Shown: positions 1 to 48,666 of the stretch, piece after piece
Layout: the number at the start of each line of letters is the position of its first letter
How positions within the stretch are numbered: position 1 is the stretch's first letter
From: Solirubrobacterales bacterium
Lineage (GTDB): Bacteria > Actinomycetota > Thermoleophilia > Solirubrobacterales > 70-9
NCBI GenBank assembly: GCA_017882505.1
Contig: JADGPJ010000010.1
Location: forward strand, 1 to 48,666
Reading direction: 5' to 3'
DNA: 48,666 nt
Made by a program: the position numbers and the translations under genes
Notes under the pieces: model-generated
Seen by the model: only the letters and a program-made list of their open reading frames with translations
Databases searched by the model: none
What the model was told of the DNA's origin: nothing

Positions 1-97
1 GAGCTCCGAGAGACCTAAGGGCAAACCCGAGGGAACGAGACCCTCGACAACACGACCCTCCAGGCACGAATCGTACGTGATGTGGAGGTCGTTAGAC

Positions 98-117
98 CGA
101 CGCTGTCTTAGGCGTCG
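98..117 (-). terminator. hairpin downstream of the tRNA-Glu-like gene
   Basis: CGACGC and GCGTCG form a perfect 6-bp stem around an 8-nt loop, about 40 nt after the 3' end of the leftward tRNA. No U-tract follows, so the terminator role is only inferred. The rest of bases 1-154 shows no convincing gene. Confidence 0.3.
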
Positions 118-154
118 AAAGCTCGGGAAACGGCTCCGTAAAGCCCTTTGCTGA

Positions 155-250
155 TGCGCCCGACGGGAGTCGAACCCGCGACCTTCGGCTTGAAAGACCG
201 ACGCTCTTTGGCCCCCCGAAAGGAACCGTTGACCACTGAGCTACGGGCGC
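155..250 (-). tRNA. tRNA-like gene, anticodon UUC (Glu), with a 31-nt D-loop
   Basis: Read leftward, the gene folds as a cloverleaf. The acceptor GCGCCCG pairs with CGGGCGC, the D-stem GCTC with GAGC, and the anticodon stem TCGGT with GCCGA around loop CTTTCAA, giving anticodon UUC. The variable loop is short (5 nt), the T-arm is GCGGG-TTCGACT-CCCGT, and the discriminator is A; CCA is not encoded. The D-loop is 31 nt, against 9 nt in the tRNA-Lys of this window. The extra bases form their own 7-bp hairpin closed by a UUCG tetraloop. Total length is 96 nt. All helices are intact, so it is not obviously a pseudogene. The identity Glu rests only on the anticodon; charging is unproven. Confidence 0.75.
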
Positions 251-259
251 CCACCGGGA

Positions 260-265
260 ACTGTA
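260..265 (-). promoter_or_regulatory. -10 box of the tRNA-Glu-like gene
   Basis: TACAGT on the minus strand lies 9 nt before the mature tRNA 5' end. The tRNA-Lys gene has a similar box (TACCAT) at the same 9-nt distance. No clear -35 hexamer is seen. Confidence 0.45.
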
Positions 266-311
266 CCCGCGCTGCGGGTATTGAGCGTTTCGGCGGGAAT
301 AGGCTGCGGCG

Positions 312-1063
312 ATGGAGCTGGGACTGGATGGACGGGTGGCGCTGGTGATGGGAGCCAGCCGCGGAATCGGCCGGGCGATCGCGGTGGCGCTGGCGCGTGA
401 GGGCGCCCGGGTTGCGATCTCCAGTCGCTCGTCCGAGCGGCTCGAGGGGGCCGCGCTTGAGATCGGCGAGCGGGCGACGCCGTTCGCCGCCGATACCTCC
501 GACCTCGAGCGCCTCGCTTCGCTGCCGGCCGAAGTTTCCGCCGCACTCGGGCCGGTGGAGATCCTCGTCGCCAACACCGGCGGACCTCCCCTGGGTGGCG
601 CGCTCGACAACGATGCCGGCGAGTGGGATGGCGCCTACCGTTCGCTCGTGCTGGCGCCGAAGCTCCTCGCCGAAGCCGTCGTGCCGGGGATGCGGGAGCG
701 CCGCTGGGGGCGGATCGTCAACGTCGGCTCCAGCTCGACCCGCGAGCCGCTTCCCTTCCTCAACCTCTCCAACACTCACCGGATGGCGGCGGTCGGATTC
801 CTGAAGACGCTCTCGCGCGAGGTTGCCAGCGAGGGGATCACCGTCAACACGGTCGCCAGCGGGCGCTTCGCCACCGACCGGCTCGCCGAAAGGGAAGGCT
901 CGCTCGCGGCGGCCGAAGAGGCCGCGAGTACAGAAGTCCCCGCCGCTCGCCTCGGGCGCCCCGAGGAGTACGGCGACCTCGTCGCCTTCCTCTGCTCCGA
1001 GCGCGCCGCCTACATCACCGGCACCGTCATCCCGATCGACGGCGGCCTGCTGCGCTCGGCGTT

Positions 1064-1067
<4 letters not shown>
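312..1067 (+). CDS. SDR-family oxidoreductase with non-canonical active site
   Basis: A 251-aa protein of normal length for a classical short-chain dehydrogenase/reductase, resembling FabG-like 3-oxoacyl-ACP reductases. The nucleotide-binding loop GASRGIG is at residues 14-20, the NTG motif near 88, and the catalytic Ser region (VGSSS) at 138-142. Where the family has YxxxK, this protein has S153-NTH-R157, so both the catalytic Tyr and Lys are replaced. As I recall, a divergent SDR subgroup with S-x3-R exists, so this is probably not a sequencing error. Substrate is unknown. A -10-like TAGGCT ends 6 nt before the ATG and no Shine-Dalgarno is seen, suggesting a leaderless mRNA. The 3' end overlaps the convergent lysS by 4 nt. 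Confidence 0.85.
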
Positions 1068-2593
<1,526 letters not shown>

Positions 2594-2608
2594 CGCTTGG
2601 GGCCAGCT

Positions 2609-3451
2609 TCATGGAGCGAAGCCGACAGTCACCCGCTCATCACCTTCATGGTCCTGAAGGGTAGTCGCGTCGCGCAGCATCTCGCGCATCGCCGGACCGT
2701 GGTGGGTGTCGTGCTCCATCGCCAGCTTCCAGCCGGAGGGCGTTTCCGCGATCAGACCGCGGATCACGCCAAGGCCGTCCTCGCCGCAGTCCCCGGTGAC
2801 CGCGATCCGCGGCTCGCGCTGAATCTCCGGCGAGCGCTCGAAGATGGTCGAGTCGGTGACGTAGGGAAGATTGGCGATCACGAGGTCGACGTCCTCGAGC
2901 GAGTCGGGGAGGCCGACCTCGACGGTGACGTCGAGATCGAGGCCGAGGCGCTCGGCGTTCTCGCGGGCCGCTTCGGCGGCCTCCGGCGAGAGGTCCGAGG
3001 CGGTGACCCGGAGATCGGGCCGCTCGGAGATCAGCGCCAGCGCGATCGCGCCGGAGCCGGTGCCAACCTCGTGGACGCGGGAGCCCTGCGGCAGATCGGC
3101 GGCGACCTCGACCAGCAGCTCGGTCTCGCGACGCGGCCACAGCACCCGTTCGTCGACGGCGATCTCGAGCCCGCGGAACGGCGCGTGGCCGAGGATGTAT
3201 GCCATCGGCTCGCGGTCGATGCGCCGCAGGACCCGCTCCTCGATCGCCGCGGCCACCTCGGCATCGACGACGTCGCCGCTCTCGACCGAGAGCTCCTCCG
3301 GCTTCATGCCCATCGCATCGGCGACCAGGGATTCGGCGTCGGCGCGGGCGTTCTCGACGCCCGCTGCCGCGATCCGCTCCGCGGCGGCGTCGAGCGTGGC
3401 GCTGACCGTCTTCGCCGACGCCCCCTCACTCTGAATGTCTATAGCCGCCAT
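2609..3451 (-). CDS. prmC: release-factor glutamine N5-methyltransferase (PrmC/HemK)
   Basis: Methylates the Gln of the GGQ motif in peptide-chain release factors, using SAM. The 280-aa protein has the usual helical N-terminal domain (1-90) and a Rossmann-type methyltransferase domain with EVGTGSG at 128-134. The catalytic motif, normally NPPY, reads NLPY at 194-197: Asn, the second Pro and Tyr are kept, and the first Pro is Leu. PrmC is commonly next to prfA, but here it sits between lgt and lysS. A good Shine-Dalgarno (GGAGGA) precedes the ATG. A paralogous HemK-family methyltransferase is the main alternative. Confidence 0.88.
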   Translation of the reverse strand: MAAIDIQSEGASAKTVSATLDAAAERIAAAGVENARADAESLVADAMGMKPEELSVESGDVVDAEVAAAIEERVLRRIDREPMAYILGHAPFRGLEIAVDERVLWPRRETELLVEVAADLPQGSRVHEVGTGSGAIALALISERPDLRVTASDLSPEAAEAARENAERLGLDLDVTVEVGLPDSLEDVDLVIANLPYVTDSTIFERSPEIQREPRIAVTGDCGEDGLGVIRGLIAETPSGWKLAMEHDTHHGPAMREMLRDATTLQDHEGDERVTVGFAP

Positions 3452-3488
3452 TGCCCGCCGTTCCTCCCTCGATTGACCGCTCCAAAGT

Positions 3489-3500
3489 TCTTGCGCAAGA
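3489..3500. promoter_or_regulatory. 12-bp perfect palindrome upstream of prmC
   Basis: TCTTGCGCAAGA lies in the 72-nt gap between lgt and prmC, 38 nt upstream of the prmC start. It could be an operator or a short hairpin. No matching regulator was identified. Confidence 0.3.
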
Positions 3501-3523
3501 TTAACATCGATCGTTGAGTCCGC

Positions 3524-4309
3524 TCATACCGCCGGCTGCACCGCATCGTTCGCCGTTTCGCGGCCGATGCCTCCGTGCCGGCGGATCACGATAGCGATCC
3601 AGATCGTTCCGATCATCATCATGCCCAGGCTCTCGAGCTGGGCACTGGTCAGCCCTACCGAGTCTTCGGTGTTGCGGCGGATGAACTCGACCAGGAAGCG
3701 CTCGGTCCCCGCGTAGACCAGATAGATGGCGAAAAGGACCCCGGCCCGGACCCGGTCGCGCAGCTGCCAGAGCAGCCAGGCACCCATGCCCATCGCCAGC
3801 GTCTCGTAGATCGGCGTCGGGTAAACGGTGCGGTCGGTCGGCACGGTCCCGTCCGGGTATGACATCGCCCCGAACCCGTTGAAGGGCTTGCCGTAGTCGC
3901 CGTCGCCCGAGAGCTGGCAGCCGATGCGGCCGATCGCGTAGCCCAGCGCCAGCGCCGGCGCCGCGACGTCGAGCAGGGCGAGGCCGAGAAAGCCGCGGTA
4001 CCAGGCCCAGGCGAGGACGGCGAGGGCGCCGCCGATCGCGCCGCCGTACCAGACCAGACCGGCGCCGGAGAAGAGGTTGCCGAGCAGGTCGTTCTTGACC
4101 TCGCTGTAGTTCTGGACGAGGAAATAGACGCGTGAGCCGACGACGCCGCCGATCAGCGCCGCGAACCCCATCTCGTAGGCCCAGTCGGGCGGCTTGCCGA
4201 TCTCCCCCAGCCGCTTCCAGACCAGCGCTCCGGAGGCGAGGAAGGCGAGGGCGAACATCAGGCCGAAGGTCTGCAGCGTCACCGGGCCGATTTCGAGTCG
4301 CGGATACAT
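3524..4309 (-). CDS. lgt: prolipoprotein diacylglyceryl transferase
   Basis: Transfers diacylglycerol from phosphatidylglycerol to the lipobox Cys of prolipoproteins, in the cytoplasmic membrane. The chosen ATG (protein begins MYPRLEIGPVTLQTFG) matches the family N-terminus and gives 261 aa; the frame stays open upstream but that part is not Lgt-like. Several hydrophobic segments are present. The signature is AIGRIGCQLSGDGDYG, a known variant of GRIGN-F-NGE. Conserved YETLA and ERFLVEFIRRN segments follow. The start lies 17 nt after the argF stop, so the two are probably co-transcribed. Confidence 0.95.
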   Translation of the reverse strand: MYPRLEIGPVTLQTFGLMFALAFLASGALVWKRLGEIGKPPDWAYEMGFAALIGGVVGSRVYFLVQNYSEVKNDLLGNLFSGAGLVWYGGAIGGALAVLAWAWYRGFLGLALLDVAAPALALGYAIGRIGCQLSGDGDYGKPFNGFGAMSYPDGTVPTDRTVYPTPIYETLAMGMGAWLLWQLRDRVRAGVLFAIYLVYAGTERFLVEFIRRNTEDSVGLTSAQLESLGMMMIGTIWIAIVIRRHGGIGRETANDAVQPAV

Positions 4310-4326
4310 GGTCGCGAGAGGCGCCG

Positions 4327-5211
4327 CTAGGCGGCGAGCAGCGCCTCCAGCAGCGCCTTCTGCGCGTGGAGACGGTTCTCGGCCTGATCCCAGACGGCGG
4401 AAGCGTCGGAGTAGAGGACGTCGGCGGTGATCTCCTCGCCGGGGTGTGCCGGCAGGCAGTGGAGGACGACCGCGCCGTCCTTGGCGGCGGCGAGGAGGTC
4501 GCCGTCGAGCCGGAACGGCCCCAGATCGGCGCGGCGGCGGTCGGCGTCGTCCTCGTCTCCCATGCTGACCCAAACGTCCGTATAGAGAGCGTCGGCGCCG
4601 TCGGCGGCGGCGCGGGGGTCGCCGGTCAGCTTCACCCCGTGGCCCTCCTCGAGCTGGTAGCCGGGGGGTGCCGCGACGACTACTTCGACCCCGGCCAGCT
4701 CGCCGAGGATCGCCAGCGAGCGAGCGACGTTGTTGCCGTCGCCGACATAGGCGAGGCGGAGTCCGTCGAGCTCGCCGAAGCGCTCGCGCAGGGTGAGCAG
4801 GTCCGCCAGCGCCTGGCAGGGGTGATGCAGCGGTGTCAGCCCGTTGACCACCGGGACGTCGGCCGCCTCGGCCAGCTCCACGACCGCCTCATGCGAGCCG
4901 GAGCGGATCGCGATCGCGTCGACGTAGCGGGACAGCACCCGCGCCGTGTCGCCGACCGACTCGCCCCGGGAGAACTGCATCTCGTCCCCGCGCAGGACGA
5001 TCGGCGTCGCGCCCAGCTCGGCGACACCGACCTCGAAGGAGATCCGCGTCCGCGTCGAGGGCTTCTGGAAGACGAGCGCGATGCTGCGGCCGGCCAGCGA
5101 ATCGCCGCCGACGCCATCGACGCGGCCGGCTTTCAGCTCCAGCGCCCGGTCGAGCAGCTTGCCGAGCTCGAAGGCGCCGAACTCTTCGCCGGTGAGGAAA
5201 TTGCGCGTCAA
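4327..5211 (-). CDS. argF: ornithine carbamoyltransferase
   Basis: Forms citrulline from ornithine and carbamoyl phosphate in arginine synthesis. Visible motifs are the carbamoyl-phosphate site STRTR (52-56), HPCQALAD (130-137) and HCLPAHPGEE near residue 255. The start chosen is TTG at 5211, giving 294 aa (family about 300-310) and the N-terminus MTRNFLTGEEF; the frame extends far upstream without similarity. A minus-strand TAGTAT ends exactly 7 nt before this TTG, supporting a leaderless start. No other arg gene is in the window. Confidence 0.93.
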   Translation of the reverse strand: MTRNFLTGEEFGAFELGKLLDRALELKAGRVDGVGGDSLAGRSIALVFQKPSTRTRISFEVGVAELGATPIVLRGDEMQFSRGESVGDTARVLSRYVDAIAIRSGSHEAVVELAEAADVPVVNGLTPLHHPCQALADLLTLRERFGELDGLRLAYVGDGNNVARSLAILGELAGVEVVVAAPPGYQLEEGHGVKLTGDPRAAADGADALYTDVWVSMGDEDDADRRRADLGPFRLDGDLLAAAKDGAVVLHCLPAHPGEEITADVLYSDASAVWDQAENRLHAQKALLEALLAA

Positions 5212-5217
5212 GGCGCG

Positions 5218-5224
5218 GATACTA
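5218..5224. promoter_or_regulatory. overlapping divergent -10 boxes for argF and the EEP gene
   Basis: On the plus strand GATACT (5218-5223) ends 7 nt before the ATG at 5231. On the minus strand TAGTAT (5224-5219) ends 7 nt before the argF TTG at 5211. The two boxes are nearly the same base pairs read on opposite strands, so one open complex could fire either way. No good -35 is seen on either side. Confidence 0.5.
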
Positions 5225-5230
5225 CGGGCG

Positions 5231-6070
5231 ATGAAGCTGACGGTGATCGCCTGGAACCTCTTCCACGGGCGGGATTTCCCGCCCGACCCGGAGTTGCGCA
5301 GCTGGCGCTCGCGGCTACTGCGCCTCGACGAGCGCAACGAGACCCACGTCCAGGTAAACCGCGACCTGACGACCGAGTTCGCGACGCTGCTCGCCGCCAC
5401 CGCCTGGGACGTCGCCCTGCTGCAGGAGACCCCGCCGCGCTTCGCCGAGCCGCTGGCGGCAGCCTGCCGGGCCGAGTCGCACCGGGTGCTGACCTCGCGC
5501 AACTCGCTCGGTCCGCTGCGGGAACTGCTTGCCCGCCAGAACCCGGACCTGATGGCCTCCGGCGAGGGCGGCTCCAACCTGACCCTGATCCGCGTTCCCG
5601 GGCGGCTCGGCGGCATCGCCGAGCGGCGCGAACTGGAGATCCACGAGGGTCTGCCCGAGCGCCGCTCGATGGCCTTCACCCGCACCGCCTCCGGCCTCTG
5701 CATCGCCAACCTGCACGCGACCAACGACGAGCCGGAACTGGCGGCGGCGGACGTGCTGAAGGCGGCCGCTGCCGCGACCGGCTGGGCCGAACGGGCGCCG
5801 CTGATCTTCGGCGGCGACCTCAACCTGCGTCCGGCCGAGAACCCGGAGGCCTTCGAGCGCCTGGCCGAGGAGTTCGGTCTGCTCGGGCCGACGGCGCCGA
5901 ACGCGATCGACCATCTGCTGAGCCGCGGGCTCGACGTGCTGGAGCCGCCGACGGCCTGGGAGCCGGAGCGCCGCGAGCTGCCCCTCGACGGACGCGCGCT
6001 GCGCCTCTCCGACCACTCTCCCGTCGAGGCACGATTCGCCGCCGCAGAGCCACTGCTGCTGCGGAGTTGA
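5231..6070 (+). CDS. endonuclease/exonuclease/phosphatase (EEP) family protein
   Basis: A 279-aa cytoplasmic protein with the metal-dependent EEP fold. The order of motifs is typical: AWNLFHGRD near the N-terminus (Asn), LLQETPPR (Glu metal ligand), IANLHATND, GGDLNLRP (Asp/Asn) and the C-terminal LSDHSPVEA (Asp-His catalytic pair). Substrate cannot be told from sequence; members act on DNA, RNA, inositol phosphates or lipids. It starts 19 nt from the divergent argF start. No signal peptide is visible, unlike the secreted EEP protein at 14959. Confidence 0.85.
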   Translation: MKLTVIAWNLFHGRDFPPDPELRSWRSRLLRLDERNETHVQVNRDLTTEFATLLAATAWDVALLQETPPRFAEPLAAACRAESHRVLTSRNSLGPLRELLARQNPDLMASGEGGSNLTLIRVPGRLGGIAERRELEIHEGLPERRSMAFTRTASGLCIANLHATNDEPELAAADVLKAAAAATGWAERAPLIFGGDLNLRPAENPEAFERLAEEFGLLGPTAPNAIDHLLSRGLDVLEPPTAWEPERRELPLDGRALRLSDHSPVEARFAAAEPLLLRS

Positions 6071-6123
6071 CATAGTCGACGGGCAAACCCGCGGGCAAAC
6101 ATTCACATCGGAGGCAAGTCGAG

Positions 6124-6582
6124 ATGGCCGAAAAAAAAGTAGCCGGCAAATCGAGCAAAAAAGCGACGGCCGGCGCAAAGCCGAAAGCCAAAGCCAAAAA
6201 AGTCACGGCGAAAGCAAGAAAAGCGGCGCCGCGCAAAGCCGCCGCCAAAAAAACCTCCCCCAAAGCCAGCAGCAAAGCGACCACCGGGCTCGACAAGAGC
6301 GTCGCCCAGTTCCGCGAGAGCCTCGAGCAGAGCGTCACCCTCAGCCGCGACCGTCTGCAGGAGGTCGTCGACGACGCCGTCAAGCGCGGCCGGATGACCC
6401 GCGGCGACGCCGAGAAGTTGCTGAGCGACCTGATCAAACGCGGCCGTAAACAGACCGACTTGCTGCTCGGCCAGCTGGAACGGCTCGTCAAACAGGCGCG
6501 CAAAGAGGTCGGCGGCCGGGCGGAGCCGGTGCGCAAACAGGCCACCCAGGCAGCGCGCCGAGCGCGGAAAAAACTCGGCTAG
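6124..6582 (+). CDS. Lys/Ala-rich histone H1-like N-terminus with phasin-like C-terminal domain
   Basis: A 152-aa basic protein in two parts. Residues 1-55 are almost only Lys, Ala, Ser, Thr and Pro, like the C-terminal tail of histone H1 or the PhaF tail. Residues 56-150 form amphipathic helices like phasin/PhaF-type domains. Known PhaF proteins have the reverse order, with the tail at the C-terminus. DNA binding and granule or envelope association are inferences. Lysines in the tail are almost all AAA, unlike the GC-rich codon use around it, and codons 3-5 contain eight A in a row. Strong Shine-Dalgarno (GGAGG). The next gene starts at the base after the stop. Confidence 0.75.
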   Translation: MAEKKVAGKSSKKATAGAKPKAKAKKVTAKARKAAPRKAAAKKTSPKASSKATTGLDKSVAQFRESLEQSVTLSRDRLQEVVDDAVKRGRMTRGDAEKLLSDLIKRGRKQTDLLLGQLERLVKQARKEVGGRAEPVRKQATQAARRARKKLG

Positions 6583-7947
6583 GTGAGCGAGGCCACCGGC
6601 ACCAAGCCGGCGGCCCGCGGCCCCCGTCGCGGCGAGCTGCTCGAGGTCGAGGTCGACTCGCTCGCCTTCGGCGGGCGCGGCCTCGCTCGCGCGGACGGCT
6701 TCGTCGTCTTCGTCTCCGGAGCGCTCCCGGGCGACCGCGTCCGGGTCGAAATCACCAAAGGCAAGAAGCGCTTCGCCGAGGCGCGGACGGTCGAACTGCT
6801 GCAACCGGGGGCCGACCGGATTCCCGATCGTTGCCTCCACGGCGGTGAGCCCTGTCCCGGCGCGCCCTGGCAGGGACTGCCCTACGAGAGCCAGCTGACC
6901 CACAAGCAGGAGCAGGTCGGCGAGGCCCTGCGCCGGATCGGCGACCTCGAGGGCTTCGACCTGGAGGAGATCGTGCCGGCGGTCGAACAGTGGCGCTACC
7001 GCAACAAGCTCGAGTACTCCTTCGGCGAGAGCGACGGCGAGGTGACGCTCGGATTCCACGCCCGCGGCCGCTGGGACCTGATCGTCGACGTCGATGACTG
7101 CCAGCTCGCCTCCGAGGCCGGCAACGCCGCCCGCAACGCGGTCCGCGACTGGGCCCGGCTGGAGTCCGTCTCCGCCTACGACGGTCGCTCCAAAGAGGGG
7201 ATCCTGCGCAATCTCGTCGTCCGCGAGGGGCGCCGGACCGGCCAGATCCAGACCCGCCTCGTCACCTCGGCCTCGCGCCTGCCGCGGCCCCCGGTCGACC
7301 TCCACACGGCGATCGAGGGCGACTCGGGCAGCACCGACGGCCCGACCGGAGCGATCGGCGAGGAGCGCCTGCGCGAGGAGCTCTGCGGCCTGAAGCTCGA
7401 GATGTCCCACGGCGCCTTCTTCCAGACCAACACCGAGATGGCCGAGCGCCTCTACGCCGTCGTCGCCGAGTTCGCCGGCCTGAGCGGCCGCGAGCGCGTC
7501 TTCGATCTCTACTGCGGGATCGGGACGATCGGGCTGACGCTGGCGCGGCAGGCCGGCGAGGTCTGGGGCCTGGAGATCGTCCCCGAGGCAATCACCGATG
7601 CCGAGCGCAACGCCGAGCTCAACAAGGTCGAGAACGCGAACTTCGTCGCCGCCAACGCCCGCACCGGGACCCGCGACCTGATCGAGCGGGCCGGCAAGCC
7701 GGACGTGGTCGTGATCGATCCGCCGCGGGCGGGGCTCTCGCAGAAAATCGTCCGCAGGGTGCTCGAGTGCGAAGCGCAGAAGATCGTCTACGTCTCCTGC
7801 AACCCGACCACGCTCGCCCCGAACGCCGCCCAGCTCACCGAGGCCGGCTATAGCCTGAAGCGGGTGAGGCCAGTCGACATGTTTCCGCAGACTCCCCATA
7901 TCGAGTGCGTCGCCCTGTTCGAGAAGACCGGCGGAGGCGGTGCCTGA
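6583..7947 (+). CDS. TrmA/RlmD-family 5-methyluridine RNA methyltransferase
   Basis: A SAM-dependent RNA methyltransferase, 454 aa, GTG start directly after the preceding stop. An N-terminal TRAM-like beta-barrel domain (about 15-75) is followed by a Cys segment, the SAM domain (VFDLYCGIGTIGL), the VIDPPRAGL motif, and the catalytic YVSCNPTTLAPN with its Cys nucleophile. Of the four iron-sulfur Cys known in RumA-type enzymes, the first, second and fourth have counterparts here, but the third position appears to be Ala (in CPGAPWQ). Whether it modifies 23S rRNA or tRNA cannot be decided from sequence. Confidence 0.88.
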   Translation: MSEATGTKPAARGPRRGELLEVEVDSLAFGGRGLARADGFVVFVSGALPGDRVRVEITKGKKRFAEARTVELLQPGADRIPDRCLHGGEPCPGAPWQGLPYESQLTHKQEQVGEALRRIGDLEGFDLEEIVPAVEQWRYRNKLEYSFGESDGEVTLGFHARGRWDLIVDVDDCQLASEAGNAARNAVRDWARLESVSAYDGRSKEGILRNLVVREGRRTGQIQTRLVTSASRLPRPPVDLHTAIEGDSGSTDGPTGAIGEERLREELCGLKLEMSHGAFFQTNTEMAERLYAVVAEFAGLSGRERVFDLYCGIGTIGLTLARQAGEVWGLEIVPEAITDAERNAELNKVENANFVAANARTGTRDLIERAGKPDVVVIDPPRAGLSQKIVRRVLECEAQKIVYVSCNPTTLAPNAAQLTEAGYSLKRVRPVDMFPQTPHIECVALFEKTGGGGA

Positions 7948-7948
7948 G

Positions 7949-8737
7949 ATGGGCCGGGGGTTCGGAGTCGCGGCCGGGCTCGATCCCGAGGTGGCCGGGC
8001 CGCTCGCCGCTCGCTGCGCCGAGCTCGGCTACGACTCGGTCTGGTCCAACGACCACCCCGGCGCCAAGGGCCTGGAGACGCTGGCCGTGTTCGCCGCCGC
8101 GGCACCGCGGATCGACCTCGGCGTCGGCGTGATCGCCGTCGACCGCACTCCGCCGGAGGCGATCGCCGCGGACGTCGAGCGAGTCGGCGTCGATCCAGCC
8201 CGGCTCTGGCTCGGCGTCGGCGCCGGCTTCTCGAAGAAGCCGCTGACGGCGATGCGCGAGGCACTTCCCCAACTGCGCGAGGTGCTCCCCGGCGTCCGCC
8301 TCGTCCTCGCCGCGATGGGCCCGAAGATGTGCGCGCTGGCGGGAGCCGAGTACGACGGCGCCTTCTTCAACTGGATGACCCCCGCCTTCGCCGCCGGCGC
8401 CCGCGAGAAGGTCGAGGCCGGAGCCGCCGAGGCCGGACGAGAGGCCCCGCCGATCTTCGGCTACGTACGCACCGCCGTCGGCCCCGAAGCCGCCGAGCGC
8501 CTGGCCAAGGAGGAGTCCTTCTACCGCGACCTCCACAAGGGCTACCGCGATCACTTCGACCGCCTCGGCGAGCCCGAGGGCACCGTCGGCGTCGCCGCCA
8601 AAGACGCCGCCGACGCCCAAACCCAACTGGCCGCCTACACCGCTCTCGACACCATCGTCGTCCGCGGCCTGGCCTCAGCCAAGGTCGACCCCATGACCGC
8701 CGTCGCCGCAGCCGCCGCTCCTCAGCCAAAGCCGTAA
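7949..8737 (+). CDS. LLM-class flavin-dependent oxidoreductase
   Basis: A 262-aa luciferase-like TIM-barrel protein, probably using FMN or F420. The N-terminal GFGVAAGLDPEVAGPLAARC, the WSNDHPGAKGLETL segment, GVGVIAVDRTPPE and LWLGVGAGFSKKP match the pattern of F420-dependent methylene-H4MPT reductase-like proteins. It is shorter than the 300-350 aa of many members. The ATG at 7949 is preferred because GGAGG lies 11 nt upstream; an in-frame GTG at 7940 is the alternative and would overlap the previous stop. Substrate unknown. Confidence 0.8.
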   Translation: MGRGFGVAAGLDPEVAGPLAARCAELGYDSVWSNDHPGAKGLETLAVFAAAAPRIDLGVGVIAVDRTPPEAIAADVERVGVDPARLWLGVGAGFSKKPLTAMREALPQLREVLPGVRLVLAAMGPKMCALAGAEYDGAFFNWMTPAFAAGAREKVEAGAAEAGREAPPIFGYVRTAVGPEAAERLAKEESFYRDLHKGYRDHFDRLGEPEGTVGVAAKDAADAQTQLAAYTALDTIVVRGLASAKVDPMTAVAAAAAPQPKP

Positions 8738-8754
8738 TCGAGCCCGTCGGGGAA

Positions 8755-8770
8755 GACCGGGTGCCCGGTC
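8755..8770. terminator. hairpin between convergent genes
   Basis: GACCGG-GTGC-CCGGTC sits in the 46-nt gap between the convergent LLM gene and the UDG-like gene, followed by a C-run on the plus strand. It may serve both directions, but lacks a U-tract. Confidence 0.4.
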
Positions 8771-8783
8771 CCCCCCACCCGGC

Positions 8784-9446
8784 TCAGTACGGAGGCAGAT
8801 CCTCGTACCAGAGGCCGAGGGTGCGGAAAGCCCGCCAGAACCGCTGCTTGGCCCCCTCCTCGTCGAGCGAAACATCGATGTCGGGCACATAGAGCGCGTC
8901 GATCGTCGGTGTGAAGGCCTGGATCTCCCCCTCGCGCTGCTCGACCGGCCGCGAGAGCGGCACCTGGAGGCCGTTGAGGATGGCGAGCGCGGGTTCGCCC
9001 ATGACGACGACGATCTTCGGCTGCACGATCGCCAGCTCCTCGACCAGGCGGGCGACGCACTCCTGCGGCGCCAGGTCGGGCTCGGCGATCGGGCACTTGA
9101 CGCACAGCGTTCCGTAGACGACGAGCGGATCGATGCCGAGGCGCTTGAAGCTTTTCATCAGCGCGTTGCCGGCGCGACCGTAGAAGGCGACGCCCTCCTC
9201 GATCTCCGCCGTCATCGGCGCCTGCTTGAGCATGAAGACGTCGGCCTGGGGATGGCCGGAACCGAGGACCGGCATCAGCTTGCCGCGCGGGCAGTGCTGG
9301 CACCCCTGGATCTCCCGGGTCATCTGGTTGAGCTCGCGAATCGCTCGCTCCAGGTACTTCTCGCGGATCTCGTCGTCGGTGCCTCGCATCGCCGACTCAA
9401 TCTTTGACGAGCCGGGCGCGGCTCCTTTGCCGCGCCTCGCCTGCAT
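8784..9446 (-). CDS. uracil-DNA glycosylase superfamily protein (family 4-like) with altered motifs
   Basis: 220 aa. The four-cysteine pattern of iron-sulfur family 4/5 UDGs is present: C49 and C52 (GCQHCP), C118 (VKC, with another Cys at 115) and C130. The fold-typical FYGRAGNALMKSF segment is kept. The first catalytic motif, normally GEAPG, reads KQAPM (about 74-78), and the usual second motif HPS/HPA near the C-terminus is replaced by YVPDID. It may recognise a different lesion or have lost glycosylase activity. The start is uncertain: ATG at 9446 or an internal ATG at 9389 (201 aa); neither has a good Shine-Dalgarno. It lies 26 nt after the PHP fusion gene. Confidence 0.7.
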   Translation of the reverse strand: MQARRGKGAAPGSSKIESAMRGTDDEIREKYLERAIRELNQMTREIQGCQHCPRGKLMPVLGSGHPQADVFMLKQAPMTAEIEEGVAFYGRAGNALMKSFKRLGIDPLVVYGTLCVKCPIAEPDLAPQECVARLVEELAIVQPKIVVVMGEPALAILNGLQVPLSRPVEQREGEIQAFTPTIDALYVPDIDVSLDEEGAKQRFWRAFRTLGLWYEDLPPY

Positions 9447-9472
9447 CAGCTCTTGCTCGCCAAGATGGCCAT

Positions 9473-10735
9473 CTAACCGCGCTTGCGGGGTTTGCCGCCG
9501 CGCACCGGCTTGGCGTCGAGCACGCGCCGTTTGGGCGCCTTCGGCCGGCCGGCCGTCTGCAGCAGCTTCAGGGTCTGCACGTAGACCAGGTTCTTGTGCT
9601 TGCGGGTGATGTCGGCGTCGCGCATCGCCTCGAGGAACTCGGCCGGGCCGTCGAAGTCGTGAATCCGTACCCGGACGCTGCCGAGCCCCTGGGCGACGTG
9701 GCTGTCGGAGCCGGCGCCGGGGACGATCCGGTACTTGCGGGCGAAGCGCTCGGCCTCCTCGTTGAACGCGGTCACCGCCACCCGCGGGTTGAAGACCTCG
9801 AGGATGTCGACCTCCTCGATGATGTCCATCAGGTGCTCGTAGTCCGGGACCGAGTGGAAGCGGTCGAACGGGTGCGGCACGTAGACGAGCCCGCCCTGGC
9901 GGCGGATCTCGGCGATCGTCTCCGCCATCGTCAGCCCCTTCGGGATCTTCTCCTCGAGGAAGAGGCCGATCACCTCTCCCTGCTCGCCCGTCTTCACCTC
10001 CGCGCCGACGATCACCTTGATGTCGCCCATCTCGGCGGCGATCCGGCGTGCCTCCAGCGCCCCGGAGAGCTCGTTGTGGTCGGTGATCGCGATCGCGCCG
10101 AGGCCGCGGTCGCGCGCCGTCTGCAGCAGCACCTCGACCGGGGTCGCGCAGTCGGTCGAGTGGTCGGTGTGCATGTGCAGGTCGACCTCGATCAGCTCGC
10201 GCTCGGAGATCCGCGCCCTCAGCTCGGGGTCGCCGCTGTCGTCGTGACGGCGGGCGACGAGCCGGCGGTAGAGAGCCTCCAACTCGCTCGCGACCGCGGC
10301 CCAGTCGCGGCTTCCCGCGGCCGGCTCGACCAGCTCGTAGGAGGCGGGGAAGTAGCTCTCCAGCAGCTGCGCCGTCGCCGGGCTGGTCACCGTGCGGGCG
10401 TCGATCCGGCCGAAGAAGATCTCGACCAGCGGTCGTGCGACCTGGGTCGAGAGCACCCGCTCCTGCGGGGCGTGGAAGGTGGCGACGTTGAGGGAGAAGG
10501 AGTGGCGCAGCGCCGCCGAGGCGACGCTGGGGGCGAACGGCTCGTGGACGTGGACGATGTCGAACGGGGTCGACTTCAGCAGCTTCTTGACCGGTTGACC
10601 GGTCCCCAGCCGCAGCACCTCGTGGCCGCGCCGCTCGAGCTCGTCGGAGACGCGATCGGCGAACTCGTTGATCGCGTTGTCGACGCCGCGCCGGAAGGGC
10701 GCCACCTGAGCGATAGAGAGCGGTGCGGCAGGCAC
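9473..10735 (-). CDS. fusion of PimA-like GT4 N-domain and PHP phosphoesterase domain
   Basis: 420 aa. Residues 6-138 match the acceptor-binding Rossmann domain of GT4 glycosyltransferases, especially PimA-like ones (VHVHEPFAPS at 61-70, then NVATFH). The donor-sugar domain is missing; only a DWAAVASELEALYRRL helix (144-159) like the last GT4 helix remains. Residues 184-350 form a complete PHP metallo-phosphoesterase domain with H187, H189, D219-H220, E246, H288 and D344-S-H346 as metal ligands. It therefore looks like a phosphatase with a PI-lipid-binding module. The context (ino1, phosphatidyltransferase, PAP2) suggests action on an inositol phosphate or PI-phosphate; this is inference. Start: GTG 10735 preferred, TTG 10747 possible. 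The C-terminus is basic (RGGKPRKRG). Confidence 0.8.
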   Translation of the reverse strand: MPAAPLSIAQVAPFRRGVDNAINEFADRVSDELERRGHEVLRLGTGQPVKKLLKSTPFDIVHVHEPFAPSVASAALRHSFSLNVATFHAPQERVLSTQVARPLVEIFFGRIDARTVTSPATAQLLESYFPASYELVEPAAGSRDWAAVASELEALYRRLVARRHDDSGDPELRARISERELIEVDLHMHTDHSTDCATPVEVLLQTARDRGLGAIAITDHNELSGALEARRIAAEMGDIKVIVGAEVKTGEQGEVIGLFLEEKIPKGLTMAETIAEIRRQGGLVYVPHPFDRFHSVPDYEHLMDIIEEVDILEVFNPRVAVTAFNEEAERFARKYRIVPGAGSDSHVAQGLGSVRVRIHDFDGPAEFLEAMRDADITRKHKNLVYVQTLKLLQTAGRPKAPKRRVLDAKPVRGGKPRKRG

Positions 10736-10751
10736 GGTCGAAGCCAAGCAT

Positions 10752-10776
10752 AGGAGCCCGCCGGAGGCGGGCTCCT
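10752..10776 (-). terminator. strong hairpin after ino1
   Basis: An 11-bp perfect stem (AGGAGCCCGCC with its complement) with a 3-nt loop begins 4 nt after the ino1 stop. No long U-run follows. It would reduce read-through from ino1 into the PHP fusion gene or stabilise the ino1 mRNA 3' end. Confidence 0.55.
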
Positions 10777-10780
10777 TGAC

Positions 10781-11959
10781 TCAGGCCTGCGCGGCGCTCG
10801 GAGCGTCGGCGGAAGCGCTGCCCTTCGCCGACTTGCGAGCGTTCGCCGCGATGTACTTCTCGGTCTGTTCCCGCGCCTCGTCGTCGGGGCGCTGGGTGTG
10901 CGGCGACTTCATCAGGTAGCTGGAGGGCCCGTCGAGCTGCCCGGAGATGCCGTTGTTGAGCGCCAGCTTGATCAGCCTCACGGCGTCGATCACGACGCCG
11001 GCCGAGTTCGGCGAGTCCCAGACCTCGAGCTTCAGCTCGACCGTCAGCGGCACGTCGCCGAAGGCTTTGCCCTCGACCCGGATGTGCGCCCACTTGCGGT
11101 CGGTCAGCCAGGGGACGTAGTCGGAGGGGCCGACGTGAACGTCCTCGGCAGGCAGGTCGTGGCCCATGATCGAGGTGACGGCGTTGGTCTTCGACTCCTT
11201 CTTGGAAGCCAGCCGCTCGCGCTCGAGCATGTTGTAGAAGTCCATGTTGCCGCCGACGTTGAGCTGGCTGGTCCGCTCCATCCGCACGCCGCGGTCATGG
11301 AAGAGGCGAGCGAGCTGGCGGTGGACGATCGTCGCCCCGACCTGGGACTTGATGTCGTCGCCGATGATCGGCAGGCCGGCCTCCTTGAAGCGCTTGTCCC
11401 AGTAGTCCTCGCGGGCGATGAAGACCGGCAGGCAGTTGACGAAGCCGACGCCGGCGGTGAGCGCCTGCTCGACGTACCACTTGGTCGCCTCCTCGGAGCC
11501 GACCGGCAGGTAGCAGACGAGGACGTCAGCCTTGGTCTCTTTGAGGATCCCGACGATGTCGGCGGTCTCCCCGGGAGCCTTGGTGATTTTCTCTTTCAGG
11601 TACTTGCCGAGACCGTCGTGGGTCATGCCGCGCTCGACCTTGATCCCGATCGGGGGCACGTCGGCGAATTTGATCGTGTTGTTCTGACCCGACCACATCG
11701 CCTCCGAGAGGTCCTTGCCGACCTTCTCGCCGTCGATGTCGAAGGCGGCGACGAATTCAACGTCGCGGACGTGGTAGCCGCCGAGTTCGACGTGCATCAG
11801 GCCGGGAACTTCCTCGCCGGGATCGGCGTCCTTGTAGTACTGGACGCCCTGGATGAAAGAGTTGGCGCAGTTGCCGACGCCGACGATCGCGACTCGGACC
11901 TTCTCGTCGGTGCGACCGATGCCGTTCGTGCTGCCGTTTGCTCCGTTGCTCTTACTCAT
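10781..11959 (-). CDS. ino1: inositol-3-phosphate synthase
   Basis: Converts glucose 6-phosphate to 1L-myo-inositol 3-phosphate with NAD, the first step to inositol lipids. The 392-aa protein is the short actinobacterial/archaeal type. Motifs: [14 protein letters not shown] (NAD loop), [48 protein letters not shown] and [17 protein letters not shown]. The start is the ATG after an AGGAGG at 12-nt spacing (MSKSNGANG); the frame extends further upstream without similarity. The C-terminus is an Ala/Ser-rich tail. It sits between the CDP-alcohol transferase and the PHP fusion on the same strand. Confidence 0.96.
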
Positions 11960-12019
11960 GAAATTAGAAGTCCTCCTGGATCGCGCTGAGTCGCTGAACA
12001 CACCCGACGGCCTAGCTGG

Positions 12020-12709
12020 TTACAGCTCCTCCGCCTCGCCGCCGTCGCTCTGGGCGCCGGCCTCGGCCAAAAGAAGCTCGTTTCGCACATGCAATACCCG
12101 CTGGAAAACCGTGAAGATGGTCAGGGCGGCCATCACGTAGATCGACGGCGCCAGCAATTCGAAATCGCCAATGCCAGCGCCCTTGGCGAAGATCAAGCCA
12201 ATCGAAAGTAGCACCACCCTGACCGGCCGCGTCGCCAACCCGACCTTGCACTCGACCCCGAGTGCCTCGGCCCGGGCGCGCGTGTAGGAGACCATCAGCG
12301 AGCCGAGCACGGCGACGACGCACATCGCGGCGGCGAAGTCTTCGCCCTGGGCGGCGAAGTAGCCGGCGACCGCGGCGAGCACGATCCCCTCCTCGATCCG
12401 GTCCAGGGTCGAGTCGAGGAAGGCGCCGAAGAGGGTGCCCTTGCCGGACATCCGCGAGTAGCGCCCGTCGAGCGTGTCCATCACCGAGCCGAGGATGAAG
12501 GCGACGCCGGCGAGGAAGAAGAGGCGCTGGGTGACCAGGGCCGCCGCGACCAGGTTCCCGATCAGGCCGACCGTCGAGATCGCGTTCGGGGTCAGGCGGG
12601 ACTCGATCAGGCGCTCACGCGCGTAGGAACGGAGCTCCTGCCCGTTGCGGCTCGCCGCGCGGCCGTTGCGACGGCCGCCGGGGGCCCTTGGGGGCGCCGA
12701 GGGTTCCAT
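12020..12709 (-). CDS. pgsA: CDP-alcohol phosphatidyltransferase, probably phosphatidylinositol-phosphate synthase
   Basis: A 229-aa integral membrane enzyme. The CDP-alcohol signature D-x2-DG-x2-(A/S)R-x8-G-x3-D-x3-D is complete, with DTLDGRYSR followed by GAFLDSTLD. A later GLATRPVRVV segment fits actinobacterial enzymes that join inositol-3-phosphate to CDP-diacylglycerol. Its adjacency to ino1 makes inositol phosphate the likely acceptor rather than glycerol phosphate; this is inference. About five to six hydrophobic helices are visible. TAGCCT ends 7 nt before the ATG, so the gene probably has its own leaderless promoter. Confidence 0.88.
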   Translation of the reverse strand: MEPSAPPRAPGGRRNGRAASRNGQELRSYARERLIESRLTPNAISTVGLIGNLVAAALVTQRLFFLAGVAFILGSVMDTLDGRYSRMSGKGTLFGAFLDSTLDRIEEGIVLAAVAGYFAAQGEDFAAAMCVVAVLGSLMVSYTRARAEALGVECKVGLATRPVRVVLLSIGLIFAKGAGIGDFELLAPSIYVMAALTIFTVFQRVLHVRNELLLAEAGAQSDGGEAEEL

Positions 12710-12716
12710 TGCCGTG

Positions 12717-12722
12717 AGGCTA
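12717..12722 (-). promoter_or_regulatory. -10 box of pgsA (leaderless)
   Basis: TAGCCT on the minus strand, exactly 7 nt before the pgsA ATG; no Shine-Dalgarno is present. No clear -35. Confidence 0.45.
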
Positions 12723-12766
12723 GACGGTTGCGAGGAGGTTGGGGCGCCGAGACCCGGACTTTCGGG

Positions 12767-13546
12767 CTACGCCTCGGCCTCCTGTTGAGTCGTCGTCCGC
12801 CAGGCCCATGCCTCCGGCCGGGCAGGGGCGATCAGCCGGTGGGCGATCACAACGGCCGCGACGGCGACCATCCAGCCGAGCGCCACGTCGACCCAGTAGT
12901 GATTGGCCGTGACGATCACCACCCAGGCGATCAGCAGCGGCCAGAAGGCCCAGAAGGCTTTCGAGAGCCGGCTGCGACAGACCAACACGCCGGTGCCGCC
13001 GATCATCAGCGCGAAGGCGCAGTGCATGCTCGGCACCGCCGCGTAGGGGTTGATGAAGATTTTCGCCAGGGCCGAGTCGTGGTTGACGTTGGAGAAGTCG
13101 GTGATCGTGTCGACGAGACCGTGTTCGGGGAACATCCGCGGCGGCGCGGTCGGGTAGAACGTGTAGCCGATCAGGGCCAGGCCCATCGAGGCGACGAACA
13201 TGTTGCGGACGAAGTAGTAGGACTCGTTGCGGAAGAGGTAGAGCCAGACGAGGAAACCGAGGGCGACCGAGAACTGGGCGTTGAGGTAGAGCTGGTTGGC
13301 GACGTCGATCAGCCAGTGGGCGGGCAGGAAGAACGCCTGCAGGCTGGGCTCGAAGAAGGTGCGGGTCGACTGCTCGAAATCGATCACCTGGGCGCCGTGG
13401 GCGATCGCGTCGGCGCGCTGGGAGTCGGCGATCCCGCGGACCAGCTCGTAGGCGATGTCGACGCCGACGAGGATCGCGATCTGGCGCCCGGCATCCCCCC
13501 AACCCTTGGGCAGCCTGGCGGTGACGCTGGCTAAGGCGCGAGACAC
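12767..13546 (-). CDS. PAP2-superfamily membrane protein (Aur1/inositolphosphotransferase-like)
   Basis: 259 aa with about six hydrophobic segments. The PAP2 motifs are recognisable: YPTAPPRMFPEHG (first motif), NPYAAVPSMHCAFAL (second motif with the catalytic His) and VTANHYWVDVALG (third motif, His-Asp). The layout NPYAA-PS-H and T-NHYW-D is that of the PAP2/Aur1-like group, which includes phosphoinositol transferases, more than of diacylglycerol-pyrophosphatases. It could dephosphorylate PI-phosphate or move phosphoinositol between lipids; both are inferences from the ino1/pgsA context. The GTG start is preceded by TACAAT at exactly 7 nt, implying a leaderless mRNA. Confidence 0.82.
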   Translation of the reverse strand: MSRALASVTARLPKGWGDAGRQIAILVGVDIAYELVRGIADSQRADAIAHGAQVIDFEQSTRTFFEPSLQAFFLPAHWLIDVANQLYLNAQFSVALGFLVWLYLFRNESYYFVRNMFVASMGLALIGYTFYPTAPPRMFPEHGLVDTITDFSNVNHDSALAKIFINPYAAVPSMHCAFALMIGGTGVLVCRSRLSKAFWAFWPLLIAWVVIVTANHYWVDVALGWMVAVAAVVIAHRLIAPARPEAWAWRTTTQQEAEA

Positions 13547-13553
13547 GAACTCA

Positions 13554-13586
13554 ATTGTAATCCGCCCGTTAACGGGCCACTAGGGT
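13554..13586. promoter_or_regulatory. divergent leaderless promoters sharing a 14-bp palindrome
   Basis: Minus-strand TACAAT (13559-13554) ends 7 nt before the PAP2 GTG. Plus-strand TAGGGT (13581-13586) ends 7 nt before the ATG at 13594. Between them, GCCCGTTAACGGGC (13564-13577) is a perfect palindrome lying in the spacer region of both promoters, an ideal site for a dimeric repressor. Confidence 0.5.
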
Positions 13587-13593
13587 CCCGGGA

Positions 13594-14283
13594 ATGAGCT
13601 GGAAAAGACCAGAGAAGCGCCGCGTGCGGGCGATCCGCGATCGCCTGCGGGAGATGTACGGGGAGCCGGTCAACGAGCCGCACGGCCACCCGATCGCCGA
13701 GCTGATCAAGACGGTGCTCTCCCAGCACACCAACGACCGCAACCGGGATCGGGCCTTCGCCGCATTGCGCGAGCGGTTCCCCTCCTGGGAGGAAGTCCGC
13801 GACGCGCCGGTGGAGGAGGTCGAGGAGGCGATCCGCCCCGGCGGGCTCGGCAAGCAGAAGGCGCCGCGGATCCAGGCGATCCTCGAGCAGCTCGGCGAGC
13901 ACCCGGATCTCGACTGGACCGAGACGGCGCCGCGCGAGGAGTCGCTCGACTTCCTGCTCTCGCTGCCGGGGGTGGGGCGCAAAACCGCCGCCTGCGTGCT
14001 GATCTTCACCTGGGGCATCCCGGAGATCCCGGTCGACGTCCACGTCCACCGGGTCGGCGGCCGGCTGGGACTGTTCCCGCCGAATGCCCCTTTCGGGCGT
14101 GCCCACGACGAGATGCTTGCCGTCGTCGACCGGGACGACGCCTACGAGCTGCACATGAACCTGATCCGCCACGGGCGCACGCTCTGCCGCCCGAAACCGC
14201 GCTGCGAGGAGTGCGCGCTGCGGCGGATGTGCCCCTGGTACCGCGCCCGGGAGAGCGGAGCGAAGGAGCGAGATCTCCGGTGA
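13594..14283 (+). CDS. endonuclease III-like DNA glycosylase/AP lyase
   Basis: A 229-aa HhH-GPD base-excision-repair enzyme. The helix-hairpin-helix LPGVGRKTAACV carries the catalytic Lys, and VDVHVHRVGGRLGL the catalytic Asp. The C-terminal cluster C-x5-C-x2-C-x5-C (CRPKPRCEECALRRMC) will bind [4Fe-4S]. It probably removes oxidised pyrimidines. The spacing of the first two Cys (5 rather than 6 residues) and the VDVHVHR segment differ slightly from E. coli Nth, so a related family (Nth-like or UV-endonuclease-like) is possible. Leaderless start from TAGGGT. Confidence 0.88.
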   Translation: MSWKRPEKRRVRAIRDRLREMYGEPVNEPHGHPIAELIKTVLSQHTNDRNRDRAFAALRERFPSWEEVRDAPVEEVEEAIRPGGLGKQKAPRIQAILEQLGEHPDLDWTETAPREESLDFLLSLPGVGRKTAACVLIFTWGIPEIPVDVHVHRVGGRLGLFPPNAPFGRAHDEMLAVVDRDDAYELHMNLIRHGRTLCRPKPRCEECALRRMCPWYRARESGAKERDLR

Positions 14284-14333
14284 TGATGAGCGCGACCGAG
14301 CGAAGCGCGAGCCATTGTTCCCGAGGGCGCCAG

Positions 14334-14365
14334 TAATATCCGCGCCGCCGGTCGGCGAGACCGAC
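14334..14365 (+). promoter_or_regulatory. promoter and leader hairpin of the cytochrome c gene
   Basis: TAATAT (14334-14339) is a good -10 box; transcription would start about 44 nt before the cytochrome ATG. The leader contains GGTCGG-CGAGA-CCGACC (14349-14365), a 6-bp hairpin. No -35 is obvious. Confidence 0.4.
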
Positions 14366-14390
14366 CTCGGGGGCCGGCGCCAGACACACA

Positions 14391-14807
14391 ATGAGCAAAC
14401 GCACCTTCATCGTCTTCGGTCTGCTGGTCGTGGTCCTCGCGGTCGCGATCCCCTGGCTGGTTTTCAACTCCAAGGGCGACGCCCAGAGCGGCGACCAGAA
14501 GGTTGCCGCGAACCTGAAGAGCGGCCAGTCGCTGTTCCAGACCAATTGCGGCACCTGCCACACGCTCTACTCGGCCGGCACCGACGGCAACTACGGGCCG
14601 AACCTCGACGAACTGCTCGCCCCGAACGGCCCGCCGACCGGGGAAACGGCGAAGAGCACGTTCGAATCGACCGAAGGGCGCGTTCTCGCCGCGGTCCAGA
14701 ACGGCCTCGACAGCTCCACTCCGGGAAGGATGCCCGGCGGCATCCTCAACGAAGAGCAGGCCAAAGAAGTCGCCGAATTCGTCGGCCACACGGCAGGCGA
14801 AGGCTGA
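14391..14807 (+). CDS. membrane-anchored c-type cytochrome
   Basis: A 138-aa protein with an uncleaved-looking N-terminal membrane helix (residues 5-25) and a single class I cytochrome c domain outside the membrane. The heme-binding CGTCH is near residues 53-57 and the axial Met is in GRMPGGIL. A SGQSLFQTNCGTCHTL segment and NYGPNLDELL are typical. It probably carries electrons in respiration. The neighbours (endonuclease III, secreted EEP hydrolase) give no functional hint, and no oxidase genes are in the window. Confidence 0.88.
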   Translation: MSKRTFIVFGLLVVVLAVAIPWLVFNSKGDAQSGDQKVAANLKSGQSLFQTNCGTCHTLYSAGTDGNYGPNLDELLAPNGPPTGETAKSTFESTEGRVLAAVQNGLDSSTPGRMPGGILNEEQAKEVAEFVGHTAGEG

Positions 14808-14843
14808 GTTATCCCCCGCACCGAGCCGATCTCCCTTAGGGTT

Positions 14844-14931
14844 GGTTGTGTGAAGTAGGGCGTCGGCCGCCGCGCTCGAGCGCGCAGTCCGAGGGAGGGC
14901 CTACACATTCACAACCGCCCCGGCAGGGGGC
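14844..14931 (+). ncRNA. structured leader before the secreted EEP gene (candidate cis-RNA)
   Basis: GGTTGTG (14844-14850) pairs with CACAACC (14910-14916), and GTAGG (14855-14859) with CCTAC (14900-14904). The enclosed part contains the perfect palindrome CGCGCTCGAGCGCG (14871-14884). A further GCCCC/GGGGC hairpin (14917-14931) follows just before the AGGAGG. A -10-like TAGGGT is at 14837. It could be a regulatory leader, or partly the terminator of the cytochrome gene. Confidence 0.4.
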
Positions 14932-14958
14932 GGGAAACCAGGAGGAGTCGAGATCTTG

Positions 14959-16122
14959 ATGCACCGAACCGCACCGACCCGGAAGGTCTTCCTTTCGCTG
15001 CTGGCCGCCGCGGCGTGCCTGATGGCGTTCGCCGCCGTCGCGCAGGCCAAGGGGCCAAAAGGCAATGTCGTCAACGTGATGACCCGAAATCTCTACCTGG
15101 GTGCCGACCTGACGCCGGCGATCCAGTCGCCCTCGACCGCGGCGTTCATCGAAGCCAACGGCGGCATCGTCCGCCAGGTCGAAGCGACCAACTTCCCGGT
15201 CCGCGCCAAAGGGCTGGCGAAAGAGATCCTCGCCGAGAAACCGGATCTGGTCGGGTTGCAGGAGGTCGCGCTCTGGCGGAGCGCGGCGCCGTCGCTGGGC
15301 CCCGTGTTCTCGAACAAACCGGAAGCGACGACGGTCAAGTACGACTTCCTCCAGCTGCTGCTCGCCCAGCTGAACAAGGGCGGCAACCTCTACAAGCCGG
15401 TCGTCGTCCAGAACGAGTTCGACTTCGAGGCCCCGGCCAACGCCAACGGCGTCCCCGGCGACGGTCCGCCGCCGGCAACCGGCCTGCTCGCCAACGCCGA
15501 GGTCAACGGCCGCCTGACGATGCGCGACGTGATCCTCGCCCGGCTCAAATCGGGCGTGACGACCTCGAACCCGAAGAGCGGCAACTTCGGCCACCTGCTG
15601 ATCGTCAAAGTCGCGGGCAGCAAAGAAATCCCGGTCACCCGTGGCTGGACCAGCATCGACGCGAAGGTGCGCGGCAGCAAGCCGTTCCACTTCGTCAACA
15701 CCCACCTCGAGTCGTTCGACAACGAGGCCGAATACCCGAGCGTCCGCGCCCAGCAGGCCGCCGAGCTCGTCGCCCCCGGCGGCCCGGCGACCGGCAAACT
15801 GCCGGTCATCCTGGTTGGCGATCTCAACTCCGACACGAAGACCGAAGTCAAGCCGGGCGACGGCCAGGCCTACCGGGTGCTGACCCGGGCCGGCTTTCGC
15901 GAGCGGGCGACGAGCAAGCCGACCGGGTGCTGCATCGACTCGTCCTACGACCTCAAAACCGGCAGCAACTCGGAGATGAACCACAAGGTCGACCACATCA
16001 TGACCAGCGCGCCGAAGCAGATTAAGTTGATCTCCTCCGCCGTCACCGGTCGCAGCAAGACCAACGGCTACTGGGACGGCGACCACGCGGGCCTCTTCAG
16101 CTCGCTGTCCTTCCTGCCCTAG
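14959..16122 (+). CDS. secreted endonuclease/exonuclease/phosphatase-family hydrolase
   Basis: 387 aa. An N-terminal signal peptide (basic start, hydrophobic LLAAAACLMAFAAVAQA, cleavage near residue 30) directs export. The EEP-fold motifs follow: MTRNLYLGADL (Asn), LVGLQEVALW (Glu), VNTHLES (Asn-His), LVGDLNSD (Asp-Asn), HKVDHIM and the C-terminal WDGDHAGLFSSL (Asp-His). Extracellular nuclease, sphingomyelinase-like or inositol-phosphate phosphatase roles are all possible. AGGAGGAG precedes the ATG by 11 nt; TTG at 14956 is an alternative. The leader is strongly structured, and a good intrinsic terminator follows. Confidence 0.85.
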   Translation: MHRTAPTRKVFLSLLAAAACLMAFAAVAQAKGPKGNVVNVMTRNLYLGADLTPAIQSPSTAAFIEANGGIVRQVEATNFPVRAKGLAKEILAEKPDLVGLQEVALWRSAAPSLGPVFSNKPEATTVKYDFLQLLLAQLNKGGNLYKPVVVQNEFDFEAPANANGVPGDGPPPATGLLANAEVNGRLTMRDVILARLKSGVTTSNPKSGNFGHLLIVKVAGSKEIPVTRGWTSIDAKVRGSKPFHFVNTHLESFDNEAEYPSVRAQQAAELVAPGGPATGKLPVILVGDLNSDTKTEVKPGDGQAYRVLTRAGFRERATSKPTGCCIDSSYDLKTGSNSEMNHKVDHIMTSAPKQIKLISSAVTGRSKTNGYWDGDHAGLFSSLSFLP

Positions 16123-16152
16123 CCCTCAGCCCTCAACGCTCAACAGCTCCAA

Positions 16153-16187
16153 GGGGGGGTGCCGGCCTGGCGCCCTCCCTTTTCTTT
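16153..16187 (+). terminator. intrinsic terminator of the secreted EEP gene
   Basis: GGGGGGGTGCC pairs with GGCGCCCTCCC over 11 bp (two G-U wobbles) around a 5-nt loop, followed by TTTTCTTT. This is the clearest Rho-independent terminator in the window and isolates the dnaK operon. Confidence 0.85.
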
Positions 16188-16191
16188 CGGT

Positions 16192-16220
16192 TTGTCACCG
16201 CAAGAGTAATCTGCCATACT
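16192..16220 (+). promoter_or_regulatory. sigma70-type promoter of the dnaK operon
   Basis: TTGTCA (16192-16197), a 17-nt spacer, then CATACT (16215-16220). It is the best -35/-10 pair noticed here. The leader is about 48 nt and ends with GGAGG before the dnaK GTG. No HAIR site (CTTGAGT-N7-ACTCAAG) was recognised around it. Confidence 0.65.
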
Positions 16221-16274
16221 CCCACTTAGATTTCTTAGGCTTGAACAACGAAACCCCTGGAGGTAGGCAGAAAA

Positions 16275-18169
<1,895 letters not shown>

Positions 18170-18173
<4 letters not shown>

Positions 18174-18811
18174 GGCAGGGTCACGACGAGGGTTCTGGCG
18201 AGCCCCGGCCCGCGGGTCCTGCCGCCGATGACGGGGGGGCGCTGCGGGGCAGGCCGTCCTCGACCCCCCCGTCATCCGCGCCACCCGCGGGAGGGGACTC
18301 CCCGGACAGCTCATCGGGACAGAGCGGTGCCGATCAGGTCGAGCAGGACTTCGACGCGCTGCTGGCTGACGCCCACAAGGAGAGGGACGAGTACCTCGAA
18401 CTGGCGCGGAGGACGAAGGCTGATTTCGAGAACTTCCGGAAGCGGATGACCGCCGAGGTGCAGGCGGCGGCGAGGAGGAGCAAGGCCCAGCTCGCAGCTG
18501 AAGTTGCTCCGGTGCTCGACGACCTCGAGCGTGGACTGCAGGCCGCTGGCCTAGACCCCGAGGGGGACTCGGATGACGGGTTGGCGCATGGCGTGCTGCT
18601 GGTGTTCCGCGGACTCCGGGAAACCCTGAAGAGGAATGGGATCGAGCAGGTCGATCCGAAAGGGGAGAAGTTCGACCCCAACCACCACGAGGCGCTGTCG
18701 ACCATCCCCGTCGAGGGGACGGAGTCCGGCGTCGTTGTCGAGGTCATGCAGAAGGGTTATCGATTCGAGGACCAGCTGATCCGGCCGGCCCGGGTGGTCG
18801 TCAGCGAGTAA
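18170..18811 (+). CDS. grpE: nucleotide-exchange factor GrpE
   Basis: Releases ADP from DnaK. 213 aa: an unconserved Gly/Pro/Ser-rich N-terminal tail (1-50), a long coiled-coil helix (about 55-110, with [10 protein letters not shown]) and the C-terminal beta-domain ([40 protein letters not shown]). The GTG start overlaps the dnaK stop in the arrangement GTGA, implying translational coupling. The N-terminal tail has a GC-rich coding sequence with a G/C-run stretch near 18230-18270. Confidence 0.97.
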
Positions 18812-18820
18812 GGGGACCGA

Positions 18821-19933
18821 TTGGCTGACGAGCTCTACAAGAGGCTGGGAGTTTCAAGGGACGCCTCCGACGAGGAGATCAAGAAGGCGTACCGGAAACT
18901 GGCTCGCAAATACCATCCCGATCGCAACCCCGACGACGCCGCGGCGGAGGAGAAATTCAAGGAGATCTCCGCCGCCCACGACACGCTCGCCGATCCGGAG
19001 AAGCGCAAGGAGTACGACGCCGGCGGGCAGTTCGCCGGCTTCGGCGGCGGCGGCGGGCCGTTCGGCCCGGGTGGCGGCCGGGCGCAGGCCGGCGGCTTCG
19101 GCGGTGCCGACTTCGGCGACATCTTCTCCTCGATCTTCAGCCGCGGTGGCGGCCGGGGGCAGGCCCAGGAGGTACGGGGCCGCGACCTCGAGACCGAGGT
19201 GCCGCTGAGCTTCGACCAGGCCGTCAACGGGGCGCAGATCAGCGTCACCGTGCCGAAGGCCGAGCGCTGCCAGACCTGCCACGGCAGCGGCGCCAAACCG
19301 GGCACCAGCCCGACCATCTGCCCGCGCTGCGAAGGGCGCGGCATCGACGCTCAGAGCCAGGGCTTCTTCTCGATCAGCCAGCCCTGCCCGCAGTGCGGCG
19401 GCGCCGGCCAGGTCATCGAGGATCCCTGCCCGACCTGCGGCGGCTCCGGCCTCACGCAGCAGACCAAGCGCTACAAGGTCAACGTCCCGGCGGGAGTCAA
19501 GGACGGGACCAGGATCCGGCTCGCCGGCAAGGGCGAGGCGGGTCCGCGCGGCGGTCCCCCCGGCGATCTCTACGTGACCACCAGGGTCGCCGCCTCGCCG
19601 GTCTTCAAGCGGCTCGACGACGGCAACCTCGAGGTGACGGTGCCGATCTCGATTCCCGAGGCACTGCGCGGCGGCACGATCGAGGTGCCGACGCTGGAGG
19701 GCACGAAGAAGATCAAAGTCACTCCCGGAACCAGGCACGGGGCGATCCAGCGGCTGCGCGGCGAGGGACCGCCGAAGGCGAAGGGCAAGGGTCGCGGCGA
19801 CATCCGCTACCGGCTCGAGATCGAGATCCCGACCGAGCTCAGCGAGGAGCAGAGCGAGGCGGCGGAGAAGCTCGCCGAGGCCTTCAACGGGGCGAACCCG
19901 CGCGAGGAGCTGCTGCGGAAGGCGGGTACCTGA
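18821..19933 (+). CDS. dnaJ: co-chaperone DnaJ
   Basis: Stimulates DnaK ATPase and delivers substrates. 370 aa. The J-domain (1-70) has the HPD motif (KYHPDRN), followed by a Gly/Phe-rich region (about 70-115). Four zinc-binding CxxCxGxG repeats follow ([32 protein letters not shown]), then two C-terminal substrate-binding domains. The TTG start is preceded by an AAGGGGA ribosome site. It overlaps hspR by one base (TGATG). Confidence 0.98.
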
Positions 19934-20282
19934 TGCCCACCTTCCGGCGCCAGATCAAAGCGAGCGTCGACGAGGATCGCGGCGTCTTCATGATCTCGAT
20001 CGCCGCCGAACTGGCGGAGATGCACCCGCAGACGCTGCGGATGTACGAGGCGAGGGGGCTGATCGCCCCGAAGCGCTCGCCGAAGAACACGCGGCTGTAC
20101 TCCCAGCGTGACGTCGAACGGCTGCGACGGATCCAGCAGATGACCGCAGAGGGGCTGAACCTCGTCGGGGTCGAGACAGTGCTGGGGCTGGAAGAGCGGA
20201 TGGAGAAGATGCGCAGCGAACTCGACCGGGTGCGGCGGCGAGCGGAAGAACTCGAAAGGGCCAGAAAAGGAGAGCGGCGCTG

Positions 20283-20283
<1 letters not shown>
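19933..20283 (+). CDS. hspR: MerR-family heat-shock repressor HspR
   Basis: 116 aa. The winged-helix MerR domain (about 20-90) contains the HspR-typical [19 protein letters not shown] and [17 protein letters not shown], then [16 protein letters not shown] and a short coiled coil. In other actinobacteria HspR represses its own dnaK operon by binding HAIR sites, often with DnaK as co-repressor. The gene overlaps dnaJ and clpB by one base each. No HAIR match was seen upstream of dnaK, so the operator may have diverged. Confidence 0.93.
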
Positions 20284-22868
<2,585 letters not shown>

Positions 22869-22921
22869 CGCCTGGCCCAGGCGTCGTCAGGGTCGTTTCA
22901 GCGCTCATCTATATGGGCGTT
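22869..22921 (+). terminator. two hairpins after clpB
   Basis: CGCCT-GGCCC-AGGCG (22869-22883) begins at the base after the clpB stop. A second stem, AGCGCTCAT with ATGGGCGTT (9 bp, two wobbles, loop CTAT, 22900-22921), follows. Neither has a long U-tract. The remaining gap to 23054 is AT-richer and should hold the promoter of the next gene, but no confident pair was found. Confidence 0.5.
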
Positions 22922-23054
22922 TCTGCCGAAACAACCCCATCGAAAGGTGTTCATAAGCTTGCCGGCTATGGTCGGTGAAGCTTGAGAGCCTTTCTTGATT
23001 GAATTAGTGCACAATCTTGATCCGGCTTAAGCTAAGAGAACTTCGAATCCAGGC

Positions 23055-23999
23055 ATGAACGACGACCAGACTCCGATAAACGACGAACCCCAGCGCAGGC
23101 GCAGGCTGCCCGCGGCGGTCGAGGACATCGCCGTGACGCTCGAGGACAAGCTCTTCTGGCGGTTCGCCGACAACTTCAAAGCCGTCTTCGAGGTCGTCCG
23201 TTGGCCCTTCGAGCGAATCGGCTGGGCCCTGCAGCAGCGACTGATCTGGCCGCTGCAGGATCGGGCCAGCGAGCTCGACGGCCCCGGCCGGGTGCTCGCC
23301 GTCGGCGGCGGCGGCGTCGTCATCGCCGTGGTCGCGGTGGGCGCACTCGCCCTGGCGACCTCGGGAGGGTCGGGGAGCCAGCAGGCCGCGACTCCGGTCG
23401 CCGTCGCCCCCAAGCCCGTCGCCAAGGTCTCCACTCCACCCGCTCCGAAGCCGAAGGCGCCGACCCTGCACGGGGCGGCCCCGGTCTTCAAGGCACCGGC
23501 CCGAAAGAGCTCCTCCGAAGTTGACCCGGCCAAGCCGATCGAAACCTCTTCCCCCCAGTCCACCAGCGCCACCAGCTCCTCGGCCGCGACCGGCAAGATC
23601 TCCTCGAATCCGTCTTCCTCGACTTCCAGCGCCGACGCGGCCAGGGCCTCGACGGTAGAAGGCCCACCGGCCGGCGAGAAGGCGATCGCCGTCGCCCGCG
23701 AATTCTCCGGCGCCTTCGTGATCTATGAGACCGGTGGCGAAAAGGCCGAAGTCGGCAAGGCGTTCGCGACGACCGCGACTCCCGAGCTGTCGAAGGCGCT
23801 GCTGAAGCGCCCGCCCCGTCTGCCAGCCAACGTCAAGGTGCCGAAGGCCAAGGTCCTCAACGTCGTCGCCGGCCCCTCCCACGGGGGCGTCTACACCCTC
23901 AGCGTCTCGCTGCTGCGGGTCGGCGTCACCAGCGAGCTCAGGCTCGAGATGGAAAAGCTCAAAGGCGAAGGCTGGCGAGTCACCAACGTGCTCGGCTGA
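23055..23999 (+). CDS. single-pass membrane protein with TcpC-like extracellular domain
   Basis: 314 aa, not firmly recognised. Cytoplasmic part (1-78) with Trp/Phe-rich amphipathic segments, one transmembrane helix (about 79-102), a Pro/Ser/Thr/Lys-rich linker (105-200), and a compact C-terminal domain (about 215-314). That domain begins AREFSGAFVIYETGG and ends in ELRLEMEKLKGEGWRVTNVLG. The architecture resembles TcpC/VirB8-like NTF2-fold conjugation proteins; that similarity is my impression and needs a profile search. The stop overlaps the start of the next gene (ATGA), a peptidoglycan hydrolase, so the two very likely work together at the cell wall. Confidence 0.65.
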   Translation: MNDDQTPINDEPQRRRRLPAAVEDIAVTLEDKLFWRFADNFKAVFEVVRWPFERIGWALQQRLIWPLQDRASELDGPGRVLAVGGGGVVIAVVAVGALALATSGGSGSQQAATPVAVAPKPVAKVSTPPAPKPKAPTLHGAAPVFKAPARKSSSEVDPAKPIETSSPQSTSATSSSAATGKISSNPSSSTSSADAARASTVEGPPAGEKAIAVAREFSGAFVIYETGGEKAEVGKAFATTATPELSKALLKRPPRLPANVKVPKAKVLNVVAGPSHGGVYTLSVSLLRVGVTSELRLEMEKLKGEGWRVTNVLG

Positions 24000-25672
24000 T
24001 GGCGGAGCGAGCCCGCAAGATCCGCGCCGTCGCCGCCACCGCCGCCGCCACGGTGGCGCTGGCGATCCCGGTCGCCGCCGCTCGGGCGCAGGCCACCTCC
24101 GCCACCGCGGTTCCCGGAGCCGCGCTGGAAGAATCGTCTGCCTCTCCGCTGGCTCCCGGGGGCCCGATCAAGCAGGGCGAGACCCTGACGCCGCCGGCGA
24201 CCAACTCCCCCTCCGCTCCCGACTCCAGCGGTGGGGTCAGCGCCGGGGAAGGCAAGGGCGAAGCCGAAGAAGGCGAAGAAGGCGGGATCGAAAGAGACTC
24301 CAAGGGCGCCGTCAAAGCTCCCAACTCCTCGTCCGCGCTGGCGATCCCCTCGCTGCCGACCTCCAGCTGCGCGGCGACCGGCGTTCCGCCGGTCCTGATC
24401 CCGATCTACCAGCAGGCCGCCGCCAAGTACGGCCTCGGGCCGCAGGGTCCGGCGGTGCTGGCCGGGATCAACGAGGTCGAGACCGGCTTCGGCACCAACC
24501 TCAACATCTCCTCGGCCGGCGCCGAGGGCTGGATGCAGTTCATGCCGGCGAGCTGGGAAGAATATGGAGTCGACGCCAATGGCGACGGGGTCAAGGACCC
24601 CTTCAATCCCGAAGACGCGATCAACGCCGCCGCCAGCTACCTCAGCATCGCCGGCATGCCCGCCGACACCTACGGCGCGATCTTCGCCTACAACCACGCC
24701 GACTGGTACGTCAGTGAGGTGCTCGCCAACGCCGGCTGCTACGCGCAGGAAGTCGGCGGCCCCGGGTTCAACGCCGCCGGCCTGGGCCCCCAGATCCAGG
24801 TCCTCAAATGCAGCCCCGCCCCGGACTGGAAGAACGAAGTCCCCGACGCCTACCTGGAAGCCTTCGAGAACGCCGCCGCCCGCTACGAACTCGGCAAGCG
24901 CGGCGTCTGGGCGCTGGCCGCGGTCGCGCGGCTGGAGTCGAACTTCGGCAAGGGCATGGACAAGAAGCAGATGCGCAGCGAAGGGCCGCTCGGGCTCGAC
25001 CCCTCGGAGTGGCACAAGTACGCGGTCGACGGCAACGAAGACGGCCGCGTCCGCCACGGTGATCCGGCCGACTCGGCGGCGACGCTGGCGCGGGAGATCT
25101 GGTCCAAGGGCAGCCTCAGCGCCGGCGTCTTCACCCACAACCAGGCCGAGTGGTACGTCCAGGAGGTGATGCAGCAGGCCGAACAGATCGAAGGCAACTG
25201 CAAGGTCAGCTACGTCGACTGGCGCGTGGCGCCGCTCGCGACCGGGTTCGAAACCCCCGGCCCCAGCGCCGTCCTCACCGGCGACGGCCTCGCCAGCGCC
25301 CCCCGCAGCGCGCCGCCCGCCGTCAAGGCGGCGATCGCGGCGGCCAACTCGATCTCGACCACCCCCTACGTCTGGGGCGGCGGCCACGGCTCCTGGTACT
25401 CCTACGGATACGACTGCTCCGGCGCCGTCAGCTTCGCGCTCTACGGCGCCGGCCTGCTCGACACGCCGCTGACCTCGGGCTCGCTCGAGACCTACGGCGA
25501 ACCGGGTCCCGGCAAATGGATCACGATCTACGCCAGCGCGACCCACACCTACGCCGTGATCGCCGGGCTGCGCTGGGACACCGTCGGCGACGCCTCCGGA
25601 ACCGGGCCGCGCTGGCACACCGAGCCTCCTTATCCCGAAGGGTTCGTTGTGCGGCACCCGACCGGGTATTGA
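23999..25672 (+). CDS. secreted cell-wall hydrolase: two lytic-transglycosylase-like domains plus NlpC/P60-like domain
   Basis: 557 aa. Signal peptide (1-31), then a Gly/Glu/Pro/Ser-rich linker to about 115. First SLT-like domain about 125-265 (GINEVETGFGTN with the catalytic Glu, EGWMQFMPASWEEYG, FAYNHADWYVSEV). Second SLT-like domain about 275-400 (AAVARLESNFGKG, LGLDPSEWHKY, FTHNQAEWYVQEV). The C-terminal domain contains PYVWGGGHGSWYSYGYDCSG with the Cys nucleophile and a candidate His in THTYAVI. It should cleave both glycan strands and stem peptides. The pairing with a TcpC-like protein mirrors Tn916-type conjugation modules. Confidence 0.85.
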   Translation: MAERARKIRAVAATAAATVALAIPVAAARAQATSATAVPGAALEESSASPLAPGGPIKQGETLTPPATNSPSAPDSSGGVSAGEGKGEAEEGEEGGIERDSKGAVKAPNSSSALAIPSLPTSSCAATGVPPVLIPIYQQAAAKYGLGPQGPAVLAGINEVETGFGTNLNISSAGAEGWMQFMPASWEEYGVDANGDGVKDPFNPEDAINAAASYLSIAGMPADTYGAIFAYNHADWYVSEVLANAGCYAQEVGGPGFNAAGLGPQIQVLKCSPAPDWKNEVPDAYLEAFENAAARYELGKRGVWALAAVARLESNFGKGMDKKQMRSEGPLGLDPSEWHKYAVDGNEDGRVRHGDPADSAATLAREIWSKGSLSAGVFTHNQAEWYVQEVMQQAEQIEGNCKVSYVDWRVAPLATGFETPGPSAVLTGDGLASAPRSAPPAVKAAIAAANSISTTPYVWGGGHGSWYSYGYDCSGAVSFALYGAGLLDTPLTSGSLETYGEPGPGKWITIYASATHTYAVIAGLRWDTVGDASGTGPRWHTEPPYPEGFVVRHPTGY

Positions 25673-25753
25673 GGGAGCCCGGTAGGGCTCCCACCCAACA
25701 CGGGTACCTACAACGAATGGGTCGTTGGTTCGGGAGCTGCAGGCGGAGCCTGC
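25673..25753 (+). terminator. three consecutive hairpins after the cell-wall hydrolase gene
   Basis: GGGAGCCC-GGTA-GGGCTCCC (25673-25692, starting right after the stop), CAACGA-ATGGG-TCGTTG (25711-25727) and GCAGGC-GGA-GCCTGC (25739-25753). The first is probably a terminator. The series occupies half of the 165-nt gap before the GYD gene. Confidence 0.5.
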
Positions 25754-25837
25754 GCGACTGAATTCCCGGAGAGGGCATCCCCATCCCTCACGCGAGCGGG
25801 CTATCGTGTTTCCCAACCTTCAAAAAGGGAGCGGGAG

Positions 25838-26119
25838 ATGCCTACTTATCTGATGCTGACCAACCTGACCGCCGAGGGCGTGCGGACTCTGAAGAACAAC
25901 CCCGGCCGAGTCGCCGAGGTGAACAAAGAGGTGGAGCAGATCGGCGCCAGGGTCATCGCCCAGTACGCGACTCTGGGCCAGTACGACTTTGTCACCGTGA
26001 TCGAAGCGCCGGACGAGAGGACGATGGCCAAGGTCTCGGTCGAGCTCGGCTCGCGCGGGACGATGACCTCGCAGACGCTGACCGCGATGCCGGCCGAGGA
26101 CCTCGCCGGGGCTCTCTGA
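25838..26119 (+). CDS. GYD-domain protein
   Basis: A 93-aa small cytoplasmic protein of the GYD family (ferredoxin-like dimeric alpha/beta-barrel fold). The family motif here reads LGQYDFVTVIEAPDE. Members are of unknown function. It has a strong purine-rich ribosome site (GGGAGCGGGAG) and lies 7 nt upstream of purD, so it is probably the first gene of the purD-purE-purB operon. A link to purine synthesis is only positional. Confidence 0.85.
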   Translation: MPTYLMLTNLTAEGVRTLKNNPGRVAEVNKEVEQIGARVIAQYATLGQYDFVTVIEAPDERTMAKVSVELGSRGTMTSQTLTAMPAEDLAGAL

Positions 26120-26126
26120 TCGATCG

Positions 26127-27401
26127 TTGAAGGCACTGGTCGTCGGCGGCGGAGGGCGCGAGCACGCGATTGTGCGGGCGCTGCGGCGCTCAGCTCACGC
26201 TCCCGAGGTCCTCTGCGCTCCCGGTAACGCCGGCATCGCCGCCGATGCCGAGTGCCTGCCGGGGATCGCGGCCGACGACGTCGAGGCGATCGTCGCGATC
26301 GCCACCGAGCGCCGGGTCGACCTGGTCGCGGTCGGACCCGAGATGGCGCTGGTCGCCGGCGTCGTCGACGCCCTCGAGCAGGCGGGCGTACCGGCCTTCG
26401 GCCCCAGCGCCGCGGCCGCCGAGCTCGAGGGCTCGAAGGCGTTCGCCAAGGAGCTGATGAAGGAGGCCGGGGTGCCGACCGCCGGCTACGTTCTCCTGCG
26501 CAGCCGCGAGGAAGCCGTCGAGCACCTCGCCTGCGCCTCCTACCCGGCGGTGCTGAAGGCCGACGGCCTCGCCGCCGGCAAGGGGGTGATCCTCTGCGCG
26601 ACCGAAGCCGAGGCCCGGGCCGCGGTCGACGTCTTCTTCACCGAGCAGCGCTTCGGCGCGACCACGGTCGTGCTCGAGGAGTTCCTCGAGGGCGAGGAGC
26701 TCTCGCTGCTGGCGCTCTGCGACGGCGGGAACGTGGTGCCGCTGGCGCCGGCCCAGGACTACAAGCGGATCTTCGACGGCGACCAGGGGCCGAACACCGG
26801 CGGCATGGGCAGCTACTCGCCGGTCCCGGGTTTCGAGCAGGCCGACGTCGAGGAGATCGTCGACAGCGTCCACCGGCCGATCGTCGCCGCGATGGCCCGC
26901 CGCGGTCGCCCCTTTCACGGCGTTCTCTACGCCGGCCTGATGATCGGCGCCGAGGGGCCCAAGGTGCTCGAGTTCAACGCCCGCTTCGGCGACCCCGAGA
27001 CGCAGGCGGTGCTGCCGCGACTGCGCTCGGACCTGGTCGACCTCCTCCTCGCCGCCCGCGAGCCGGGCGGGCTGGCCGGGATGTCGGCCGAGTTCGACTC
27101 CGACTGGGCGGTGACCCTGGTGCTGGCCTCGGCCGGGTACCCGGAGAGCTCCTCCAGCGGCGACGTCATCCACGGGCTCGCCGCGGCCGCCGAGCTGGCC
27201 GAGGTGACCCACGCCGGGACGGCGGCGCGCGACGGCGAGATCGTCACCGCGGGGGGGCGCGTCCTCAACGTCACGGCGCTCGGCGCCAGCCCTGCCGAGG
27301 CGCGCGATCGCGCGTACGATGCGGCGGGTCGGATCTCGTTCGAGGGAATGCAGATCCGCACCGACATCGCCGCCCGCGCCGTCGAGCGCGTCCCCAGCTA
27401 A
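26127..27401 (+). CDS. purD: phosphoribosylamine-glycine ligase
   Basis: Second step of IMP synthesis: ATP-dependent joining of glycine to phosphoribosylamine. 424 aa, ATP-grasp fold, normal length. Motifs: VVGGGGREHAI at the N-terminus, PAVLKADGLAAGKGVIL (ATP-binding lid), EEFLEGEELSLLALCDG, DYKRIFDGDQGPNTGGMGSYSPVP and LEFNARFGDPETQAVLPRL. TTG start 7 nt after the GYD stop. purE follows 19 nt downstream. Confidence 0.97.
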   Translation: MKALVVGGGGREHAIVRALRRSAHAPEVLCAPGNAGIAADAECLPGIAADDVEAIVAIATERRVDLVAVGPEMALVAGVVDALEQAGVPAFGPSAAAAELEGSKAFAKELMKEAGVPTAGYVLLRSREEAVEHLACASYPAVLKADGLAAGKGVILCATEAEARAAVDVFFTEQRFGATTVVLEEFLEGEELSLLALCDGGNVVPLAPAQDYKRIFDGDQGPNTGGMGSYSPVPGFEQADVEEIVDSVHRPIVAAMARRGRPFHGVLYAGLMIGAEGPKVLEFNARFGDPETQAVLPRLRSDLVDLLLAAREPGGLAGMSAEFDSDWAVTLVLASAGYPESSSSGDVIHGLAAAAELAEVTHAGTAARDGEIVTAGGRVLNVTALGASPAEARDRAYDAAGRISFEGMQIRTDIAARAVERVPS

Positions 27402-27420
27402 ATCCCCAGAGAGGAACGAG

Positions 27421-27933
27421 ATGAGCGAGCTCTCAGAGCCCCAGCCGACTCAAGCGAGTGCGATCTCAGACGAGCCGCAGCCGCAGCCCTCAGCGCTGTC
27501 GGAGTCGCTGGAGGAGATCGAGGAGATCGACGCCGAGACCCCGCTGGTCGGCATCATCATGGGCTCCAAGAACGACATGGACAAGATGCTGCCGGCCGAG
27601 AAGGCTCTGCAGGAGGCGGGGATCCTCTGCGAGGTGCGGGTGATGAGCGCCCACCGCGATCCCGAGATGGTGCGCGAGTACTGCGTGAACGCCCGCATGA
27701 GGGGCATGAAGGTGATCATCGCCGGGGCCGGGATGTCGGCGGCGCTGCCCGGCGTCGCCGCCGCCCACACCGACCTGCCGGTGATCGGGGTGCCGATCCT
27801 CGGCAAGTCACTCGGCGGGCTCGACGCCCTGCTCTCGGCGGTGCAGATGCCGCCCGGGATCCCGGTCGCCTGCGTCGCGATCGACGGTGCGAAAAACGCC
27901 GGCATCCTCGCCGCTCGCATAATCAACGCATGA
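27421..27933 (+). CDS. purE: N5-carboxyaminoimidazole ribonucleotide mutase (PurE), variant
   Basis: 170 aa. A Gln/Pro/Ser/Glu-rich N-terminal extension of about 40 residues precedes the PurE fold. The core has GIIMGSKNDMDKM (normally GSxSD), MSAHRDPEM (normally SAHRTP) and GAGMSAALPGVAAAHTDLPVIGVP (normally AGGAAHLPG), then QMPPGIPVACVAID. The substrate-phosphate and active-site loops therefore differ from E. coli PurE at several positions. No purK is in the window. It may use N5-CAIR made by a PurK elsewhere or carboxylate AIR directly. The ATG follows GAGAGGA; purB overlaps by 4 nt. Confidence 0.92.
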   Translation: MSELSEPQPTQASAISDEPQPQPSALSESLEEIEEIDAETPLVGIIMGSKNDMDKMLPAEKALQEAGILCEVRVMSAHRDPEMVREYCVNARMRGMKVIIAGAGMSAALPGVAAAHTDLPVIGVPILGKSLGGLDALLSAVQMPPGIPVACVAIDGAKNAGILAARIINA

Positions 27934-29213
27934 TCCCCCGCTACACCCGCCCGGAGATCGGGGCGGTCTGGACGCCGCAGGCAAAGATGGAGTGCTGGCT
28001 CGAGGTCGAGCTGGCGGCGACCGAGGCCTGGGCGCAGGAGGGCGTGGTGCCGCGCGAGGCCGCCGAGGCGGCACGCGCCAGCGCCGCCTTCACGGTCGAG
28101 GCGGTCGACGAGCGCGAGCGGGTCACCGATCACGACGTCGCCGCCTTCGTCGACGTCGTCGCCGCCTCGGTCGGCGAGCACGGCCGCTGGATCCACTACG
28201 GCCTCACCTCCTCCGACGTCCTCGACACGGCGCTGGCGCTGCAGCTGCGCCGGGCGGGAGAGATCGTCGTCGCCGGCGCCCGCGGCTACCGCGACGCGCT
28301 GCTCGAGCGGGCGCTGGAGCAGCGCGACACGCTCTGCGTCGGTCGCACCCACGGCGTCCACGCCGAGCCGACCACCTTCGGCCTGCGGCTCGCCGGCTTC
28401 GCCTTCGAGGCCGACCGCAACGTCGAGCGCCTCGCCGGCGCCTTCGAGCAGCTGGCCTTCGGCAAGCTCTCCGGCGCCGTCGGCACCTACGCCTCGATCC
28501 CGCCGGCGGTCGAGGCGCGGGTGATGGAGCGGCTCGGGCTCGGCCGCGAGGACGTCGCCACCCAGGTCGTCCCGCGCGACCGCCACGCGGTGCTGACCTC
28601 GGCGGTCGCGATCGCCGGCGCCGGGCTGGAGCGCTTCGCGACCGAGATCCGCAACCTGCAGCGGACCGAGGTCCGCGAGGTCGAAGAGCCGTTCGCCGCC
28701 GGCCAGAAGGGCTCCTCGGCGATGCCCCACAAGCGCAACCCGATCCGCACCGAGCGGGTCACCGGGCTGGCGCGGGTGCTGCGCGGCTACGCCCAGGCCG
28801 GGATCGAGAACGTCGCCCTCTGGCACGAGCGCGACATCTCCCACTCCGGCGCCGAGCGCGTGATCCTCCCCGACGCGACGATCCTGCTCGACTACATGCA
28901 GGACCTGGCGACGAAGGTCGCCGCCGGGATGACGATCAACCCAGAGCGGATGCGCGAGAACCTCGGCCTCACCCACGGCGCCCTCTTCAGCCAGCGGGCA
29001 CTGACCGCGCTGGTCGAGTCCGGGATGAGCCGCGACGACGCCTACCGCGTCGTCCAGGAGAACGCCCAGCGCGCCTGGGACACCGGCGCCGAGTTCCGCG
29101 ACCTGCTCGCCGAGGCGGCTCCGGACCTCGACCTCGACGCCGTCTTCGACTACGGCGCCTACCTCACCCACCTGCCCGAGATCTTCGAGCGGGTCGAAGC
29201 GCTGCGCTCCTGA
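27930..29213 (+). CDS. purB: adenylosuccinate lyase
   Basis: Cleaves SAICAR and adenylosuccinate, releasing fumarate. 427 aa, normal length. The fumarase/aspartase-superfamily signature GSSAMPHKRNP is present, plus HYGLTSSDVLDTA, GRTHGVHAEPTTFG (catalytic His) and ERDISHSGAERV. The ATG overlaps the purE stop (ATGA), implying coupled translation. The start matches the family N-terminus (MIPRYTRPEIGAVW). Confidence 0.97.
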   Translation: MIPRYTRPEIGAVWTPQAKMECWLEVELAATEAWAQEGVVPREAAEAARASAAFTVEAVDERERVTDHDVAAFVDVVAASVGEHGRWIHYGLTSSDVLDTALALQLRRAGEIVVAGARGYRDALLERALEQRDTLCVGRTHGVHAEPTTFGLRLAGFAFEADRNVERLAGAFEQLAFGKLSGAVGTYASIPPAVEARVMERLGLGREDVATQVVPRDRHAVLTSAVAIAGAGLERFATEIRNLQRTEVREVEEPFAAGQKGSSAMPHKRNPIRTERVTGLARVLRGYAQAGIENVALWHERDISHSGAERVILPDATILLDYMQDLATKVAAGMTINPERMRENLGLTHGALFSQRALTALVESGMSRDDAYRVVQENAQRAWDTGAEFRDLLAEAAPDLDLDAVFDYGAYLTHLPEIFERVEALRS

Positions 29214-29215
29214 GG

Positions 29216-29221
29216 TAGGGT
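29216..29221 (+). promoter_or_regulatory. -10 box of the GST-N/glutaredoxin-like gene
   Basis: TAGGGT lies just behind the purB stop and ends 7 nt before the GTG at 29229, the same geometry as at other leaderless genes here. The -35 is weak. Confidence 0.35.
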
Positions 29222-29228
29222 CGGCGGA

Positions 29229-29531
29229 GTGATTCTCTACACCTGCAATCAGAAGACTCACGGGCCCGCCTTTGCCCATCCATGCGGAAAGGCCGGCAAG
29301 GCTCTCGACGCCGCCGGCTACGACTACGAGCTGAAGACCGTCGGCGGCTACCGGCTGATGCCCTGGACCTGGGGCAGCCGTGACGAGGACCGGGCCGAGG
29401 TCAAGGAGTTGAGCGGCACCAACGAGGTGCCGATCCTCGTCCTCGACGGCGGCGAGGTCGTCTCCGGCTCCGGCGCGATCGCGCGCTGGGCCAAGGAGCA
29501 CCCGCTCTCCCCGGCCAAGACCGGCAGCTGA
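29229..29531 (+). CDS. small thioredoxin-fold protein (GST N-terminal/glutaredoxin-like)
   Basis: 100 aa. The thioredoxin fold is suggested by ILYTCNQKTHGPAFAHPCG at the N-terminus, the cis-Pro segment NEVPILVLDGGEVV and SGSGAIARWAKEHP, which resembles the glutathione-site loop of GST N-domains. Only the N-terminal half of a GST is present, so it is a stand-alone domain. Two Cys (6 and 19) are far apart, with no CxxC. Its partner thiol is unknown; actinobacteria often lack glutathione. It lies between the purine genes and a convergent P450 gene. Confidence 0.7.
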   Translation: MILYTCNQKTHGPAFAHPCGKAGKALDAAGYDYELKTVGGYRLMPWTWGSRDEDRAEVKELSGTNEVPILVLDGGEVVSGSGAIARWAKEHPLSPAKTGS

Positions 29532-29636
29532 GCCCGAGAACTCCCGCCCCTCGCAGCTGGGTCGCGACGATTCCGCCGGAGGCCAGGATCAAGATGCCGA
29601 TCAGGCGTTTCTGAACCGAAAAGGGAGCCGAGTCCG

Positions 29637-30980
29637 CTAGACGGCGGCCAGGTCCGGCTCGCGCGCCGGGTGACGACCGGTGACGACGACTGGGGTGCCG
29701 TCGCGGGGCGAGAGGGTGATGTTGCGGCGGCCGGTCTTCTCCGGCGCCGGATTCGCCTTGTGCAGGTCGCAGCGGGTCAGAACCTCGCGCAGGACGATCC
29801 GCATCTCGAACTCGGCGAAGGTGGCGCCGAGGCAGCGGCGGATGCCGCCGCCGAAGGGGATCCAGCCGTAGGTGTCGGGTCCGCCCTCGAGGAAGCGCTC
29901 CGGCCTGAAGGCGAAGGGCTGGGGATAGAGGTCGGCGCGGGTGTGGGTGAGCCAGATCGCCGGCGAGACGTCGGTGCCCGGCGGCAGGGTCAGGCCGTCT
30001 ACCGAGAGCTCCTTGGCGAGGCGGCGGCCGGCGAGCGGCAGCACCGGGCGCAGGCGCAGCGACTCGGTGATGGTCGCCCGCAGGTAAGCGTCGTCGCCCG
30101 CCGCCAGCGAGTCGCGCAGGCGCTCGAGCACTGGGGCGTGGCGGAGGACCAGGTCGAAGGTCCAAGCGAGCGCCGTCGCGGTCGTCTCGTGGCCGGCGAG
30201 CAGCAGCGTCATCAGCTGGTCGCGCAGCTCGGCGTCGTCCATCGTGCTGCCGTCCTCGAATTCGGACAGCATCAGCATCGAGAGGATGTCGTCGCGGTCG
30301 GCGAGGTCGGGCTTGGAGCGATGCTCGGCGATCTCGGCGTAGAGCAGCTCGTCGACCGCCTTCAACTGCCCTTCGAACCTGGCCCAGGGACCGCGGCCGC
30401 CGAAGCGGCGGCTGGCCAGGCCGACCAGCTGGACCCGCGGCGAGGCGGTTTCGGTCAGCACCGTGGCGAGCATCCCGCGCAGCCGCTCCAGCCGGGGCCC
30501 CTCGGAGACGCCGAAGACGGCCCGCAGGATCACCTCCAGGGTCACCGCCTGCATCCGCGAGTGGATCGGGAACTCGCGGTCGAGTGGCCAGGAGTCGATC
30601 TCGGCGCCGACGGCCTCCTCGACGACCGACTCGTAGGAGCGCATGCGCTCGCCGTGGAACGGCGGCAGCATCAGCTTGCGGCGCGCCAAGTGCTCGGCGC
30701 CTTCCAGCAGCAGGATCGAGCGCGAGCCGAGGATCGGTTCGAGGATGATGTTGCGGCCCGGCGGCAGGCCGTGCGAGCGCTCCATATAGAGGGCCTTGAT
30801 CGCCGCCGGGTCGGAGATCAGCACCATCGGCCGCTCGAAGCCGAGGAATTTGAGGCTGAAGGAGTCGCCGAACTTCTGGCGGCACTCCTGCATGAAGGGC
30901 AGCGGCCGGAAGGTCCAGCGCAGCGTCTGAATCAGAGAGTTGCTGCGCGGTTCGGGAGGAAGCGGCACGACTTCAAGCAT
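29637..30980 (-). CDS. cytochrome P450
   Basis: 447-aa heme-thiolate monooxygenase. The I-helix AGHETT, the K-helix ESLRLRP (ExxR), the PERF segment (FRPERFLEG) and the heme loop FGGGIRRCLG with the Cys ligand are all present. It lacks a signal anchor, like most bacterial P450s. Substrate cannot be predicted, and no dedicated ferredoxin or reductase gene is adjacent. It is transcribed away from purC. It stands between purB and purC and so interrupts the purine cluster. Confidence 0.95.
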   Translation of the reverse strand: MLEVVPLPPEPRSNSLIQTLRWTFRPLPFMQECRQKFGDSFSLKFLGFERPMVLISDPAAIKALYMERSHGLPPGRNIILEPILGSRSILLLEGAEHLARRKLMLPPFHGERMRSYESVVEEAVGAEIDSWPLDREFPIHSRMQAVTLEVILRAVFGVSEGPRLERLRGMLATVLTETASPRVQLVGLASRRFGGRGPWARFEGQLKAVDELLYAEIAEHRSKPDLADRDDILSMLMLSEFEDGSTMDDAELRDQLMTLLLAGHETTATALAWTFDLVLRHAPVLERLRDSLAAGDDAYLRATITESLRLRPVLPLAGRRLAKELSVDGLTLPPGTDVSPAIWLTHTRADLYPQPFAFRPERFLEGGPDTYGWIPFGGGIRRCLGATFAEFEMRIVLREVLTRCDLHKANPAPEKTGRRNITLSPRDGTPVVVTGRHPAREPDLAAV

Positions 30981-31020
30981 GGCAGGGAATGGCGGAACGT
31001 TGGTCCGCTTCCGCGATGGT

Positions 31021-31026
31021 TAGCAT
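31021..31026 (+). promoter_or_regulatory. -10 box of purC (leaderless)
   Basis: TAGCAT ends 7 nt before the ATG at 31034 and supports that start over in-frame ATGs at 30989 and 31016. TTGGTC at 31000-31005 is a possible -35 with a short 15-nt spacer. Confidence 0.4.
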
Positions 31027-31033
31027 CGACTCA

Positions 31034-31882
31034 ATGGCGGACCTCGCGGATCTCAAGCTCCACTCCTCGGGAAAGGTGCGCGAGATCTACGAGTGGGACG
31101 AGGACCTGCTGATGGTCGCCTCGGACCGGATCTCGATCTACGACGTGGTGATGCCGACGCCGGTCTCCGACAAGGGCAAGGTGCTGAACCGGATGTCGGT
31201 CTTCTGGTTCGGGCTGACCGGGGACATCGTTCCCAACCACTTCCTCTCCGAGGACGTCCCGGAGCAGGTCGCCGAACGGGCGATGCGGGTCCGGCGCCTG
31301 GAGATGTACCCGGTCGAGTGCGTCGTCCGCGGCTACCTCTCGGGTTCGGGCTGGAAGGAATACCGCGAGAACGGTTCCGTCTGCGGGATCGAGCTGCCGT
31401 CGGGGCTGCTCGAGTCCGACAAGCTGCCGGAACCGATCTTCACCCCGGCGACCAAGGCCGATATCGGCGACCACGACGAGAACGTCGACTTCGAGCGGGC
31501 GGCGGAGATCGTCGGCGACCGGGCGCTGATGGAGGAGCTGCGGCGCGTGTCCATCGAGGTCTACACGCGCGGCGCCGAGCACGCGGCCGAGCGCGGGATC
31601 ATCCTCGCCGACACCAAGTTCGAGTTCGGCCGCCACGCCGGCGCCGAGATAGTCCTCGGCGACGAGGTCTTGACTCCCGACTCCTCGCGCTTCTGGCCGG
31701 CCGACCGCTACCAGCCCGGCGCCACGCCCCCCTCCTTCGACAAGCAGTTCGTCCGCGACTGGGCGAACGCGCAGGGCTGGGACCACACGCCGCCGGCGCC
31801 GGACCTGCCGCCCGACGTGATCGAGCAGACCCGCGGCAAATACGTCGAGGCCTTCGAGCGGATCACGGGGACGTCGTTCTGA
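31034..31882 (+). CDS. purC: SAICAR synthetase
   Basis: Joins aspartate to CAIR with ATP. 282 aa. Motifs: SSGKVREIYEWDEDLLMVASDRIS near the N-terminus, MYPVECVVRGYLSGSGWKEY, PIFTPATKAD, GIILADTKFEFG and the late LTPDSSRFWPADRY. The chosen ATG gives a family-like N-terminus (MADLADLKLHSSGKV) and lies 7 nt after a TAGCAT box. First gene of purC-purS-purQ-purL, all overlapping by 4 nt. Confidence 0.97.
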   Translation: MADLADLKLHSSGKVREIYEWDEDLLMVASDRISIYDVVMPTPVSDKGKVLNRMSVFWFGLTGDIVPNHFLSEDVPEQVAERAMRVRRLEMYPVECVVRGYLSGSGWKEYRENGSVCGIELPSGLLESDKLPEPIFTPATKADIGDHDENVDFERAAEIVGDRALMEELRRVSIEVYTRGAEHAAERGIILADTKFEFGRHAGAEIVLGDEVLTPDSSRFWPADRYQPGATPPSFDKQFVRDWANAQGWDHTPPAPDLPPDVIEQTRGKYVEAFERITGTSF

Positions 31883-32100
31883 AGGCGCGGGTCCTGATCC
31901 GGCCCAAGGAAGGGATCCTCGATCCCCAGGGCAAGGCGGTCGAGCGGGCACTGCCGGCGCTCGGGTTCGAGGGCGTCGAGCACGTCAGGGTCGGCCGCAT
32001 GGTCGAGCTCGAGGCCGAGGATCCGGCGCGGCTGGCGGAGCTCTGCGAGAAGCTCCTCGCCAACCCGCTGATCGAGGACTACGAGATCCAGACTCTGTGA
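31879..32100 (+). CDS. purS: FGAM synthase subunit PurS, CTG start
   Basis: Small subunit linking PurQ and PurL in the split FGAM synthase. 73 aa, beginning (M)KARVLIRPKEGILDPQGKA and ending LANPLIEDYEIQTL, a full-length PurS. The only start that fits is CTG at 31879, overlapping the purC stop as CTGA. There is no in-frame ATG, GTG or TTG nearby upstream, and the first downstream ATG would remove more than half of the protein. A GGGGA ribosome site lies 7 nt upstream. purQ overlaps its stop (GTGA). Confidence 0.92.
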   Translation: MKARVLIRPKEGILDPQGKAVERALPALGFEGVEHVRVGRMVELEAEDPARLAELCEKLLANPLIEDYEIQTL

Positions 32101-32723
32101 TCTGGGGAGTCCTCCAGTTCCCTGGTTCCTGTGACGAGCGCGACGCCCTTCACGCCTGCTCGCTGAGCGGCGAGGCGCGGCTGATCTGGCACGAGAGCCG
32201 CGACCTCGACGGCGTCGACGGCGTCGTCGTCCCCGGTGGCTTCTCCTACGGCGACTACCTGCGGGCCGGGGCGATCGCCCGCTTCTCGCCGGCGATGGAG
32301 GCGGTCGCCGGGCTGGCCGCGGCCGGCGGCCCGGTGCTCGGCATCTGCAACGGCTTCCAGGTCCTCTGCGAGGCGGGGTTGCTGCCGGGGGCTCTGCTGC
32401 TGAACGAGAACCTCCGCTTCGTCTGCCGCCAGCTCAATCTCGTCACCGATGGGGAGACGCTCTCGATCCCGGCCAAGCACGGGGAAGGGCGGTACTACGC
32501 GCCGGAGGAGATGCTCGACCGGATCGAGGCGAACGGGCAGGTCGCCTACCGCTACGCGCCGGGGCAGAACCCGAACGGGTCGGTGCGCGACATCGCCGGG
32601 GTGAGGAACGAGGCGGGCAACGTGCTCGGCCTGATGCCTCACCCCGAGCACGCGGTCGACCCGCTGACGGGATCGACCGATGGCCTGCGCGTCTTCGAGT
32701 CGATGGTGCGGTTCGCGGCATGA
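32097..32723 (+). CDS. purQ: FGAM synthase glutaminase subunit
   Basis: Class I glutamine amidotransferase that supplies ammonia to PurL. 208 aa. VLGICNGFQVL carries the nucleophile Cys, and MPHPEHAVDPLTGSTDG the His-Glu pair. The N-terminus WGVLQFPGSCDERDAL and GGFSYGDYLRAGAIAR are family-typical. The GTG start overlaps purS, and the stop overlaps purL; the four genes purC, S, Q and L are translationally coupled. Confidence 0.97.
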   Translation: MIWGVLQFPGSCDERDALHACSLSGEARLIWHESRDLDGVDGVVVPGGFSYGDYLRAGAIARFSPAMEAVAGLAAAGGPVLGICNGFQVLCEAGLLPGALLLNENLRFVCRQLNLVTDGETLSIPAKHGEGRYYAPEEMLDRIEANGQVAYRYAPGQNPNGSVRDIAGVRNEAGNVLGLMPHPEHAVDPLTGSTDGLRVFESMVRFAA

Positions 32724-34906
32724 CCGTCGGGACCCCCAGATACCGCGAGCTCGGCCTCACCGACCACGAGTACGAGCTGATCGTCGAGAAGCTCGGGCGC
32801 GAGCCCAACGACGTCGAGCTGGCGATGTTCAGCCTGCTCTGGTCCGAGCACTGCGCCTACAAGCACTCGCGCAAGCTGCTGGCGCGCCTGCCGACCGAGG
32901 GCGAGCGGGTGGTGATGGGGCCGGGCGAGAACGCCGGCGCGGTCGACGTCGGCAACGGCTACGCGGTCGCCTTCAAGGTCGAGTCCCACAACCACCCGAG
33001 CGCGGTCGAGCCCTTCCAGGGGGCGGCGACGGGCGTCGGCGGCATCCTCCGCGACGTCTTCGCGATCGGCGCGCGGCCGATCGCGATCCTCGACTCGCTG
33101 CGCTTCGGCGAGCTCGACTCGGTCCGCTCCCGCCACCTGCTCGACGGCGCCGTGCGCGGGATCGGCCACTACGGCAACTCGATCGGGGTGGCGACGGTCG
33201 GCGGCGAGATCTACTTCGAGGAGCCCTACGAGCACAACTGCCTGGTCAACGCGATGTGTCTCGGTCTGGCCAAGACGAAGGACATGGTCCGCGCCGCCGC
33301 CGCCGGGGTCGGCAACGCGGTCGTGCTGATGGGCGCCTCGACCGGGCGCGACGGGATCGGCGGCGCCTCGGTGCTGGCCTCGGCCGAGCTCGGCGAGGGC
33401 GACGAGGCGAAGCGGCCGACGGTCCAGATCGGCGACCCCTTCGAGGAGTCGAAGGTGCTCGAGTGCTGCCTGGAGCTGCTGGAGAAGGGGCTGCTGGTCT
33501 CGCTGCAGGACCTCGGCGCCGCCGGCCTCACCTCCTCGGCCGGCGAGATGGCCTCGGCGGGAGGGGTCGGGATCGACCTCGACGTCGCCAAGGTGCCGCT
33601 GCGCGAGACCGACATGGAGCCCTTCGAGATCATGGTCTCCGAGTCCCAGGAGCGGATGCTCGCCGTCGTCGAGCCGGCCCGGGTGGCGGAGGTCCGGGCG
33701 GTCTGCGAGAAGTGGCAGACCGGCTCGGCGCAGATCGGCCTCGTCACCGACAGCGGCCAGGTGCGGATCCTGCGCGGGGATGACGTCGTCGGTGAGATGC
33801 CGGTCGAGGCGCTGGTCGACGGCTGCCCGCTGTATGACCTCGAGCCGGCCGATCCCGGCAGCTGGATCTACGGCAACCGGGCGACGATGGGCCTCGGCAT
33901 CTCCTCAGAGGACGAGCTGCTGGCGCTGCTCGCCTCCCCCAGTATCGCCTCCAAGCGCTGGGCCTTCGAGCAGTACGACTCGGTGGTCGGCTCGCGCACC
34001 GTGCGCCGGCCCGAGTCGGCCGACGCCGCCGTCCTGCAGCTTCCCGAGTCCGGCAACGCGATCGCCGTCTCAATCGACGGCAACGGCCGCCGCGTCGCCT
34101 GCGACCCCTACGCGGGGACGGTCGAGGCCGTGCTCGAGTGCGCCCAGAATCTCGCCTGCGTCGGCGCCGAGCCACTGGGGCTGACCAACTGCCTCAACTT
34201 CGGCAACCCGGAGAAGCCGGGGACCGCCTGGCAGCTCGACCGCTCTGTCAGCGGCCTCGCCGACGCCTGCACCGCGCTCGGCGTCCCGGTCGTAGGCGGC
34301 AACGTCTCTCTCTACAACGAGGGGCCCGACGGTCCGATCTACCCGACCCCGGTCGTCGGCATGGTCGGCGAACTGCCCGATCCCTCCCGCGTCGCCGGCA
34401 GCGCCTTCGCCGCCGCGGGCGACGCGATCGCCCTGCTCGGCCCCTTCTCCCCCACCCTCGCCGGCTCCGAGCTGGCCAAGCAGCGCGGCGAGCTCGACGT
34501 CGGGCTGCCGCAGCCGGACGTCGCCGCAGTCACCGCCGCCTGCGCGATCGTCCGCGACGCCGTTCGGGAAAGCAAGGTGGCGTCGGCGCATGACATCAGC
34601 GACGGCGGCCTAGTCTGCGCCCTGGCCGAGTCGGCGATCGGCGGCGGGATCGGCTGCGCGGTCGACGTTCAGCCCCTGCGCGACCGCGGCTGCTCCCCCG
34701 AGGAGGCGCTGTTCGGCGAGGGCAGCGGCGGCTTCCTTCTCAGCGGCGAGCGCGCCGAGCTCGTGGCGCTGGGCGCGAACCTGATCGGCGAGGTCGGCGG
34801 CACCACGATCGAGATCGCCGCCGGCGACCGCAGCCTCACTGTCGGCCTCGCCGCCGCCGAGAGCGCCTGGCGCTCGCTGTCGCAGCGGGCCGAAGCAGTT
34901 GCCTGA
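32720..34906 (+). CDS. purL: FGAM synthase large subunit
   Basis: ATP-dependent FGAR amidotransferase catalytic subunit, 728 aa, the small PurL type that needs PurS and PurQ. Motifs: LWSEHCAYKHSRKLL, FKVESHNHPSAVEPFQGAATGVGGILRD, LGAAGLTSSAGEMA, the second-half NCLNFGNPEKP, and SAHDISDGGLVCALAES. Two tandem AIR-synthetase-like halves are recognisable. ATG overlaps the purQ stop. No stop-site terminator is seen; the next gene has its own promoter-like box. Confidence 0.98.
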   Translation: MTVGTPRYRELGLTDHEYELIVEKLGREPNDVELAMFSLLWSEHCAYKHSRKLLARLPTEGERVVMGPGENAGAVDVGNGYAVAFKVESHNHPSAVEPFQGAATGVGGILRDVFAIGARPIAILDSLRFGELDSVRSRHLLDGAVRGIGHYGNSIGVATVGGEIYFEEPYEHNCLVNAMCLGLAKTKDMVRAAAAGVGNAVVLMGASTGRDGIGGASVLASAELGEGDEAKRPTVQIGDPFEESKVLECCLELLEKGLLVSLQDLGAAGLTSSAGEMASAGGVGIDLDVAKVPLRETDMEPFEIMVSESQERMLAVVEPARVAEVRAVCEKWQTGSAQIGLVTDSGQVRILRGDDVVGEMPVEALVDGCPLYDLEPADPGSWIYGNRATMGLGISSEDELLALLASPSIASKRWAFEQYDSVVGSRTVRRPESADAAVLQLPESGNAIAVSIDGNGRRVACDPYAGTVEAVLECAQNLACVGAEPLGLTNCLNFGNPEKPGTAWQLDRSVSGLADACTALGVPVVGGNVSLYNEGPDGPIYPTPVVGMVGELPDPSRVAGSAFAAAGDAIALLGPFSPTLAGSELAKQRGELDVGLPQPDVAAVTAACAIVRDAVRESKVASAHDISDGGLVCALAESAIGGGIGCAVDVQPLRDRGCSPEEALFGEGSGGFLLSGERAELVALGANLIGEVGGTTIEIAAGDRSLTVGLAAAESAWRSLSQRAEAVA

Positions 34907-34923
34907 GCGACCGCGCACGAGCG

Positions 34924-34952
34924 CGGACAGCTGCGATCGGCGCTGCTAACGT
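34924..34952 (+). promoter_or_regulatory. promoter of the PPOX-family gene (leaderless)
   Basis: CGGACA (34924-34929), a 17-nt spacer and TAACGT (34947-34952), which ends 7 nt before the GTG at 34960. No Shine-Dalgarno is present. Confidence 0.5.
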
Positions 34953-34959
34953 CGGGCCC

Positions 34960-35535
34960 GTGGCGAAGATCTTCGAGCGGATCGACGATCACCTGCGCGA
35001 GTGGATCGCGGCGCAGCACCTCTATTTCGTCGCGACGGCTCCGCTTGACGCTGAGGGGCACGTCAACACCTCGCCGAAGGGCCCGATCGGGACGCTGCGC
35101 GTCCTCGACGACCACACCGTCGCCTACCTGGACATGGTCGGCAGCGGCGCCGAGACGATAGCCCACCTGCGCGAGAACGGCCGCATCGTCGTCATGCTCT
35201 GCGCCTTCGAGGGCCCGCCGCGGATCGTCCGCCTGCACGGGCGCGGCGAGATCGTCCCGGCCGGCGATCCCCGCTTCGCACAGCTGCTCGAGCGGGCCGA
35301 GTTCGAGATCCACCCGGTCGAGGCGTCACGCCGGGCCGTGATCGTCGTCGCGGTCGAGCGGATCGCCGACTCCTGTGGCTACGGGGTGCCGCTGATGTCC
35401 TACGAGGGCGAACGCCCGCACATGGAGGCCTGGGCCGAGAAGAAGATGCGGGTCGGCGGCGCCGAGGCGATCGAGGCCTACAAGGCGGAGAAGAACGCCG
35501 TCAGCATCGACGGGCTGCCGGCGCTCGGCGACTGA
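34960..35535 (+). CDS. pyridoxamine 5'-phosphate oxidase-family (split-barrel flavin) protein
   Basis: 191 aa with the FMN-binding split beta-barrel signature of the PPOX family: LYFVATAPLDAEGHVNTSPKG at the N-terminal strand pair, TVAYLDMVGSGAETIAHLRENGRIVVMLCAF, and RIVRLHGRGEIV. A C-terminal helical part (AYKAEKNAVSIDGLPAL) follows. Real PdxH enzymes are longer and have other C-terminal motifs, so this is a general flavin or F420 reductase-like member of unknown substrate. Located between purL and purF with its own promoter-like box. Confidence 0.82.
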   Translation: MAKIFERIDDHLREWIAAQHLYFVATAPLDAEGHVNTSPKGPIGTLRVLDDHTVAYLDMVGSGAETIAHLRENGRIVVMLCAFEGPPRIVRLHGRGEIVPAGDPRFAQLLERAEFEIHPVEASRRAVIVVAVERIADSCGYGVPLMSYEGERPHMEAWAEKKMRVGGAEAIEAYKAEKNAVSIDGLPALGD

Positions 35536-35579
35536 GGCTTCGCGCCCTGGCCCAGGTGGCGGAGAGGCGACTGAGGAGA

Positions 35580-35627
35580 GGCCCGCTCCGGGCCCGCTGC
35601 TACCCTGCCCGAGTAGGCAGTCTGCCT
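35580..35627 (+). promoter_or_regulatory. hairpin, -10 box and leader stem before purF
   Basis: GGCCCG-CTC-CGGGCC (35580-35594) probably ends the upstream transcript. TACCCT (35601-35606) is a -10-like box. AGGCA-GTC-TGCCT (35615-35627) is a small hairpin in the resulting roughly 50-nt purF leader. No purine-riboswitch signature was seen. Confidence 0.4.
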
Positions 35628-35665
35628 GCGCGTCCTGTCTCTCTAGCAGCGAGGATCACGCGCTT

Positions 35666-37111
35666 TTGACTTCCGCCGAGCGGCCCATGACCGACCGCGA
35701 TGGACCGCGCGACGAGTGCGGTGTCTTCGGCGTATACGCACCCGGCCACGATGTGGCCCGGCTCGCGTACTTCAGCCTCTACGCGCTCCAGCACCGCGGC
35801 CAGGAGTCGGCCGGGATCGCCACCTGCGAGGGCGGCCACATCACCACCCTGCGCGACTCGGGCCTGGTCTCCCAGGTCTTCGACGAGGAGAAGCTAAAGG
35901 CGCTCGAGGGCGACATGGCGATCGGCCACGTCCGCTACTCGACCACCGGCGGCGGCTCCTGGGAGAACGCGCAGCCGGTCTGGCGCGACGACGGCCGCGA
36001 GGTCGCGCTCGCCCACAACGGCAACCTCACCAACGCGGTCGAGCTCTGGGCCGACCTGAGGGAGCGCGGGATCGACTTCCGCGGCACCTCCGACTCGGAG
36101 ATCATCGCCGCCCTGCTCTCATCCCACGGCGGCAAGCTGATCGAGGACGCGGTTCAGGACGTGATGCCGCGAATGGAAGGCGCCTACTCGACCGTGGTGA
36201 TGACCAAGCGGGCGATCGTCGCCTTCCGCGACCCGCACGGGATCCGGCCGCTCTCGCTGGGCCGCCTCGACAACCGCTTCGTCGTCGCCTCCGAGAGCTG
36301 CGCCTTCGACATCATCGGGGCCGAACTGATGCGCGAGGTGCACCCGGGCGAGATGGTCTCCCTGACCGAGCGCGGGCTCGAGACCCGGCAGGTGGTGAAG
36401 GCGGAGCGCAAGGCGACCTGCGTCTTCGAGCACATCTACTTCTCCCGTCCCGACAGCCGCCTCGAGGGCAAGGTCCTGCAGCAGGTCCGCGGCCACATGG
36501 GCGAGATCCTCTGGCGCGAGGCGCCGGTCGAGGCCGACCTGGTGATCGCGGTGCCGGACTCCGGCAACCCCGCCGCCGCCGGCTTCGCCCGCGCCTCGGG
36601 GCTGCCGCGCGACGACGGCCTGATCAAGAACCGCTACGTGGCGCGGACCTTCATCCAGCCCGGACAGGAGCTGCGCAAGCACGGCCTGCGGCTGAAGTTC
36701 AACCCGCTGCCGGAGATCGTCGCCGGGCAGCGGATCGTCGTCGTCGACGACTCGATCGTCCGCGGCAACACCACCCGCCAGATCGTCGGCATGCTGCGCG
36801 ACGCCGGCGCCGCCGAGGTGCACCTGAGGATCTCGGCGCCGCCGATCCGCAACCCCTGCCACTACGGCGTCGACATGTCGACCCGCGAGGAGATGATCGC
36901 CCACAACCGCAGCATCGAGGAGATCGCCGACGAGCTCGATGCCGACTCGCTCGCCTACCTCTCGATGAACGGGATCTACGAGGCGATCGGCGGCAGCCCG
37001 GACGACCACTGCGACGCCTGCTTCAGCGGCCAGTACCCGCTCGGCGACCCCGATGACGCCAACGGCAAATTCGCGCTGGAGGACATCGCCGCAGTGCCCG
37101 CTCCAGGCTGA
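35666..37111 (+). CDS. purF: amidophosphoribosyltransferase
   Basis: First committed step of purine synthesis: PRPP plus glutamine to phosphoribosylamine. 481 aa. The N-terminal Ntn glutaminase has the catalytic Cys in DECGVFGVYAPGH, preceded by a short propeptide-like stretch; ALQHRGQESAGIA and GHVRYSTTG follow. The PRPP-binding motif is VVVDDSIVRGNTTRQ. Four Cys in the C-terminal half (one in ISAPPIRNPCH, two in CDACF) fit the iron-sulfur-containing Bacillus-type enzyme. TTG start with GAGGA 10 nt upstream; an ATG seven codons later is possible. The commonly adjacent purM is absent. Confidence 0.97.
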   Translation: MTSAERPMTDRDGPRDECGVFGVYAPGHDVARLAYFSLYALQHRGQESAGIATCEGGHITTLRDSGLVSQVFDEEKLKALEGDMAIGHVRYSTTGGGSWENAQPVWRDDGREVALAHNGNLTNAVELWADLRERGIDFRGTSDSEIIAALLSSHGGKLIEDAVQDVMPRMEGAYSTVVMTKRAIVAFRDPHGIRPLSLGRLDNRFVVASESCAFDIIGAELMREVHPGEMVSLTERGLETRQVVKAERKATCVFEHIYFSRPDSRLEGKVLQQVRGHMGEILWREAPVEADLVIAVPDSGNPAAAGFARASGLPRDDGLIKNRYVARTFIQPGQELRKHGLRLKFNPLPEIVAGQRIVVVDDSIVRGNTTRQIVGMLRDAGAAEVHLRISAPPIRNPCHYGVDMSTREEMIAHNRSIEEIADELDADSLAYLSMNGIYEAIGGSPDDHCDACFSGQYPLGDPDDANGKFALEDIAAVPAPG

Positions 37112-37125
37112 GCGCCGCGCCAGGG

Positions 37126-37512
37126 TCAGCCGGCTAATTCGAGGCCCAGCCAGACGATCACGAGGGACGCCAGCAGGATCGCGGCTTGCAGCGCGTGCAT
37201 TTTCGGCCAGCGCAGGTGCAGCAGGGTGAGGGTGACGACGAGGCCCACCAGGGCCAGCTTCCACTGCAGGGTGGAGCTGCCGAAGCGGTCGTAGTGGGAG
37301 GCCAGCGCCCAGCCGGTGACGATCAGCAGGCCGAGCGCGATGAGGGACCCGTAGCCGAATCGCCGCCCGATCGCCCGCATCCGCTCGCGGTCGGGGTCGC
37401 CGCGCAGGACCGGGACCACGGCGATCCCGAAGACCAGCTGGCCGCCGACGAAGAAGGCCATCGCCAGCAGGTGGACGTAGAGGACGCCCTGCCAGAGATC
37501 ATGCTCGCTCAT
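37126..37512 (-). CDS. four-helix membrane protein (CopD/DUF2269-like)
   Basis: 128 aa with four predicted membrane helices (about 9-33, 52-72, 83-100, 105-125). The first helix VLYVHLLAMAFFVGGQLVFG and GYGSLIALGLLIVTGWAL resemble CopD-type copper-resistance and related small membrane proteins, with a His in helix 1 that could bind metal or heme. Function unknown. The ATG is chosen because TAGGCT ends exactly 7 nt upstream. It is inserted on the opposite strand between purF and purN. Confidence 0.7.
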   Translation of the reverse strand: MSEHDLWQGVLYVHLLAMAFFVGGQLVFGIAVVPVLRGDPDRERMRAIGRRFGYGSLIALGLLIVTGWALASHYDRFGSSTLQWKLALVGLVVTLTLLHLRWPKMHALQAAILLASLVIVWLGLELAG

Positions 37513-37519
37513 CGCCCCG

Positions 37520-37525
37520 AGCCTA
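37520..37525 (-). promoter_or_regulatory. -10 box of the CopD-like gene (leaderless)
   Basis: Minus-strand TAGGCT ending 7 nt before the ATG at 37512; same geometry as pgsA and PAP2. Confidence 0.4.
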
Positions 37526-37565
37526 CCTCCGGGACTGGCACGTCGCGTTGCGCGAAGATGCGGCG

Positions 37566-38183
37566 GTGAGCGACTTCCGCATCGTCGTCCTCGCCTCCGG
37601 CGGCGGCACCAACCTGCAGGCGATCCTCGACACGCTGCACGGTCGCGGTGGGATCGAGGTGGTCGGGGTCGGCTCCGACAAGCCCGGGGCCCGGGCGCTG
37701 GAGCGGGCGGCGGCGGCGGCGGTCGAGACCGCGGTCTTCCCGCGCACCGACTACGCCGACCGGGCCGCACGGGACGCCGCGATGGCGGACTGGATCGAGT
37801 CGCGGGGCGCCGACCTGGTCGTCCTAGCGGGCTACATGCAGCTGCTCAGCGACGGCTTCATCGGCCGCTTCCGCAACCGTGTGGTCAACATCCACCCGGC
37901 GCTGCTGCCGTCCTTCCCCGGACTCGACGCGATCGGGCAGGCGCTGGCGGCCGGGGTCCATGTGACCGGGGTCACCGTCCACTTCGTCGACGAGGGAGTC
38001 GACACCGGGCCGCCGCTGGCGCGGCGGCAGGTGCCGGTGCCGGCCGGCGGCGATCGGGAGGAGCTGGAGGCGGCGATCCACGCGGTCGAGCACGAGCTCT
38101 ATCCGCAGGCGATCCGCATGATCGCTGAGGGCCGGGTTAGGATCGACGCCGACGACCCTCGCGTCGTCGCGATCGATGACTGA
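37566..38183 (+). CDS. purN: phosphoribosylglycinamide formyltransferase
   Basis: Formylates GAR with 10-formyl-THF. 205 aa. Motifs: VVLASGGGTNLQAILD, GYMQLLSDGFIGRF, the catalytic VVNIHPALLPSFPGLDAIGQAL (Asn-His), and GVTVHFVDEGVDTGPPLARRQVPV with the catalytic Asp. The GTG at 37566 gives the family N-terminus (MSDFRIVVLASG); a TTG six codons upstream is possible. It overlaps purH by 8 nt and is probably co-transcribed with it. Confidence 0.97.
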   Translation: MSDFRIVVLASGGGTNLQAILDTLHGRGGIEVVGVGSDKPGARALERAAAAAVETAVFPRTDYADRAARDAAMADWIESRGADLVVLAGYMQLLSDGFIGRFRNRVVNIHPALLPSFPGLDAIGQALAAGVHVTGVTVHFVDEGVDTGPPLARRQVPVPAGGDREELEAAIHAVEHELYPQAIRMIAEGRVRIDADDPRVVAIDD

Positions 38184-39792
38184 GACCACCGCAGACACCG
38201 GGAACGAGACCGTCGACGACGGTGCGATCCGGGTACGCCGGGCGTTGATCTCAGTCTCGGACAAGACCGGGGTGGCGGACTTCGCCAAGAGCCTCGCCGC
38301 GCTCGGGGTCGAGATCCTCTCGACCGGCGGCACCGCCAGCGCCCTGCGCGAGGCGGGCCTCAAGGTCACCGACGTCTCCGAGTTCACCGGCCAGGAAGAG
38401 ATCCTCGACGGCCGGGTCAAGACGCTGCACCCGCGGCTGCACGCGGCGCTGCTGGCGCGGCGCGAGGACCCCGACCACATGGCGACGCTGGAGCGCGAGG
38501 GGATCGAGCCGATCGACGTCGTCTGCGTCAACCTCTACCCGTTCGAGCAGACCGTCTCCGGCCACGAGGTCCCGTCCGAGGTGGCGATCGAGAACATCGA
38601 CATCGGCGGCCCGACGATGATCCGCGCCGCGGCGAAGAACCACGAGGGCGTCGCCGTCGTGGTCAAGCCCGAGTCCTACGACGCGGTCTGCGCCGAGCTC
38701 GAGGAGTCCGGCGGTGAGATCTCAGCCTCGACCCGGCACTGGCTCGCCAACGAGGCCTTCGCCCAGACCGCCCGCTACGACGCCGCAATCAGCCGCTGGT
38801 TCTCGACCGAGTACGAGGACTTCCCCGAACACCTCGTCGTCGCCTACGAGAAGGTGCTCGACCTCTCCTACGGCGAGAACCCGCACCAGCGCGCGGCGCT
38901 CTACTCGGAGGCCGGCGCCCGCTGCCACATCCTCTCGCGGGTCTCGAAGCTGCACGGTCGGGCTCTCTCCTTCAACAACGTGCTCGACCTCGACTCGGCC
39001 CGCAGCCTGGTCGGCGACTTCGAGCAGCCGGCCTGCGTGATCGTCAAGCACAACAACCCCTGCGGAGCGGCGATCGGCGCCGACATCCTCGAGGCCTACC
39101 TGAAGGCGCTCGCCTGCGACCCGCTCTCCGCCTACGGCGGCGTGATCGCGCTCAACCGGCCGATCGGGCTCGAGCTCGCCGAGGAGCTGCACAAGAACTT
39201 CGTCGAGGTGCTGATCGCCCCCGGCTTCGAGGACGGAGCCCTCGGGGTGCTGCAGCAGAAGGAGGCGATCCGGATCCTCTGCGAGGAGGAGCGCCGGGAG
39301 CCCGACCCCGACGAACGCGATGTCAAACGCGTGCTCGGCGGGCTGCTGATCCAGGACCGCGACGGCGACCCCGAGCCCCGGGAGCTGATGGAGGTGGTGA
39401 CGGAGACGCAGCCGAGCGATCAGCAGTGGCAGGACATGCTCTTCGCCTGGACCGTCGTCCGCCGCGTCCGCTCCAACGCGATCGTGATCGCCAAGGGCGG
39501 CGCCACCCTCGGCATCGGCGCCGGCCAGATGAGCCGGGTCGACTCGGTCCGCCTCGCGGTCGAGAAGTGCCGCGCCGCCCACGGCGAGGCCGCCGGCGCG
39601 CTGCTCGCCGGCTCGGCCATCGCCTCCGACGCCTTCTTCCCCTTCGCCGACGGTCCCGAGCTGGCGATCCAGGCCGGCTCGACCGCGGTGATCGAGCCCG
39701 GCGGCTCCAAACGCGACGGCGAGGTGATCGCCGCCTGCGACGCCGACGGCGTCGCAATGGTCTTCACCAAGCACCGGCACTTCCGGCACTAG
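38176..39792 (+). CDS. purH: bifunctional AICAR formyltransferase/IMP cyclohydrolase
   Basis: Last two steps to IMP. 538 aa. The N-terminal cyclohydrolase domain has ALISVSDKTGVADFAKSL, LSTGGTA and GGRVKTLHP-like DGRVKTLHPRLHAALL. The transformylase domain has LSYGENPHQRAALY, VKHNNPCGAA, DPLSAYGGVIALN and SDAFFPFADG, and the protein ends in the classic HRHFRH. It is slightly longer than usual because of a polar N-terminal tail (1-20). Confidence 0.98.
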   Translation: MTETTADTGNETVDDGAIRVRRALISVSDKTGVADFAKSLAALGVEILSTGGTASALREAGLKVTDVSEFTGQEEILDGRVKTLHPRLHAALLARREDPDHMATLEREGIEPIDVVCVNLYPFEQTVSGHEVPSEVAIENIDIGGPTMIRAAAKNHEGVAVVVKPESYDAVCAELEESGGEISASTRHWLANEAFAQTARYDAAISRWFSTEYEDFPEHLVVAYEKVLDLSYGENPHQRAALYSEAGARCHILSRVSKLHGRALSFNNVLDLDSARSLVGDFEQPACVIVKHNNPCGAAIGADILEAYLKALACDPLSAYGGVIALNRPIGLELAEELHKNFVEVLIAPGFEDGALGVLQQKEAIRILCEEERREPDPDERDVKRVLGGLLIQDRDGDPEPRELMEVVTETQPSDQQWQDMLFAWTVVRRVRSNAIVIAKGGATLGIGAGQMSRVDSVRLAVEKCRAAHGEAAGALLAGSAIASDAFFPFADGPELAIQAGSTAVIEPGGSKRDGEVIAACDADGVAMVFTKHRHFRH

Positions 39793-39806
39793 TCAACGAA
39801 GCGGAA

Positions 39807-40511
39807 TCAGGCCAGCGCCTTCTGCCGCTCGCTGGCACGCAGCACGTGGTCGCAGACCTCGTCGGGGGTGTCGGCGGTGAGGAGGAGCTCCTTGTCGGGG
39901 GTAGCGATCAGGCCGTCGTCCTCGAGGTCGTTGTCGATCCACTCCAACAGTGGCTTCCAGTACCGAGAGTCGACGAGGATGGTGGGGAAGTGCCTGATCC
40001 GGCGGGTCTGGATCAGGGTCAGGCTCTCGAACATCTCGTCGAGGGTGCCGAAGCCGCCGGGCATGATCACGAAGGCCCGGGCGTAGCGGACGAACATCAG
40101 CTTGCGGGCGAAGAAGTAGTGGAAGTGGAGGCTGCGGTTGACGTAGGGGTTGGTGCGCTGCTCCATCGGCAGCTCGATGTTGAGCCCGACCGAGAGGCCA
40201 CCGGCCTCGGCGGCGCCGCGGTTGGCCGCCTCCATCAGCCCGGGGCCACCGCCGGTGATCACGGTGAAACCGTGCTCGGAGAGGCGGTGAGCCGTGTCAC
40301 GGCAGAGCTCGTACCAGCGGTGGCCCTCGACGATCCGCGCCGAGCCGAAGATCGAGACGCCGTCGTCGATGTCGCGGAGGGCATCGAAGCCGACCTCGAT
40401 CTCGTCGTGGATGCGCTCGAGGCGGAGTTCGTCGCGCTCTCCGACGTCGGACGGGGTGCGGAGCAGCAGCTCGTCGCGCTTCCCTTCTCCGCTCGCTCCC
40501 AGCCCGGCCAA
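39807..40511 (-). CDS. LOG-family (TIGR00730-type) nucleotide 5'-monophosphate phosphoribohydrolase
   Basis: 234 aa. The lysine-decarboxylase-like/LOG motifs GGGPGLMEAANRGA and PGGFGTLDEMFE are both present. In plants and several bacteria such proteins release the base from (cytokinin) nucleoside monophosphates. VSIFGSARIVEGH opens the Rossmann fold after a polar 45-residue lead. The only usable start is TTG at 40511, just 2 nt after the mature 3' end of tRNA-Lys on the same strand. Cleavage at the tRNA 3' end would give an almost leaderless mRNA. A role in purine salvage would fit its neighbour purH. Confidence 0.87.
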   Translation of the reverse strand: MAGLGASGEGKRDELLLRTPSDVGERDELRLERIHDEIEVGFDALRDIDDGVSIFGSARIVEGHRWYELCRDTAHRLSEHGFTVITGGGPGLMEAANRGAAEAGGLSVGLNIELPMEQRTNPYVNRSLHFHYFFARKLMFVRYARAFVIMPGGFGTLDEMFESLTLIQTRRIRHFPTILVDSRYWKPLLEWIDNDLEDDGLIATPDKELLLTADTPDEVCDHVLRASERQKALA

Positions 40512-40513
40512 AG

Positions 40514-40587
40514 TGCCCCCGGCGGGATTCGAACCCGCGACGCGCGGCTTAAAAGGCCGCCGCTCTAACCGACTGAGCTACAGGGGC
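40514..40587 (-). tRNA. tRNA-Lys (UUU)
   Basis: A standard 74-nt cloverleaf read leftward: acceptor GCCCCTG with CGGGGGC, D-arm GCTC-AGTCGGTTA-GAGC, anticodon stem GCGGC/GCCGC with loop CTTTTAA (anticodon UUU), variable loop GCGTC, T-arm GCGGG-TTCGAAT-CCCGC, discriminator A. CCA is not encoded. A -10-like TACCAT (40602-40597) lies 9 nt upstream. Confidence 0.97.
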
Positions 40588-40596
40588 GAGGCGCCC

Positions 40597-40602
40597 ATGG
40601 TA
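40597..40602 (-). promoter_or_regulatory. -10 box of tRNA-Lys
   Basis: Minus-strand TACCAT, 9 nt before the tRNA 5' end, the same distance as at the tRNA-Glu-like gene. Confidence 0.4.
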
Positions 40603-40638
40603 GAGGGACGCTGAGTGGCGTGGCGCGGAGGTTCCGGC

Positions 40639-42854
<2,216 letters not shown>

Positions 42855-42945
42855 GCCATTGCCTCCGCCGGCATTACCCGGATCAGGTTCAACGGTCGGT
42901 GGCCTCGATGCCACCCTCTCAGCCCTCACGGGCTCCCGGTACAAC
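42855..42945 (-). promoter_or_regulatory. TPP riboswitch (THI element) controlling thiO-thiSG
   Basis: On the minus strand the aptamer core is recognisable: GGGAGCCC with GGGCTGAGAGGG (the CUGAGA motif), then a variable P3-type stem GGTGGC/GCCACC, then ACCTGATCCGGGTAATGCC and GGCGGAGGCAA. The GGAGG inside the last conserved block (42866-42862) is also the thiO Shine-Dalgarno, 7 nt before its TTG. TPP binding should therefore hide the ribosome site directly. P1 looks short and wobble-rich. Confidence 0.95.
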
Positions 42946-42949
42946 ATCG

Positions 42950-42955
42950 ATCCTA
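42950..42955 (-). promoter_or_regulatory. -10 box of the thiO operon
   Basis: Minus-strand TAGGAT lies about 4-8 nt before the 5' end of the riboswitch aptamer, placing transcription start at the beginning of P1. Confidence 0.45.
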
Positions 42956-42988
42956 CCCCCTTGGGGAGTCCGCAAGCCGGGGCAGGTT

Positions 42989-42994
42989 CATAAT
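42989..42994 (+). promoter_or_regulatory. -10 box of thiE
   Basis: CATAAT ends 6 nt before the thiE ATG (43001), implying a nearly leaderless mRNA. It diverges from the thiO promoter 34 bp away. Confidence 0.45.
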
Positions 42995-43000
42995 CGGAGC

Positions 43001-43741
43001 ATGAGCCTTGGGCCTCCAGAGGGAAGCGGGCGGCTGCGGCGCGAGCGGCTGCGCACCGCGCGCCTCTACTTCTGCTGCGAGGCGCGGCCGCGCGGCGACG
43101 ATCCCGAAGCGCTGCTGCGCTCCGCCCTCGGCGGCGGCGTCGACATCGTCCAGATCCGGGAGAAGGAGCTGGGGAGGGCCGAGATCGAACGATCCGCCGC
43201 GACCTTCCGACGCGTCTGCGACACGTACAGCACCCTCTTCATCGTCAACGACGATCCCGATCTGGCCCGCGCCTGCGACGCCGACGGCGTCCACGTCGGC
43301 CAGGACGACACCTCGGCCGAGGAGGCACGGGAGCTGCTGGGGCCCGACGCGATCATCGGTCTCTCGACCCACTCCGAGGAGCAGATCGCCGCCGCCGCCG
43401 AGCGCCCGGTCGACTACATCAGCGTCGGGCCGATCTGGGAGACGCCGACGAAGGCGGGCCGGCCTGCGGTCGGGCTCGAGCTCGTCACCCATGCCGCGGC
43501 GAACGCGACCCATCCGTTCTTCGGGATCGGCGGGATCGACGCGACCAACGCCGAGCAGGTGGTGCTGGCGGGAGCGCGGCGGATCTGCGCCGTGCGGGCA
43601 ATCCGCGACGCCGCCGACCCCGGCGCGGCCGCCGCCGAGCTGCGCCGCTCCTTCCTCGCCGCCGAGGGCGGCGCTCGCGGCGGCCAGGACGTGCTGCCGG
43701 ACCAGCCGGCTCCGTGGCGGGGCGTGGCGCCCGGTGGCTGA
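43001..43741 (+). CDS. thiE: thiamin phosphate synthase
   Basis: Joins the pyrimidine pyrophosphate and thiazole phosphate to thiamin phosphate. 246 aa, TIM barrel. Motifs: DIVQIREKELGRAEIE, TLFIVNDDPDLARACDADGVHVGQDD, GLSTHSEEQI, YISVGPIWETPTKAG and FFGIGGIDATN. There is a 15-residue lead and a Gly-rich C-terminal tail beyond the barrel. The ATG chosen fits the family; the frame is open further upstream. It is divergent from thiO and not itself behind a riboswitch. Confidence 0.94.
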   Translation: MSLGPPEGSGRLRRERLRTARLYFCCEARPRGDDPEALLRSALGGGVDIVQIREKELGRAEIERSAATFRRVCDTYSTLFIVNDDPDLARACDADGVHVGQDDTSAEEARELLGPDAIIGLSTHSEEQIAAAAERPVDYISVGPIWETPTKAGRPAVGLELVTHAAANATHPFFGIGGIDATNAEQVVLAGARRICAVRAIRDAADPGAAAAELRRSFLAAEGGARGGQDVLPDQPAPWRGVAPGG

Positions 43742-44225
43742 GGAGCGCCAGAAGCGCAAGCAGCGCGGCACCGACCCGATGGCGCGCGGCTACGCCCGCG
43801 CCGAGGAACGCAACCAGGCCGCACGCGAGGCGCTGGCGCCACTCGCCGAGGGCGAGCGGCCCAGGGTGGTGACGATCGGCGCCGTCGTCGCCGGACTGAT
43901 CGCGCTCTCGATCGTCGCCGGGTACGTGGCCGGGGTGAAGGTCAACGGCCAGACGCCACGGCTCCCCCAGGTGCTGGCACCGGCGCTGATCATGGGCGTG
44001 ATGTCGTGGGGGATGTGGCACGCCCGCTACTGGGCGGTGCTCGGCTTCCAGCTGATCCTCGTCTTCCTCATCTTCAGCGCCGTCTACGGGCTCGCCCTGC
44101 AGGCGGCGACCGTGGGCCAGTTCGCCGCGACGCTGGGGCTGCTGGCCGTCGCCGGCACCTTCTTCTTCTTCATGGTCAAGGCGATGGCGCGGATCCAGAT
44201 GCCGCAGCGCCTGCCACGCGAGTGA
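43734..44225 (+). CDS. four-helix membrane protein, unknown function
   Basis: 163 aa; GTG start overlapping the thiE stop by 8 nt. A charged N-terminal region (1-45, many Arg/Glu/Ala) precedes four hydrophobic helices at about 46-68, 79-98, 101-122 and 127-150, the last followed by a basic end (QMPQRLPRE). I do not recognise a family. Coupling to thiE could suggest a transport or membrane role in thiamin metabolism, but this is only positional. Confidence 0.65.
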   Translation: MAEERQKRKQRGTDPMARGYARAEERNQAAREALAPLAEGERPRVVTIGAVVAGLIALSIVAGYVAGVKVNGQTPRLPQVLAPALIMGVMSWGMWHARYWAVLGFQLILVFLIFSAVYGLALQAATVGQFAATLGLLAVAGTFFFFMVKAMARIQMPQRLPRE

Positions 44226-44299
44226 CCACTAGGCCGATCGGGGGGATCTACAAGTGGCCCTCCGGGCCGGCTCCGGCACTCCTATAGGCTCAGCGACCG

Positions 44300-45667
44300 A
44301 TGGCTGATTCCTTCGACACGATCGTTATCGGCGGTGGCCCAGGCGGCTATGTGGCCGCGATCCGCGCCGCGCAGCTCGGCCGCAAAGTCGCCGTCGTCGA
44401 GCGCGACAAGGCCGGCGGGCGCTGCCTCAACTACGCCTGCATCCCGGCCAAGACGATCCTGCGCACGGCGGAGATCTACGCCGAGGCCAAGGGCAGCGCC
44501 GACCTCGGCGTCGTCGCCAAGGACGTCTCGATCGACTGGGACGCGCTCGGCAAGCGCCGCGCCGCCGTCTCGGATTCCCTCTCGAGCGGGGTGAAGATGC
44601 TCTGGGACAAAAACAAGATTCCGACGATCGAGGGCGAGGCCTCCCTGACCCCCGAGGGCAACGTCAAGGTCGGCGACGGGGTCTACGAGGCCGGATCGGT
44701 GATCCTCGCCACCGGCTCGGTCGCGCTGCCGATCCCGGGCGTCGAGTTCGGCGGCCGCATCGTCGACACCTGGGGCGCCTGGTCGCTGCCGGAGCTGCCG
44801 AAGAAGATCGCGGTGGTCGGCGCCGGCGCCTCCGGCTCGGAGATCGCCTCCGCCTACGCCCGCTTCGGCACCGAGGTGATCCTGATCGAGATGCTCGACC
44901 AGATCCTCCCGGCCGAGGACAAGGACATTGCGAAGATCGTCGAACGCGTCTTCAAGAAACAGGGGATCGAGATCTCGACCGGCGCCCCGGTGGAAAACGT
45001 CGAGGCCGGCAAGAGCTCGGTCAAGTTCACCTACGGCGACAAGTCGGCCGAGGTCGACTACCTCTGCATCGCCGGCGGCCGCGTCGCCGACACCGGCCCG
45101 CTGGGCCTGAGAGAGGCCGGCGTCGAGCTCGAGGAGAACGGCAAGATCAAGGTCGATCCCTACGGGCAGACGACCAACCCCAAGGTCTTCGCGATCGGCG
45201 ACCTCGTCAACCGCAAGGCGCTCGCCCACAAGGCCTCCGAGGAGGGCGTCGTCGCGGTCGAGAAAGCCGCCGGCGTCGAGACCCACCCGGTCGACCAGGA
45301 GCTGATGGTCGGCGCCACCTTCACCCACCCCCAGGTCGCCAGCGTCGGGCTCACCGAGGCCGCCGCCAAGGAGGCCGGGCACGAGGTCAAGATCGGCAAA
45401 CAGAAAATCGCCGGCGAGGGCGCCGGCACCGTCTACGACGACAAAGACGGCCTGGTCAAGCTCGTGATCGACGCCAAGTACGGCGAGGTCCTCGGCGCCC
45501 ACATCGTCGGCAACCGCGCCTGCGACATGATCGCCGAGCTGGTCGCGACGATGGCGCTCGAGGGTGGTTACCAGGAGCTCTCGCGGATCGTCCATCCGCA
45601 CCCGACCGTCTCCGAGGCCGTGCTCGACGCGGCGCGGGCGGTCGACGGCTGGGCCATCCACGCCTGA
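44300..45667 (+). CDS. lpd: dihydrolipoyl dehydrogenase (E3)
   Basis: Reoxidises dihydrolipoyl groups of the 2-oxoacid dehydrogenase complex with FAD and NAD. 455 aa. FAD motif TIVIGGGPGGYVAAIRAAQLG; redox disulfide GGRCLNYACIPAKT (Cys-x4-Cys kept, neighbours unusual versus GGTCLNVGCIPSK); NAD motif KIAVVGAGASGSEIA; VFAIGD; and the C-terminal RIVHPHPTVSEAV with the active His-Glu. A -10-like TAGGCT ends 9 nt before the ATG. Lies upstream of pdhA-B-C, separated by one gene. Confidence 0.95.
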   Translation: MADSFDTIVIGGGPGGYVAAIRAAQLGRKVAVVERDKAGGRCLNYACIPAKTILRTAEIYAEAKGSADLGVVAKDVSIDWDALGKRRAAVSDSLSSGVKMLWDKNKIPTIEGEASLTPEGNVKVGDGVYEAGSVILATGSVALPIPGVEFGGRIVDTWGAWSLPELPKKIAVVGAGASGSEIASAYARFGTEVILIEMLDQILPAEDKDIAKIVERVFKKQGIEISTGAPVENVEAGKSSVKFTYGDKSAEVDYLCIAGGRVADTGPLGLREAGVELEENGKIKVDPYGQTTNPKVFAIGDLVNRKALAHKASEEGVVAVEKAAGVETHPVDQELMVGATFTHPQVASVGLTEAAAKEAGHEVKIGKQKIAGEGAGTVYDDKDGLVKLVIDAKYGEVLGAHIVGNRACDMIAELVATMALEGGYQELSRIVHPHPTVSEAVLDAARAVDGWAIHA

Positions 45668-45712
45668 GGCTCCTGCAAATCGGCGCATCTTGCTTGATTT
45701 TCGGAGCCTGAG

Positions 45713-46300
45713 ATGAATCGAGCCACTTTCTATTTCGATTTGGGATCGCCCTACGCCTACCTCGCGGCGGAGCGGATCAGCGGGCTGTTCACGGAAGCGG
45801 GGCTGGAGCAGCCGGAGTGGCAGCCGATTCTGCTCGGCGGCCTCTTTCAGCACTTCGGCCGCGACTCCTGGGGCAACGGGCCCGAGCGGGAGGCGGGGAT
45901 GGCCGAGGTCGAGCGCCGCGCCTCCGCCTACGGGCTGGCGCCGATCGTCTGGCCCGACCCCTGGCCCGGCAACACCCTGACCGCGATGCGGGTCGCGACC
46001 TTCGCCAAGCAGACCGGCCGCACCGTCTCCTTCTCCCTCGCCGCCTTCCGCCAGGCCTTCGCCGCCGGCCGCGACCTGACCGACCCCGACAACGTGATGA
46101 TCGCCGGCGCCGCCTGCGAGCTGCACCCGAAAGCGCTGCTGAAAGCGGTCCAGACCGAGATCGTCAAAGGCGCCCTGCGCGAGGCGACCGACGGGGCCGC
46201 GGCGCTCGGGGTCGAAGGCGTCCCCTCCCTCGTCGTCGGCGAGCAGGTCTTCTGGGGCGACGACCGGCTCGAGGAAGGGCTGGACGCGGTCGCGGGCTAA
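45713..46300 (+). CDS. DsbA-family/2-hydroxychromene-2-carboxylate isomerase-like protein
   Basis: 195 aa, thioredoxin fold with helical insertion (kappa-GST/HCCA isomerase group). The N-terminus ATFYFDLGSPYAYLAAERIS has Ser-Pro-Tyr where DsbA has CxxC, so it is not a dithiol oxidase. WPDPWPGNTLTAMRVATFAKQ and the cis-Pro segment GVEGVPSLVVGEQVFWGDDRLEE complete the family pattern. The GGAG ribosome site is 8 nt upstream of the ATG. Substrate unknown. It sits between lpd and pdhA. Confidence 0.82.
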   Translation: MNRATFYFDLGSPYAYLAAERISGLFTEAGLEQPEWQPILLGGLFQHFGRDSWGNGPEREAGMAEVERRASAYGLAPIVWPDPWPGNTLTAMRVATFAKQTGRTVSFSLAAFRQAFAAGRDLTDPDNVMIAGAACELHPKALLKAVQTEIVKGALREATDGAAALGVEGVPSLVVGEQVFWGDDRLEEGLDAVAG

Positions 46301-46358
46301 CCCCCCATTCGTCCCGCTCTGCCGAGCCGCGCCTGTCGAGGCGGCGATTTCCATGAAC

Positions 46359-46364
46359 TAATGT
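46359..46364 (+). promoter_or_regulatory. -10 box of the pdh operon
   Basis: TAATGT ends 8 nt before the ATG at 46373. It overlaps the other possible ATG (46361), which favours 46373 as the true start. Confidence 0.4.
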
Positions 46365-46372
46365 GGCGCTCG

Positions 46373-47578
46373 ATGCCTGACCTTCCCGACGCTGCCACCT
46401 GTTACGAGCTGCTGGCGCGAATGGCGCTGATCCGGCGCTTCGAGGAGGAGGCCGGGCGCCAGTACCAGCGCGCCAAAGCCGGCGGCTTCCTGCACCTGGC
46501 GATCGGCGAGGAGGCGACGATCGTCGGCACCACCTCGGTGATGCGCGACGAGGACTTCCTGATCGGGACCTACCGCACCCACGGCCACGCGATCGCCCGC
46601 GGCACCGATCCCAACCGGGTGATGGCGGAGCTCTTCGGTCGCGTCGACGGCACCAGCGGCGGCCGTGGCGGCTCGATGCACATCTTCGACGCCGAGAACC
46701 GGTTCATGGGCGGCTACGGGATCGTCGGCGGCAACCTGCCGATCGCCGCCGGCCTCGGCCTCGCCTCCCAGTACAAGGGCGAGGACTCGGTCACCGTCTG
46801 CATGTTCGGCGACGGCGGCACCAACACCGGCAACTTCGGCGAGACGATGAATCTGGCGGCGCTGTGGACGCTGCCGGTCCTCTTCCTGGTCGAGAACAAC
46901 CTCTACGGGATGGGCACGGCGGTCGAGCGGCACTCGGCCCAGACCGACCTCTCGAAGAAGGCTGAGGGCTACGGGATCCCGGGGACGCGGGTCGACGGCA
47001 TGGACGTCCTCGCCGTCCGCGAGGGCGTCGCCGAGGGGATCCGGATGGCGCGCGAAGACGCTCGGCCGACCCTGCTCGAGGCCTTCACCTATCGCTACCG
47101 TGGCCACTCAGCCGCCGACCCCGAGGTCTACCGCGAGCGCGAGGAGGTCGAGGAGTGGCAGGAGAAGGACCCGATCGAGAACTTCGCCAAGCGCTGCGTC
47201 GGGGCCGGCGTGCTGGGTGAGCGCGAGGTGCAGCAGGCGCGCGACACGGCCGAGGAGACGGTGCTCGCCGCGGCCGAGTTCGCCGAGGCCTCGCCGGAAC
47301 CGCCGCTCGACACGATGTACGAAAGCCTCTACGCGACGACCGACCCGAGCGGCTGGTACGCGGTCGACGAGCGCAGCCCCGAGCCGCACCGCGGCGAGCG
47401 CGAGGAGTCGATGCCCGACACCGCGCGCGAGCTGGCCGAAGCCGGCGCGGCCTACGCCGGGCGGCCCGAAGGCCCACGTCCCAACCCGGCGCTCGAGGGC
47501 GACGCCCGAGAGGGCACCGCGCACAACGTCGAGGACTCCGGCGAGCAGGCGGTCAACGCTCAGGAGGACGAAGGCTGA
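46373..47578 (+). CDS. pdhA: 2-oxoacid (pyruvate) dehydrogenase E1 alpha subunit with acidic C-terminal tail
   Basis: TPP-dependent decarboxylase subunit. 401 aa from the chosen ATG; 46361 is an alternative. Motifs: ALIRRFEEEAGRQYQRAKAGGFLHLAIGEEA, GTYRTHGHAIARG, GGRGGSMHIFD, and the TPP motif GDGGTNTGNFGETMN ending in ENN, then TYRYRGHSAADPE. The usual protein ends near residue 330; here a Glu/Ala/Pro-rich tail of about 70 residues follows. Pyruvate or branched-chain oxoacid specificity cannot be decided. pdhB overlaps by one base. Confidence 0.93.
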   Translation: MPDLPDAATCYELLARMALIRRFEEEAGRQYQRAKAGGFLHLAIGEEATIVGTTSVMRDEDFLIGTYRTHGHAIARGTDPNRVMAELFGRVDGTSGGRGGSMHIFDAENRFMGGYGIVGGNLPIAAGLGLASQYKGEDSVTVCMFGDGGTNTGNFGETMNLAALWTLPVLFLVENNLYGMGTAVERHSAQTDLSKKAEGYGIPGTRVDGMDVLAVREGVAEGIRMAREDARPTLLEAFTYRYRGHSAADPEVYREREEVEEWQEKDPIENFAKRCVGAGVLGEREVQQARDTAEETVLAAAEFAEASPEPPLDTMYESLYATTDPSGWYAVDERSPEPHRGEREESMPDTARELAEAGAAYAGRPEGPRPNPALEGDAREGTAHNVEDSGEQAVNAQEDEG

Positions 47579-48567
47579 TGGCGACGCTGCGGATGCGCGA
47601 GGCCCTGCGCGACGCGATGGCCGAGGAGATGCGCCGCGACGAGGCCGTCTTCGTGATGGGCGAGGACGTCGGCGTCTTCCAGGGCGCCTTCAAGGTCACC
47701 GAGGGCCTGCTCGACGAGTTCGGCGAGCGGCGGGTGCGCGACACGCCGATCTCCGAGAACACGATCGTCGGAGCCGGCGTCGGCGCGGCGATGGCCGGCC
47801 TGCGGCCGATCGTCGAGCTGATGACCGTCAACTTCTCGCTGCTGGCGCTGGACCAGATCGTCAACCACGCCGCCGCGATCCCCTACATGTTCAACGGCCA
47901 GGCGAAGGTGCCGATGGTGGTGCGGATGCCCGGTGGCGGCGGGCACCAGCTCGGCCCCACCCACTCCCACAGCTTCGAGGCCCTCTACCTCCAGGTCCCC
48001 GGCCTGCTGGTCGCCTGCCCATCCACCCCGGCCGACGGCAAGGCGCTGCTGAAGACGGCGATCCGCGACGACAACCCGGTCATCTTCATCGAGCACGAGA
48101 GCCTCTACGGCGTTCGCGGCGAGGTGCCGGAGGGCGATGACCACGTACTGCGCTTCGGCGAAGCGGCGGTGCGGCGCGAGGGCGGCGACGTGACGATCGT
48201 CGGCATCCTCAAGATGGCCCAGGTGGCCGAGGAGGCGGCGCGCACGCTTTCGCACGAGCACGGCATCGAGGCCGAGGTGATCGACCCGCGGACTCTGCGC
48301 CCGCTCGACCTCGACACGATCCTCGACTCGGTCCGCAAGACCAACCACGCGGTGATCGTCGAGGAGGGCTGGCCGCACGGCGGCGTCGGCGCCAACCTCT
48401 CGACGCTGATCACCGAGCAGGCCTTCGACGACCTCGACGCGCCGGTACAGCGAGTGACCGGCGCCGACGTCCATATGCCGTACTCGAAACGGCTCGAGCA
48501 GGCGGCGATTCCGCATGAGGAGCATGTGGTGAGCGCGGCCCTGGCGACCCTGGAGGGATCGATCTAA
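47578..48567 (+). CDS. pdhB: 2-oxoacid (pyruvate) dehydrogenase E1 beta subunit
   Basis: 329 aa, the partner of PdhA in the alpha2beta2 E1. Motifs: MREALRDAMAEEMRRDEAVFVMGEDVGVFQGAFKVTEGL near the N-terminus, RDTPISENTIVGAGVGAAMAGLRPIVE, VVRMPGGGGHQLGPTHSHSFEA, and the C-terminal transketolase domain with VIDPRTLRPLDLDTI and VEEGWPHGGVGANLS. ATG overlaps the pdhA stop (TGATG), and its stop overlaps pdhC (TAATG), showing tight coupling. Confidence 0.96.
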   Translation: MATLRMREALRDAMAEEMRRDEAVFVMGEDVGVFQGAFKVTEGLLDEFGERRVRDTPISENTIVGAGVGAAMAGLRPIVELMTVNFSLLALDQIVNHAAAIPYMFNGQAKVPMVVRMPGGGGHQLGPTHSHSFEALYLQVPGLLVACPSTPADGKALLKTAIRDDNPVIFIEHESLYGVRGEVPEGDDHVLRFGEAAVRREGGDVTIVGILKMAQVAEEAARTLSHEHGIEAEVIDPRTLRPLDLDTILDSVRKTNHAVIVEEGWPHGGVGANLSTLITEQAFDDLDAPVQRVTGADVHMPYSKRLEQAAIPHEEHVVSAALATLEGSI

Positions 48568-48666
48568 TGACCGACATCGTCATGCCCCGCCTCTCCGACT
48601 CGATGGAGGAGGGGACGATCCTGGTCTGGATGAAGCAGGTGGGGGACGAGGTCGCGGTCGGGGACG
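48567..48666 (+). CDS. pdhC: dihydrolipoamide acyltransferase E2 (partial, runs off the window)
   Basis: Only the first 33 codons are present. MTDIVMPRLSDSMEEGTI and WMKQVGDEVAVGD are the start of a lipoyl (biotinyl-like) domain as found at the N-terminus of E2 subunits. The ATG overlaps the pdhB stop. The lipoyl-Lys and catalytic domain lie beyond the edge. Confidence 0.9.
   Translation, partial: MTDIVMPRLSDSMEEGTILVWMKQVGDEVAVGD

What the first reader, a model, noticed from the sequence alone, without database searches (positions are those of the whole stretch)
9473..13546. PimA acceptor domain fused to a PHP phosphatase inside an inositol-lipid cluster: candidate PI-phosphate phosphatase
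Seen: ino1, a CDP-alcohol phosphatidyltransferase and a PAP2-type gene lie on one strand with a protein that keeps the acceptor-binding half and last helix of a PimA-like GT4 but has a complete PHP metal site in place of the sugar-donor domain. Known: in mycobacteria the synthase makes PI-phosphate from CDP-DAG and inositol-3-phosphate, a phosphatase must then give PI, and PimA's N-domain binds PI; to my knowledge that phosphatase is unassigned. Inference: this fusion binds PI-phosphate with the GT half and dephosphorylates it with the PHP half.
Basis: partly seen in the sequence, partly recalled or inferred. Interest (0 to 1): 0.85.

Follow-up and report, generated by a model that had tools for sequence, protein, structure and literature searches.

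The report
PimA-derived PHP enzyme, inositol-lipid operon
A class of soil and water bacteria keeps, close to its inositol-lipid synthesis genes, an unusual enzyme made of a metal-dependent hydrolase joined to a worn-down sugar transferase of the lipid-binding PimA type; it is a good but untested candidate for the missing phosphatase of that pathway.

Summary
The gene at 9473-10747(-) joins a trimmed GT4 N-domain, nearest solved relative PimA, to a complete PHP metal site, downstream of PAP2, phosphatidylinositol-phosphate (PIP) synthase and ino1 genes on one strand. Relatives occur in 261 of 299 class genomes. In all 12 families sampled the gene lies on the PIP synthase's strand, mostly within 2 kb, at most 6.5 kb. 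Of 121 proteins compared, 86 keep a full PimA-like GT-B before PHP, so PHP did not replace the donor domain: the donor site decayed and the domain was lost on three branches, including the window's genus, while PHP stayed conserved. PgpA, the Bacteroides PIP phosphatase family, is absent (0 of 50 genomes). Conexibacter woesei has PI as its main polar lipid, so some PIP phosphatase must exist. One genome without a recognisable ino1 still keeps PIP synthase and fusion together. Against: in family f5 the PHP has lost its metal ligands or is absent; standalone PHP relatives elsewhere are unlinked (0 of 20); the cluster's PAP2 is a rival; the window protein's PimA half is itself trimmed. I judge a PIP phosphatase most likely (0.45); no activity is shown.

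The parts
9473..10747 (-). GT4(N-domain)-PHP fusion, 424 aa from TTG 10747; GTG 10735 is perhaps the likelier start, in register with start codons of near relatives
10328..10720 (-). PimA-like GT4 N-domain, residues 10-140, shorter by one helix and one strand than in the full-length model
10256..10303 (-). residues 149-164, the last helix of the GT-B fold, kept although the donor domain before it is gone
9548..10195 (-). PHP domain, residues 185-400; presumed metal ligands H191, H193, H224, E250, H292, D348, H350 invariant in 46 aligned proteins (ligand roles recalled from the family)
9476..9550 (-). polybasic C-terminal tail, residues 400-424
   Evidence: net charge at least +4 in 46 of 46 aligned proteins
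10781..12001 (-). ino1, inositol-3-phosphate synthase (likely start ATG 11959, by eye)
12020..12709 (-). CDP-alcohol phosphatidyltransferase, probable phosphatidylinositol-phosphate synthase
12767..13546 (-). PAP2_3 family protein with PSMH and NHYWVD stretches; rival lipid phosphatase or phosphoinositol transferase
8784..9443 (-). uracil-DNA-glycosylase-like gene (name recalled, not tested against a family library), conserved downstream neighbour, probably unrelated in function

Best explanation
The PHP half is a metal-dependent phosphomonoesterase that turns phosphatidylinositol 3-phosphate, made by the nearby PIP synthase from CDP-DAG and Ino1's product, into PI on the cytosolic side of the membrane. 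The GT half descends from a PimA-type mannosyltransferase fused to it. It has lost sugar-donor function and is kept as a lipid or membrane recognition and scaffold module, helped by a polybasic tail. Shown by computation: the fusion, its PimA-type ancestry, class-wide linkage to PIP synthase, decay of the donor site and repeated donor-domain loss, conservation of the PHP site outside family f5. Inferred: substrate, reaction, side of the membrane, role of the GT remnant.
For: Linkage to PIP synthase, same strand, in all 12 families sampled: 20 of 20 loci, 18 of 20 more, the two misses being contig ends, and none missing among 35 named loci with at least 8 kb upstream; gaps between the two reading frames have medians of 1.3-1.4 kb and a maximum of 6.5 kb (the sets share some genomes). 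G017 has no real ino1 (best 18.9 bits) yet keeps PAP2, PIP synthase and fusion together, which points to a step after the synthase. PgpA, the Bacteroides PIP phosphatase family, in 0 of 50 class genomes. Conexibacter woesei's main polar lipid is PI (PMC3035278, passage); the cluster is seen in C. arvalis (L130), not checked in C. woesei itself. PAP2 is unlinked in f8 (0 of 5), f9 (0 of 4) and f12 (0 of 2, one cut by a contig end), where the fusion stays linked. GT ancestry: L056 to PimA 6e-44; the full-length model L117 has PimA as top fold, TMt 0.82. Both EX7E glutamates are kept in 4 of 121 rows, most of them Solirubrobacterales; the no-C-domain state needs three changes on the tree, all forced by starred branches. 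dN/dS in 12 pairs without the C-domain: PHP 0.09-0.25, GT half 0.19-0.58.
Against: Family f5: in 9 of 9 genomes read the fused PHP aligns without DH and DxH, and HxH has become for example RxR (pattern read in 7 of the 9); f5 genome G007 has GT4 without PHP in that slot; PIP synthase is found in all 9 f5 genomes of the phylum draw. Standalone PHP relatives in other classes are not linked to PIP synthase, ino1 or PimA (0 of 20). A PAP2 gene in the cluster could be the phosphatase. Linkage may be partly inertia: the nth and UDG-like genes are conserved neighbours too. The window protein's PimA half is trimmed. A test for an amphipathic helix before the tail was negative. NCBIfam's nearest PHP model is the CehA/McbA metallohydrolase domain, 74.8 bits under a cut-off of 80, and some PHP enzymes are diesterases (PMC11656708, passages).
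Confidence: 0.45

Rival explanations
1. The PAP2_3 protein is the PIP phosphatase (or a phosphoinositol transferase), and the PHP fusion does another step in inositol-lipid metabolism.
For: PAP2 lies upstream of PIP synthase in the window and is near it in 18 of 20 loci; PSxH found in 23 of 23 cluster PAP2 proteins listed and an NHxxxD stretch in 19 of them; a weak match to the Bacteroides phosphoinositol dihydroceramide synthase model (23 bits, cut-off 480).
Against: Unlinked in f8, f9, f12 and f5 where the fusion is still near PIP synthase (L233 of f12 is cut by the contig end); the Bacteroides relative is a transferase next to a separate PIP phosphatase (PMC9246714 passages); PAP2 active sites usually face outward (recalled).
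Confidence: 0.17
2. The PHP half is a phosphodiesterase that cleaves PI, a PI mannoside or CDP-DAG, for turnover or flux control.
For: Closest NCBIfam model is the CehA/McbA domain, not a phosphatase equivalog; PHP diesterases exist (PMC11656708 passages); linkage fits any inositol-lipid step.
Against: In the passages seen, PHP diesterases are few and phosphatase is the usual PHP activity; the pathway needs a phosphatase, and among the gene families I searched for none other lies in the f8, f9 and f12 clusters (neighbours there were not scanned against a family library).
Confidence: 0.13
3. The fusion acts mainly as a non-catalytic lipid-binding scaffold or regulator of PIP synthase or PimA.
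For: In f5 the PHP metal ligands are lost, and in the two f5 rows scored the first EX7E glutamate is lost, while the gene stays near PIP synthase.
Against: Outside f5 the PHP ligands are kept: all 46 rows of A2 and the 8 rows of f6-f12 shown; the PHP half has the lower dN/dS in each of the 12 no-C pairs and 4 full-length pairs.
Confidence: 0.12
4. It is the class's missing histidinol-phosphate phosphatase, or the mycothiol MshA2 phosphatase, or a DNA-repair nuclease working with the adjacent UDG-like gene.
For: No HisN orthologs were found in Thermoleophilia (PMC5516325 passages), and TIGR01856 is over its cut-off in only 17 of 26 class genomes; MshA2 also acts on an inositol phosphate (recalled); the UDG-like gene is near in 79 of 80 named loci.
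Against: The own genome has a separate HisJ-type protein above its cut-off (209.8 against 202 bits); MshC over cut-off in 0 of 26 genomes; the UDG-like gene is not near in f9 (0 of 4) where PIP synthase and ino1 are.
Confidence: 0.05

Closest known systems
PimA (GT4 phosphatidylinositol mannosyltransferase; PDB 2gej, 4n9w)
   Same: Best sequence and fold match of the GT half; full-length relatives have its two-domain fold; in other classes PimA-like genes lie close to PIP synthase in the loci I fetched, as the fusion does here
   Different: Donor domain absent here and decayed in most relatives; N-domain also trimmed; fused to PHP
PHP phosphoesterases (RNase AM 7ug9/9etk, TM0559 2anu, PsfC 7rty)
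   Same: Fold and metal-ligand pattern
   Different: 16-23% identity; substrate unknown; fused to a GT4
CehA/McbA family metallohydrolase domain (NF038032)
   Same: Nearest NCBIfam profile of the PHP half
   Different: 74.8 bits, below its cut-off of 80
Bacteroides BT_1522-1526 inositol-lipid cluster with the PIP phosphatase BT_1525
   Same: Gene set: inositol-phosphate synthase, PIP synthase, an AUR1-like protein (here PAP2_3) and a phosphatase slot
   Different: There the phosphatase is PgpA-like; PgpA is absent here (0 of 50 genomes) and the slot may be held by a PHP protein

Membership tests
PHP superfamily | Pfam PHP and PHP_C over the gathering score | tested here: met
   56 and 44.3 bits against 26.4 and 21.3
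PHP superfamily | HxH, DH, E, H and DxH metal ligands present | tested here: met
   Invariant in 46 rows; lost in f5 relatives
PimA / GT4 glycosyltransferase | Both Rossmann domains | tested here: not met
   C-domain absent in the window protein
PimA / GT4 glycosyltransferase | EX7E donor motif | tested here: not met
   Absent with the domain; both Glu kept in 4 of 121 rows
PimA / GT4 glycosyltransferase | PimA-type N-domain ancestry | tested here: met
   tree had no outgroup beyond PimA-like GT4s
PIP phosphatase (functional class) | Release of phosphate from phosphatidylinositol phosphate | not testable with these tools
   Needs an assay
PgpA-type PIP phosphatase (BT_1525) | PF04608 match | tested here: not met
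   No PF04608 match in the window protein, and none in 50 class genomes
HisJ histidinol phosphatase | TIGR01856 over 90.2 bits | tested here: not met
   18.4 bits; separate HisJ-type protein in the genome
CehA/McbA metallohydrolase | NF038032 over 80 bits | tested here: not met
   74.8 bits; a near miss
Mycothiol pathway (MshA/MshA2) | Other mycothiol genes in the genome | tested here: not met
   MshC over cut-off in 0 of 26 genomes; MshB and MshD not searched

The most novel reading that the evidence does not exclude
This is an actinobacterial PIP phosphatase, unrelated to the Bacteroides enzyme, that arose as a fusion of two consecutive steps (PIP phosphatase and PimA). It then turned its mannosyltransferase half into a non-catalytic lipid-recognition module, with the donor domain discarded on three separate branches.
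Probability: 0.4. Interest if true: 0.78.

Novelty: new variant of a known kind. Interest (0 to 1): 0.62.

Why it matters
In actinobacteria PI is made through PIP, and the enzyme that removes the phosphate was still unidentified for mycobacteria in a 2019 paper (PMC6506517, passages). A class-wide gene near PIP synthase gives a single cloned protein to test. The family also shows, across one class, a glycosyltransferase wearing down to its acceptor-side remnant while the fused metal enzyme stays conserved.

Tried and rejected
Replacement of the donor domain by PHP: rejected, 86 of 121 rows are full GT-B plus PHP. Rosetta-stone support from other classes: standalone PHP relatives and separate PimA-like genes occur in the same genomes, but the PHP genes are not near PIP synthase, ino1 or PimA (0 of 20; some regions were cut by contig ends); their recurrent neighbours include purine genes in some families and a PAP2 gene in others. 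Inserts between ino1 and fusion in 10 named loci: no recurring lipid gene recognised by eye in the ORF starts, not scanned. Amphipathic helix before the tail: hydrophobic moment like shuffles. Co-occurrence of fusion and PIP synthase inside the class: too universal to inform. Mycothiol, HisJ and DNA repair: see rivals. An extra phosphatase near PIP synthase in f5: ORFs of two loci listed, none recognised by eye, not scanned. Prior art: searches listed no paper that I could recognise as being on such a fusion; of papers not opened only titles and abstract beginnings were seen.
Full report
What is there. On the minus strand, in transcription order, lie a PAP2_3 gene (13546-12767), a CDP-alcohol phosphatidyltransferase (12709-12020), ino1 (12001-10781, likely start 11959), the fusion (10747-9473) and a UDG-like gene (9443-8784) (the UDG name is recalled). 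The transferase is closest to archaetidylinositol- and phosphatidylinositol-phosphate synthase models, under their cut-offs. The window is a whole contig, C19, of a 2.63 Mb assembly. Titles of named relatives are mostly Solirubrobacterales or Solirubrobacteraceae.

The fusion. Residues about 10-140 are a GT4 N-domain whose best PDB sequence match is PimA; residues 149-164 are the last helix of the GT-B fold; residues 185-400 are PHP plus PHP_C; the last 25 residues are strongly basic. In all 46 aligned relatives the tail has net charge of at least +4 (median +9.5), while the median of the rest is -13.5. The AlphaFold2 model is confident (pLDDT 87.1, pTM 0.84). Foldseek matches RNase AM, TM0559 and PsfC for PHP and PimA for the GT half.

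History. Of 299 genomes of the class 261 have a match at E up to 1e-20. Of the 38 without, 20 are listed and 12 of these are family f5, whose copy is divergent. Of 121 proteins compared, 86 have a GT C-domain, 32 have none and 3 are partial; a few rows may be cut by contig ends, and 80 of the 121 come from the named, mostly Solirubrobacterales set. Full-length ones have open frames of roughly 650 aa. The full-length model from Paraconexibacter has PimA as its best fold (TMt 0.82), and the GT of L056 (family f6) matches PimA at 6e-44 against 2e-17 for MshA. A tree without a distant outgroup puts the fused GTs beside PimAs that are close to PIP synthase in other classes, but the fused set is not one clean clade (2 changes). 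Both EX7E glutamates are kept in 4 of 121 rows, one of f6 and three of f8. On a PHP tree (quick search, SH-aLRT support only) the no-C state needs three changes, all forced by starred branches: the window's genus with its neighbour, a Solirubrobacteraceae group, and part of f10. Changes alone do not tell gain from loss; loss is my reading. f10's remnant is the shortest. In 12 pairs without the C-domain the GT half is still under purifying selection (dN/dS 0.19-0.58), less than PHP (0.09-0.25). In 4 full-length pairs the values are 0.14-0.78 for the N-domain, 0.22-1.10 for the C-domain and 0.11-0.36 for PHP.

Linkage. In 20 loci of families f1-f4, f6 and f7, ino1, PIP synthase and the UDG-like gene are near the fusion in 20 of 20, PAP2 in 18 and nth in 15. 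In 20 further loci of f5 and f8-f12, PIP synthase is near in 18 (both misses at contig ends), ino1 in 18, the UDG-like gene in 16 (0 of 4 in f9) and PAP2 in 5. Of 80 named loci 67 show ino1, 55 PIP synthase, 49 PAP2 and 79 the UDG-like gene, many being cut by contig ends; of the 35 with at least 8 kb upstream none lacks ino1 or PIP synthase and one lacks PAP2. Wherever both are seen, PIP synthase and fusion are on one strand (20 of 20, 18 of 18, 55 of 55), with gaps up to 6.5 kb. These sets share some genomes. In G017 no ino1 is found (best 18.9 bits) while PAP2, PIP synthase and fusion remain together. As a contrast, 20 standalone PHP relatives from other classes have no PIP synthase, ino1 or PimA nearby.

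Pathway logic. PIP synthase makes PIP, which must be dephosphorylated. In Bacteroides deletion of PgpA-like BT_1525, in a cluster with inositol-phosphate synthase, PIP synthase and an AUR1-like transferase, makes PIP accumulate (PMC9246714, abstract and passages). No PgpA was found in 50 class genomes searched. PI is the main polar lipid of Conexibacter woesei (PMC3035278, passage). A Solirubrobacter strain is reported with PI and PI mannosides in one section of a paper, while a species description in the same paper lists no PI (PMC10722151, passages). So some other PIP phosphatase is needed, and the conserved cluster offers PHP or PAP2. PAP2 is unlinked in f8, f9, f12 and f5; the fusion is linked in all 12 families, though with a dead PHP in f5.

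Against. In f5 the fused PHP has lost DH and DxH in 9 of 9 genomes read (14 loci, several of one genome); HxH is replaced, for example by RxR, in the 7 of 9 where I read the stretch by pattern. G007 of f5 has only a GT4 there, with ino1 elsewhere. All 9 f5 genomes of the phylum draw have PIP synthase, so f5 must use another enzyme, or the role of the fusion is not what I infer. In the window's protein the PimA half lacks a helix and a strand of the N-domain, so its lipid binding is inference. The own genome has another, full GT4, fused to an LPG_synthase_TM region, which could do PimA's work; this is not shown.

Verdict. Observation confirmed; interpretation plausible, improved by class-wide linkage and by the history of the fusion, but without any biochemical proof. 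The most likely reading is PIP phosphatase (0.45).

Noticed in passing
L235, L236, L159, L162, L164-L166, L187-L191, L193, L194 (family f5): The fused PHP domain has lost its metal-ligand motifs while, in the loci checked (L235, L236), the gene stays near PIP synthase: a pseudo-PHP family.
   Followed up: partly
L242:7596-8852: In f5 genome G007 the slot between PIP synthase and the UDG-like gene holds a GT4 without PHP; ino1 lies elsewhere in that genome.
   Followed up: partly
L237:6761-9088 (own genome, contig C56): A 776-aa reading frame joins a two-domain PimA-like GT4 to a lysylphosphatidylglycerol-synthase-like membrane region.
   Followed up: partly
window 8784-9443 and 13594-14283: A UDG-like gene and a divergent HhH-GPD (nth-like) DNA-repair gene flank the inositol-lipid cluster and are conserved neighbours in much of the class.
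   Followed up: partly
window about 10754-10779: G+C-rich inverted repeat between ino1 and the fusion, without a T run; possible attenuator. Seen by eye only.
   Followed up: no
L200, L201, L206, L212, L214, L216 (family f26): Standalone PHP relatives in another class share a neighbouring large PAP2-domain protein (one member scanned).
   Followed up: partly
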